Below the pieces are notes generated by a model. The model was not told where the DNA came from and ran no database searches. It worked only from the letters and a program-made list of their open reading frames with translations. A DNA stretch of 40,123 nt from a virus: IMG/VR virus record IMGVR_UViG_3300042010_000015, positions 1 through 40,123 of that record. One strand, written 5' to 3'. The stretch's first letter is position 1, and each line of letters begins with the position of its first letter. The translations under genes were made by a program, and so were the position numbers. Of the stretch, positions 1-40,123 are shown piece by piece.

Positions 1-1
1 C

Positions 2-313
2 GACATTGTTACACAACAACGCGACACATACGAGCGTCGTATTCAAGCTGTCGGTTTGAACCTCGTAGGTGCTACTGCAAAGATGCAAGTCAAGAGTAAG
101 TACGGTGATACTGTTGCACTCTTGACTCTAGATTTGACATCTGGTCTTTCTTTTGAAGGTGAGGATGTCATTGTACTAAATATTCCAGATGAATCTTTAG
201 AGGATGTTATCAGTTTCTCTGTGTACGATTTGTTCGTGACTGAAGCTGATGGAGAGTCCTACAAGATTATCTATGGAACTTTCAAGACACTCCCAAGTGT
301 CACGGAGATTTAA
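2..313 (+). CDS. Tail/baseplate-associated protein, C-terminal part (5' truncated)
   Basis: The frame is open to the left edge of the window, so only the last 103 codons are visible and the start lies outside. The fragment reads as a beta-rich domain: a GDT-type opening, a segment with ATAKMQVKSK, then a closing pair of strands with YDLFVTEADGESYKIIYGTF. This layout is common in small phage proteins encoded just before tail fibres, where it resembles the N-terminal baseplate-binding domain of BppU-like proteins. The tailspike starts 1 base after its stop, which supports a tail role. The family assignment is by pattern only. Confidence 0.6.
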   Translation, partial: DIVTQQRDTYERRIQAVGLNLVGATAKMQVKSKYGDTVALLTLDLTSGLSFEGEDVIVLNIPDESLEDVISFSVYDLFVTEADGESYKIIYGTFKTLPSVTEI

Positions 314-314
314 A

Positions 315-2405
315 ATGGCAGAAATTACAGATATCACAGTTTATGTAAAAGGACCACAAGGCGTTAAAGGTGATACTGGTGATGATGCATATCAGAACTG
401 GTTGAGTCTTGGTAACGTAGGTACGATGCAAGACTTCATGGATTACTTGAAGGCTAGTTCCACTCCACTATCTAGCACTCCACCAGTTAACTTGAACACA
501 GTGCCCAGTGCAGGAGTTTCAACTTCAGCGTCTAGGTCAGACCACTCCCACAGAATGCCAACTTACTCTGAGGTTGGTGCTGATCCGGCAGGACGTGCAA
601 CGTCTGCTATAGCTGCACACGTTGCTGCACCGGACCCACACCCGCAGTACACAACAAATGAGGAATTAAACTCAAGAGTTAGTGCAGATGATCTATCTGA
701 CAACTTGGATACAACCAAGGGTGCTAGTCTTGTCGGGTTTAAGAGGGCTCCACTCTCTAAAGAAATTGAAACTGTTAGTCTGGCACTCTCTGGGCTAGTA
801 GTTAACATCTGGGAATACGCGAGTTTAGCAACCGGGTATGATCCAACTGGAGTGGTTCCTCCTTCTCAATGGGATTGGACAGCGGCTACAGCTCAAGCTA
901 TCTCGGATGTTAAGTCGTTCGGTGGTGGGACTGTGAGATTCCCCGCAGGTAGTTACCCGCATACTAGAATCATTAGACGCCACTCTGTGTCTCTGCTTGG
1001 GGATGGATCGAGTTCTACTTATTTCACCGCACTTTCGTTTAACCCCGGTGGAACTTACGGGTATTTGGAAATTGAAGATGGGGCAGTATCTGCATCCCAT
1101 ATGACTGGTATCCATGTCATGGGAAGTGCAGTTCAAGGCTTTGCACAACCAAATGTAAACCCTACACAATGGGGTATGTACATCAAGGCTAAATGGGATG
1201 CTGGACATATTCACGGTGGGTTGTGGTATTCAAACCACACGGATATCAGATTCTCGAACTTCAACTTTGGAGTGTGGACACGTGGTGGCTACACAAATGC
1301 AAACTATCAGCGCCCTATTCAATTCCTGAAGTTCTACCAAGTGTTCATTCAAGTTCCGACTGACGGTGAAGCCCTACGCATGACTGGTCAACATGGTCAA
1401 ATTGAATTCATTGGTGGTGCAGCAGAAGGTCGTGATGGTGTAGTAGCACTTCGCTGTGTGTCTTTGGATTGGGACCCAGACCCATCTACAATGGCTGATG
1501 ATGGTTGGTTTGGCGAGAACATTAACGATTTACCGGGACAAGGTAATGCTGTTCAAGCTCCAATCAACGTAACCTTTGGTGCTGAATTCTCCATGCAGAA
1601 ATCACAAGAAGGTGCTTTCGCTCGTAATTGCAGAGCAGTCTTCTTTGATGAATGTTGGTTTGAACGTATTGGAAAACTATTTACTCTTGCTGCGAATGCT
1701 AAAGTGTATGCATCGAAGAACCACCTAGCTAACGCAGCAGATGGTGGGACATTTGGGGCAGCGGGTAGCGGATACCTGTACAGTCTAAGTGGTAACGCCT
1801 ATCTATCGTTCGAACATAACAACGAGCCATACGGTATTGTAGATAACTACATCAACCCATCTGTAGACTTTAACAACATCCTTGGACTTAATGTCAAAGG
1901 TATGCCTTCTGGGGATGCAACTGGTAAATATAAACCAGCTTCATTTAAAACTTTAACAATTACAGGGTCTACGCTTGATCTACAGGCTCACAAGTTTGTA
2001 GTGGTAAACCCAGCAGCAGATGCCACAATAAAGCTAACAAGTTTGAAGGGAACTGCTGCTCCGGGTGAAGTTGTCGTAATTCGACCGCTCAATGGTACAA
2101 TCACACTTACCAACGCTGGTAATATTTCCCTGAATGGACTTGGTTCTATAACTGTACCACAGTTTGGGATTCTAACCCTTTTGAGAATTTGGCAAGTAGG
2201 TGCTTCCGCAGTTGAGTGGGTACTGGTCAGTTGCACCGAACACTTCTCGACAGTACAACCGGTTAACGGATTCTACTACACAGCAGGTACTAAGATTTGG
2301 CAAACAGGTCCAACACCTAACAACCCTATGGGTTGGATGTGTACTTCGTCTGGACTGGCTGGAACTACCGCTAGCTTCAGGGCAATGCCAAACCTAGCAA
2401 CATAA
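315..2405 (+). CDS. Tailspike with pectate-lyase-type beta-helix domain
   Basis: A 696-residue receptor-binding protein that probably recognises, and may degrade, a surface polysaccharide. The start chosen is ATG 315, with GGAG about 8 bases upstream; the frame extends further upstream but that part overlaps the previous gene. Residues 1-25 hold a short collagen-like GPQGVKGDTG stretch, typical of phage fibre N-termini. Residues around 100-112 carry a DPHPQY motif seen in tail fibres. From about 165 to 260 the sequence matches the start of a pectate-lyase-3 right-handed beta-helix (a GYDPTG-type opening, then GGGTVRFPAGSY). The C-terminal third is beta-rich and probably forms the trimeric tip. 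No catalytic residues can be assigned by eye. Confidence 0.85.
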   Translation: MAEITDITVYVKGPQGVKGDTGDDAYQNWLSLGNVGTMQDFMDYLKASSTPLSSTPPVNLNTVPSAGVSTSASRSDHSHRMPTYSEVGADPAGRATSAIAAHVAAPDPHPQYTTNEELNSRVSADDLSDNLDTTKGASLVGFKRAPLSKEIETVSLALSGLVVNIWEYASLATGYDPTGVVPPSQWDWTAATAQAISDVKSFGGGTVRFPAGSYPHTRIIRRHSVSLLGDGSSSTYFTALSFNPGGTYGYLEIEDGAVSASHMTGIHVMGSAVQGFAQPNVNPTQWGMYIKAKWDAGHIHGGLWYSNHTDIRFSNFNFGVWTRGGYTNANYQRPIQFLKFYQVFIQVPTDGEALRMTGQHGQIEFIGGAAEGRDGVVALRCVSLDWDPDPSTMADDGWFGENINDLPGQGNAVQAPINVTFGAEFSMQKSQEGAFARNCRAVFFDECWFERIGKLFTLAANAKVYASKNHLANAADGGTFGAAGSGYLYSLSGNAYLSFEHNNEPYGIVDNYINPSVDFNNILGLNVKGMPSGDATGKYKPASFKTLTITGSTLDLQAHKFVVVNPAADATIKLTSLKGTAAPGEVVVIRPLNGTITLTNAGNISLNGLGSITVPQFGILTLLRIWQVGASAVEWVLVSCTEHFSTVQPVNGFYYTAGTKIWQTGPTPNNPMGWMCTSSGLAGTTASFRAMPNLAT

Positions 2406-2425
2406 AACTAATTGGAGGTTTCCAC

Positions 2426-2623
2426 ATGTCAAAGAAAATGAAAATGGGGCTGGGTATTCTAGCCGCTGTGTTCCTTGCAGCAGAGCCATTGATGATGTTG
2501 TGGCAACCTCTTCTCCCACAAGGATCATATGCAGGGATTGCAACATTCGTAGCTATAGTGCGGGCTGGTTTGGTCTACTACACTACTACTGATAAAGGAG
2601 AAGAAGATGCTAGCAACTCTTAA
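2426..2623 (+). CDS. Small two-span membrane protein, candidate holin
   Basis: 65 residues with two predicted membrane segments (about 7-27 and 34-52), a basic N-terminus (MSKKMKM) and a charged C-terminus. GGAGG lies 8 bases before ATG 2426. Its place right before the Rz/Rz1 pair makes a holin the most likely role: timed permeabilisation of the inner membrane. It overlaps the Rz gene by 17 bases. No endolysin is visible in the window, so the lysis cassette is split or the endolysin lies upstream. Confidence 0.6.
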   Translation: MSKKMKMGLGILAAVFLAAEPLMMLWQPLLPQGSYAGIATFVAIVRAGLVYYTTTDKGEEDASNS

Positions 2624-3029
2624 AACATACTTGATGGTGGGGTTTGTCGTCTTGACACTCTCCATCGTAGGGTATTCGTACAAACTACACGGAGACGTTC
2701 AAAGGCTTGAACAGGAAGTGTCGGTATACATGGCTGCCGTTGAAGCTAACGAGAAAGCAACAGAACAGGCGAAAGCCTCCTGTCTGATATCGATTGACGC
2801 TCTGTCTGAGCATTACCGCAAAGAGAATGTCCTCAACACTAACCAGCAGGCCACAGGAGACGCGATCCTCGCTCTACCTACACTGACTATCAAGGAGAAA
2901 GCTAATGCAGCTCCTACGAAGCCTCAGGGCTTTTCTGATGATGACCGCCTTAGTCCTGACCTTATGCAGTTGCTCGACAACGCGTACTGTGACGGTGATA
3001 AAGACGGTTGTGCTAGTTCCACCAAGTGA
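2607..3029 (+). CDS. Rz: Rz-like inner-membrane spanin (i-spanin)
   Basis: 140 residues with one N-terminal membrane anchor (about 7-24), then a periplasmic coiled coil rich in Glu, Gln and Ala (about 27-60). This is the standard i-spanin architecture; with the Rz1 lipoprotein it would span the periplasm and fuse inner and outer membranes at the end of lysis. The decisive evidence is the second gene (2905-3198) starting inside it in another frame and encoding a lipoprotein. The RBS is AAAGGAGAAG just before ATG 2607. Confidence 0.82.
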   Translation: MLATLKTYLMVGFVVLTLSIVGYSYKLHGDVQRLEQEVSVYMAAVEANEKATEQAKASCLISIDALSEHYRKENVLNTNQQATGDAILALPTLTIKEKANAAPTKPQGFSDDDRLSPDLMQLLDNAYCDGDKDGCASSTK

Positions 3030-3198
3030 GTTCTTTCTCCCTTGTACCCCTGAACGTGTAAAGGAAAACACTGTTCGTGCGTTAGCTCACGGTTACGTGG
3101 TTAACACATACCAAGTATGGACTTGTAATAACCGAATCCAAAACCATAAGAAATGGTTTGAACAGCAGGAGAAACTTTATGGCAGCGGCAACAAATGA
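2905..3198 (+). CDS. Rz1: Rz1-like outer-membrane lipoprotein spanin (o-spanin)
   Basis: 97 residues, starting inside the Rz gene in a different frame and running past its end by 169 bases. A signal peptide (residues 1-22) ends in a lipobox-like LCSC, so Cys23 (or Cys21) would be acylated and carry the protein to the outer membrane. AAGGAG precedes ATG 2905. Classical Rz1 proteins are proline-rich and shorter; here the mature part is longer and less proline-rich. Embedded or overlapping Rz/Rz1 pairs are diagnostic for phages of Gram-negative bacteria. Confidence 0.82.
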   Translation: MQLLRSLRAFLMMTALVLTLCSCSTTRTVTVIKTVVLVPPSEFFLPCTPERVKENTVRALAHGYVVNTYQVWTCNNRIQNHKKWFEQQEKLYGSGNK

Positions 3199-3475
3199 TA
3201 TGGTTAAGGCCGTACTCAACTATGTAGCAGGCGCTCTACTAATGATTTGTGTAGGTGTTGTGGGATACCAGCAATCTCAAATCAATAAGCTGGACGACAG
3301 GCTCTACACATTGCAGGCAACTACTGTAACTGAAGATAAACTTAATACAGCAATCAACAGGCTGTCTTCCGAAATGGACACCAAGATCACAAGTATTCGT
3401 AACGAGCAACAAATTACGAACAAGTGGTTGGAACGTGTAATGGACAAACTTGAGGGCAGTCACAACAAGAACTAA
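3179..3475 (+). CDS. Membrane-anchored coiled-coil protein of the lysis region
   Basis: 98 residues. ATG 3179 is chosen because AGGAG lies 7 bases upstream; it overlaps the end of Rz1 by 20 bases. One membrane segment (about 10-30) is followed by a long helical, probably coiled-coil, region up to residue 90. The topology resembles a spanin or a one-span holin/antiholin regulator, but no specific family is recognised. Its position in the lysis operon suggests a role in lysis timing. Confidence 0.6.
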   Translation: MAAATNDMVKAVLNYVAGALLMICVGVVGYQQSQINKLDDRLYTLQATTVTEDKLNTAINRLSSEMDTKITSIRNEQQITNKWLERVMDKLEGSHNKN

Positions 3476-3488
3476 CAGGAGTCTCATT

Positions 3489-3812
3489 ATGACAAGAAGA
3501 ACAGAATGGCCTTGGATGGCCGCAGTTGGTAGTCTTCTTGCAGCACTCCTATTTTGCATGTATCTTCTGGCTTTCCCCACATATAATAACAAAACGAGCC
3601 AACTAGAGTTGGAAGTAGCGAAGCAGGATTACCAGAGACAGCTCTCGGCCATCGACAGGAAGTACGAATCAAAGATCAATAACCTTCAGGAACAAGTAAC
3701 TTCTTTGCAGTTTCTAGCGAATAAGAGATACGAGTTGCTGGATGACGACGTTAAAAGGAATAGACGTGAGATTGATGACCTTAGAGAAAGAATGAAGGCC
3801 CGTAAGCAGTGA
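3489..3812 (+). CDS. Second membrane-anchored coiled-coil protein
   Basis: 107 residues from ATG 3489 (AGGAG 7 bases upstream). A membrane segment at about 8-30 is followed by a strongly charged coiled coil (35-105) with heptad-like Leu/Ile spacing. It is the last gene before the terminator at 3795. It has the same layout as the preceding gene (one TM plus coiled coil), so the two could act as a pair. Function unknown; an additional i-spanin-like or holin-modulating role is inferred from position only. Confidence 0.6.
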   Translation: MTRRTEWPWMAAVGSLLAALLFCMYLLAFPTYNNKTSQLELEVAKQDYQRQLSAIDRKYESKINNLQEQVTSLQFLANKRYELLDDDVKRNRREIDDLRERMKARKQ

Positions 3813-3830
3813 TGCTTCGGGCCTTTTGTT
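3795..3830 (+). terminator. Rho-independent terminator closing the lysis operon
   Basis: AAGGCCCG and CGGGCCTT form an 8-bp stem, with a further AAGCA/TGCTT stem inside, followed by TTGTTT. It sits between converging genes (3812 + and 3841 -) and may stop transcription from both sides. Confidence 0.85.
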
Positions 3831-3840
3831 TGCCTACGAA

Positions 3841-4029
3841 TTAACGCCAGCGACTTACATTGTTTTTCAGGTTACAAACTGGGCACACAATACGATAGTA
3901 CGTATCACTACAACCAGTATAATCACGCACGCACTCTTCAGCAATGTCAGAGAAATTGTACTCAAGAATAGCACGACAATTATAACAAGTAGTACGCTTA
4001 GCAGGTGCCACTTCCACAACTTTAACCAT
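3841..4029 (-). CDS. Small zinc-binding protein
   Basis: 62 residues. Two CxxC pairs (Cys15/Cys18 and Cys49/Cys52) fit a zinc ribbon; further cysteines lie at 33 and 40. The start is 1 base after the stop of the RNA ligase gene, so both are on one minus-strand transcript. No known family is recognised. A nucleic-acid-binding or protein-interaction role beside the ligase is possible but only inferred. Confidence 0.65.
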   Translation of the reverse strand: MVKVVEVAPAKRTTCYNCRAILEYNFSDIAEECVRDYTGCSDTYYRIVCPVCNLKNNVSRWR

Positions 4030-4030
4030 G

Positions 4031-5152
4031 TCATTCTTCCTTCAGCAGGTATGCATTGCTGATCACTTTGAACGAGAAGTCGCGAGTGGTACTTTTGTAT
4101 ACGAAACCTTCGCGGTACTTACCTTTCAGTCCAGAAGGACCGTCAGCACGAACGATAGCGTCAGCGACTGTCTTGGCTTGCAATGGGCCAGTGAAGTTAA
4201 TCGGCACATGCTTCACGCCTTGATCAGTGCAGAACTCAAGTCGCTCAGCAGGCAGCATGTAACGCTGCTCATCAATCAGGTATACATCGTAGCAGAAGAA
4301 GGTGTTCTTGTCCATGCCTTCAAAGTTCTTCTGAATCGAAGGACCAACCAACTCACCTTGTACAGCGATGTTACGGCCATCACGGCGAATCGCTTCGATG
4401 ATGCCTTGCTCAGCAACAATCTGAGTGAACTGATTGTCGTCCTTCTTGATTACACGCTTCCAGCCTTTCCCACGGAAGTAGTTTTTGACAGAAGTAAAGA
4501 ACGGAATCTTTTCATCTTCAGTTCGGAAACCGACATTACGTGAAGCAACACCAGCAACACCGTTGCGAACGAAGGCCGTAAGAGAGCTACCATCCAGTTT
4601 GAACGACTCTTCAAATTCTTCCCCTTCTTCAACAGCTTTGTTGTACATGTGAGTGATGTTCTGCACTCGGGTCTGGTCAGTCTTCGGAATAAACTTAGGG
4701 AAGCCCAGAGCTGTAGTGCCTGTACGAACTCCGTTCGATCCACCACTGTTGTTCATGCTGGCTTCTTCGGCCTTCTCGTACTTGACAACGCCGAGGTCTT
4801 TGGTAAGGTCATCACCTACCTTTGCAGTCAGGCCAGTTTCAGTCAGAGGAATACAGAAACCTTGAGACAGTTGCTTACGCAACTTCATGGTTTTGATCCG
4901 TGCATGGGTACGGCCATCGACAACGTGCAAAAGCTTGCTTGACAGAGAAGCCAACGAGTTGAAGTACGGACGCTCAGTGTCAAGCAGCGAATCCACTTCG
5001 AAATAGACAGCAAGCGTTTTGTTTGGCTCATACAGTCCTTTCTGTACAACAACCTGCCAACCGCCAACGATAGCCAGCTCAATACGATCAGCGCCTTCAA
5101 TGGCAACCAGTTCGTCAATGGTAACAACACGGGCAAGAGCACGTTCAGACAT
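4031..5152 (-). CDS. RNA ligase, DRB0094 (Rnl5) type
   Basis: 373 residues. ATP-dependent RNA end joining through a covalent lysyl-AMP: motif I is KLDGSS with Lys185 as the nucleotidyl acceptor, motif IV is EGFVYK (348-353), and motif V contains Lys362 in FSFK. An acidic QGELVG segment (265-270) fits the intermediate motif. An N-terminal region of about 150 residues precedes the catalytic core and resembles the N-terminal OB-like part of the Deinococcus DRB0094 ligase family. TAAGGAG precedes the start. It is transcribed against the rest of the window, with only two minus-strand genes upstream. Phage RNA ligases usually repair tRNAs cut by host defence nucleases, often beside a polynucleotide kinase; no kinase is seen here. 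Confidence 0.88.
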   Translation of the reverse strand: MSERALARVVTIDELVAIEGADRIELAIVGGWQVVVQKGLYEPNKTLAVYFEVDSLLDTERPYFNSLASLSSKLLHVVDGRTHARIKTMKLRKQLSQGFCIPLTETGLTAKVGDDLTKDLGVVKYEKAEEASMNNSGGSNGVRTGTTALGFPKFIPKTDQTRVQNITHMYNKAVEEGEEFEESFKLDGSSLTAFVRNGVAGVASRNVGFRTEDEKIPFFTSVKNYFRGKGWKRVIKKDDNQFTQIVAEQGIIEAIRRDGRNIAVQGELVGPSIQKNFEGMDKNTFFCYDVYLIDEQRYMLPAERLEFCTDQGVKHVPINFTGPLQAKTVADAIVRADGPSGLKGKYREGFVYKSTTRDFSFKVISNAYLLKEE

Positions 5153-5175
5153 AAAATCTCCTTAAATTAGGGCGT

Positions 5176-5200
5176 AAAAATGCCCCCGTTGCAGGGGGCA
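5176..5200 (-). terminator. Terminator/attenuator between the 118-residue protein gene and RNA ligase
   Basis: On the minus strand TGCCCCC and GGGGGCA form a 7-bp stem with a 6-base loop, followed by TTTTT (plus strand AAAAA at 5176-5180). No promoter is visible between it and the ligase start at 5152, so ligase expression would depend on read-through. Confidence 0.75.
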
Positions 5201-5210
5201 AGAGTGTTTC

Positions 5211-5567
5211 TTAACGCAGAGCAGCGCCGAGTTCAGCCAGCAGACGCATCATGAGGGCTTCTTCTTCCGACATGTCGCCCAGCATTGCTGCCATGATCTT
5301 GTCTTGGTCAGACACCAGATCAGAAGTCACAGCCTTGACAGCAGCCAGACCACGCATTACAGTGTCTTCGTCGTCTGCCAGTTGAGCGGCAGAGACAAGA
5401 CCAACAGCGAGGTCAACCTTTTCGGTGACAGCCATCACTTCACCAAGAGCACCGGCAAGGTCGCCAATAGCTTTGAAGACGGCTTCGTCTTGAACACCCA
5501 GTTCAACCAGACGATCCGAGAGAGTCAGACCAGCGAGGACAGCAGCAGCAATAGTAACTTTAGACAT
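5211..5567 (-). CDS. Small acidic helical protein of unknown function
   Basis: 118 residues. The start is placed at 5567 (minus strand), where AAGGAG precedes the ATG; the frame stays open further upstream into the promoter at 5603-5630, so a longer form is unlikely. The protein is rich in Ala, Leu, Val, Asp and Glu and reads as all-helical, with no cysteine, signal peptide or membrane span. It has its own strong promoter and a terminator behind it, suggesting high expression. No family recognised. Confidence 0.75.
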   Translation of the reverse strand: MSKVTIAAAVLAGLTLSDRLVELGVQDEAVFKAIGDLAGALGEVMAVTEKVDLAVGLVSAAQLADDEDTVMRGLAAVKAVTSDLVSDQDKIMAAMLGDMSEEEALMMRLLAELGAALR

Positions 5568-5602
5568 ATTTTGTTTCTCCTTTGTGTGTTTAAGTGTGGG
5601 CC

Positions 5603-5630
5603 ATTCTATAGCAATTTTGATTCTTGTCAA
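5603..5630 (-). promoter_or_regulatory. sigma70-type promoter for the 118-residue protein gene
   Basis: On the minus strand TTGACA (5630-5625), a 16-base spacer and TAGAAT (5608-5603), followed by GGCCCACAC. It matches the consensus shared by the other promoters of this phage. Confidence 0.75.
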
Positions 5631-5644
5631 CACCTTTTGGAAAA

Positions 5645-5788
5645 TTAATTTCCGATGTTTGCACCTACTACATAACCAATCTGTGTTGCCTTCTTACGCA
5701 CTGCTTGGTTACGCTTCGATTCACTGATTCGCATCTGTGCAGCAGACAGAGGCTTGGTTTGTACTGGTGGTATAGTTGTGTGCTTCAT
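5645..5788 (-). CDS. Small basic protein of unknown function
   Basis: 47 residues, starting at ATG 5788 (minus) with GGAGGA 7 bases upstream. The C-terminal half is rich in Arg, Lys and Gln (a KRNQAVRKKATQ-type stretch). It is the first gene of the minus-strand island, behind its own promoter (5845-5818). Not recognised; a short basic nucleic-acid-binding or host-interaction peptide is possible. Confidence 0.6.
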   Translation of the reverse strand: MKHTTIPPVQTKPLSAAQMRISESKRNQAVRKKATQIGYVVGANIGN

Positions 5789-5817
5789 GTTGTGTCCTCC
5801 GTCGTTAATGTGCCGCC

Positions 5818-5845
5818 ATCTTATACGAAAAAGGAAAGCTGTCAA
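5818..5845 (-). promoter_or_regulatory. sigma70-type promoter driving the minus-strand island
   Basis: On the minus strand TTGACA (5845-5840), a 16-base spacer and TAAGAT (5823-5818). Its -35 box is 4 bases from the -35 box of the plus-strand promoter at 5850; together they form the palindrome TGTCAAG-CC-CTTGACA. Confidence 0.7.
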
Positions 5846-5849
5846 GCCC

Positions 5850-5877
5850 TTGACACAAAGAATTTCCGTGTTACTAT
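5850..5877 (+). promoter_or_regulatory. sigma70-type promoter for the leader RNA and the DUF4326/CoaB-like operon
   Basis: TTGACA (5850-5855), a 16-base spacer and TACTAT (5872-5877). Transcription would start near 5884, leaving a leader of about 295 bases before the first gene at 6180. Confidence 0.7.
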
Positions 5878-5883
5878 TCATCC

Positions 5884-6170
5884 GTCGCAGAGAGACATGT
5901 CAGCCGAAAGGCTTCACTCACCGTCCTGCGAGTGTACGCCCTATGAAGAGGTAAGCCGTTAGGGGCAACTGAGGTTGAATGTGGGAACAGAACGGCGGAC
6001 TCTAACACAGAGGAAGGACCACAATCTATAGCAGCCCATGCTGCCGACTCGCAATCTGAATTTTGGATAGCGTATGAGATAAACCTGTAGGCATGTCGAG
6101 GCTGGTGTTAATCAGTATGGCAAGCCTTGGGATTGGTTTATCTCGACAACACAAAACTGATTTTGGATAG
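5884..6170 (+). ncRNA. Long structured 5' leader, candidate riboregulator
   Basis: No convincing gene lies between the promoter at 5850 and the start at 6180. The RNA can fold: TCGCAG (5885-5890) pairs with CTGCGA further on, enclosing a GCC-GAAA-GGC tetraloop hairpin; GCAGC-CCAT-GCTGC forms another hairpin near 6030-6045; GAGATAAACC (6076-6085) pairs perfectly with GGTTTATCTC (6135-6144), with AGGCT/AGCCT inside. TTTTGGATAG occurs twice (6061-6070 and about 6161-6170); the second copy runs into the ribosome binding site of the first gene. A 21-codon frame (5898-5962) with a weak RBS exists inside. It does not match a riboswitch I know. Confidence 0.45.
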
Positions 6171-6179
6171 GAGCAAAGT

Positions 6180-6491
6180 ATGTGCCAAGTAGTAAATAAG
6201 CATAAAGTGAACATGGATGACCCTGACATTGTATACATTGGCAGAGGATCAGAATGGGGAAACCCATACAGCCATAAAGACGGAACGAAAGCCATCGTAC
6301 AGGTGGATTCTGTCGCAGAAGCCATACAGCTATATAGAAAGTGGTTGTGGTTTCTGATCAAGACTGGCGTTGTTACAATCGAAATGCTGAAAGACCTTGA
6401 CGGAAAACGATTGGCCTGTTATTGTTCTCCAAATCCCTGTCATGGGAACGTCATTAAACGAGCTGTCCAATGGGCAAAGGAGCAGAAATGA
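6180..6491 (+). CDS. DUF4326 family protein
   Basis: 103 residues with the family's two signatures: GRGSEWGNP (21-29) and CYCSPNPCHG (80-89, with Cys80, Cys82, Cys87 and His88 as a likely metal or redox site). The family is widespread in phages and bacteria and has no established biochemical function that I can cite. TAGGAG precedes ATG 6180. It is the first gene of a seven-gene run in which each start overlaps the previous stop. Confidence 0.85.
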   Translation: MCQVVNKHKVNMDDPDIVYIGRGSEWGNPYSHKDGTKAIVQVDSVAEAIQLYRKWLWFLIKTGVVTIEMLKDLDGKRLACYCSPNPCHGNVIKRAVQWAKEQK

Positions 6492-7117
6492 GCAAGGTTG
6501 TAATCATTGGTGGTGGTACGTTCAACCCTATTTCCTGCCATCTGGCGCTAGCTGCACCAGCTTTTGGTGGTACGGCTAAGCAGCTCCACAAGATGTTTGC
6601 AGACAACGGAACGCTGGAACCCCAATTGGTGCTGACAAAGATGGCTGATTCGAATAGTACCCTGCTCACCAATGAGGACGTTGAAACCTTTATACTTGAT
6701 GTGCTGTTACCAAATGAAGACGTTAAAGCCATCGTCATGAATGCGGCTATCTGTGATTTCTATGTGGACAACCTATACACATACGAGACACGTCTATCAA
6801 GCTCTAAGGATTACCCTGTGACCCTTAAGGGTGTGCAAGGTAAGATGATGACGCTCATCAAGCAACGTCGTCCTGATATCATTGTGGCTGGCTTCAAGAC
6901 CACACACAATGCGAGCAAGGTTGAGCAGGTGGCTAAAGCCTTCAACTCAATGCACAACAGCAACCTTGACATGGTGCTGGCAAATGATGTAGAGACGCGA
7001 AGCAACATTCTGATCACCAAAGACCTAACAATCCAAACGGGAAGTCGCGAGTTTCTGCTTGACCAGATCATGGCTAACACTGTAATCTACACCAACATGC
7101 AGGCTTGGGGCTTATAA
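6488..7117 (+). CDS. CoaB-like (phosphopantothenate-cysteine ligase domain) protein
   Basis: 209 residues from ATG 6488, which overlaps the previous stop (ATGA) and has AAAGGAG 6 bases upstream. It reads as a Rossmann-like DFP/CoaB domain: a glycine-rich GGGT (8-11), NAAICDF (85-91) like the AAVADF of CoaB, AGFKTT (134-139) like the VGFAAET segment, and DMVLANDV (161-168), close to the DLIVANDV signature. CoaB joins cysteine to 4'-phosphopantothenate in coenzyme A synthesis. The protein is a little shorter than a full CoaB domain and lacks the CoaC half, so a changed substrate is possible. The fold call is good; the exact reaction is inferred. Confidence 0.72.
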   Translation: MSKVVIIGGGTFNPISCHLALAAPAFGGTAKQLHKMFADNGTLEPQLVLTKMADSNSTLLTNEDVETFILDVLLPNEDVKAIVMNAAICDFYVDNLYTYETRLSSSKDYPVTLKGVQGKMMTLIKQRRPDIIVAGFKTTHNASKVEQVAKAFNSMHNSNLDMVLANDVETRSNILITKDLTIQTGSREFLLDQIMANTVIYTNMQAWGL

Positions 7118-7326
7118 TGTGGTGGCTAATCAAAACTGAGCATGGCTACATTCTTGAAGATTGTGAAGGAAATCTTGTAGAATTCTTTGACATGGCCTGC
7201 AATTCTAAGGCATACTGTATGGAGAAGGGTATCAACCCTATCTATCTCACACAGAAATGTCGCCTTGCTGACAGGCAGACTTATGAAGTCTTGACAGGCA
7301 AAACACTTTGGTGGAACAGTAAATGA
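7117..7326 (+). CDS. Small conserved-type phage protein, unknown function
   Basis: 69 residues from ATG 7117, overlapping the previous stop as TAATG. The sequence opens MWWLIKTEHG and has Cys residues at scattered positions, with no recognised motif. A TTG four codons earlier is a weaker start. It is part of the coupled operon 6180-8243. Confidence 0.6.
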   Translation: MWWLIKTEHGYILEDCEGNLVEFFDMACNSKAYCMEKGINPIYLTQKCRLADRQTYEVLTGKTLWWNSK

Positions 7327-7535
7327 AATTCGTTGTAGGTTTGGGGCTATTCGCTGTGGCAATGTTCGGTAGCATCTTTATAGTGCAGGCCAGTCATTAC
7401 GATGACATGAAGATGGCTTGCCTCAAAGCGGGTGGACGTGGTGAGCTGCTACATAGTAGCTTAGGAATTCCAATTGGATACGAGTGCATGAGGCAGCACT
7501 TGGTTCTCAAATACAGACAAGGGGTATACAAATGA
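7323..7535 (+). CDS. Small membrane-anchored or exported protein
   Basis: 70 residues from ATG 7323 (ATGA overlap with the previous gene). Residues 2-23 form a hydrophobic segment after a single Lys, fitting a signal anchor; the rest is a short periplasmic or cytoplasmic tail containing two cysteines. Function unknown. Confidence 0.6.
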   Translation: MKFVVGLGLFAVAMFGSIFIVQASHYDDMKMACLKAGGRGELLHSSLGIPIGYECMRQHLVLKYRQGVYK

Positions 7536-7726
7536 ATAACGAACTGATGGCAGCATTCAAAGCACTGCGGATTTCTGAACGTACCGCTGTGCTGCAAGAT
7601 TTGGGCTACAACATGCATCCCGCTGTACATGAGACTGGCAGTGAGTTCGCCCTGCGTGTGTTGCGTCAGGTGAGTTCTGATGGTATTGTGCGTGAACTGG
7701 AAACGTCCATGCTGAGGTTTCAATAA
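7532..7726 (+). CDS. Small helical protein, unknown function
   Basis: 64 residues from ATG 7532, overlapping the previous stop (ATGA). It reads as mostly helical and contains no cysteine, membrane span or known motif. The 4-base overlaps on both sides argue that it is a real member of the operon. Confidence 0.6.
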   Translation: MNNELMAAFKALRISERTAVLQDLGYNMHPAVHETGSEFALRVLRQVSSDGIVRELETSMLRFQ

Positions 7727-7917
7727 TGGCTATCGTGATGACAAAGAGAGGCGAGCTGCCTGCTGAGAGAAAGTACACAGGACGGTGCGGCACGTGTAAA
7801 AGTGAGTTCGAAGCTAAGCAAGGTGATCTCACTTACGAGAGTGATTATCATGAATCCTACTACAAAGCAGCTTGCACACTCTGCGGTAATCTGGTCTACT
7901 TCAAGCAGGTGTTATGA
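7726..7917 (+). CDS. Zinc-ribbon protein
   Basis: 63 residues. Two CxxC knuckles (Cys21/Cys24 and Cys50/Cys53), 25 residues apart, fit a treble-clef or ribbon zinc site. The start overlaps the previous stop as TAATG and the next gene starts inside its stop codon. No family recognised beyond the metal-binding pattern. Confidence 0.68.
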   Translation: MAIVMTKRGELPAERKYTGRCGTCKSEFEAKQGDLTYESDYHESYYKAACTLCGNLVYFKQVL

Positions 7918-8243
7918 TGCCGGGTTTCGATCCGTGGGCACGCACAGACTTCTTAGGGCGGGACGCTCCCGTCATAGCTATTGACTATGACGAAACGATC
8001 AGTGATAACGAACCTCTATGGCTACAGGTGATGCTGGCTCTGGAGAGGGGCGGATACCACGTGGTTGTGTGTACGTGGCGAACGCCTCAGACATATCCAG
8101 AAGATTTACAATTTCTGGTTGACAAAGGTTTCAAGGTGTATTACACTTCTGGTCAAGCAAAGCAAGTTTACATGGCTGCACAGAAAGTGAAGGTTGCTAT
8201 CTGGATTGACGATAATCCATTTGCAATCCTAAATAACGCTTGA
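7914..8243 (+). CDS. HAD-superfamily phosphatase-like protein
   Basis: 109 residues. IAIDYDET supplies the HAD nucleophile motif DxDxT (Asp24, Asp26, Thr28), a TWR segment fits motif II, a Lys in the SGQAK stretch may be motif III, and WIDDNP (Asp99/Asp100) is motif IV. It is a minimal HAD domain without a cap, as is common in phages. The substrate cannot be told; context with a CoaB-like protein suggests a small phosphorylated metabolite, which is inference. Its TGA stop lies inside the -35 box of the next promoter. ATG 7917 is an alternative start. Confidence 0.82.
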   Translation: MMPGFDPWARTDFLGRDAPVIAIDYDETISDNEPLWLQVMLALERGGYHVVVCTWRTPQTYPEDLQFLVDKGFKVYYTSGQAKQVYMAAQKVKVAIWIDDNPFAILNNA

Positions 8244-8267
8244 CAGCAGACAAAAACCTGCTACAAT
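8240..8267 (+). promoter_or_regulatory. sigma70-type promoter before the 205-residue protein gene
   Basis: TTGACA (8240-8245), a 16-base spacer and TACAAT (8262-8267). AGCAG (8245-8249) and CTGCT (8258-8262) form an inverted repeat inside the spacer. The stop codon of the HAD gene is part of the -35 box. Confidence 0.78.
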
Positions 8268-8299
8268 GACCAAATCAAATATCAAAGGAGAATATAAAG

Positions 8300-8917
8300 A
8301 TGGCACAGATTTCCATTACACGCGCTTTGGCTGAAGTAAAATCCCTGAATGATCGCATCGAGAAAGCCACTCGACAGAGCGTCTTCGCAACTGTTACTGT
8401 TGGTGGCAAGACTACCAATGGTCAAGACCTTCAGACAGCCACCAATCTGTTGAAGGCAAACCTGCAATCGGTTCAAGACCTGATCGCCCGTCGCCAAGCA
8501 GTTAAGGCTGCAATCATCCGTTCGAATGCTGTGACCACCGTCACCATCAACGGTAAAGAGCTGACTGTGGCTGAGGCCATTGAGCGTAAAGGCTCTATCG
8601 ATAAAGAGCGTGCCCTTCAGGCTGTTCTCCAGCAACAACTGGGTCAGGTTCGCTCTGTTATCGAACGTAACAACACTCAAATGCAAGGCCGTATCGACAC
8701 CATGATTCAAGCTGCTGTCGGTAAGGATCGCAAGGCTACCGAAGAAGAGTTGGAGGCCATCAGCAAGCCTTACACCGCTTCGAACATCACCGCACCACTT
8801 GACCCAAGCGGTCTGGAAGCTGTGATCAGCAAGATGGAAGCGGATATCAATGGCTTCCTGTTTGAAGTGGACTTCGCTCTGTCTGAGGCAAACGCCAAGA
8901 CTCTGATCGAAGCCTAA
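8300..8917 (+). CDS. Coiled-coil phage protein, unknown function
   Basis: 205 residues, with AAAGGAG before ATG 8300. Two helical halves are joined by a short beta hairpin (VTTVTINGKELTVAEAIERK), and the C-terminus ends in an FALSEANAKT-type helix. This arrangement (helix pair, hairpin, helix) recalls DIP1984-like proteins and occurs in other phages, but no role is established to my knowledge. It has its own strong promoter and is followed by about 360 non-coding bases, so it may be an abundant early protein. Synonymous codons favour C/G-ending forms, as in the replication genes. Confidence 0.75.
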   Translation: MAQISITRALAEVKSLNDRIEKATRQSVFATVTVGGKTTNGQDLQTATNLLKANLQSVQDLIARRQAVKAAIIRSNAVTTVTINGKELTVAEAIERKGSIDKERALQAVLQQQLGQVRSVIERNNTQMQGRIDTMIQAAVGKDRKATEEELEAISKPYTASNITAPLDPSGLEAVISKMEADINGFLFEVDFALSEANAKTLIEA

Positions 8918-9274
8918 CAGAGTTGTAAACAAGTTTTCTCATGCTGCGACGAATTGCCTAAATTCACGCAACCCATTCCTCGGGGGTATATCCGGGGAGC
9001 CTATTACTGAATGGTATTCTAACCAAATCTAAGCATAGATTGATGGGGCTGCTACGCCCTATCCAAGCATTGACTAAGATCAAAGTTCAAATAGGAAAGC
9101 TGCAAAGCTAAAAGATTAAGATGCTCTCCGCTTCGGGCGGGAACCCTCAACCTTTTAAAGCTTTAACCAGTATCGCTACAAAGCTTCTCCAAATCTTGGA
9201 TACACGTTGAGACGTATCTGTGTGACGGACGCTGGCAATGCACCGAGCTGTCGTTAGCATGAAACCAATGACTG
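8918..9274 (+). other. Non-coding, hairpin-rich interval, possible small RNA
   Basis: No reading frame longer than a few codons with an RBS is present. Hairpins can be drawn: CCTCGG/CCGGGG near 8978-8997, GATAC/GTATC near 9200-9219, and smaller GC stems around 9125-9145. A weak promoter-like pair (TTGACT, 16 bases, TAGGAA) lies near 9070-9097. The interval ends in the terminator at 9275. A regulatory RNA, the processed 3' end of the preceding transcript, or an origin are all possible. It has no tRNA, tmRNA or group I intron signature that I can see. Confidence 0.35.
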
Positions 9275-9301
9275 AGCCCTGCCTGACGGTGGGGCTTTTT
9301 C
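9275..9301 (+). terminator. Rho-independent terminator
   Basis: AGCCCTGCC and GGTGGGGCT form a 9-bp stem (two GT wobbles) with a TGAC loop, followed by TTTTT. The next gene starts 23 bases later with no clear promoter in between; CTGACG and TATAGA, 18 bases apart, overlap the hairpin and could be a weak one. Confidence 0.78.
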
Positions 9302-9323
9302 ACGCCTATAGATAGGAGAGAGT

Positions 9324-9536
9324 ATGATTACCGAAGGTCAAATCCTTAATTTCTGTGACGCTCTTGAGAAGCGTGTACAGCAGCGGGACAGTAGCTACAC
9401 TGTGCGTGTTCAGTCCGCACAAGGGATGCACGGTCCTATGTTCTTGATTCATATAGAAAATGCTATCGACAGCCAGAGGTTTGTGGTAGACTCTGCTCTT
9501 CATACATTCCTGAGAGAATACGACGTTGGACAATAA
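9324..9536 (+). CDS. Small protein, unknown function
   Basis: 70 residues from ATG 9324 (TAGGAGAGAG 5 bases upstream). It is a mixed alpha/beta sequence with no cysteine and no recognised motif. First gene of the replication transcript after the terminator at 9275; the next small gene overlaps its end. Confidence 0.62.
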   Translation: MITEGQILNFCDALEKRVQQRDSSYTVRVQSAQGMHGPMFLIHIENAIDSQRFVVDSALHTFLREYDVGQ

Positions 9537-9648
9537 GATAAGAAATCCCTTGGCAGGACCGAATCGACGTGTTAACATCCCCAAGGTTGAACGCGACCGT
9601 ACCAAATACCGTCGTAAACGTAAACACAAGAAAGGAGAACATGAATGA
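9526..9648 (+). CDS. Very small, highly basic protein (TTG start)
   Basis: 40 codons that begin with TTG 9526 (GAGAG upstream), overlap the previous gene by 11 bases and end in an ATGA overlap with the next. The peptide reads NPLAGPNRRVNIPK then a run of KYRRKRKHKK. Short basic phage proteins with a similar NP(x)A start and RKR-rich tail occur near replication genes in other phages; nucleic-acid binding is plausible. The TTG start is the weak point. Confidence 0.5.
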   Translation: MDNKIRNPLAGPNRRVNIPKVERDRTKYRRKRKHKKGEHE

Positions 9649-9851
9649 AAGCTGGTGATCGCATTAAAGTTGTGTATGACTCTTACGATAAAACCGACGT
9701 TGCAGCAGAAGGCAACTTGATTGGCTGGACTGGTGTTATCACCAAGGTGTGGCCTGATGGCGGGTTGTGTGTTGACCTCGATCCTGAACAAGACCCAGAA
9801 GACGCTCTGGACGCACTACACTTTGATCCAATGGAAGTGGAGGTGGTATGA
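9645..9851 (+). CDS. Small SH3/KOW-like barrel protein
   Basis: 68 residues, with AAAGGAG 6 bases before ATG 9645. The pattern AGDRIKVVYDS, GWTGVITKVWPDGG, then LCVDLD fits a small SH3-like or KOW barrel, a fold many phages use in small accessory proteins. The C-terminus is acidic. No partner or function is known. Confidence 0.65.
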   Translation: MKAGDRIKVVYDSYDKTDVAAEGNLIGWTGVITKVWPDGGLCVDLDPEQDPEDALDALHFDPMEVEVV

Positions 9852-10018
9852 GTACATCACTGCATGTAACCGTGATAACAGACTTCGGTTCGTCTACTGA
9901 CGTTATTAAATTCAACTACTTTACTGACGCTGTTGACGCAAAGAAAGCTCTCATAGAAGAATATTCTGAGCTTACAGCTTTGGCGATTGTGGTTACAATT
10001 CTGGAGGATACTGCTTGA
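9848..10018 (+). CDS. Small protein coupled to primase-helicase
   Basis: 56 residues from ATG 9848 (ATGA overlap with the previous stop) to TGA 10018. It has beta-alpha-beta character, with no known motif. The primase-helicase start TTG 10015 lies inside its last codons, so the two genes are translationally coupled. Confidence 0.55.
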   Translation: MSTSLHVTVITDFGSSTDVIKFNYFTDAVDAKKALIEEYSELTALAIVVTILEDTA

Positions 10019-11907
10019 CGAGTCTTGAAATTGCAGAGAAATACGGCATCGATCTATACCAATATGGCAAGGTAGCTTGCCCAAAGTGTGTCGAGAAGGG
10101 CCACGACCGTAGCGGTGATAACCTGATGGTGTACGGCAAGGATACAGATGGCCGTCACAAGGGTGCCCACTGCTTTGGTGGTTGCGGAGGTTTCACTATT
10201 CCGTCTGAGGAATGGTTGGAAGAAAATGGTGTGGTAGAAGAGCAGGAGTACAATATTGTGGGTGCTGAATTCAATGACGAGATTCACGCAAGAATGAAAG
10301 AAATCACCACGACCGACTCGAAAGGGTATCGTGGGATTCGTAAAGATACAACTGCGGCATTTGGCGTTCGTCATGAGATTGACACCAAGACTGGTGAAGT
10401 TGCCGTACAGTGCTATCCAACCACGGCAGAGGCTGAGAACGATCATGGCTTTGTCCTGTCGGGTTATAAGCGACGTGGGCATCCAAAGGACTTCAAAACA
10501 CCGGGTCCGCTGGGCGAGACTGGTCGTGAGTGTCACTTGTTTGGACAGTTCAAGTTTATTCGGGCACGTGGTAAATACTGCCTGATTGTTGGTGGTGAAG
10601 TTGACCAACTGTCTGCATTCCAGATGCTGGCTGACACCAACAACCGCAACAACGCGAAGAACGGAACACAGTATGATCCAATCCCAGTTGTGTCGCCAAC
10701 CATCGGTGAGACAGGCTGCGAGAAGCAGATTGTAAAGCAATATGAGTGGTTTAACCGATTCGAACGTATCATCGTCTGTATGGACAACGATGCGGCTGGC
10801 CGTGAGGCTGCTGAGAAGGTTTGCAAGGCTCTGCCGAAGGGTAAGGCTTACATCATGGAAATGTCCATGAAAGACCCTAACAGCTACATGTGGGACAAGG
10901 ACCGTAACATTGCTGTAGGCAAAGAGTTTAACTTTGTTCAAGAGTTCTACAAGGCTGTACCTTATACCCCATCGGGTATTGTTGGTTCTGGCTCTCTGAT
11001 GAACTTGATGAAGAAAGCGGCTGTTACACCAAAGATTCCATTGCCGCCATTCATGAAGAAAGTGCAGAAGATGATGGCCGGTGGTATTCCACTGAAAACC
11101 ATCACCAACTTGGGCTCTGCGTCTGGTACAGGTAAATCAACAATCGTAGATGAATGTGTCTACCACTGGATTTTCCATAGTCCACACAAGCCGGGTGTTC
11201 TGTCGCTTGAATCGGATTGTGCCCAGTACGGCAACAAGATGCTGTCTCGACACATCGGTAAGAAGCTTGACCTGATTGAGGATGATGCTGAGAAGCTGGA
11301 GCTGTTGAATAGTCCAGACGTTGAAGCCAAAGCTCAAGAGCTGTTCTTCCTGCCTGACGGATCGCACCGTTGGCACTTGGTTGAAGAGCGTGATGGCTCG
11401 ATTGATGATATCAAAGAGAAGATCATGGAGCTTATCGTTGCATGTGAGTGCAAGGTGATTATCATTGACCCGCTTCAAGATATCATGGATGGTATGAGCA
11501 ACGAAGAGCAAGCTGTCTTCATGAAGTGGCTCAAAGGCATGGTGAAGAGCCATGATGTTAGCTTCATTCTGATCAACCACGTTCGTAAGAGCGCTGGTGG
11601 CAGCAAGGCTAACTCTGCTGGTGCTGACCTGTTCGAAGAGGACTTCCAAGGATCGTCTGCAATCTTCAAATCGGCTGCTTGCAACCTGTTGTTCACACGT
11701 AACAAAGAGGCTGAAAACGAGGTAGAACGAAACGTGACAACCATGAAGATGACCAAGTGTCGTTGGACGGGTAACACGTCGCCACAAGCTGGCAAATACT
11801 TCTACGACAATCAGGTACACACTCTGTACGACCTTGACGATTACCTTGATCGGAATCCAAAGGTGAAGGAAGAGTATCTGGCAGCGTTAGCAGCACAAGA
11901 CGACTAA
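10015..11907 (+). CDS. T7 gp4-type bifunctional primase-helicase
   Basis: 630 residues from TTG 10015, with GGAGG 6 bases upstream and a 4-base overlap with the previous gene. The N-terminal zinc site has Cys22/Cys25 and a second Cys/His group around 47-57. The TOPRIM primase core has GGEVD (193-197) and the acidic DND (257-259). A linker leads to a RecA-type helicase with Walker A GSASGTGKST (367-376), Walker B VIIIDPLQD (481-489) and the sensor INHVRK. It unwinds the fork and lays down RNA primers for the polymerase at 11965. The length is typical of gp4-like and Twinkle-like proteins (about 560-680). Confidence 0.93.
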   Translation: MTSLEIAEKYGIDLYQYGKVACPKCVEKGHDRSGDNLMVYGKDTDGRHKGAHCFGGCGGFTIPSEEWLEENGVVEEQEYNIVGAEFNDEIHARMKEITTTDSKGYRGIRKDTTAAFGVRHEIDTKTGEVAVQCYPTTAEAENDHGFVLSGYKRRGHPKDFKTPGPLGETGRECHLFGQFKFIRARGKYCLIVGGEVDQLSAFQMLADTNNRNNAKNGTQYDPIPVVSPTIGETGCEKQIVKQYEWFNRFERIIVCMDNDAAGREAAEKVCKALPKGKAYIMEMSMKDPNSYMWDKDRNIAVGKEFNFVQEFYKAVPYTPSGIVGSGSLMNLMKKAAVTPKIPLPPFMKKVQKMMAGGIPLKTITNLGSASGTGKSTIVDECVYHWIFHSPHKPGVLSLESDCAQYGNKMLSRHIGKKLDLIEDDAEKLELLNSPDVEAKAQELFFLPDGSHRWHLVEERDGSIDDIKEKIMELIVACECKVIIIDPLQDIMDGMSNEEQAVFMKWLKGMVKSHDVSFILINHVRKSAGGSKANSAGADLFEEDFQGSSAIFKSAACNLLFTRNKEAENEVERNVTTMKMTKCRWTGNTSPQAGKYFYDNQVHTLYDLDDYLDRNPKVKEEYLAALAAQDD

Positions 11908-11909
11908 GC

Positions 11910-11938
11910 TTGACAGGGCCATTATGCTTCGGTATAGT
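11910..11938 (+). promoter_or_regulatory. sigma70-type promoter inside a 13-bp inverted repeat (DNA polymerase)
   Basis: TTGACA (11910-11915), a 17-base spacer and TATAGT (11933-11938). AGGGCCATTATGC-TTCG-GTATAGTGGCCCT (about 11915-11944) pairs over 13 positions, including GT wobbles, around a TTCG loop, so the -10 box lies in the right arm. Read-through RNA would fold into a very stable hairpin here. Confidence 0.78.
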
Positions 11939-11964
11939 GGCCCTCATCGTTTAAGGAGGGTTAC

Positions 11965-14253
11965 ATGAAAGCAATTACCAACTGGCATCTGGCATCTGTC
12001 TGCGACTTCGAAGCTGATGGTCTGCTGGATACCGTAACAACCATGCACGTTATGTCGTACAAGATGCAGAGTCCAAAGCTTCAAGGTGCTTTCATTGAAG
12101 CGACTGTTCGCCGTGACAAGAAAGATCGTGCTGGCCGAGATTACAAAGAACAAGTGGTGGCATTCTTCAAATACCATATCGTCAATAACATTCCAGTTGT
12201 AATGCACAACGGTATTGGTTATGACGCCAAGCTGGTGAAGCTGTTGCTGGCCGAAGAGTTGAAAGCGGCTGAGGTAAACCTTGACGATCTGATGGTGATC
12301 GATACGCTTGCACTGAGCTGGTACTTGAGCCCTGATCGTCGTATGCACGGTTTGGATAGCTTCTTCGAAGACTACGGCATTGCCAAGCCTACGATTGATA
12401 GCTGGGAACAGGGTGAAGACGAAAGCCTTGAAGAGTTCCTTGACCGTATGCAACATCGTTGCCAAGAGGACGTTAAGATTAACGTTGCTTTGTGGGATGA
12501 CCTGCGTGAGCGTCTGGTGGACATGTACACACGTGCCCAAGACCTGATCGATAATGGACAAGAAGACGAAAAGACTGGCAACATTATCAATGTTGGTGGC
12601 ACTCGTATCTCCAAAGATGAATGGATTCCAATCGATGACATGATTGGTCGTAGCGTAGAACACGCGATTGATTCCATCCTCACGTTCTTGATGTTCAAGA
12701 TGGATTGTGCAGCCCTACAGGAGAGTACACGCTGGGAAGTTGACGTAGAACACTGTCGTGAGGCACTTGAGAAGCTGGAAGTGATCGTAGCCAGCGCTCG
12801 GGAAGGCTTGGCTGCTGTTATGCCAATGGTTCCTAAATATGTCAAGAAGAGCCAGCCAAAAGCTGATCCATTCAAGAAGAACGGGGATCGTAACGCCCAT
12901 TGGGTGAAGTGGGATGAGACAATGCGTCTGCTGGCTGCGGGCGAGAAAGAGCCTATCACTGGCGCTGTCATGGTGTATGTTGATCCAGAAGACGGCAATG
13001 ATGAATTTGGTAATCCTTTCTACCGTGTGTGGAACAAGAATGAAGAGCCGAATCCGGGCAGCCCTGCACAGGTTAAGGACTTCCTGTTTAGCAAAGGATG
13101 GGTTCCTCAAACCTTCAAGTATGAAAAGGATGAAGTGGCGTTCAATGCTTGGGTAGCTTCCAAGCCACAAGGCAAGGCCAATAAATACCAGTGGGATCGC
13201 TGGAAGAATGCACGACCAGAAGAGCGTGCAATTCCTCAAATCTCTGTTGGTGGTGATGACGGTAAAGAGCTGTGCCACAGCCTCGTAGACCTCGCTGAGG
13301 AAGTGCCAGCGATTAAGGTGTACGCTGACTACAAGGTTGCTGAGAACCGCCGTAACGTCCTCAAGGGCTTCTTCCGTGACATGACGGATGGCAAATACCT
13401 GAAGGCTCGTATTGGTGGCTTCACAAACACCCTGCGTGTACAGCACCGTGAGCTGGTAAACTTGCCGGGTACTGACAAGCCGTATGGCTATGATATTCGT
13501 GGATCGTTGATTGCAGGCTTGAAAAAGATTCTGGTAGGCTCTGACATGTCGTCTCTTGAAGACCGTGTTAAGCACCACTTCATGCTGCCTCATGACCCTG
13601 AGTACGTGGCAACCATGCAGGCTGATGACTTCGACCCGCACATCCTCATGGCGTTGATTGCCAAGATGATTACGCAACAGGAGTTTGATGACTTCAAGCA
13701 AGGCAAGAAGAGTGCGAACGCTAAGGCTGCTCGTAAGAAAGGCAAGACAACCAACTACGCATCCGTGTATAATGCTGGTGCTGCGAAGATTGCTCAAGCT
13801 GCTGGTGTTGCTCTGGAAGAGGGTAAAATCCTCCACGAAGCTTACTGGAAGCTGAACTGGTCTGTTAAGGCTATTGCTGATGAACAAGTGGTGTTCAAGG
13901 ACGCACGCGGTAACAAGTGGCTGATCAACCCTATCAACGGGTTCTGCTACAGCTTGCGTAAAGAGTCTGACCGATTCTCTACACTGGCTCAAGGCACTGG
14001 TAGCTATTTCTTTGACATGTGGGTTGATAACATCCTCACAGCGTTGGTAGAAGAATGGGGCATTGCTGCTAAGCGTCTGACAGGTTCGTTCCACGACGAG
14101 TGCATCATCTGTATGCGTGACACTGAAGAGAACCGTGCTAAGATCGCTAAGATCATCAAGGACGCTGTATACAAGGTGAACAGTGACTACGGCCTACGTC
14201 GTAAGCTGGACTGCGAAACCCAATTTGGGGACCGTTATTCGGACATTCACTGA
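11965..14253 (+). CDS. Family A DNA polymerase with 3'-5' exonuclease (T7 gp5-like)
   Basis: 762 residues, with AAGGAGG before ATG 11965. Exonuclease: ExoI Asp14/Glu16, ExoII Asn82/Asp87 in HNGIGYD, ExoIII Asp169 in CQEDV, so proofreading looks intact. Polymerase: motif A GSDMSSLEDR with Asp527; motif B with Arg590, Lys594, Tyr598 and Tyr602 in exact RxxxKxxxYxxxY spacing; motif C HDE (710-712). Tyr598 stands where E. coli Pol I has Phe762, as in T7 polymerase, which predicts weak discrimination against dideoxynucleotides. It is the replicative polymerase of the phage, has its own promoter and directly follows the primase-helicase. Confidence 0.95.
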   Translation: MKAITNWHLASVCDFEADGLLDTVTTMHVMSYKMQSPKLQGAFIEATVRRDKKDRAGRDYKEQVVAFFKYHIVNNIPVVMHNGIGYDAKLVKLLLAEELKAAEVNLDDLMVIDTLALSWYLSPDRRMHGLDSFFEDYGIAKPTIDSWEQGEDESLEEFLDRMQHRCQEDVKINVALWDDLRERLVDMYTRAQDLIDNGQEDEKTGNIINVGGTRISKDEWIPIDDMIGRSVEHAIDSILTFLMFKMDCAALQESTRWEVDVEHCREALEKLEVIVASAREGLAAVMPMVPKYVKKSQPKADPFKKNGDRNAHWVKWDETMRLLAAGEKEPITGAVMVYVDPEDGNDEFGNPFYRVWNKNEEPNPGSPAQVKDFLFSKGWVPQTFKYEKDEVAFNAWVASKPQGKANKYQWDRWKNARPEERAIPQISVGGDDGKELCHSLVDLAEEVPAIKVYADYKVAENRRNVLKGFFRDMTDGKYLKARIGGFTNTLRVQHRELVNLPGTDKPYGYDIRGSLIAGLKKILVGSDMSSLEDRVKHHFMLPHDPEYVATMQADDFDPHILMALIAKMITQQEFDDFKQGKKSANAKAARKKGKTTNYASVYNAGAAKIAQAAGVALEEGKILHEAYWKLNWSVKAIADEQVVFKDARGNKWLINPINGFCYSLRKESDRFSTLAQGTGSYFFDMWVDNILTALVEEWGIAAKRLTGSFHDECIICMRDTEENRAKIAKIIKDAVYKVNSDYGLRRKLDCETQFGDRYSDIH

Positions 14254-14263
14254 TAAATAAGTG

Positions 14264-14292
14264 TTGACAAGGGACAAGGAAGTCTCTACAAT
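14264..14292 (+). promoter_or_regulatory. sigma70-type promoter
   Basis: TTGACA (14264-14269), a 17-base spacer and TACAAT (14287-14292), 33 bases before the start of the small gene at 14325. Only a weak GGAA/TTC repeat flanks the -10 box. Confidence 0.78.
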
Positions 14293-14324
14293 TCACCACA
14301 TCGAAACGCACAAGAGGAAACAAC

Positions 14325-14459
14325 ATGCAGGTATACGTCGTAACTGTTCAAGGCCGATTTGTCGATGTATTCTCATCGAATGGGGATGCCGAGGCGTTGA
14401 AGCGTTCATTATACATGGCTGGTAATGATGGAATTTCCATCACTCCAAAGACTATCTAA
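14325..14459 (+). CDS. Very small protein, unknown function
   Basis: 44 residues (MQVYVVTVQG start) from ATG 14325, preceded by AAGAGG and a strong promoter. It has beta-beta-alpha-beta character, with no motif recognised. Being first after a promoter supports it as real. Confidence 0.6.
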   Translation: MQVYVVTVQGRFVDVFSSNGDAEALKRSLYMAGNDGISITPKTI

Positions 14460-14475
14460 ATAAAGGAGAAATACA

Positions 14476-14778
14476 ATGACTACTCGCACTGAACCACAGA
14501 TCGGCGGCACTGACCACTATAGCCCAACTGGCTCTCCATTTGAATTCACCGGCCTCTTTTCGAAGAAGTCCAAGAGCCCGGATCAACTGGTGGCTGAAGC
14601 CCTGAAAGGTTTCACTGACGCACAAGCTCAACTGGAAGTGGCTCAAGCTGCTATCGAAGTTCAGAAGTCTGAACACCAAGCTGAAATCGAGAAGCGTACC
14701 AAGCTTCTGGAAGCTGCCACTGAATCGAGTTCCCGTCTGGGCCGAGTAGCTGAACGCTTCAAAGAGTTGCTGGCATGA
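14476..14778 (+). CDS. Coiled-coil protein, unknown function
   Basis: 100 residues, with AAAGGAG before ATG 14476. After a low-complexity start the region from about 30 to 98 is a continuous charged helix (repeated AQ and E/K spacing) that should form a coiled coil. It overlaps the next gene by 4 bases (ATGA). No family recognised. Confidence 0.65.
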   Translation: MTTRTEPQIGGTDHYSPTGSPFEFTGLFSKKSKSPDQLVAEALKGFTDAQAQLEVAQAAIEVQKSEHQAEIEKRTKLLEAATESSSRLGRVAERFKELLA

Positions 14779-14963
14779 GCCAGTACACCGTAACAAGCAA
14801 GGAGCGTTACCATATGTACGCTCTTGGCGAAACCATCACCCGCATTGGTAACGCCTACAACTTCATCCTTGACGGTTACGAGTATGTGAACGCCAAAGGG
14901 ATCAAGCAATATCTTGCTGATCGTGAAGTAAAACTTGTTGACAGCCAAGAAAAACTGTCGTAA
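14775..14963 (+). CDS. Small protein, unknown function
   Basis: 62 residues starting in the stop of the previous gene (ATGA). Its last 26 bases contain the -35 box and spacer of the next promoter. The sequence is mixed alpha/beta without motif. Confidence 0.58.
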   Translation: MSQYTVTSKERYHMYALGETITRIGNAYNFILDGYEYVNAKGIKQYLADREVKLVDSQEKLS

Positions 14964-14966
14964 GAT
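14938..14966 (+). promoter_or_regulatory. sigma70-type promoter overlapping a gene end
   Basis: TTGACA (14938-14943), a 17-base spacer and TAAGAT (14961-14966), 30 bases before ATG 14996. The stop codon of the preceding gene is in the -10 box. Confidence 0.72.
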
Positions 14967-14995
14967 ACGCATTCCACACACGAAGGAGGATTTAC

Positions 14996-15394
14996 ATGGC
15001 ACTTGAAAAAGGCGATAAGGTTGTTATCGTAGGTGAACGCACCAACCACGACCACGGATTCAAAGATGGTGAGACAGTGACCTATACTGGACTTGACTTT
15101 CCAAAGCATCATCGTGGACAATGGCGCCAATTCAAAGATGCTGAGGGGCTTACCCAGTATCTGTTGGAAGACCACTACAAGGCTTACGTTTGGCCTAAGA
15201 AAGTGGAAGCCACCAAAGTGGCAGTAGCTGAAACTCTGCCAACCAAAGCGGCATACGCAGTATTCAATGCCAACGACGAAATCGTAGCCACGTCTTCGGA
15301 TCGTGAGTATGCACGTGAGTTGAAGGCGGCTCTAGGTGGTAAGCGTAAAGGTATTCGTATCTTCTCGTACACCGCCGAGAAAGAAATTCGTTGA
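14996..15394 (+). CDS. Protein with SH3-like N-terminus, unknown function
   Basis: 132 residues, with AAGGAGGA before ATG 14996 and a promoter directly upstream. The first 65 residues look like a small beta barrel (LEKGDKVVIVGE, DGETVTYTGLDF). Residues 80-132 form a second alpha/beta unit (AAYAVFNANDEIVATSSDREYA). Its place just before SSB suggests a replication accessory role, which is only inference. Confidence 0.6.
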   Translation: MALEKGDKVVIVGERTNHDHGFKDGETVTYTGLDFPKHHRGQWRQFKDAEGLTQYLLEDHYKAYVWPKKVEATKVAVAETLPTKAAYAVFNANDEIVATSSDREYARELKAALGGKRKGIRIFSYTAEKEIR

Positions 15395-15475
15395 TCTGAT
15401 CAATCAACAAACAATGGGGGTCGTTTTGGCCCCTCACTCGCCCACGTGATTGGGTATTTAGATAGGAGAAACATA

Positions 15476-16498
15476 ATGGCTTTTCAAACAACTGGTAACA
15501 ACACTACTGCTGGCTCTGAAAACCGTAAGGTTGTGGACTACAAAGCCCTCAACGCACATCTGGTTGAAGTGGCTGGTGGCGGTAAGCAGCGTTCGCTGCC
15601 GGGTATCATCACTGGTATATACGACCTCGGCCTTCAAAAGCTGGATGACGCAGCGATTCTCGTTACTGACGCTGAATGGGTAAAACGCTTCCCTGAGTAC
15701 GACGGTACTAAAGCAGGCGAAGAGGCTGTAATTGCCAAGGCCAACCGTGAGAACGCTCGCTTCGAAATGTTCGAAGGCAATATGTGCTTCCGCTACAAGC
15801 AGAAGGACGTGCAGCAAGTGGCAATCTCTGTGGACTTCCCTCAGATCATGGCTGACAAAGGCGCGTTCTTCACTGGTGAATCCAAGCCAATGCCTCTGCG
15901 TCTGATCCTGAACGGTGAGTTCAATCGTCTGGTGCAGAAGCCGTTCAACCTGCGTTCGATGAACCACAACCAAGGCAAGCCGGGTGCTGCAAAGTGGGCA
16001 CTGGCTAAAAACAGCCAACTGCACAAACTGGCTGATGCTTCGGGGCTTTTGGACACTGATGGTTTGTTCAAAGCAGAGCGTCTTGACGAACTGCTGGGCA
16101 AAGTTGTACAGTTCCAGATTCGTCTGTACATCAACGATAAGGGTTTCTTCAAGGAAGATATCAAAATCGCTGGGATGGTTCCAGAAGGTCTGCCACACCC
16201 AACTCTGCCAGAAGGTGTAACATTGGCTCTGGTTCAAATGTGGGATGACAACATTGACAAGACCGCTGCTCTGGAAGCACGTGCTTGCATCAAGAACCAT
16301 CAGCGTAAAGCTGTAAACTTCACCAGCACTGAAGCTGACGGCACTGTTAAAGACAGCCCGCTGAAAGCCATCATCGGTGAAGGTTGGAAGGCTGATGGCG
16401 ACAAGCCAAAGGCTGCTGAGGCTGCGAAGCCAACGGGCATTGCTCCAAGCGCTCCAGCGCCTGACAGCGACGACTTTGACGACGACGTGCCGTTCTGA
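15476..16498 (+). CDS. Single-stranded DNA-binding protein
   Basis: 340 residues from ATG 15476 (TAGGAG upstream; a start ten codons earlier lacks an RBS). The C-terminus is a proline/alanine linker followed by a strongly acidic tail ending DDFDDDVPF, the hallmark of SSB proteins that dock replication partners through their last residues (compare DDDIPF of E. coli SSB). The large N-terminal part is not a simple E. coli-type OB fold and better fits a phage-specific SSB. Its position among primase-helicase, polymerase and exonuclease supports the call. The acidic tail is the clearest evidence. Confidence 0.82.
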   Translation: MAFQTTGNNTTAGSENRKVVDYKALNAHLVEVAGGGKQRSLPGIITGIYDLGLQKLDDAAILVTDAEWVKRFPEYDGTKAGEEAVIAKANRENARFEMFEGNMCFRYKQKDVQQVAISVDFPQIMADKGAFFTGESKPMPLRLILNGEFNRLVQKPFNLRSMNHNQGKPGAAKWALAKNSQLHKLADASGLLDTDGLFKAERLDELLGKVVQFQIRLYINDKGFFKEDIKIAGMVPEGLPHPTLPEGVTLALVQMWDDNIDKTAALEARACIKNHQRKAVNFTSTEADGTVKDSPLKAIIGEGWKADGDKPKAAEAAKPTGIAPSAPAPDSDDFDDDVPF

Positions 16499-16508
16499 TC
16501 CACAAGAG

Positions 16509-16534
16509 GCGGGGCTTTATGCCCCGCTGTTCTT
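16509..16534 (+). terminator. Terminator after SSB
   Basis: GCGGGGC-TTTAT-GCCCCGC, a 7-bp stem, followed by TGTTCTTT. The next gene (alginate lyase) starts 14 bases later without a visible promoter, so it depends on read-through. Confidence 0.78.
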
Positions 16535-16547
16535 TGCGAGGTAAATG

Positions 16548-17162
16548 ATGTTTAGTTTTGGCAATATCACAGCACACGGGCAAACATATTTGTATCCTGA
16601 AAAACCTCCACAAGATTTGGTATGGACAGACCCAAAAGGTCACACAAACTACTGGTGTTCTGTGTTAGGTGATACATCCGGTAGCAGCTCCAGCCCACGC
16701 ACAGAGAGTCGTCAAACACTTCCTGAGTCGGGTTTGCCCTACAACTGGACAGTGGATGGCGTGGCACACGCAATGTCCGGCACTGTAAGAGTTGAACTGG
16801 CACCAAGCTCTGGTAAGGTGATTGTAGGTCAAATCCACGCACACAAAGCACCTAATCCATTCTTGATGGTTACATGGTGGAACGGTGTTGCACGGGCTGA
16901 TTTAAGAGCTAACCCTACAGACCCAGCAGTCAAAGTGTTGTCCGTTCCTTGCCCGTTAGGTGAGACGTTCGAATACCGCTTAGAGGTTGATTCCTCTGGT
17001 GAGCTTCACATAAACCTTGAAGGCTTCGGCTATCACTTGAAGGTGAGCGAAGCATGGAAGGAATACCCATTCTACTTCAAAGCTGGTGCCTACGTGATCG
17101 ACAATGTAGGGCCAGAGACTGAAGGTGGTTGGGTAGTGTATGAACAGTTTGGTGTGATTTAA
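16548..17162 (+). CDS. Alginate lyase, polysaccharide lyase family 7
   Basis: 204 residues (ATG 16548 preferred, GAGG 7 bases upstream; ATG 16545 also possible). It cleaves alginate by beta-elimination. PL7 signatures in order: RTESR (51-55, family consensus RTELR), QIH (95-97) and YFKAGAY (176-182), giving the expected Arg, Gln, His and Tyr of the active cleft. The beta-jelly-roll length is normal for a single-domain PL7. There is no signal peptide, so the enzyme would be released at lysis. It sits alone between two replication genes, behind a terminator, and uses AGA, CGG and TTA codons that are rare in its neighbours, which suggests later acquisition. It points to an alginate-producing host such as Pseudomonas. 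Confidence 0.87.
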   Translation: MFSFGNITAHGQTYLYPEKPPQDLVWTDPKGHTNYWCSVLGDTSGSSSSPRTESRQTLPESGLPYNWTVDGVAHAMSGTVRVELAPSSGKVIVGQIHAHKAPNPFLMVTWWNGVARADLRANPTDPAVKVLSVPCPLGETFEYRLEVDSSGELHINLEGFGYHLKVSEAWKEYPFYFKAGAYVIDNVGPETEGGWVVYEQFGVI

Positions 17163-17165
17163 TTG

Positions 17166-17194
17166 TTGACATGGAAGGGCACAGTCTGTAAGAT
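17166..17194 (+). promoter_or_regulatory. sigma70-type promoter with flanking inverted repeat
   Basis: TTGACA (17166-17171), a 17-base spacer and TAAGAT (17189-17194). GGCACA (17178-17183) and TGTGCC (17194-17199) flank the -10 box and extend by one GT and one AT pair. Confidence 0.75.
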
Positions 17195-17222
17195 GTGCCT
17201 TCACCACTTACCAAAAGGAATA

Positions 17223-17348
17223 ATGATGAATCTGTTCTGGTTTATTTTCTGGGCTTGCGTTGTGATTGACGTTGTAGTACCGGGAGTTAACATCGCACTT
17301 GGCTGGTATATCCTCTGGGGTGTCCTCGGCCTGCTCAGTAATGATTAA
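17223..17348 (+). CDS. Very small membrane protein
   Basis: 41 residues from ATG 17223 (AAAGGA 5 bases upstream). It is almost entirely hydrophobic, with two possible short spans (about 3-19 and 23-37) and many Trp/Phe. It lies between a promoter and the VWA protein gene (14 bases apart); the two could act together. Confidence 0.6.
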   Translation: MMNLFWFIFWACVVIDVVVPGVNIALGWYILWGVLGLLSND

Positions 17349-17361
17349 TAAAGGAGAGACA

Positions 17362-17925
17362 ATGACAAATCCAAATGCAGTACAAATCGTGTTCGTAATT
17401 GACGAATCGGGCAGCATGGGCCACCTACGTGGTGATGTGATCGGTGGCTTCAACACCTTGATTGCTGAGCAACGTAAGATCGAAGGCGCTGCTGACGTTA
17501 CCCTGTACGTCTTCAGCAACCGTGTACATCTTACACTGGATGCAGTCGCACTGGCTGACGTACAAGACCTGACCGAAGCCTCGTATCAGCCGGGTGGTAT
17601 GACCGCGATGAACGACGCAATCGGCACAGCACTCTCTAAAGTGCTGAAAGAAGCTCCAGACAAAGCAATCATCAATATCTTCACTGATGGTCATGAGAAC
17701 GCTTCTGTCGAGTACAGCGGTGCTAAGATCAAAGAGTTGGTCAAGCAAGCAGAAGAGAAAGGATACCAAATCGTTTTCCTCGCTGCAAACATTGACGAAG
17801 TTGTTACTGGTGCTGCTTACGGTATCTCCGCTGGCGCTACACGTAGCTTTGTAGCGGACTCTGTAGGCATGGAATGGGCAATGTTGAGCGCCTCGGCATC
17901 TACTAAGTCTTACCGCAGCCAGTAA
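17362..17925 (+). CDS. Von Willebrand factor A (VWA) domain protein
   Basis: 187 residues from ATG 17362, with AAAGGAG 6 bases upstream. A complete metal-ion-dependent adhesion site is visible: DESGS (Asp14, Ser16, Ser18), Thr81 in GGMTAMNDA, and Asp109 in FTDGHEN. The whole protein is one VWA domain with no export signal, so it acts in the cytoplasm, probably as a protein-binding module. Related stand-alone VWA proteins are known from TerY-like and MoxR-linked systems, but no partner ATPase is seen here. It is co-transcribed with the tiny membrane protein before it and closed by a terminator. Confidence 0.85.
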   Translation: MTNPNAVQIVFVIDESGSMGHLRGDVIGGFNTLIAEQRKIEGAADVTLYVFSNRVHLTLDAVALADVQDLTEASYQPGGMTAMNDAIGTALSKVLKEAPDKAIINIFTDGHENASVEYSGAKIKELVKQAEEKGYQIVFLAANIDEVVTGAAYGISAGATRSFVADSVGMEWAMLSASASTKSYRSQ

Positions 17926-17940
17926 TAGGATGATTTAAAC

Positions 17941-17970
17941 AAAGGGCTACCCATTTCGGTAGCCTTTTGC
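17941..17970 (+). terminator. Terminator after the VWA gene
   Basis: GGCTACC (17945-17951) and GGTAGCC (17958-17964) with a 6-base loop, extended by GT/AT pairs and followed by TTTTGC. The exonuclease gene follows 17 bases later without a clear promoter. Confidence 0.78.
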
Positions 17971-17986
17971 TATTGGGAGGAAAACA

Positions 17987-19024
17987 ATGAGCGAGGACAT
18001 TCTAGTATTTGACGCAGACAGCATTGCATACAAGGCAGCAGCGGCAAACGAAGAGAAGAGTATCAAAACACAGCATATCGAAAAGGGTGTGATCGAACAG
18101 TGGAGCAACCGTACAGAGTTCAGAGCCTATCTGGCTGACACTGACCACACTGAGGATATGTACACCATCACTGACGTACAAGACCCGCGACATTCTAGTT
18201 ATGGGAAGAGCCTGATTCGCGATATGATCAAGGGCTACCACACTCGCACTGGTGTTACCAAAGGTGAGATTTACATCGGCGGTGAGAACAATTTCCGTGA
18301 CTTGATTCCTTTGCCAATGACTCACGTTGCAACAGTTGGTAAATGGGCGGGCAAGAGTAAACTCGGCGGGAAATATAAAGAGAACCGTGAAGACACTATC
18401 CGTCCCTTACAGTTGAAAGAACTACGTGCGTATCTGATTGGTGAGCTGAAAGCTGGCATTGTCAATGGTATGGAAGTGGACGACAAACAGTCTATGCGTT
18501 CGTATGAAGGCTTTAAGACTGATACTCGTATCATCACTGTAACAGAAGACAAAGATGCACTGGGTTGTTCTGGCTGGCTGTGGAATCCTGCGAAGATGAT
18601 CAAACCTATCCTGATTAAAGGCTTTGGTGAGCTGCACAAGGAAGGGAAAGGCATCAAGGGTACTGGCAGACTGTGGCTGTACTACCAAGCGCTTTACGGT
18701 GATTCTGTGGACAACTATCATGGGTGTGACCTGTGGAAGATTGCACAGGACAAAGCAGGCAAGAGTGTGACGTTTGGTGAAGTAGCAGCATATAACGTGC
18801 TGAAAGACGCAACCAACGACAAAGAAGCTCTGACAGCTCTGTACAACCAATACAAAAGCTGGTATCCTGAGCCGGTGACGTACATGGCTCATGACGGTGT
18901 TCTCCACACCAAAGACGCCCTTGAAATCATGCAGATGTATTTTGATTGTGCTCACATGCGTCGTTGGGAAGATGACCGTATTGATGTTGCTGTGATGCTT
19001 GATAAGTTGGGGGTGACTCTATGA
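17987..19024 (+). CDS. 5'-3' exonuclease, FEN/T7 gp6-like
   Basis: 345 residues, with GGGAGG before ATG 17987. Acidic metal-binding motifs of the 5' nuclease family occur in order: FDADS (Asp9, Asp11), the basic KYKENR (129-134), EVDD (163-166), TEDKDA (Asp188, Asp190) and GDSVDN (238-243), which starts the helix-hairpin-helix DNA clamp. In T7-like replication this enzyme removes RNA primers and degrades host DNA. The length matches T7 gp6 (about 300-350). The next gene overlaps by 4 bases. Confidence 0.9.
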   Translation: MSEDILVFDADSIAYKAAAANEEKSIKTQHIEKGVIEQWSNRTEFRAYLADTDHTEDMYTITDVQDPRHSSYGKSLIRDMIKGYHTRTGVTKGEIYIGGENNFRDLIPLPMTHVATVGKWAGKSKLGGKYKENREDTIRPLQLKELRAYLIGELKAGIVNGMEVDDKQSMRSYEGFKTDTRIITVTEDKDALGCSGWLWNPAKMIKPILIKGFGELHKEGKGIKGTGRLWLYYQALYGDSVDNYHGCDLWKIAQDKAGKSVTFGEVAAYNVLKDATNDKEALTALYNQYKSWYPEPVTYMAHDGVLHTKDALEIMQMYFDCAHMRRWEDDRIDVAVMLDKLGVTL

Positions 19025-19242
19025 TGTTTGGAGTTGAGCCTTCAAGGGAGTACATCCAACAATGGGCTGACGGTGAATACAACGTCTATCAGCCTCTGGC
19101 TTGGCAGCATGCTGCTTGGGCTTACTGGTATCTCGGCTATGATGACCCAATGATTCGTGCTGGTGATACTGTAACAAATGGTACGATCCAAAAGATCACT
19201 GACGCTTGTGTCCTACGGCAAAGGGAGCTTGACCGTGAGTGA
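19021..19242 (+). CDS. Small aromatic-rich protein, unknown function
   Basis: 73 residues from ATG 19021 (ATGA overlap with the exonuclease). It is unusually rich in Trp and Tyr (a WQHAAWAYWYLGYD stretch), giving an amphipathic helix. The endonuclease gene starts inside its end. A binding partner of one of the neighbouring nucleases is possible; this is inferred from overlap only. Confidence 0.58.
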   Translation: MMFGVEPSREYIQQWADGEYNVYQPLAWQHAAWAYWYLGYDDPMIRAGDTVTNGTIQKITDACVLRQRELDRE

Positions 19243-19789
19243 TATCCGTCCTTGGGAGTTGTACCCAGAAATCTGGAAGACCGAGGCAATGTATCTAAGC
19301 TGGATTCGTGGCGGAATCCGGCGATACCTTTGGTCGAAGAATCCTGTCAAGCTTGAGTTTGTTAAAGAAGCTCGCAAGATGATTACCAATCCTAATGTGA
19401 AACTACGCAAAGGCCGTCCTAAAGTTTGGGGCGGGGTTTGTGAGATTTGCAAGAAAGAGCACATCCTAAAGAATATGGAAGTGGATCATAGGACGGGCGA
19501 GCATTCTCTGAGAAAGATTAGTGACATTCAACAGTTTGTCGAAGGGATTGTCTTTGTCCGTAAAGAGGACTTGGCATTCCTGTGCAAGCCATGTCACAAG
19601 ATCAAGACCCTTGCTGAACGTCAAGGCATGTCCCACGAAGATGCAGCCATTGAGAAACAAGCGATTACCATTTGCAAAGAGAAAGCAGATGTGGTGAAAG
19701 CGTGGATCATAAAGAAGGGTGAGGTTCCTGCACGCACAGTAAAAGAGCGTAGAGAGCAAATTACTAGAATTTTGAAGGAGGGTAAATGA
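19235..19789 (+). CDS. HNH endonuclease
   Basis: 184 residues from GTG 19235 (AGGGAG about 7 bases upstream), overlapping the previous gene by 8 bases. The zinc/ββα-metal core reads CEIC, then MEVDHRTG (catalytic DH), then FLCKPCHKIKT with the second Cys pair and the final His. T7-like modules carry their Holliday-junction endonuclease next to the exonuclease, so this could be the functional replacement of T7 gp3 rather than a selfish homing enzyme; the integration into the operon supports that. No DNA-binding extension is recognised at either end. Confidence 0.82.
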   Translation: MSDIRPWELYPEIWKTEAMYLSWIRGGIRRYLWSKNPVKLEFVKEARKMITNPNVKLRKGRPKVWGGVCEICKKEHILKNMEVDHRTGEHSLRKISDIQQFVEGIVFVRKEDLAFLCKPCHKIKTLAERQGMSHEDAAIEKQAITICKEKADVVKAWIIKKGEVPARTVKERREQITRILKEGK

Positions 19790-20559
19790 GTATGAAGCAT
19801 TTGATCATCGCAGACACACAGGCCAAACCAGAAGAAGACCTGTCCTACATGGGCTATATCGGCCAGTACATTGCTGACAAGAAGCCTGATGTTGTTGTCC
19901 ATATTGGCGACCACTGGGACTTCCCAAGCCTCTCCAGTTATGACAAGGGCAAGAAGGTGATGGAAGGTCGTCGCGTCATTGACGATGTTCGTGCTGGTCA
20001 CGAAGGCATGAAGAAGTTGATGGCGCCAGTCATCGCACTACAGGAGCAACAACGTGCAAATAAAAAGAAGGTTTATAACCCTAAGATGGTATTCTGTCCG
20101 GGTAATCACGAAGATCGGTTTGACCGTTACGCCAACGATAATCCAGAGTTGTACGGCCTTGTCGGTGTGGACTCACTCAATATTCAGCAATACGGTTGGG
20201 AAGTTGCCCCTTATCTGAAACCAGTTTGCATCGACGGTATCTACTACGTCCACTACTTGGTCAACCCAATGAATGGTCGTCCACGTGCTGGTAACGCTGC
20301 TGCACAGTTGAAGGCTGTGGGCTCTTCTTTCGTTGTTGGGCACAAGCAAGTGTTGGATATTGCAATCGCTGACAACCAGCTTGATGGCAAATACCGCATT
20401 GGTATTATCAATGGTGCGTGCTACCCTCACGACGAGGCGTACAAAGGCCACCAAGGTAATCAACACTTCCGTGGCATTATGATGCTGAATGAAGTGGATG
20501 ATGGTTTTGGCTTGCCATGCCCTGTGTCGCTTGATTACCTAACCAAAAAATACGCTTGA
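19786..20559 (+). CDS. Calcineurin-like metallophosphoesterase
   Basis: 257 residues from ATG 19786 (AAGGAGG upstream, ATGA overlap). Metal-binding motifs in order: DTQ (10-12, in place of the usual DxH), GDHWD (41-45), GNHED (106-110) and VGHK. Gln at the first histidine position is common among phage members. Such enzymes cleave phosphodiesters in nucleic acids or nucleotides; the substrate is unknown. It is the last gene of the replication block; its stop lies in the -35 box of the next promoter. Confidence 0.85.
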   Translation: MSMKHLIIADTQAKPEEDLSYMGYIGQYIADKKPDVVVHIGDHWDFPSLSSYDKGKKVMEGRRVIDDVRAGHEGMKKLMAPVIALQEQQRANKKKVYNPKMVFCPGNHEDRFDRYANDNPELYGLVGVDSLNIQQYGWEVAPYLKPVCIDGIYYVHYLVNPMNGRPRAGNAAAQLKAVGSSFVVGHKQVLDIAIADNQLDGKYRIGIINGACYPHDEAYKGHQGNQHFRGIMMLNEVDDGFGLPCPVSLDYLTKKYA

Positions 20560-20584
20560 CACAAGAAAGGGGCTATCGTATGAT
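20556..20584 (+). promoter_or_regulatory. sigma70-type promoter inside a 10-bp inverted repeat
   Basis: TTGACA (20556-20561), a 17-base spacer and TATGAT (20579-20584). AGGGGCTATC-GTAT-GATGGCCCCT (20568-20591) is a perfect 10-pair hairpin (one GT) with the -10 box in loop and right arm. The preceding stop codon is part of the -35 box. Confidence 0.8.
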
Positions 20585-20611
20585 GGCCCCTCATTCGTTA
20601 TGGAGGCGGAA

Positions 20612-20836
20612 ATGGCACAGAGTAAAGCACAATCGTTGAAAGAAACCGTGTCCAATACGGGCATTGGCATGGTAGGAAGCTGGATCATCACAATGGTGAC
20701 ATTCAGTTTCATTAAAGACTTGACAGTGGCTTCTACTGTCGCTACAATCGGCTGCACAGTCTGGAGCATTGGTCGTGGCTACTGCGTCCGCCGATATTTC
20801 AACAAACTACAAACTAGCAAAGGAGAATCTGTATGA
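20612..20836 (+). CDS. Small membrane protein, DUF7220-like
   Basis: 74 residues from ATG 20612 (GGAGG 6 bases upstream; a start four codons earlier would overlap the RBS). The pattern is MAQSKAQSL..., two membrane helices (about 16-34 and 42-60) and a basic RRYF end. This matches the layout of the small phage membrane family DUF7220. Function unknown. Confidence 0.65.
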   Translation: MAQSKAQSLKETVSNTGIGMVGSWIITMVTFSFIKDLTVASTVATIGCTVWSIGRGYCVRRYFNKLQTSKGESV

Positions 20837-21003
20837 AAAATATCAAACTAACTGCTGAGCAAGGTGATCTGGCATTTCACATTCTGGCTGTCATGCAAGA
20901 GCGCTTCCCTGAGAACCCTGAGCTGACCATCCCTGCTCTACAGGTTGTCCTGCAAGCAACTAAAGAGTCTTGCATCGATGAAGGAACTTACGCTGATGAG
21001 TGA
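20833..21003 (+). CDS. Small acidic protein, unknown function
   Basis: 56 residues from ATG 20833 (AAAGGAG upstream, ATGA overlap with the previous stop). Helical, with no motif recognised. The next gene begins in its last codons. Confidence 0.55.
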   Translation: MKNIKLTAEQGDLAFHILAVMQERFPENPELTIPALQVVLQATKESCIDEGTYADE

Positions 21004-21196
21004 GAATAAAGTAAACCTTCGTGATCTGGTAAGTTTGGCAGAGTCTGTTGAGTTCCTTGACGAACTGCTGCAAAAACACGGCGGAAGTGAAGAAGCCCTC
21101 ATGATTTTGCTGATCAAAGTGGCAAGCACTAAAGCTATCCTCGAAAAGGCATTGGGCTGTGACCCAATCGTAGTTGAAATGGAGGACGATGAATGA
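20996..21196 (+). CDS. Small helical acidic protein, unknown function
   Basis: 66 residues from ATG 20996, overlapping both neighbours (8 bases before, 4 bases after). The sequence is leucine- and glutamate-rich and helical, ending VVEMEDDE. No known family. Confidence 0.6.
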   Translation: MSENKVNLRDLVSLAESVEFLDELLQKHGGSEEALMILLIKVASTKAILEKALGCDPIVVEMEDDE

Positions 21197-21879
21197 CAGT
21201 AAGAACACTTACAATTGACGAAATGCTGAGTCAAGAGACTGGAGACACCGCCGTCCTACTCGGACACTGGGAGAGCATCCCAGCGGGAACTACCCTTACT
21301 CGGTTGCATGATGTATTTGACGACGCTAACAGCGTAGCATACGAATACTTTGGTGGTTGGGAATTCTTCGAAGAGGGTGAAGTGGGTGTGGTAGAATCAG
21401 TAACTAACCCTGTCCGTATCGCCACTGACTTTAGTAAGCACATGGAGCTGTTCACAACTCCGCTTGTTGAACCGGGCTCTGAGGTTGAGACTGGCTGCTC
21501 TGACACTCTCGGCGTGTTCCGCCCTGAGCTTGAAACTCGAAAGGTTGGTAAGATTCGTGTAGAGTTGGTTGACGATGGCTTCCCACTCGCACTGCGTGAA
21601 GTGGCAAACGTCATGACTTGGGCACAAACTGCCAAAGGTTACAAAGACCATGACTGGCAGAACCTCCCAAACGCTGAGGAAGCTCTGGCTGCGGCTGCAA
21701 GCCGTCACCGTACAGACCATATCAAGCAACGTGTTGTTGACGGCTTTGATATCAGTCAGTGCGTAGACCATGAGTCTGGCCTGCTTCACAAGGCTCATGA
21801 AGCATTTGGTGTGTTGGCTCAACTAGAGTTGATGTTGAGAGGAAAATTTGTTGACTCGCGTATGCAAGTCGGGGTATAA
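21193..21879 (+). CDS. dATP/dGTP diphosphohydrolase-like protein with extra N-terminal domain
   Basis: 228 residues. Residues about 124-215 match the phage family dGTP_diPhyd_N (formerly DUF5664), related to MazG/MazZ: LREVANVMTWAQTAKGYKDHDW, then RHRTDH (171-176), then DHESGLLHKAHEAF (192-205). Members hydrolyse purine dNTPs. Residues 1-120 are an unrelated beta-rich domain I do not recognise. It starts in an ATGA overlap and its end carries the next promoter. With RNR and ThyX downstream it fits dNTP pool control. No PurZ, which accompanies MazZ in Z-genome phages, is seen in the window. Confidence 0.68.
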   Translation: MTVRTLTIDEMLSQETGDTAVLLGHWESIPAGTTLTRLHDVFDDANSVAYEYFGGWEFFEEGEVGVVESVTNPVRIATDFSKHMELFTTPLVEPGSEVETGCSDTLGVFRPELETRKVGKIRVELVDDGFPLALREVANVMTWAQTAKGYKDHDWQNLPNAEEALAAAASRHRTDHIKQRVVDGFDISQCVDHESGLLHKAHEAFGVLAQLELMLRGKFVDSRMQVGV

Positions 21880-21880
21880 T
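21851..21880 (+). promoter_or_regulatory. sigma70-type promoter before ThyX
   Basis: TTGACT (21851-21856), an 18-base spacer and a perfect TATAAT (21875-21880) that contains the preceding stop codon. The predicted RNA starts near 21887 and meets a terminator-like hairpin after about 20 bases. Confidence 0.75.
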
Positions 21881-21907
21881 ATCCTCCTACACAGGCAATA
21901 ACCTATA

Positions 21908-21945
21908 AAAGGGAAACCCATAAAAAGGTTTCCCTTTGCTTTTAT
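21908..21945 (+). terminator. Terminator-like hairpin in the ThyX leader (attenuator candidate)
   Basis: AAAGGGAAACC (21908-21918) pairs perfectly with GGTTTCCCTTT (21927-21937) around an 8-base loop, followed by GCTTTTAT. It lies between the promoter at 21851 and ATG 21957, so it either stops upstream transcripts or attenuates the new one. Confidence 0.72.
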
Positions 21946-21956
21946 AAGGAGAAATA

Positions 21957-22925
21957 ATGACAATTACTGCAAAAATCATCGCACACTCTATCGCACCTAA
22001 TGGTCAAATGATCGTTACGTGGGAGCTGGAGTATCAACGCTTCATTCACGGAGAGTTCATGACCCATCGTCTGTTCTCACGTAATGCAGCATCATCGCGG
22101 GCTATTCCCGTCGCTACAATCATTGATCAAGTAAGAAACAATCCAGCTATGCCAATCCACTGGGGACAAAACCAGCCGGGGATGCAAGCTGCTAATGTCC
22201 TATCTGACGCACTGGCTCACTCTGCACAGTTTCTATGGAAGAGTGCTGCTAAGTTTGCTGCTGGTATTGCTGAGGCACTGGTTAAAGTAGGCTTGCATAA
22301 ACAAGCAACTAACCGTATCCTTGAGCCGTTTCAGACAATGAAAACTGTCATGACAGCAACTTGTATGGACAACTTCTTCTGGCTGCGTAACCATCCAGAT
22401 GCACAGCCTGAAATCAGAGAGCTTGCTCGTTTGATGTGGGAAGCTTTGCAGGCGAGTGAACCATTTGAGTTGAAGCCGGGGGAGTGGCATGTACCTTACG
22501 TAGGTCGTATTCGTGATTGCGTTGGTAACCTGATGTACTACAGTGGCGAGCTTCCAACTTATAGCCACAAAACTCAAGTGCTGCCAACAGTCACTCTGGA
22601 AGAGGCTCTAGCAATCTCTTCTAGCTGCTGTGCTCAAGTGAGCTACCGTAAGCTGGATGATACGCTTGAGAAGGCTCAGATGGTATACAAGCGCCTTGTA
22701 GACAGTGAACCTGTACATGCTAGTCCTTTCGAGCATCAGGCCACTCCAATTATGGTGCCTGACATGTTCTGTGAAGACTGTCAAGAGCAGTCCATCTGGG
22801 AAGACGGCGTAACTCACGTAGACCGCAACAAGAAGTTCTGGTCTGGTAATTTTATCGGTTGGGTGCAACATCGCCAACTGATCCCGAATAATGTATGCAT
22901 GAAATACGAGGTGTCCAATGGCTGA
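21957..22925 (+). CDS. thyX: FAD-dependent thymidylate synthase, ThyX family
   Basis: 322 residues, with AAGGAG before ATG 21957. It makes dTMP from dUMP using FAD and methylene-tetrahydrofolate. The ThyX signature RHRxxSxNExSxR is present in a variant form, THRLFSRNAASSR (36-48): the first Arg is Thr and the Glu is Ala, changes typical of a longer phage branch that reads FMTHRLFSRNAASSRAIP. A CxxC pair (EDCQ region) lies near residue 270. It is encoded just before ribonucleotide reductase, which supplies the precursor. The family call is secure; catalytic equivalence to short ThyX enzymes is not. Confidence 0.85.
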   Translation: MTITAKIIAHSIAPNGQMIVTWELEYQRFIHGEFMTHRLFSRNAASSRAIPVATIIDQVRNNPAMPIHWGQNQPGMQAANVLSDALAHSAQFLWKSAAKFAAGIAEALVKVGLHKQATNRILEPFQTMKTVMTATCMDNFFWLRNHPDAQPEIRELARLMWEALQASEPFELKPGEWHVPYVGRIRDCVGNLMYYSGELPTYSHKTQVLPTVTLEEALAISSSCCAQVSYRKLDDTLEKAQMVYKRLVDSEPVHASPFEHQATPIMVPDMFCEDCQEQSIWEDGVTHVDRNKKFWSGNFIGWVQHRQLIPNNVCMKYEVSNG

Positions 22926-23256
22926 TTACGCCCTGAGTTTCCACGACCTGAATCTGGTTGATGGTTTTAAAGAAGCACACGATACACAAAACAAGAAAGT
23001 ATTCGAAGCAATTCTACAGACGAACGGCTTTGATGTGAGTTTGGGTTACGAGCTGGTAGCCTGTAACCACAGAACAATCAACAACATTGAATACTACGGC
23101 ATTCGTGTTGAAGGCTTTGAGCGTACTGACGCTGCTTGGCTCGCCACAGGCTGTGCCAGTATGGAAGCCCAAATCGAAGCCACAAAAGACAAGAGCCTGA
23201 GACATACTCTTCGCACGATGAGTTATCAGGGCACACTAACTCCTACAGACGATTAA
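22918..23256 (+). CDS. Conserved-type protein between ThyX and RNR, unknown function
   Basis: 112 residues from ATG 22918, overlapping ThyX by 8 bases. Alpha/beta sequence with single Cys residues (VACNH and TGCASM) and no recognised motif. The tight link to ThyX and NrdB suggests a nucleotide-metabolism accessory, by context only. Confidence 0.6.
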   Translation: MADYALSFHDLNLVDGFKEAHDTQNKKVFEAILQTNGFDVSLGYELVACNHRTINNIEYYGIRVEGFERTDAAWLATGCASMEAQIEATKDKSLRHTLRTMSYQGTLTPTDD

Positions 23257-23265
23257 GGAATATTA

Positions 23266-24315
23266 ATGACCGACCAACTAGAAGCGGTAGCAATGGGGCT
23301 GCCGTTCGATTTCAATGCCAAAACTCGTATCATGACAGAGACGGATAGCTACGCTACTATCTACCCTCAGTTCTACGAATTCGCAGACAAACAGTTCGAC
23401 AAACAGTTCTGGACAAACACAGAAATGAAAGTTGAGCTTGACAGAATGCAACTTTTGTTCGATCTTACACCTGCCCAACTTCACGCCGTTAAGTTTGTTC
23501 TTCAACTGTTCCTCAAGTATGAGTTGATCGTTGGTGAAGAGTTCTGGGGTAACTTGTTTATCAAGGTGTTCCCAACTCCAGAAGCTAAAGCAATGGCTGC
23601 GGCATTCGCTGCCTTCGAACTTCAAGTTCATGCCCGCTTCTACAACCAACTGAACACACAACTTGGACTGGACAAAGACGAACACTACCGTGCCTACGCT
23701 GCTAACCCTGAACTGGCCGCACGTGTTGAATGGCTTGAGAGTGTGCTGAACGGTGAGGATAAGTTACTGTCTGTTATCGTCTTCTCTATGACAGAAACTG
23801 CCCTGTTGTTTGCCAGCTTTGCAATCTTGAAAAGCTTCCAATCCAACGGATACAACAAGCTTCCAGTTGTGGTGCGTGGTACTAACCAATCTGCTATTGA
23901 TGAAGACTTGCATGGATTTGGTGCAGCTTGGGCAATTAACCAACACTACAAAGAGCTGGGACGCCCGCTGCGGGAAGACACTGTACGTGTTGAGCAGATT
24001 TACAAGGCGATTCAATACGCTTACGAACATGAGTGTTTGATTATTGATCTGGCATTCATTGAAGATAAGTTGAATGGCATGACCAAAGACGACTTCAAAA
24101 ACTACATCAAAGTAAGACTTAACGTGTTTGCAACACGACTTGGATTGGATGAACCGTTCCCCGGAGCGAGCAGCCCGATTGAGGCTTGGTTTGTACTTGG
24201 AACTGACTCATACAAGATGGTGGACTTCTTCACACCGGGTATGGGTATGGAATATGAATCTAGCTGGGATGAACACGGATTTATCGTAGGCTACACAACG
24301 GAGGACACAGAGTGA
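23266..24315 (+). CDS. nrdB: Class I ribonucleotide reductase beta subunit
   Basis: 349 residues, with TAAGGA before ATG 23266. It generates the radical for ribonucleotide reduction. Ferritin-like ligand helices: GEEFW (Glu91/Glu92), FELQVHARFY (His122 and the radical-site Tyr126), SMTETALLF (Glu177) and IDEDLHG (Glu213, His216). In the second helix the glutamate is four, not three, residues before the histidine (Glu118-x3-His122, with Leu119 at the usual ligand place), so the metal site may differ from E. coli NrdB. It overlaps the alpha subunit gene by 4 bases. Confidence 0.9.
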   Translation: MTDQLEAVAMGLPFDFNAKTRIMTETDSYATIYPQFYEFADKQFDKQFWTNTEMKVELDRMQLLFDLTPAQLHAVKFVLQLFLKYELIVGEEFWGNLFIKVFPTPEAKAMAAAFAAFELQVHARFYNQLNTQLGLDKDEHYRAYAANPELAARVEWLESVLNGEDKLLSVIVFSMTETALLFASFAILKSFQSNGYNKLPVVVRGTNQSAIDEDLHGFGAAWAINQHYKELGRPLREDTVRVEQIYKAIQYAYEHECLIIDLAFIEDKLNGMTKDDFKNYIKVRLNVFATRLGLDEPFPGASSPIEAWFVLGTDSYKMVDFFTPGMGMEYESSWDEHGFIVGYTTEDTE

Positions 24316-26042
24316 TTAACTACTCTACACTGCGAAAGCAACAAATTATTGATGGTGACTGCCCACCTTGGTATACTACAGGCGGTATCCAGTTGTTCTA
24401 CGACAAATATTCGTACAACAACGAAACAGTGAAGAGCCGATTCAAGACTGTGGCTGCTGCTCTGGCAGTTCATGCTCCTAAAGAGTATCCAACTTGGTGG
24501 AACGTGATTCCGTATTGGGCGGGGAAAACATGGGAAGAGGCTTTCTTCCAAGTGATGTGGGATGGCTTTGTAAGCCCGTCTACGCCTCTTCTAGCCAACG
24601 GCGGTATCCGTAAACGCGGAACAACTGTAAGCTGTGCTGGTGGCAATGTAGGCAACAACCTGTTTGATCGTTACGACTTCCTGACAGAAGCGGCGATCCT
24701 GACGAAGCACAGCCACGGTACGAGCTACTGCTTGGACGACTGGCCTGCTGAGGGTGATCCAATTCGCGGTGGACGTTCGCAAGGGCTGATGCCTTTGATT
24801 CGTGACATTATCAACGTGATGGAAGAAGTGGCTCAGGGTCCACGTCGTGGCTCTTGTGCTTACAGCCTTCGCCCACAACACGGTGACTTTGACAAGGTGG
24901 CTGACTACCTGTATGAACGCACTGAATCGAATAACGTAGGCTGGCTGATCGACGATGAGTTTGTCTTCCAAATGCGTGAACGTGATCCAGAGGCTCTACG
25001 CAAGTTTGCCAAGATGTTGGGCGTTAAGATGCCACGTGGTAAGGGCTACTTCACATTCATTGACAAGATGAACCGTAAGCTGGCTAAAGCGTTTAAACGT
25101 GCTGGGCTGCGAGCGAGAGCGAGCAATCTCTGCCAAGAAACCAACTTGCCAAGTAACGAGATTTACACATTCAGTTGTGTGATCCTGAACTACAACTTGG
25201 AAATGTACCGTAGCTGGCCTGAGAAGTTGGTGTTTGTTGGACAAGTAATGTCTGACTGCAACATCAGCGAATATCTAGAGTGCATGGCAGAAATGTCTGA
25301 CTACGATAAGAAGGCGATGGCTAAGATTCAACTGTTCACTGAACACTTCCGTGCCTTGGGCTCTGGTGTTCTGGGCTGGCACACCCTGCTGCAAACTGAA
25401 ATGCTGAGTGTTTCGAGCATGGAAGCGATGATGCTGAACATCAAAGTGTTCAAAGGTATCCGTGCTGATGCTGATGCAGCGAACGGTTGGTTGGCTGTCA
25501 CTCTGGGAGAGCCTGTAGGCTGTGTAGGGCTTGGACAGCGTAACGCCACAATGCTGATGATGCCTCCAACCAAATCAACCGCTGAGTTGATGGCAGGAGC
25601 TTCTGAGGGTGTAGGCTTGGACGTTGCCATGTGCTTCACCAAGCAATCGGCTGGCGGTGAGTTCTTCCGCATCAACAAGGTGCTGTTGCAACTGATCAAG
25701 AAAAAAGGTTTGGATATCAACCAATGCGTTAAGGATATGAACGAACGCAAAGGCAGTGTCCAGCACGTAACATGGCTGACAGACGAAGAGAAAGCTGTAT
25801 TCCGCACAGGGTTTGAGATTCCAATGGAAGATCACCTGATGCAGTGTTCTCAGCGTCAGAAATACATCGACCAAGGGCAGAGCATCAACCTCTACTTCAC
25901 GTCGAATGACAGTCCTGAGTACATTGGGCGAATCCACAGGATTGCTTTTGAAGACCCTGAGATTCTGTCTCTGTACTACATCTATTCCATGCGTGGTGCC
26001 GGGGAAATTACCCGTATTGAATCGTGTGAAATGTGCCAATAA
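24312..26042 (+). CDS. nrdA: Class I ribonucleotide reductase alpha subunit (short form)
   Basis: 576 residues. Reduces ribonucleotides to deoxyribonucleotides with the radical passed from the beta subunit. Active site: Cys108 (SCAGG), Asn272-Cys274-Glu276 (SNLCQE) and Cys289 (FSCVILN); the C-terminal redox pair is Cys572/Cys575. It starts with the STPLLANGG-type barrel entry near residue 90 and has no N-terminal ATP-cone, so allosteric shut-off by dATP is probably absent, as in many phage enzymes; usual length is 700-750. The start overlaps nrdB (ATGA). A glutaredoxin to reduce it lies 1.3 kb downstream. Confidence 0.93.
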   Translation: MINYSTLRKQQIIDGDCPPWYTTGGIQLFYDKYSYNNETVKSRFKTVAAALAVHAPKEYPTWWNVIPYWAGKTWEEAFFQVMWDGFVSPSTPLLANGGIRKRGTTVSCAGGNVGNNLFDRYDFLTEAAILTKHSHGTSYCLDDWPAEGDPIRGGRSQGLMPLIRDIINVMEEVAQGPRRGSCAYSLRPQHGDFDKVADYLYERTESNNVGWLIDDEFVFQMRERDPEALRKFAKMLGVKMPRGKGYFTFIDKMNRKLAKAFKRAGLRARASNLCQETNLPSNEIYTFSCVILNYNLEMYRSWPEKLVFVGQVMSDCNISEYLECMAEMSDYDKKAMAKIQLFTEHFRALGSGVLGWHTLLQTEMLSVSSMEAMMLNIKVFKGIRADADAANGWLAVTLGEPVGCVGLGQRNATMLMMPPTKSTAELMAGASEGVGLDVAMCFTKQSAGGEFFRINKVLLQLIKKKGLDINQCVKDMNERKGSVQHVTWLTDEEKAVFRTGFEIPMEDHLMQCSQRQKYIDQGQSINLYFTSNDSPEYIGRIHRIAFEDPEILSLYYIYSMRGAGEITRIESCEMCQ

Positions 26043-26046
26043 GGGG

Positions 26047-26074
26047 TTGACAGCCTTCTGAAACCCTGTAGAAT
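26047..26074 (+). promoter_or_regulatory. sigma70-type promoter after RNR
   Basis: TTGACA (26047-26052), a 16-base spacer and TAGAAT (26069-26074). TTCTGA and TCAGAA flank the -10 box. A second inverted repeat just downstream (AATCCCTC/GAGGGATT, about 26072-26105) contains the RBS of the next gene, which could be masked in longer transcripts. Confidence 0.8.
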
Positions 26075-26108
26075 CCCTCCCATCAGAAACGGTGGCGAGG
26101 GATTTTTC

Positions 26109-26255
26109 ATGAGATTTTGTTGGCACAACTACAAGGTGATTCACACAGAACAGCTTGTGACAGTCGTATTTGTCTTCATCCAGCCAACTGGAGAACGTCG
26201 CACACTGGAATGTCAGAAGTGCGGTAAACAAAAGACCAAGAAGGTAAGTTACTAA
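26109..26255 (+). CDS. Small zinc-finger-like protein
   Basis: 48 residues from ATG 26109 (GAGGG 8 bases upstream). Cys4 and His6 (CWH) with Cys35 and Cys38 (CQKCGK) form a likely zinc site; tiny proteins with CxH...CxxCG and a basic tail are frequent in phages. The stop overlaps the next start (TAATG). Confidence 0.6.
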   Translation: MRFCWHNYKVIHTEQLVTVVFVFIQPTGERRTLECQKCGKQKTKKVSY

Positions 26256-26500
26256 TGAACGGAGTAAAGAAGTTTCACAACCCAGACGGGCCAGCTTTCA
26301 ATGCTGGTGAGATTTGGGTTGGGTCGAGCAACTACCCTGTAGAAATCATTCGAACTGAACGTTATGGGGTTGACAAGTGGGATGTTGATGTGTTCTACTG
26401 GGCAACTATTTCGGGGAGTGAGAATCGCTCTGTTGAAATCCGTAAGAACGCTTGGGCCTTCCAAGTGAGATACCAACACAAAGCTGATTTGGAGATATGA
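26255..26500 (+). CDS. Small beta-rich protein, unknown function
   Basis: 81 residues from ATG 26255 (TAATG overlap). It contains GEIWVGSSNYPVEII and a WDVDVFYW stretch and reads as a small beta sandwich or barrel. No family recognised. Confidence 0.58.
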   Translation: MNGVKKFHNPDGPAFNAGEIWVGSSNYPVEIIRTERYGVDKWDVDVFYWATISGSENRSVEIRKNAWAFQVRYQHKADLEI

Positions 26501-26716
26501 ATGTACTACCTTCGCACTGATAAAGGTATTCTAGTTGGGAAGCTTGACAACCGTGCATCGGGTATGATGATGAATCAATTACCGGGGCAATGGAAGGAAA
26601 AGGAGTTCACGACAGGAGAGAAGAAGACAGTCTATGAATTTACTGAGGATTCAGGCTTCGGTAACGAAATCATGAAGTTTGTCATTTGGACTGGCTTCTA
26701 TCTGGAGAAAGTTTGA
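26501..26716 (+). CDS. Small protein, unknown function
   Basis: 71 residues starting directly after the previous stop, with GGAG 6-9 bases upstream. Beta-rich sequence; nothing diagnostic. Confidence 0.55.
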   Translation: MYYLRTDKGILVGKLDNRASGMMMNQLPGQWKEKEFTTGEKKTVYEFTEDSGFGNEIMKFVIWTGFYLEKV

Positions 26717-26850
26717 TGGGCATCGGAATAATTGCAGGTTGGGTATTGACAGTGGGCTGCTTCATCGGTATCATTGCCCTCCCTAAACACTACGTCCCAA
26801 TCAACCTGATGGGAGTTATCACTGGAGTCCTTTTACTTCAAGGAGCATAA
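26716..26850 (+). CDS. Very small two-span membrane protein
   Basis: 44 residues from ATG 26716 (TGATG overlap; GGAG upstream) to TAA 26850. Two hydrophobic spans (about 2-20 and 27-43) joined by a short PKHYVP loop. Unknown function. Confidence 0.58.
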   Translation: MGIGIIAGWVLTVGCFIGIIALPKHYVPINLMGVITGVLLLQGA

Positions 26851-26851
26851 G

Positions 26852-27193
26852 ATGCGTCACACCGAAAAACGTTTCCTGTCTGACGATGCTGGTGAGACAG
26901 GCTCGATGGTTTGCACTGTTGAGACGGCACGGGTGAAGGATTTGACTGAATACTCAATCAAGTCTGACCCTCATATCAGCGGCGGGATTCAAATTCGTGA
27001 TTGTGGTGGTCGTCCTGTCAATCTGGACTTCGATGCTTGGGGCGAGAAGCATTTCTTCAAACGTCTCACAAAGCTGGATGAAATGATTGCACAACTACAA
27101 CGTATGCGAGTACAATACCACGAAATGTGGTACAGTCACCTGCGTGATATTGAATTCAAAAAGAAAGAACTTGAAAAGGAGAAAACGAAATGA
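26852..27193 (+). CDS. Protein with C-terminal coiled coil, unknown function
   Basis: 113 residues, with AAGGAG before ATG 26852. The N-terminal 70 residues are mixed alpha/beta; from 70 to 113 it is a charged helix ending EKEKTK. The next gene overlaps by 4 bases. No family recognised. Confidence 0.6.
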   Translation: MRHTEKRFLSDDAGETGSMVCTVETARVKDLTEYSIKSDPHISGGIQIRDCGGRPVNLDFDAWGEKHFFKRLTKLDEMIAQLQRMRVQYHEMWYSHLRDIEFKKKELEKEKTK

Positions 27194-27369
27194 TTAAATA
27201 CGAAGAGTTGGAAATGGGCACCAAGGTGCGTCTGATCAATCAAGACGGCTGGGGTCGTCTGGCCGTAGGCCAAGTGTACGAAGTGACTAACCTTTGGGGT
27301 GTTGGTATCCACCTTAACGACATCCCAGTTTCTATGGCCTTCGCAAAAGATTTTGAGGTGGTTGAATGA
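27190..27369 (+). CDS. Small beta-barrel-like protein, unknown function
   Basis: 59 residues from ATG 27190 (AAAGGAG upstream, ATGA overlap). The pattern MGTKVRLIN, AVGQVYEVTN, GVGIHLNDIP suggests a small SH3-like barrel. It overlaps the glutaredoxin start (ATGA). Confidence 0.55.
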   Translation: MIKYEELEMGTKVRLINQDGWGRLAVGQVYEVTNLWGVGIHLNDIPVSMAFAKDFEVVE

Positions 27370-27602
27370 ACGTAACAATCTACAGCAAAGTGCCTTGCCC
27401 CTCTTGTGAGCAGGCCAAAAACGTGCTAAAGTCTCGCGGTATTCCATTCGATGTAAAGGTGCTCGGCACTGACTACGACATGGAAGAGTTGATGGACAAG
27501 CTGGAAGAAATCGGTATGATGGGCTTCCGCACTTTCCCCCTGATGATTCAGGGCGGGCTGGGCTACACCTTCAATACAATCAACGATATCAGAGGGGAAT
27601 AA
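27366..27602 (+). CDS. Glutaredoxin
   Basis: 78 residues, the normal size for a phage glutaredoxin. Thioredoxin fold with the dithiol active site CPSC (Cys11/Cys14), the cis-proline loop FRTFPL and a GG turn. It most likely recycles the C-terminal cysteines of the RNR alpha subunit (24312-26042), encoded upstream. Its start overlaps the previous stop (ATGA). Confidence 0.85.
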   Translation: MNVTIYSKVPCPSCEQAKNVLKSRGIPFDVKVLGTDYDMEELMDKLEEIGMMGFRTFPLMIQGGLGYTFNTINDIRGE

Positions 27603-27603
27603 G

Positions 27604-27819
27604 ATGACACCGTGCGAAGAAAAGGGTTACAAAATTGGTGACAAGTTTGTTGCCTTAGAGGGCAGCCTGTTTCCAGTGGGCACTATCGTACAATTGTTTA
27701 AGGATGATGGTACAACCTGCCCGCTGTTCAAAGGCGAGGGTAGCGGTTGGGACCATGCTGGTGGCGAACCCGGTGCCTACGAATACCTCAGCGACCTCAA
27801 ACCACTTAACAAGGAGTAA
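27604..27819 (+). CDS. Small SH3-like protein, unknown function
   Basis: 71 residues starting 1 base after the glutaredoxin stop. The pattern KIGDKFVALEG, GTIVQLFKDDG, CPLFKG, then AYEYLSDLKPL resembles small barrel proteins that phages use in several copies. No role known. Confidence 0.6.
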   Translation: MTPCEEKGYKIGDKFVALEGSLFPVGTIVQLFKDDGTTCPLFKGEGSGWDHAGGEPGAYEYLSDLKPLNKE

Positions 27820-27821
27820 TC

Positions 27822-28013
27822 ATGAATTCTCACGAAGCAACCCAATACCTCGCTGGCATGATCGAAGCCATTCAAGTGCTGCACGCACAAGCTCGGGCTG
27901 TCGCTGATGAACACGGCATTGCGTTCGATATCACCCTTGAAGGTGGTCGAGCTTACAACACCACGGCTGACTATCAGCCTGACCACTGGTCGTCTAGCTA
28001 CGGCACTTGCTAA
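27822..28013 (+). CDS. Small protein with shared C-terminal Cys domain (copy 1)
   Basis: 63 residues, with AAGGAG before ATG 27822. One long helix (about 4-32) leads to ADEHGIAFDIT and a short beta/loop end WSSSYGTC directly before the stop. The same ending geometry (Trp seven residues before a terminal Cys, Ser in between) recurs in the products of 28443-28883 and 29312-29539. Function unknown; the invariant last Cys may bind metal or form a disulfide. Confidence 0.68.
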   Translation: MNSHEATQYLAGMIEAIQVLHAQARAVADEHGIAFDITLEGGRAYNTTADYQPDHWSSSYGTC

Positions 28014-28035
28014 TTTCACACAATAAGGAGAGAAC

Positions 28036-28446
28036 ATGATCCAAAATCTAGAAGTATTCGAAGTGGCACGCATTCATCAAGGCTTGACACACTTGCAATG
28101 GGTCATCTACAATGGCAACGTTGAGGCAGGCTGGTGGAAGAACATCGCAACCAACGAGCCGTTCCCTAAGGGTGACGTAACCCTGCAACTCGCTAAACTG
28201 GCACTGGTGCATAGTGAGGTAAGCGAAGCTGTTGAGGGTGTTCGTAAGGGCTTGATGGACGATAAACTGCCACATCGCCCAATGCCAGAAGTTGAACTGG
28301 CTGACGCCATCATCCGTGCGTTCGACCTTGCTGGTCATGAAGGTTGGGACTTGGCTGGTGCGATCTTGGAGAAGCTGGAATATAACGCTTCCCGTGCTGA
28401 CCACAAAATTGAAAACCGACTGGCTGATGGAGGAAAGAAAGCATGA
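28036..28446 (+). CDS. MazG-like nucleotide pyrophosphohydrolase
   Basis: 136 residues, with AAGGAG before ATG 28036. The all-alpha NTP pyrophosphatase motifs are present: HSEVSE (Glu61xxGlu64) and ELAD (Glu87xxAsp90), giving the four-helix metal site. It removes pyrophosphate from non-canonical NTPs or lowers (p)ppGpp-like or dNTP pools during infection. It overlaps the next gene by 4 bases and interrupts a cluster of related small proteins. Confidence 0.82.
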   Translation: MIQNLEVFEVARIHQGLTHLQWVIYNGNVEAGWWKNIATNEPFPKGDVTLQLAKLALVHSEVSEAVEGVRKGLMDDKLPHRPMPEVELADAIIRAFDLAGHEGWDLAGAILEKLEYNASRADHKIENRLADGGKKA

Positions 28447-28883
28447 AGACTATTCTGTTTGTGGCAAATCTGATTGTAAACGGTGAATTGGATATCAAAG
28501 GTGCCACCACTGTCGAGGCAGACAACCAGTGTGTCTACGCCAAGAATGGCCGCGACTACAAGGACGAGTATTATCTGGATAGTGAGCGTCTGGGTCCAGA
28601 TAAGTATGACTTCGAACTGGAACATGCGGTCTTCACTGTCGAAGAAGTGCAAGCTTACATCGCTGGTAGTTACGCTGACGATCAGGCCGCTTACAACATC
28701 GCCAAGCGTGAAGCTGTAGCACGTGTAGCTGAGCTGATTGCTCAAGTGACACCACAGATGAATGAGCTGCTGACTCTGGCAAACGAATTCAATATTCCGG
28801 CTGATATCAAGGTGGGTAAGTACACCAACGACTTCCGCCTGATTGACGCAGTGGACTGGGATTCCAGCTCCATGTACTGCTAA
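28443..28883 (+). CDS. Two-domain protein with shared C-terminal Cys domain (copy 2)
   Basis: 146 residues, with GAGGAAAG before ATG 28443. Residues 1-85 are a beta-rich unit of unknown family (KTILFVANLIVNGELDIKG, with a VEEVQAYI helix). Residues 90-146 repeat the neighbouring domain: a helix, ANEFNIPADIKV and the end WDSSSMYC. It is the only copy with an extra N-terminal domain, so the C-terminal part may be an add-on module. Confidence 0.65.
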   Translation: MKTILFVANLIVNGELDIKGATTVEADNQCVYAKNGRDYKDEYYLDSERLGPDKYDFELEHAVFTVEEVQAYIAGSYADDQAAYNIAKREAVARVAELIAQVTPQMNELLTLANEFNIPADIKVGKYTNDFRLIDAVDWDSSSMYC

Positions 28884-28907
28884 TTTAACTAACAAAGGAG
28901 AATCATA

Positions 28908-29312
28908 ATGACTCGCACTGTAACTGAAACTGGCCGTATCCTGTTGGTTGACGGTATCTCTCTGGTAGCCCAAACCATCGGCAACACTTACCACGATGGC
29001 CGTACCTACACCTATGACACTCACGACTTTGATGGTTTGGCTGAGGGTGGCGTAGAAGCTCTAGCTCAACTGGCTGTACTGCTGAAGAACATCCCTGATG
29101 AAGGTGCGCTTGATCTGAGCTACGATGACCTATTCGAGCTGTTGAAAGACTATGCACGTGATATCGCTGAAGATGCTGAGCTGCCTTTCACATTCGAAGA
29201 CCGTGATGGTGATAGCAACACCTACACTCCAGCTTCCCTGTGGGAATCGTCTGGTGGCTGCGAGTGGGAAACTTCTGCTCAAGAGGGCTACGACTACGGG
29301 TGGAATGTCTAA
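28908..29312 (+). CDS. Related protein with internal WxSSxxC motif (divergent copy)
   Basis: 134 residues, with AAAGGAG before ATG 28908. Residues 1-75 hold a beta hairpin region and a helix. From about 80 on it resembles the neighbours: a helix, AEDAELPFTFED, then WESSGGC, but here 15 more residues follow the Cys. The similarity is weaker than among the other three, but position and order of elements agree. Confidence 0.6.
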   Translation: MTRTVTETGRILLVDGISLVAQTIGNTYHDGRTYTYDTHDFDGLAEGGVEALAQLAVLLKNIPDEGALDLSYDDLFELLKDYARDIAEDAELPFTFEDRDGDSNTYTPASLWESSGGCEWETSAQEGYDYGWNV

Positions 29313-29539
29313 TGACTGATATCAAACGTGAGGCACTGAACGAAATCGCCAAGCTGATTGCAGAAGCTGAAGCACTTGTTTATCAGGCTGAGAGTATTGC
29401 TGATGAGCATGGCCTTGAGTTCGACGTGAACTTTGGCGGTTACGGTATGGGCGGCACCTACTACTCTGAGAAATATCACGAAGAGCAGGGTATGCGTTGG
29501 TCTGAGCCGGGTTGGAACGCTTCCAGCCAAAGCTGCTAA
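29312..29539 (+). CDS. Small protein with shared C-terminal Cys domain (copy 3)
   Basis: 75 residues from ATG 29312 (TAATG overlap). A helix (4-32), then ADEHGLEFDVNFGG and the end WNASSQSC. It is clearly related to the product of 27822-28013 (ADEHG[IL]xFD in both). It is the last gene before the terminator at 29547. Confidence 0.68.
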   Translation: MTDIKREALNEIAKLIAEAEALVYQAESIADEHGLEFDVNFGGYGMGGTYYSEKYHEEQGMRWSEPGWNASSQSC

Positions 29540-29546
29540 AAGAATT

Positions 29547-29581
29547 AGCCCCGGCCCCTTGACAGGTGTCGGGGCTTTCTT
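29547..29581 (+). terminator. Terminator that overlaps the next promoter
   Basis: AGCCCCG (29547-29553) and CGGGGCT (29570-29576) form a 7-bp stem followed by TTCTTT. The -35 box of the next promoter (29559-29564) is in the loop and its -10 box follows the T-run. Confidence 0.82.
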
Positions 29582-29587
29582 TATGAT
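29559..29587 (+). promoter_or_regulatory. sigma70-type promoter nested in a terminator
   Basis: TTGACA (29559-29564), a 17-base spacer and TATGAT (29582-29587). The spacer is the right arm of the terminator. A CA-rich leader (CATACAAACACAAACGAGG) leads to ATG 29620. Confidence 0.78.
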
Positions 29588-29619
29588 GTGCCCATACAAA
29601 CACAAACGAGGAATTCGAA

Positions 29620-30645
29620 ATGCTTCTGATTGGCTCACGCGCTCTGGTAGCAAACAACCCTGAACTGGAAGGGACTCGACGTACCGTCGATTGGGACTTC
29701 ATCTGCACCATTGAGCAGTTCACAGCTTGGCATAAAGCCAATAAGGATAAACTGCAATTCGCTGTACCAACGCAAGGTGGTAAGTATTACCATGCACGTG
29801 ATAAAGACGGCATGAACTACGAGTTTGAGTTGGCGTGGGAAGGTACATCTGCTCTGAAGTTGCTGGAAGTTTACGAGGCGACCGCAAAAGACCATGAGAC
29901 TCGCCCAGCAATCAATGATGATCTGCTGTTGATTAAACTGAGCCACCGCTATAAGCGTAACTCACCACACTTCTTGAAAACCATGTCGGACATAAAGTTC
30001 CTGCGTGAAAAACTTGGAGAGTACTGGCTTCGGGTGTGGTTTGAGCAGAATGCGGCCAACGTTGAGCTTCTAAAGCTTCGTGAGAAAGAGTCCTACGACT
30101 ACGCACACCCAAAGTTGAACGTCAGTTCAAAAGACTTCTTCAATGGTGATGGTGTGAACTACGTGTACGACCATGATAGCATTCACTTGGCTGTTGCTCT
30201 GGACAGTTACGTGGAATGGGGTCAGCCTTGCCCTGATGGCCGTGTAGGCTGTCTAGTGGCTCATGGCAAGCGTATCTTCTCGCCAGCTTATACCAAGTAC
30301 ATGAAGGACGGCTCTGAGGTTATGACTTCCAAGGAGAAGTTTATGAGTGTTGATGAGAAGGTGCGGCTATATGGTGTCTACGAAGAGTCCTGTGTGCTCG
30401 CCCTTGAGCGTTCGCAGATTCCTCATGGCTTGGGTAAGGAAGGTGGCCCAACCGCTCGCTGGAGCTTTGAAATGGCTCTGATGAAAGTGTGTACCAGCAT
30501 CACAAGCGGATGGTTCCGTGAATATGCTTGGGAAAATTATCAAAAAGTGCTTGACCTGTACAACGAACTAGGTGAGAATGACTACATCGAACGGTTCAAC
30601 AAGAACCAACATCTGCTGAAGCCTTATACTGGAGAAACATACTAA
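29620..30645 (+). CDS. Nucleotidyltransferase-like phage protein (DUF7275 type)
   Basis: 341 residues from ATG 29620 (GAGG upstream). The start LIGSRAL with DWDF (Gly5-Ser6, then Asp24/Asp26) is the GS...DxD metal and nucleotide motif of the polymerase-beta-like nucleotidyltransferase fold. The rest is mostly helical and seems to match a phage family annotated DUF7275. Which molecule is nucleotidylated is unknown; targets in host takeover are possible. It opens the dense small-gene region. Confidence 0.7.
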   Translation: MLLIGSRALVANNPELEGTRRTVDWDFICTIEQFTAWHKANKDKLQFAVPTQGGKYYHARDKDGMNYEFELAWEGTSALKLLEVYEATAKDHETRPAINDDLLLIKLSHRYKRNSPHFLKTMSDIKFLREKLGEYWLRVWFEQNAANVELLKLREKESYDYAHPKLNVSSKDFFNGDGVNYVYDHDSIHLAVALDSYVEWGQPCPDGRVGCLVAHGKRIFSPAYTKYMKDGSEVMTSKEKFMSVDEKVRLYGVYEESCVLALERSQIPHGLGKEGGPTARWSFEMALMKVCTSITSGWFREYAWENYQKVLDLYNELGENDYIERFNKNQHLLKPYTGETY

Positions 30646-30998
30646 TGCGTGTCATCTACAAGAAAGAGCTGGTCCTAACTAACAACAAACACGCCTCTTT
30701 CACTCTGGACAGAGCCTACGAGCTAAAAGAGGCGGGGCCATACTCTGACGATGCAGAGTATCTGCTAAAAGACGATAACGGTTTCAATCACTACTTCACT
30801 GTTGGTTGTCTGTTCGAACACTTCCGAGTGGAAAAACTCGCCAAGCGTATGACTGTCAGTGTTGCACACTGCATCGTAGCTCTGGACTCTGAGCTGGGTT
30901 GCTTGCAAGCTGACCTTGAAAACCTGAAAAGCCGGATCAGCGAGCGTCAAGCGACTCTTGAAGAACTACTCAAAGAATACAATGTGGAGGGTGTATAA
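30645..30998 (+). CDS. Protein with C-terminal coiled coil, unknown function
   Basis: 117 residues from ATG 30645 (overlaps the previous stop by one base). The N-terminal 60 residues read as a small beta barrel with YELKEAG and YLLKDDNG; the C-terminus is a helix with regular Leu/Glu spacing (ADLENLKSRISERQATLEEL). No family recognised. Confidence 0.62.
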   Translation: MRVIYKKELVLTNNKHASFTLDRAYELKEAGPYSDDAEYLLKDDNGFNHYFTVGCLFEHFRVEKLAKRMTVSVAHCIVALDSELGCLQADLENLKSRISERQATLEELLKEYNVEGV

Positions 30999-31141
30999 TG
31001 TTTAAAGAATACCGTTTGGAGTTAGCTGTTGTAACTGCTGTATGCTGTGTGTACAACATATACACCCTCAACGCACTCTTGGCTATCGTCTGTGGCGTTG
31101 CAGCCGTAGGCAACTACTTCCTCTATAAGGTAGGCAAATAA
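30998..31141 (+). CDS. Very small membrane protein
   Basis: 47 residues from ATG 30998 (TAATG overlap; GGAGG upstream). Two short hydrophobic helices (about 8-23 and 26-42), a basic end, and no known motif. Confidence 0.58.
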   Translation: MFKEYRLELAVVTAVCCVYNIYTLNALLAIVCGVAAVGNYFLYKVGK

Positions 31142-31145
31142 ACGC

Positions 31146-31173
31146 TTGACACGAAACATAAACACTGTAGAAT
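31146..31173 (+). promoter_or_regulatory. sigma70-type promoter
   Basis: TTGACA (31146-31151), a 16-base spacer and TAGAAT (31168-31173), with the shared CTG before and GCCCACAC after the -10 box. Confidence 0.8.
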
Positions 31174-31202
31174 AGCCCACACAAACCAATTAGGAGTTAA
31201 CT

Positions 31203-31709
31203 TTGAAATACACAACTATCAGCGAAATCGTCTTGTTTGTACGTGAAGCAGTAAAAAGAGCAACCGGCGCTGGTGATATGTACAAGTATGGACAGAGAAT
31301 CTTCCTGATTGAAGATAAAAAGACCATCATAGAGATGGTAAGAAACTGCCTGTCCACTCAAGCTGCGATTGCTTCAGAGCTAGCCCTATCTTGGGACGAC
31401 AAAAAGAAGTGGCTAGGGCGTTTCATGACTTGGGGTAGGGCTTATAATGCCGGTCAACTCGATGTACAGCGGGCAGTTGCTATTCAACGTCCTAAGACCG
31501 TAGTAAAACCAACTGAAATGTTGGATAGTTTCAAGTTAATAATCGAGTACGAGTTGCGTGAAGGTAAGTCTATTCAGACGATCGTTGATCGTGCGTTTGA
31601 AGTAGCTCACGCTTGGAAAACCGAGCGGGCCAACAATACTTTAGTTGATATTGAAGCTTTGTTGAAATCTAAAGGTTTGACGCTTGACGACTTGAAACAA
31701 GTACTGTAA
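31203..31709 (+). CDS. Helical protein, unknown function (TTG start)
   Basis: 168 residues from TTG 31203, with TAGGAG 7 bases upstream and a promoter 30 bases before. All-helical, Lys-rich; the middle (AIASELALSWDDKKKWLGR) could be a helix-turn-helix-like unit and the C-terminus is another helix pair. A DNA-binding regulator is possible but not shown. The next promoter lies in its last codons. Confidence 0.6.
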   Translation: MKYTTISEIVLFVREAVKRATGAGDMYKYGQRIFLIEDKKTIIEMVRNCLSTQAAIASELALSWDDKKKWLGRFMTWGRAYNAGQLDVQRAVAIQRPKTVVKPTEMLDSFKLIIEYELREGKSIQTIVDRAFEVAHAWKTERANNTLVDIEALLKSKGLTLDDLKQVL

Positions 31710-31712
31710 GAT
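31684..31712 (+). promoter_or_regulatory. sigma70-type promoter within a gene end
   Basis: TTGACG (31684-31689), a 17-base spacer and TAAGAT (31707-31712). The spacer contains the perfect inverted repeat ACTTG-AAA-CAAGT. The -10 box contains the stop codon of the preceding gene. Confidence 0.68.
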
Positions 31713-31744
31713 TCACCACATCAACCAACAACGGAGCAACAACG

Positions 31745-32131
31745 ATGCGTTTCAACATGACCAAAACTGAATTCGACCTGTACTGTGCCAAGCACCTGAC
31801 TTGGAAAGCAGAGAACGCCAAGAAGCGTGGTATTGAATTCGACCTGTCATTCCAGTCGATGAAGAATTTGATGAGTGCTGAGCGTTGCTACTACACTGGC
31901 ATCATCCTCACCAAGAGTACTGGCAAAGAAGCTAACGGCGAGCTGCGTCTGTCGGATGCCACCATTGACCGTATCGACGGCACCAAGGGTTATGTCAAAG
32001 GCAATGTTGTAGCCTGCTGCCATGCTGCAAACCAGATGAAGAATCAGTTTGAATCGATGGGTGTTGTGGGGTTGAAGGCTGGTCGTAACATTTTCGACAA
32101 GGCAATCAAGCGTATCGAGAAAGCCAAATGA
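31745..32131 (+). CDS. HNH-like protein (DRIDxxxGYVxGN type)
   Basis: 128 residues, with GGAG 7 bases before ATG 31745. A CYYTG (48-52), then DRIDGTKGYVKGNVV (75-89), then CCHAANQMKN (91-100) follows the order of HNH/endonuclease VII-like proteins (Cys pair half, DRxD, GYxxGN, Cys/His, N..K). One CxxC knuckle is not evident, so zinc binding may be incomplete. It may be a small DNA or RNA nuclease, or a degenerate homing enzyme. Confidence 0.65.
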   Translation: MRFNMTKTEFDLYCAKHLTWKAENAKKRGIEFDLSFQSMKNLMSAERCYYTGIILTKSTGKEANGELRLSDATIDRIDGTKGYVKGNVVACCHAANQMKNQFESMGVVGLKAGRNIFDKAIKRIEKAK

Positions 32132-32370
32132 TCGTAGCTGAGTTGATTGAGTGGCTGAAAACAATGCCACAAGATGCTAAGGTGGTTGTCTTGAGCCACA
32201 GTGATGGACATGGTTACTACATGCAAGGTGGTTCCTGCACTACAGAAGAATTTCACACTGGTGTTGAATGGCGTCATAGTGAAGATTGGTATGTTTACGG
32301 CAACCACTTTGAACTAAACAGCAAAGCTGGTCATGATTACGAACTTCAGATAGGTGTGATGAACAAATGA
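32128..32370 (+). CDS. Small conserved-type phage protein, unknown function
   Basis: 80 residues from ATG 32128 (ATGA overlap). The start VAELIEWLKTMPQDAKVVVLSH is a helix-strand unit seen in many small phage proteins; the rest contains several His and a QIGVMN end. Function not known. Confidence 0.6.
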   Translation: MIVAELIEWLKTMPQDAKVVVLSHSDGHGYYMQGGSCTTEEFHTGVEWRHSEDWYVYGNHFELNSKAGHDYELQIGVMNK

Positions 32371-32576
32371 CACCCGAAGTAAAGATAAAACACGTTGAAG
32401 ACTTCGTGGCAATGGTGAGTGAGGCTAAGACCTACGAGGCTGCCCTTAGCCACTGCACATACACGAAGGGCATGGTGGGTGCATGGCACCTTGATGGCAC
32501 AATCCCAACAAGTTTCTACCAGCAAGTGTGGGAAGATTTGGATACTATTATGACTAACAAAAGGAAACTATTTTGA
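32367..32576 (+). CDS. Small protein, unknown function
   Basis: 69 residues from ATG 32367 (ATGA overlap). Helical start, single Cys, aromatic middle; nothing diagnostic. The next gene starts in its stop codon. Confidence 0.55.
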   Translation: MTPEVKIKHVEDFVAMVSEAKTYEAALSHCTYTKGMVGAWHLDGTIPTSFYQQVWEDLDTIMTNKRKLF

Positions 32577-32716
32577 GAAAGATGAGTGCAGAAGAGTTTG
32601 GCAAGAACTGGGAATACGAGAAAGCTAAGCGTGAACAACGCAAGACTGATCGTAACTCACGTGACCAACGCAAGGGTCGTAAGGGCCAGTGGGAAGCCAA
32701 ACCAGCCGACGAATAG
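32573..32716 (+). CDS. Very small basic protein (TTG start)
   Basis: 47 residues from TTG 32573, which overlaps the previous stop and has AAAGGA 8 bases upstream; ATG 32582 is an alternative without a good RBS. Highly charged: YEKAKREQRK, then RNSRDQRKGRKGQWEAKPADE. It resembles the product of 35005-35148 (YEQAKKQARK ... WADKE). Confidence 0.55.
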   Translation: MRKMSAEEFGKNWEYEKAKREQRKTDRNSRDQRKGRKGQWEAKPADE

Positions 32717-32719
32717 GGC

Positions 32720-32748
32720 TAGACACAAGTGCGTAAAGGTGTTATAAT
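32720..32748 (+). promoter_or_regulatory. sigma70-type promoter with flanking repeat and leader hairpin
   Basis: TAGACA (32720-32725), a 17-base spacer and TATAAT (32743-32748). AAGGT/ACCTT flank the -10 box. In the leader TGAGGC pairs with GCCTCA around GTATC-TTC-GATAC, just upstream of the RBS. Confidence 0.75.
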
Positions 32749-32806
32749 TACCTTGAGGCAAGGAGCGTATCTTCGATACACAGCCTCACACTATAAGGAG
32801 CCTAGT

Positions 32807-32998
32807 ATGGCTGACACAACACCCGCTGCACTGGTGGCTTACTATGCGAAAGAACAGGTCAGAATTCTTAGAGTCAAGCTCACTGCATTCCGTGAATGCT
32901 TGAAGACAACAACAATCCCAAAGCGTAGAATGTGGCTTGAGGCAAGAATCGAAGAACTAACAACTGCTCTGTTTGATCGCACTGGTATTCGCTATTAA
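32807..32998 (+). CDS. Small helical protein, unknown function
   Basis: 63 residues from ATG 32807 (AAGGAG 6 bases upstream; an in-frame upstream ATG is in the leader without RBS). Helical, Arg/Lys-rich, no motif. Own promoter and own terminator. Confidence 0.62.
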   Translation: MADTTPAALVAYYAKEQVRILRVKLTAFRECLKTTTIPKRRMWLEARIEELTTALFDRTGIRY

Positions 32999-33000
32999 TG

Positions 33001-33025
33001 AACCCGCTTCGGCGGGTTTCTTTTT
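33001..33025 (+). terminator. Rho-independent terminator
   Basis: AACCCGC-TTCG-GCGGGTT followed by TCTTTTT, 3 bases after the stop at 32998. Confidence 0.9.
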
Positions 33026-33048
33026 GAGTTGAATAAAGTGAAAAAGAG

Positions 33049-33076
33049 TTGACACGGCTCCCCATTCCTGTAAAAT
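33049..33076 (+). promoter_or_regulatory. sigma70-type promoter with flanking inverted repeat
   Basis: TTGACA (33049-33054), a 16-base spacer and TAAAAT (33071-33076). CCCATT and AATGGG surround the -10 box. Confidence 0.8.
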
Positions 33077-33107
33077 GGGCACATCAAGACAAACAACGGA
33101 GAAACAA

Positions 33108-33284
33108 ATGAAAGAGCTAGGAATGTGGGTATTATTGATGTGGACTGATGGGCAGGGTCCAACAGCACACAGCCAAGAGTTCACCAGTCAGGCTAAGTGT
33201 GACTACGCAGTAAGCCAGATTATATCTCGGCAGTCTTCTACAAATGACTACCGCCGATTCCGCATGATTTGCACGGAGAAATAA
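33108..33284 (+). CDS. Small protein, unknown function
   Basis: 58 residues from ATG 33108 (GGAG 8 bases upstream). Hydrophobic beta start (MWVLLMWTDG), then a helix and a basic end with two Cys. No motif recognised. Confidence 0.58.
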   Translation: MKELGMWVLLMWTDGQGPTAHSQEFTSQAKCDYAVSQIISRQSSTNDYRRFRMICTEK

Positions 33285-33285
33285 G

Positions 33286-33468
33286 ATGATCAACTACGAA
33301 CAGAAAGAAGAATACATTAAAGTTCGGTGGCACAAGAAAGAGCTTGGCCGTATTTACAACGAGAGCAATGCTTGGCATTATCGCCCCCGAGGGTGTGGTG
33401 GGAAGATTCGGAGTGAAGAGTTTGCTTCTCTGACTGCACTTAAACAACACATTGAAGGAGGTAAATAA
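33286..33468 (+). CDS. Small protein, unknown function
   Basis: 60 residues starting 1 base after the previous stop (GGAG upstream). Charged and aromatic, ending in an ALKQHIEGGK helix. Nothing diagnostic. The next gene overlaps by one base. Confidence 0.55.
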   Translation: MINYEQKEEYIKVRWHKKELGRIYNESNAWHYRPRGCGGKIRSEEFASLTALKQHIEGGK

Positions 33469-33680
33469 TGATAACACTGTTGCTTTTCAAGATTGCTGCG
33501 ACTGCACTGGTTGTGTTTCTGGTCATGCTGATGGTTGATAGCTTCTATAATTACGAGGACAGGGCCAAGGGCCATTACAAACGTAAAGTTCCAACGTTTG
33601 TGCCTTACGTTGGTGGTGCTGCCTGCCTTGTGGCGGCAGCCAGTGCGATTGCCAGCATCCTCATGGCGGTCTGGTTATAA
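33468..33680 (+). CDS. Small two-span membrane protein
   Basis: 70 residues from ATG 33468 (GGAGG 6 bases upstream). Membrane segments at about 3-24 and 47-69 flank a charged cytoplasmic loop (YEDRAKGHYKRK). Last gene before a terminator. Unknown function. Confidence 0.62.
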   Translation: MITLLLFKIAATALVVFLVMLMVDSFYNYEDRAKGHYKRKVPTFVPYVGGAACLVAAASAIASILMAVWL

Positions 33681-33685
33681 TACCA

Positions 33686-33709
33686 AAGCCCTTACTTTTG
33701 TAGGGGCTT
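33686..33709 (+). terminator. Terminator-like hairpin
   Basis: AAGCCCTTAC-TTTT-GTAGGGGCTT, a 10-pair stem (one GT), followed by ACTTGTTTG. The tail is not a clean T-run. Confidence 0.7.
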
Positions 33710-33823
33710 ACTTGTTTGTCTTACTTTTAGGGCGGCAGGGTATTCAGCTTACTTTTTCGCACCACGGATTTTCGCCAAAAGGTTTCAATATGGGAATTTC
33801 CCAAATAGATTTTCACAGAGCTG

Positions 33824-33852
33824 TAGACAGAACCCAAACAACCCTGTATCAT
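33824..33852 (+). promoter_or_regulatory. sigma70-type promoter
   Basis: TAGACA (33824-33829), a 17-base spacer and TATCAT (33847-33852), with the family's CCCTG just before the -10 box; 30 bases before ATG 33882. Confidence 0.7.
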
Positions 33853-33881
33853 AGCCAAATCAACCAATATGGAGAACCATC

Positions 33882-34100
33882 ATGGCTTACAAACTACGCT
33901 GCGACTACTGCAAAAGCACCTTCACTGCCCACTCTCGCAGTGCTCAGTGCCCCAAGAATCACGGTCGCTACCAGTCCACAACCTTTATCGAAGACGTGCT
34001 TGAGACAGCAGTGGACGTGGCTACAGCCTACTTCATGGTGGACGTGGCCGCTGATATGATTGGTGGTGTGGGTGACATGATCGGCTCCATCTTCGACTGA
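33882..34100 (+). CDS. Small protein with N-terminal zinc site and hydrophobic C-terminus
   Basis: 72 residues, with GGAG 8 bases before ATG 33882. Cys7, Cys10, Cys23 and His27 form a likely zinc site (CDYC ... CPKNH). Residues 37-72 are a hydrophobic, glycine-containing helix that may attach to membrane. The gene is flanked by GATTTTC repeats and followed by about 500 non-coding bases. Confidence 0.65.
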   Translation: MAYKLRCDYCKSTFTAHSRSAQCPKNHGRYQSTTFIEDVLETAVDVATAYFMVDVAADMIGGVGDMIGSIFD

Positions 34101-34467
34101 GAAAAATACCCAACGGGATTTTCAGGGAACCAAACAGATTTTCACGGGGAACCAGATACCCAAAGCGTTTTTTACAGATCGGTACATTTTTCCGCGAGGG
34201 TGGGGATTCCGGGGGAGTGACGTGCTACTCGAAAATGGTGTAGCACGTCTGTAGCCCACTGGCTGAGAGGGAGAATCATTCTCATCAGGTATCGAGATAG
34301 GTTCTCATTTGAGAATGATGCCGAGAGTCATTCGCTTCCGCAGTTGGGATTCATTCGCATTACCAGAATGACAGGCACCCTCCCCACCTTGTACTCCAGT
34401 GTCTGGCCTTTCGGCTTTCGTTCCTGCTATGTGTAATTATAGACAACCCAACAACGAATGCAAGCCC
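34101..34467 (+). other. Non-coding interval rich in palindromes
   Basis: No gene is supported here. It contains two GATTTTC repeats, a perfect hairpin ACGTGCTAC (34220-34228)/GTAGCACGT (34240-34248) and the TCATTC repeat cluster (34271-34372). A CGGCTTTCG-like GC turn near 34408-34422 may be a weak hairpin. Two promoters follow. A replication origin or regulatory region is plausible. Confidence 0.5.
34271..34372 (+). repeat. Cluster of TCATTC[TG]C repeats, Fur-box-like
   Basis: Five related units in about 100 bases: GAGAATCATTCTC (34271-34283, a perfect palindrome), GGCATCATTCTC on the minus strand (34322-34311, sharing TTCTCATTTGAGAA at 34302-34315), GAGAGTCATTCGC (34323-34335), GGGATTCATTCGC (34346-34358) and GTCATTCTGG on the minus strand (34372-34363). 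The first unit resembles pseudomonad Fur boxes of the GAGAATCATTCTCAT type. Iterons for a phage protein are an equal possibility. Confidence 0.5.
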
Positions 34468-34495
34468 TTGACAAAAATAAATTATCCTGTATCAC
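34468..34495 (+). promoter_or_regulatory. sigma70-type promoter (first of a tandem)
   Basis: TTGACA (34468-34473), a 16-base spacer and TATCAC (34490-34495), with CCTG before the -10 box. It lies about 90 bases before the second promoter. Confidence 0.62.
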
Positions 34496-34559
34496 GCGCT
34501 CGCCCGGTTCATTTATCTAGCACGCCTCAAAAGATTTTAAGGTTTATCGCGTTTTGTTG

Positions 34560-34587
34560 TTGACGTAATGCCAAACGGTGATAAGAT
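34560..34587 (+). promoter_or_regulatory. sigma70-type promoter (second of a tandem)
   Basis: TTGACG (34560-34565), a 16-base spacer and TAAGAT (34582-34587), followed by GGCCCCACACAAACAA. GCCA and TGGC flank the -10 box. Confidence 0.72.
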
Positions 34588-34627
34588 GGCCCCACACAAA
34601 CAAACAACCCCAACTAGAGGAACTAAG

Positions 34628-34930
34628 ATGCAAGCTTTGAAGACTGTAAAGACTGATGTTGTTAGCAAGCAAATTGCCGCACTGATCCACGCCAACGGCT
34701 CTAAGTTTTTCGGTGTTACATTCATTAAGAAGGACGGCACCGAACGCACACTAAACGGTCATATCCGCAAGACTGGTAAAGGTGGCGTTAATACTACGGC
34801 TCACATTGAAAAGTATGTGACGATTGTTCTTAACAAGAAGGACGATAAAGGCCGGGAACAACTCCGCAATGTCAACATGGAAACTATCAAAGCGTTATCC
34901 ATTGGTGGCCGTCGAATTAAATTCGATTAA
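34628..34930 (+). CDS. Small KKDGT-type phage protein (copy 1)
   Basis: 100 residues from ATG 34628 (AGAGGA 5 bases upstream; an upstream in-frame ATG lies in the promoter). FFGVTFIKKDGTERTLNG is a beta unit that recurs in the product of 36860-37201; the C-terminus contains further strands. Proteins with F(x)VxFxKKDGxxR are common among phages, function unknown to me. Confidence 0.65.
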   Translation: MQALKTVKTDVVSKQIAALIHANGSKFFGVTFIKKDGTERTLNGHIRKTGKGGVNTTAHIEKYVTIVLNKKDDKGREQLRNVNMETIKALSIGGRRIKFD

Positions 34931-34934
34931 ACGC

Positions 34935-34963
34935 TTTACATGGTAAGCCGTTAACCATAGAAT
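34935..34963 (+). promoter_or_regulatory. sigma70-type promoter with perfect flanking inverted repeat
   Basis: TTTACA (34935-34940), a 17-base spacer and TAGAAT (34958-34963). GCCGTTA (34947-34953) and TAACGGC (34963-34969) are perfectly complementary with the -10 box in the loop. Confidence 0.75.
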
Positions 34964-35004
34964 AACGGCACACTAACTAAGAACGGTTTAAGGATAAGTA
35001 GTAA

Positions 35005-35148
35005 ATGGCACGTCCAGTCAAAGCATCTGATTTTGTAGCCTCCTACCAGTATGAACAAGCCAAGAAACAAGCCCGAAAGGGTGACATAGGCCGCCGTTCG
35101 GGCCGCCGGGGCACCCAAGCTTGGGGCATTTGGGCTGATAAAGAATAG
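35005..35148 (+). CDS. Very small basic protein, unknown function
   Basis: 47 residues from ATG 35005 (AAGGA upstream). Arg/Lys-rich middle (KKQARKGDIGRRSGRRG) between a helical start and a GIWADKE end. Similar order of features to the product of 32573-32716. Confidence 0.55.
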   Translation: MARPVKASDFVASYQYEQAKKQARKGDIGRRSGRRGTQAWGIWADKE

Positions 35149-35151
35149 GGC

Positions 35152-35180
35152 TTGACAGCCTGTCAATCGTTGTCTACACT
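35152..35180 (+). promoter_or_regulatory. sigma70-type promoter with palindromic -35 region
   Basis: TTGACA (35152-35157), a 17-base spacer and TACACT (35175-35180). TTGACA-GCC-TGTCAA is a perfect inverted repeat covering the -35 box. Confidence 0.7.
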
Positions 35181-35200
35181 CGGTTTTAGGAGATTGCAAA

Positions 35201-35314
35201 GTGTTGTTTTATGTATGGTTTGACTCGATTCATCATGCGGTACTGTGGGCGGACACTTGCGGTTATGCTGTCAAGGTTGGCAAAACTTCCGGCAAGTGGT
35301 ACGTAGGGTTTTAA
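35201..35314 (+). CDS. Very small protein (GTG start)
   Basis: 37 residues from GTG 35201 (AGGAG 8 bases upstream) to TAA 35314; the next gene starts 1 base after. Aromatic and His-containing, ending KTSGKWYVGF. A promoter directly upstream and the good RBS support it; no function known. Confidence 0.5.
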   Translation: MLFYVWFDSIHHAVLWADTCGYAVKVGKTSGKWYVGF

Positions 35315-35315
35315 T

Positions 35316-35702
35316 ATGGCTGGCATACGACGGGCTCCACAACCCAAAGCACAGCCTAAACCCAGAGTCAAGGTGAAGCCACCACTCCACCAACGGATTC
35401 TAGGCAAAGGCGCTGTAGAGGTTGATACAATCGATGATCTGAGGATAGAGCTGGAACGCGCTCTAAGCCTTGATATGATCGAATATGACACCTATCTAGA
35501 CTGCCATGAGGCGCTAGATATTCGTGAAGCTAGGGCTAAAACAGCCATGCTCAAGGCTACAGGCCGTTACGTCAAGCCAGACAAAACGGTTGAAATCAAG
35601 GCACGGACGGTGCAAGCCAAGCCGTGGCCTAAATGGAAAGTCAAGCTAGTCTATGTTGTTGTGGCCATAATTCTTTTTAAATTTCTTGGTATTAAGGGTT
35701 GA
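35316..35702 (+). CDS. Proline/basic-rich protein with C-terminal membrane anchor
   Basis: 128 residues from ATG 35316. The N-terminus (about 5-30) is a Pro/Lys/Arg-rich extended stretch, the middle is helical (DTIDDLRIELERALSL) and a single membrane helix occupies about 108-126, giving a tail-anchored topology with the bulk in the cytoplasm. Its stop lies in the -35 box of the next promoter. No family recognised. Confidence 0.62.
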   Translation: MAGIRRAPQPKAQPKPRVKVKPPLHQRILGKGAVEVDTIDDLRIELERALSLDMIEYDTYLDCHEALDIREARAKTAMLKATGRYVKPDKTVEIKARTVQAKPWPKWKVKLVYVVVAIILFKFLGIKG

Positions 35703-35726
35703 CGCTACATATCAACGCTGTACAAT
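35699..35726 (+). promoter_or_regulatory. sigma70-type promoter
   Basis: TTGACG (35699-35704), a 16-base spacer and TACAAT (35721-35726). GTTGA/TCAAC lie in inverted orientation around the -35 box. The preceding TGA stop is part of the -35 box. Confidence 0.72.
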
Positions 35727-35772
35727 ACTCGACATTGAAAAGCACAAACCCCCTAAGTAGTAAGGAATTGCA

Positions 35773-36321
35773 GTGTTCTACGTTCTTAATCCAGTTTCCG
35801 GCAACACTAAAACCGGTCCTATGCCTGTCTCCACTTCTAACTCTACCACTTGCCCCGATGCTTGCCCTATCAAGGCTAAAGGCTGTTATGCCAAGTATGG
35901 TCCTGTCGGTATGCATTGGCGTAAACTGGATAATGGCGAAAGCAAGAACGCTGTAGAGTGGCCTCAGTTTATCCGTCAAGTTAAAGCCCTTTCGAACAAC
36001 ACACTTTGGCGTCACAATCAAGCCGGTCAAGATGCAAACGTTAAAGGCTTCACAATTAATGTTAGTGGCAATGACGTTAATCATGCTGATAAGTTGAAAG
36101 CTTTAAATGTTGCTCCAGTTGTTGTAATTATGCCGCGTGATGCTGAGAAAGTATCTTATACTCCCGCTGGTAATAAGGTTGTGATTTGTCCAGCCGAGAA
36201 CAACGACAAAGTTAATTGTGTTAAGTGTGCCCTTTGTCAAGATGTAAAACGTGACTACATAATCGGCTTTCGCGCTCATGGTACAGCCGCAAAGTCTGTC
36301 GAATTGATTGCAAGGGGTTAA
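35773..36321 (+). CDS. DUF7227-type phage protein
   Basis: 182 residues from GTG 35773, with AAGGA about 7 bases upstream. The sequence follows a well-known phage family: TGPMPVSTS, CPDACPIKAKGCYA (Cys27, Cys31, Cys38), a LWRHNQAG segment, GFTINVSGN, PVVVIMP, then a second Cys group (CPAE ... CVKCALC) and the end IGFRAHG. The cysteines may hold a metal or Fe-S cluster. No biochemical function is established that I know of. Own promoter. Confidence 0.75.
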   Translation: MFYVLNPVSGNTKTGPMPVSTSNSTTCPDACPIKAKGCYAKYGPVGMHWRKLDNGESKNAVEWPQFIRQVKALSNNTLWRHNQAGQDANVKGFTINVSGNDVNHADKLKALNVAPVVVIMPRDAEKVSYTPAGNKVVICPAENNDKVNCVKCALCQDVKRDYIIGFRAHGTAAKSVELIARG

Positions 36322-36325
36322 CACT

Positions 36326-36667
36326 ATGAATTGCACTATCTGGAACGCGCTTAACCAATGCTCCACTACAGGTCATGAGGTTGAGCTACGCTCCCTTAAC
36401 CTAGATAATGGGTTCATAGTTAAGCTTTTTCGTGACCATAAAGGCTGGCACCGTGTAGCCTTGTTTGAGAGTGATGCGCCAGACAGCGGCCTAAGTGGTG
36501 TTATCATTCAGCCAGACGGTGAAGTGTATTATAAGCAGACAGCCACCTATGCGCAGGGCAATAACTACACTCGCAAACTTCAGGCTATGTTAACAGTGTG
36601 GGGCATTGAATGGCACCGTTCGGAACTGTTAACAGAATCCGGTGCTGCCTGTTATAAAGGGCTCTAA
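36326..36667 (+). CDS. Small protein, unknown function
   Basis: 113 residues from ATG 36326 (AAGGGG 8 bases upstream), five bases after the DUF7227 gene. Beta-rich in the middle (VIIQPDGEVYYKQ), several Cys and Trp, no recognised motif. Confidence 0.6.
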   Translation: MNCTIWNALNQCSTTGHEVELRSLNLDNGFIVKLFRDHKGWHRVALFESDAPDSGLSGVIIQPDGEVYYKQTATYAQGNNYTRKLQAMLTVWGIEWHRSELLTESGAACYKGL

Positions 36668-36668
36668 A

Positions 36669-36815
36669 GTGTTCTGGAAAGTATTTAAAAAAGGCGTACA
36701 CAATCCTATTGACAAGGTGTTCTACCCTGCTACAATGGACGCTCAAGAGGTACACGCTACGCTTGAGGATGATTATGATTTTCCTGTCACAATTGCCCTT
36801 GACGAATGCGACTGA
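36669..36815 (+). CDS. Very small acidic-tailed protein (GTG start)
   Basis: 48 residues from GTG 36669 (AAAGG upstream). The N-terminus is basic/aromatic (FWKVFKKG), the C-terminus acidic (LEDDYDF, LDECD). One promoter lies inside the gene (36709) and another covers its end (36799); an internal start at ATG 36735 overlaps the first -10 box and is unlikely. Low certainty as a gene. Confidence 0.42.
   Translation: MFWKVFKKGVHNPIDKVFYPATMDAQEVHATLEDDYDFPVTIALDECD
36709..36736 (+). promoter_or_regulatory. sigma70-type promoter inside a small gene
   Basis: TTGACA (36709-36714), a 16-base spacer ending CCCTGC and TACAAT (36731-36736). Confidence 0.6.
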
Positions 36816-36827
36816 TTGACCTAGAAT
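36799..36827 (+). promoter_or_regulatory. sigma70-type promoter with flanking repeat
   Basis: TTGACG (36799-36804), a 17-base spacer and TAGAAT (36822-36827). TGATT and AATCA flank the -10 box. 33 bases before ATG 36860. Confidence 0.7.
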
Positions 36828-36859
36828 CACTACAGGCACACAAACCGGAGTAATAGCAA

Positions 36860-37201
36860 ATGGCTACCATCATTATCAAAGGCGCTTCAATCGAAAAGAA
36901 ACGTGAAATCCTTGACTCTAACAAGGGCCAAATGTTTGCCGTAACGTGGCAGAAAAAGGACGGCACTAGCACACACCGCGTGCTAAAGCAATGGATGAAT
37001 AAAGCCCTTGCCAGTGGCACTAATGCTGTGGTACAGGCTAATCCAGCGGCTCACAACCCTGACAACTATACCGCCGCTGATCCTGACAAGATCGCAAAGG
37101 GCAATCCCTATCCTTGGGTAAACGTCACACTGTCGAAAATGACTAGCTGCAAGGTTGGCGGTGACGAATACATTTTTGAAGATGATAAACAGCCTGAATA
37201 A
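36860..37201 (+). CDS. Small KKDGT-type phage protein (copy 2)
   Basis: 113 residues, with CGGAG 10 bases before ATG 36860. MFAVTWQKKDGTSTHRVLKQW parallels FFGVTFIKKDGTERTLNG of the product of 34628-34930; the rest (Asn/Ala/Pro-rich middle, YPWVNVTLSKM strand, acidic end) differs. Unknown function. Confidence 0.65.
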   Translation: MATIIIKGASIEKKREILDSNKGQMFAVTWQKKDGTSTHRVLKQWMNKALASGTNAVVQANPAAHNPDNYTAADPDKIAKGNPYPWVNVTLSKMTSCKVGGDEYIFEDDKQPE

Positions 37202-37238
37202 ACCGTCTAGGGGCACTGATTTAATTAGAGTTTTCTAG

Positions 37239-37266
37239 TTGACATGCCCCTAACATCCTGTAGAAT
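37239..37266 (+). promoter_or_regulatory. sigma70-type promoter with upstream repeat arm
   Basis: TTGACA (37239-37244), a 16-base spacer and TAGAAT (37261-37266). The spacer starts with TGCCCCTA, which pairs with TAGGGGCA at 37208-37215, so a read-through transcript could fold across the -35 box. Confidence 0.8.
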
Positions 37267-37338
37267 ACGCATTACCAGCTAGGGTACAAGCCACAACGGC
37301 GCCCGCTGGACACTTAGGAGTAACAAGGATTGGGCAGC

Positions 37339-37623
37339 ATGAATGTAGCGATGTTGGCATTGGCAACTGTCAAAAGTTTCCGTGGCTATGCTGTGGTAAA
37401 AGGAGTTGTACAAGTGTCTAATAGTGAGCTTGTCAAGCACTTAGACGACACTTATGCAGAAGTGACAATTTGTGGTCTGAATGTCAAGCCGGGGGGCGCT
37501 CTTCTGCAATTGGCACCGATTCAATTCGAAGCTATCAAGCGTGAGTTTCAAGAAGAGCTACAGTATGGCCTTCAAGGCCAGCTAGCGGCCTGTAACGATG
37601 TTGATATTGATTGGCACGATTAA
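37339..37623 (+). CDS. Small protein, unknown function
   Basis: 94 residues from ATG 37339 (AAGGA 9 bases upstream); TTG 37330 with AGGAG 10 bases upstream would add three residues. Mixed alpha/beta, acidic C-terminus ending DIDWHD, no motif. Own promoter and terminator, which indicates an independently expressed early gene. Confidence 0.6.
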   Translation: MNVAMLALATVKSFRGYAVVKGVVQVSNSELVKHLDDTYAEVTICGLNVKPGGALLQLAPIQFEAIKREFQEELQYGLQGQLAACNDVDIDWHD

Positions 37624-37638
37624 TGCTGTAGCCTGAGG

Positions 37639-37663
37639 AAAGCCCCGCCTGTCGGGGCTTTTT
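37639..37663 (+). terminator. Rho-independent terminator
   Basis: AAAGCCCCG-CCTGT-CGGGGCTTTTT, a strong GC stem and T-run, 16 bases after the stop at 37623. Confidence 0.92.
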
Positions 37664-37692
37664 CATTACTGAAAAATAATTTGAAAATTTCC

Positions 37693-37720
37693 TTGACTCT
37701 CGTCCTAGGGGTGCTAGTCT
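37693..37720 (+). promoter_or_regulatory. Weaker sigma70-type promoter for the DndB-like gene
   Basis: TTGACT (37693-37698), a 16-base spacer and TAGTCT (37715-37720). The -10 box is poor. The AT-rich stretch upstream (37670-37692) could act as an UP element. Confidence 0.55.
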
Positions 37721-37789
37721 CTTAATCAAGCAAGGCAAACAAGCCAAGCCCAAGCCGAAAGGCAAACCCAACGTTTCAGGAGAAATGCT

Positions 37790-39247
37790 ATGTTCATGCC
37801 TAATGAATCGCTTCCTACTCCACTGACCTCTATCGACAACCTGCTGAAAGAAGCTGACTCTCAAGTCAGACCTGAAAAGGTGTTCATTGGTCACAATCTG
37901 GGGCATCGCACCTTTATTGCCCTGATCCCAATGAAAGACTTCTACGCCATGAGCAAGGTGGCAAACGAGCGCCAGCCTGATGGCTCGCCAGCCACACAAC
38001 GCCCACTCAATGAGGCACACGCCACCGGTCTGGCAAAATACATCCTTCGCGGCATGATTGCAGCGGCTATTGAATACCGCCGCAACTTCAATAAGCCAGA
38101 ATCGCTGGCATTGCATGAGCTTCAACGGGTGATGGGGCCACAAACCTACATGAGCTTGCAGCCTATCGTTTGCAACCTTCGCACCGTTGCCCCCGGTGGC
38201 GCTGGTATCGAAGGAAAGCGGATGGAAGCCGACGGTGAGACGGCCTGCTTTAAAGTGTTCCTTGGTCAGCGTGACATGCTGTATGTGATCGATGGTCAGC
38301 ACCGTCGTTATGCGATGGATTTGGTTTTCGAATTCCTGACTGAAATCAGGCTCAATCGGAAATATCCACGCAAACCAAAACTCTTTGAAGGCAACTTCAA
38401 GGAACCAATCCCTACCGAAGTGCTGGCGGCATGGGACGAATGCGACGAAGTTGCACGGGGCTTTAGCAAGATCGCTGTAGAGATTCATCTAGGGCTAGGC
38501 GTTCGGGAAGAACAGCAACTGTTCCACGACCTGAATAACCTTGCTAAGAAGGTAGAGCGCTCGCTAGCTCTGAAGTTTGACAGCGCCAACCCTGTTAACC
38601 AGTTCATCCAGAACGAATTGCTGCCTCACATTCTGGACTGGGACGACGTAACAGACGGTGATCAATCCAACTGGAACAAGGATACAGGCCGCTGGACATT
38701 CCGCGACCTTGCAGCGACTAACGCTATCCTGTTCTTGAACAAAACCAGCATTGCCAGTGCCACGCCTGCTGATGTAGAAGAAAAATATGCTACAGCTTGC
38801 AGAGCGTGGGGCGCAATCGCTAACGTTCCGGGCTTTGGTAAGCCGGGGGCAAAAGCCTATACGGTGCTGGCACAGCCTGTAGTCGTCAAGGCTGTAGCAA
38901 AACTGGTGTACGACCTCGGGTTTGGTCGTCGTCGTGACGCTACAGCCGGTGAAGACCTCGAAAGGCTTCTGCAAGGCTTGTCACAAGTCAACTTCAGCCA
39001 CACCAACCCTGTATGGCGGTTTTATGAACTGACTGAACAGGATCGCATCAAGCAAAAGCTTAACGGCTTGCGTGACTATCTGCCTGACGGCGGTGACACT
39101 AACCGGAACATTGGGACGTTCGATAGCCAGAACAAATGGATGAAGTTTGGCACACGCCATAACGACATTTACCCAATCATCGGTGACATGATTCGCTGGA
39201 TGTTGAAACTCCCAAGCCGTACCGCTGAAAAGCCAGACGCGGCGTAA
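37790..39247 (+). CDS. DndB-like DGQHR-domain protein
   Basis: 485 residues from ATG 37790 (AGGAG 7 bases upstream). VIDGQHR (166-172) is the signature of the DGQHR/DndB family, and EEQQLFHDLNNLAKKV (240-255) matches the conserved helix that follows in DndB (EEQQxFxDxN). The fold is ParB-like. In bacteria DndB represses the DNA phosphorothioation operon, and relatives occur in other DNA-modification islands. No Dnd, Dpd or Ssp partner is seen in this window, so the phage may use it to interfere with a host modification or defence system, or for transcription control. It is flanked by its own promoter and terminator. The family call is firm, the role is not. Confidence 0.8.
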   Translation: MFMPNESLPTPLTSIDNLLKEADSQVRPEKVFIGHNLGHRTFIALIPMKDFYAMSKVANERQPDGSPATQRPLNEAHATGLAKYILRGMIAAAIEYRRNFNKPESLALHELQRVMGPQTYMSLQPIVCNLRTVAPGGAGIEGKRMEADGETACFKVFLGQRDMLYVIDGQHRRYAMDLVFEFLTEIRLNRKYPRKPKLFEGNFKEPIPTEVLAAWDECDEVARGFSKIAVEIHLGLGVREEQQLFHDLNNLAKKVERSLALKFDSANPVNQFIQNELLPHILDWDDVTDGDQSNWNKDTGRWTFRDLAATNAILFLNKTSIASATPADVEEKYATACRAWGAIANVPGFGKPGAKAYTVLAQPVVVKAVAKLVYDLGFGRRRDATAGEDLERLLQGLSQVNFSHTNPVWRFYELTEQDRIKQKLNGLRDYLPDGGDTNRNIGTFDSQNKWMKFGTRHNDIYPIIGDMIRWMLKLPSRTAEKPDAA

Positions 39248-39260
39248 CAGCAAACCCCTT

Positions 39261-39285
39261 GCCCCGTCTAATCAACGGGGCTTTT
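39261..39285 (+). terminator. Rho-independent terminator
   Basis: GCCCCGT (39261-39267) and ACGGGGC (39275-39281) with a 7-base loop, followed by TTTTC. Confidence 0.88.
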
Positions 39286-39309
39286 CTCCATCTAGGAGGG
39301 TTGGCAGAC

Positions 39310-39405
39310 ATGACACCTGTAGAAAGAATCATCATAACCGTATTGACATTTATGTTCGTTGTGTGGTTGGTATCGCTATCGGTGCTGTTTTCAATTTCTC
39401 GTTAA
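39310..39405 (+). CDS. Very small one-span membrane peptide
   Basis: 31 residues from ATG 39310 (GGAGG 9 bases upstream) to TAA 39405. After MTPVER almost all residues are hydrophobic, forming one membrane helix. It follows a terminator without an obvious promoter, so expression is uncertain. Confidence 0.48.
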   Translation: MTPVERIIITVLTFMFVVWLVSLSVLFSISR

Positions 39406-39413
39406 AAAGAGTG

Positions 39414-39441
39414 TTGACAAGGATGTTCAACCCTGTAGAAT
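39414..39441 (+). promoter_or_regulatory. sigma70-type promoter
   Basis: TTGACA (39414-39419), a 16-base spacer ending CCCTG and TAGAAT (39436-39441). A leader hairpin AGAAGC/GCTTCT follows before the RBS. Confidence 0.82.
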
Positions 39442-39490
39442 GACCAATATCAGAAGCAAACAAGCTTCTACACTGAAAAGGAATCGCATC

Positions 39491-40000
39491 ATGGCTAAGC
39501 AACCGCAGGTTAATCCGATTGAAACCGCTATCACTGAATACCTGAAAGCTCAAGGTGTTACGTTTCAAGCAACTGGCGGTGTTGCTACCAAGCTGGACGA
39601 GTGGGAGTGTGACAAGTGGCTGTGTGTGTTCAATCGTGCTGGTAAGCCTGCTATGACTACCGACTACCACACTGGCATCGGTCACCGCGTTTTGACTGCC
39701 TATGGTCAAATGGAGCTGAAGCGAGCCGGCAAGGCGTCTGCTGGACACCGTGAAATGATTAAACGGGCAAACTCTAAAGCTGTAGCCCCGTCCGTTGCTG
39801 GCGTTCTTAGCAGCTTGCTTTTTGACTCGAATTCTGCTGAGCAAAACTTTCATGACTGGTGTGATGAATTGGGCTATGATAAAGACAGCATCAAGGCTCA
39901 AGGCATTTACAACGCCTGCTGTGAAAACTTGACAAAAATGCGTTCGTTCTTCACTGGCACCGAACGTCAAGCCATGCAAGAAATCTTGCAGGACTACTAA
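39491..40000 (+). CDS. Conserved phage protein (WCDxxGYDxDS type)
   Basis: 169 residues from ATG 39491 (AAAGGA 7 bases upstream; the frame is open upstream through the promoter). The N-terminal part has WECDKWLCVF and a TGIGHR segment; the C-terminal part has SLLFDS, then FHDWCDELGYDKDS and a helix with NACC. This arrangement is shared by many phage early proteins of unknown function. It has its own strong promoter. Confidence 0.7.
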   Translation: MAKQPQVNPIETAITEYLKAQGVTFQATGGVATKLDEWECDKWLCVFNRAGKPAMTTDYHTGIGHRVLTAYGQMELKRAGKASAGHREMIKRANSKAVAPSVAGVLSSLLFDSNSAEQNFHDWCDELGYDKDSIKAQGIYNACCENLTKMRSFFTGTERQAMQEILQDY

Positions 40001-40008
40001 TCTAGGGC

Positions 40009-40036
40009 TTGCATTGCCCATTCAATTCGGTAGAAT
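40009..40036 (+). promoter_or_regulatory. sigma70-type promoter with perfect flanking inverted repeat
   Basis: TTGCAT (40009-40014), a 16-base spacer and TAGAAT (40031-40036). GCCCATTC (40016-40023) and GAATGGGC (40033-40040) are perfectly complementary and surround the -10 box. Confidence 0.78.
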
Positions 40037-40065
40037 GGGCCACACACAAACAAAGGATACGCATC

Positions 40066-40123
40066 ATGACACCTTCAGACCTGAAATATCACGTACAGCA
40101 AGCCAACGGCGACAGCCACTATT
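40066..40123 (+). CDS. DUF7447-like phage protein, N-terminal fragment (3' truncated)
   Basis: Only 19 codons are in the window: MTPSDLKYHVQQANGDSHY, from ATG 40066 with AAAGGA upstream. The start resembles the phage family DUF7447 (MTPSDLKxHVE...), often found among early genes. The gene runs off the right edge. Confidence 0.55.
   Translation, partial: MTPSDLKYHVQQANGDSHY

Follow-up and report, generated by a model that had tools for sequence, protein, structure and literature searches.

A probable alginate lyase of a phage-specific PL7 branch, carried as apparently mobile cargo by Pseudomonas phages

A stretch of viral DNA of 40,123 nucleotides (IMG/VR record IMGVR_UViG_3300042010_000015, here called the window) carries at 16548-17162, on the plus strand, the complete ORF of a PL7 alginate lyase of 204 aa and 22.5 kDa. 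The best reading of this gene is that it is mobile accessory cargo, a member of a phage-specific PL7 branch that turns up at many unrelated genome positions. We believe the product is probably an active cytosolic PL7 alginate lyase, accessory cargo of a Pseudomonas phage, that is expressed by read-through, released at lysis and useful for the spread of progeny. We infer the read-through, the enzyme activity, the substrate, the release at lysis and the benefit to dispersal.

The locus

The features that the argument uses are these, all on the plus strand.

14938-14966: promoter-like site TTGACA-N17-TAAGAT, the likely source of transcripts for the SSB gene and, by read-through, the lyase
15446-16498: SSB-like gene (phrog_2544, E=1e-101), exact start uncertain, with an acidic tail DDFDDDVPF
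16508-16528: hairpin like an intrinsic terminator, between SSB and lyase (-20.6 kcal/mol, z -2.8)
16538-16541: Shine-Dalgarno GAGG, found in the sequence 6 nt before the ATG at 16548
16545-17162: lyase ORF, 205 codons and a stop, beginning ATGATG
17166-17194: sigma-70-like promoter TTGACA-N17-TAAGAT, just past the lyase stop, the right edge of the insert
17178-17199: inverted repeat GGCACA...TGTGCC, overlapping the -10 box and conserved in relatives, a possible operator
17226-17348: small ORF of 40 aa, strongly hydrophobic by hydropathy (phrog_17732, E=1.5e-22)
17362-17925: VWA-domain protein (PF00092, E=4e-10)
17987-19024: exonuclease (phrog_107, E=7e-67)

The lyase ORF has the same orientation as the genes around it and has an alternative in-frame start at 16545. 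The second ATG, at 16548, appears the likelier start because the Shine-Dalgarno is placed for it. An identical GAGGTAAATGATG precedes the lyase in two unrelated phages (L014 and L019). The gene at 15446-16498 is probably an SSB, as its acidic tail suggests; the function of phrog_2544 is unnamed in PHROGs.

Identity, fold and active site

The sequence-only reading had called this ORF a complete PL7 alginate lyase and had proposed a profile search and a structure prediction as checks. Both agree with it. Pfam PF08787 (Alginate_lyase2) matches at E=2.5e-30 with 106.4 bits, well above the cut-off of 29.7, and the match covers positions 37-220 of the 225 in the profile; NCBIfam gave no match. Among solved structures, those closest in sequence are PA1167 of P. 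aeruginosa (E=1.3e-24) and A1-II' of Sphingomonas. An AlphaFold2 model built with 21 aligned relatives has a mean pLDDT of 90, and the top Foldseek matches to this model are all PL7 lyases, with PA1167 first (E=1.6e-17, TM 0.85). The predicted fold is the beta-jelly-roll of the PL7 structures, and the Arg, Gln, His and Tyr positions of the active site are kept. Hydropathy finds no hydrophobic stretch and no signal peptide at the N-terminus, and Pfam finds a single PL7 domain with no added structural or tail-binding domain, as had been read from the letters alone.

The three motifs that were named from the sequence are all present: RTESR (52-56), QIH (96-98) and YFKAGAY (177-183). They can be compared with the published PL7 motifs RxEL(V)R, QI(V)H and YFKxGxYxQ, in which the His is the base, the Tyr is the acid and the Gln is the charge neutraliser (PMC9345997). 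The catalytic Gln, His, Tyr and Arg are retained and two positions deviate. The first is a Ser in place of Leu in RTESR, at a position that is variable among relatives. The second is an Ile (I185) in place of the last Gln of YFKxGxYxQ, and this Ile is invariant in a 16-row alignment of the phage type; it may have changed the substrate preference. In a 21-row alignment spanning phage, Pseudomonas and planctomycete sequences the invariant residues are R52, E54, R56, Q96, I97, H98, K179, G181, Y183 and D186. By alignment the counterparts of H98 and Y183 in A1-II' are H191 and Y284, which are mutated in 2zaa/2zab.

The lyase is under strong purifying selection, with dN/dS of about 0.1. By the NG86 method the ratio is 0.09 between the window and L010, 0.10 against L021 and 0.13 against L012, and it ranges over 0.07-0.29 in the 12 pairs with a usable estimate.

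An insert before the next promoter

Five relatives are free of the lyase (UNO-G1W1, L008; phiPsa397, L007; phiPsa374, L100; L099; L102), and in all five a promoter stands about 5-20 nt past the SSB stop. In L007, L008, L099 and L100 it reads TTGACA-N17-TA(A/T/G)GAT and overlaps GGGCACA...TGTGCCC; the version in L102 has diverged. The window, L010, L016, L017, L020 and L023 have the same promoter, starting at the lyase stop or within a few bases of it. Since the lyase-free relatives have the promoter right after SSB, the stretch from 16499 to about 17162, hairpin and lyase together, is extra DNA, and the suspicion that the lyase is an insertion relative to close relatives is borne out. The whole genomes of phiPsa397 and UNO-G1W1 contain no PF08787 gene. 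The insertion point varies even inside the interval from SSB to exonuclease, because in L053 the lyase lies on the opposite side of the promoter. Hairpins comparable to that at 16508-16528 accompany the lyase in L001 and L017, and in L020 and L023 they stand where an HNH ORF begins; none was found in the lyase-free L007, L008, L099 and L100.

It had been noticed that a terminator without a new promoter precedes the lyase, and indeed no consensus promoter lies between the hairpin and the ORF. Since the lyase has no promoter of its own and lies between a terminator and the next promoter, its transcripts are expected to come from upstream, for instance from 14938, by read-through of the hairpin. 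The window has 21 sites of the form TTGACA-N16-18-TANNNT on the plus strand against 3 on the minus strand, with 0.7 expected from shuffles, and this excess on the plus strand argues that the region reads rightwards. The placement of the lyase between SSB and exonuclease, as first described, holds insofar as the gene is outside the structural genes, but two ORFs, those of the 40-aa peptide and the VWA protein, precede the exonuclease.

Several observations concern the neighbours. The conserved dyad after SSB or lyase resembles the operator of a phage repressor; in the form GGGCACA-N10-TGTGCCC, overlapping the -10 box, it also occurs at L007 6532, L008 6367, L017 6642 and L053 5576. The hydrophobic peptide is conserved between SSB and the VWA gene, and the VWA gene is kept beside the exonuclease in many relatives. 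L001, L017, L020, L023 and L053 are syntenic with the window in helicase, SSB and exonuclease but their DNA polymerase is only about 21-23% identical, suggesting that the polymerase has been replaced in these phages.

Genome positions of the relatives

A tblastn search found 15 phage records, of which phiK7A1 (73%), Arace01 (55%) and Ep020 (54%) are the close ones, and IMG/VR holds more than 20 further contigs with lyase homologues at 58-97%. The lyase of L010 and L011 is 97% identical in amino acids to that of the window. By local gene comparison the close relatives (61-81%) lie in at least nine unrelated phage neighbourhoods.

SSB/exonuclease: the window, L010, L001, L017, L020, L023, L025, L053
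DNA ligase/phosphoesterase: L012, L014, L019, L021
2-3 kb from tail-fibre or baseplate genes, on the other strand (group III): L013, L015, L018
PhoH/helicase: L022, L028
PhoH: L026
ATPase/HNH: L027
RtcB: L054
neighbourhoods of their own: Arace01; Ep020

The strongest single fact for mobility is the position of the lyase in Ep020. This phage is labelled Otagovirus, the genus of the window, and its polymerase and exonuclease, within 40.9-47.8 kb, are 78% and 84% identical to those of the window. Its SSB and exonuclease are at 44.7-47.8 kb, and the lyase is some 28 kb away from them, at 75.1-75.7 kb on the minus strand. Similarly, G007 (L012) has the lyase at 11.5 kb, the SSB homologue at 80.7 kb and the exonuclease homologue at 84.2 kb. 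We argue for mobility from these genome positions and not from the protein tree, because the AU tests leave room for a single clade of SSB-locus lyases. The site between SSB and exonuclease is one of many positions for the lyase and so nothing special to the replication operon.

The lyase resembles a moron in that it is an extra gene interrupting otherwise syntenic relatives. However, a moron has its own promoter and its own downstream terminator, and here the hairpin is upstream and the next promoter is past the lyase. We therefore call it mobile cargo and not a classical moron.

A more specific account of the spread should be weighed here. Homing endonucleases are common in such phages. ORFs matching the endonuclease family phrog_2340 stand between SSB and lyase in L020 (5601-5996), L023 (5532-5999) and L025 (5347-5859), with no Pfam family above cut-off in them, and HNH genes also lie close to the lyase in L027 (+1) and L021 (-2). 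L017 has no endonuclease ORF there, though its lyase is almost identical to that of L023. Spread driven by homing endonucleases is only a lead. The fuller proposal, which we hold tentatively and think rather unlikely as a whole, is that a lyase cassette dedicated to phages spreads among unrelated Pseudomonas phages with the help of adjoining free-standing HNH homing endonucleases in some genomes, that it usually settles where one transcription unit ends, just ahead of the following promoter, and that it has been passed to prophages and bacterial chromosomes.

Nican01, Pori-4 and Psa21 (L004, L005, L006) have PL7 genes of other kinds, highly diverged and away from obvious tail genes, which these phages probably acquired independently.

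Proposed function

Our reading of the lyase as cytosolic cargo released at lysis would work as follows. The lyase would be expressed as part of the SSB transcription unit, when transcription reads through the terminator, and would accumulate in the infected cell. Freed at lysis, it would cut alginate around the burst cell by beta-elimination, with His98 as the base, Tyr183 as the acid, and Gln96 and Arg52 binding the carboxylate or the substrate. Such cutting could ease the way of progeny virions through slime or biofilm. The presence of the lyase in some phages and its absence from otherwise similar ones makes the benefit of a free depolymerase in biofilm testable by deletion of a single gene.

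That the lyase acts as a free enzyme released at lysis was proposed from the letters alone, and it is still the simplest reading given a gene outside the structural genes. The argument from a signal-less N-terminus is weakened. Lacking an export signal, the lyase cannot leave the infected cell, but the PL7s of Pseudomonas cells, which begin MIDLTTWNL..., likewise have no signal, so the missing signal peptide is by itself no argument for lysis release. We argue instead from the phage life cycle, since an enzyme kept in the cytosol has no contact with exported alginate before the cell bursts. Soluble phage depolymerases that are not part of the virion and are set free by lysis are a recognised class (PMC5380687), and the lyase looks like one of them in having neither a signal peptide nor a structural domain. 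Whether a free depolymerase helps or hurts phage spread is an open question (PMC6966330).

A depolymerase of the virion is expected to be fused to a structural or tail-binding part or to lie in the tail module, and the lyase does neither. It could nonetheless be a virion component, held non-covalently on the tail or capsid or packed inside the head, that clears alginate at adsorption. Most described phage depolymerases are virion-associated and some lysins travel free inside the capsid (PMC5380687), and the group III copies (L013, L015, L018) are near tail-fibre genes, though on the other strand. We find this improbable. The close relatives are about 205 aa with a single PL7 domain and no added binding domain, their neighbours are mostly genes of nucleic-acid metabolism (ligase, PhoH, helicase, RtcB, SSB), and the position of the lyase relative to structural genes is not conserved.

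Alginate is the likely and not the proven substrate because PL7 also includes a beta-glucuronan lyase (7nde). That enzyme, the signal-less cellular Pseudomonas PL7s that make a cytosolic role conceivable, and the replacement of the motif Gln by Ile are what recommend the idea that the lyase is a metabolic auxiliary gene acting on some other polyuronide or on short oligomers inside the cell. The usual reading of QIH is recognition of polyG or polyMG, with exceptions, and PA1167, the closest characterised relative, prefers polyMG alginate (PMC7460543). The window lyase keeps QIH and the catalytic residues, and no genes of oligo-uronate catabolism were recognised beside the phage copies examined, so we would give this idea little chance.

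The lyase had also been said to identify an alginate-producing host. The lyase alone does not show alginate production. The host is very probably Pseudomonas, a call that rests on genome similarity and the distribution of the lyase.

Comparison with known systems

PA1167 (PDB 1VAV, polyMG-preferring) is like the window lyase in fold, catalytic residues and approximate size, and Pseudomonas PL7s of its type likewise have no evident secretion signal. The identity is about 28% over the structural alignment, and the window lyase is phage-borne. The phage branch has a shorter and different N-terminus (FGNITAHG...), and I185 takes the place of the motif Gln. A1-II' of Sphingomonas sp. A1 (2CWS; mutants H191N and Y284F) shares the active-site His and Tyr with H98 and Y183; it is about 26% identical and cellular, not phage-borne.

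The lyases of phiK7A1 (gene 116, QNR53904.1, annotated PL7) and Ep020 belong to the same phage-type branch as that of the window. The phiK7A1 lyase is also between SSB and exonuclease, yet the SSB and polymerase of that phage are distant from those of the window (40% and 21%); the Ep020 lyase is at another locus. Our literature search found no paper on the lyase gene in Otagovirus or phiK7A1.

Biochemical work on phage alginases goes back to 1977. The PT-6 alginase (37 kDa) and the enzyme of an A. vinelandii phage (30-35 kDa) are phage alginate lyases larger than that of the window; they are the only ones that the reviews consulted mention, and these assign no gene to either (PMC10621286, PMC5380687, PMC6966330). 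Only P. aeruginosa and A. vinelandii phages are named as encoding alginate lyases in PMC10621286. As far as the account cited in PMC6966330 goes, the soluble enzymes of phage phiNIT1 are likewise free, matrix-degrading and not built into the virion, though they are unrelated enzymes with other substrates and hosts. With the phage PL7 branch there are now sequenced genes, a structure model and over 20 further homologues from phages that can be tested directly, and the lyase is a compact candidate enzyme against Pseudomonas alginate.

Phylogeny and the question of recent capture

Two trees were used; one row of the larger (L073) was a wrong fragment, and the smaller excludes it. In the larger tree the phage-type PL7s group together with support of 100/100, seven copies from bacteria or prophages among them. 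The stem to the ordinary Pseudomonas PL7s is 2.06 substitutions per site in the larger tree and 1.78, with support of 100/99, in the smaller. The window and L021 are a sister pair in the larger tree (98/92), a pairing that is not starred in the smaller. SSB-locus lyases are scattered in the tree; one clade of all nine has an AU p of 0.10 and one clade of the six that share the insert site has p=0.37, so that neither is rejected.

Some kind of PL7 is present in 152 of 199 Pseudomonas genomes sampled, the phage type in only 3. Some bacterial copies of the phage type are in prophage-like regions (ParB phrog_1033, phrog_210) and others in chromosomal contexts (threonine synthase, FecR/TonB, AcrB). 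Because the bacterial copies nest inside phage sequences in the larger tree, a nesting that the smaller tree does not resolve, transfer from phage to bacterium is no less likely than the opposite direction.

Recent acquisition had been read from codons said to differ from those of the neighbours. TTA is somewhat frequent (4), but AGA (2) and CGG (1) are ordinary, the codon adaptation of the lyase to window usage is only the 7th lowest among 27 window genes, and its GC equals that of the window (48.1% vs 47.6%). This weak signal, the 97% sharing with L010 and L011, and an old phage branch whose groups are separated by dS of about 1-2, largely saturated, all count against a recent arrival. A recent capture from a Pseudomonas host genome is largely refuted and in our view highly improbable: the many Pseudomonas genomes with a PL7, the slightly atypical codons and the absence of the lyase from close relatives speak for it, but the long and fully supported stem, the rarity of the phage type in those genomes, the nesting of bacterial copies in the larger tree, the matching GC and the near-saturated dS speak against it.

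Two further observations concern the bacterial genes. A Pseudomonas chromosome (L050) has tandem PL7s at 5065-5850 and 6001-6633, which represent the jumbo-phage (Psa21) type and the window type. Several Pseudomonas genomes (G139, G174, G160 and G175) contain 4-6 PL7 matches each, some arranged head-to-tail.
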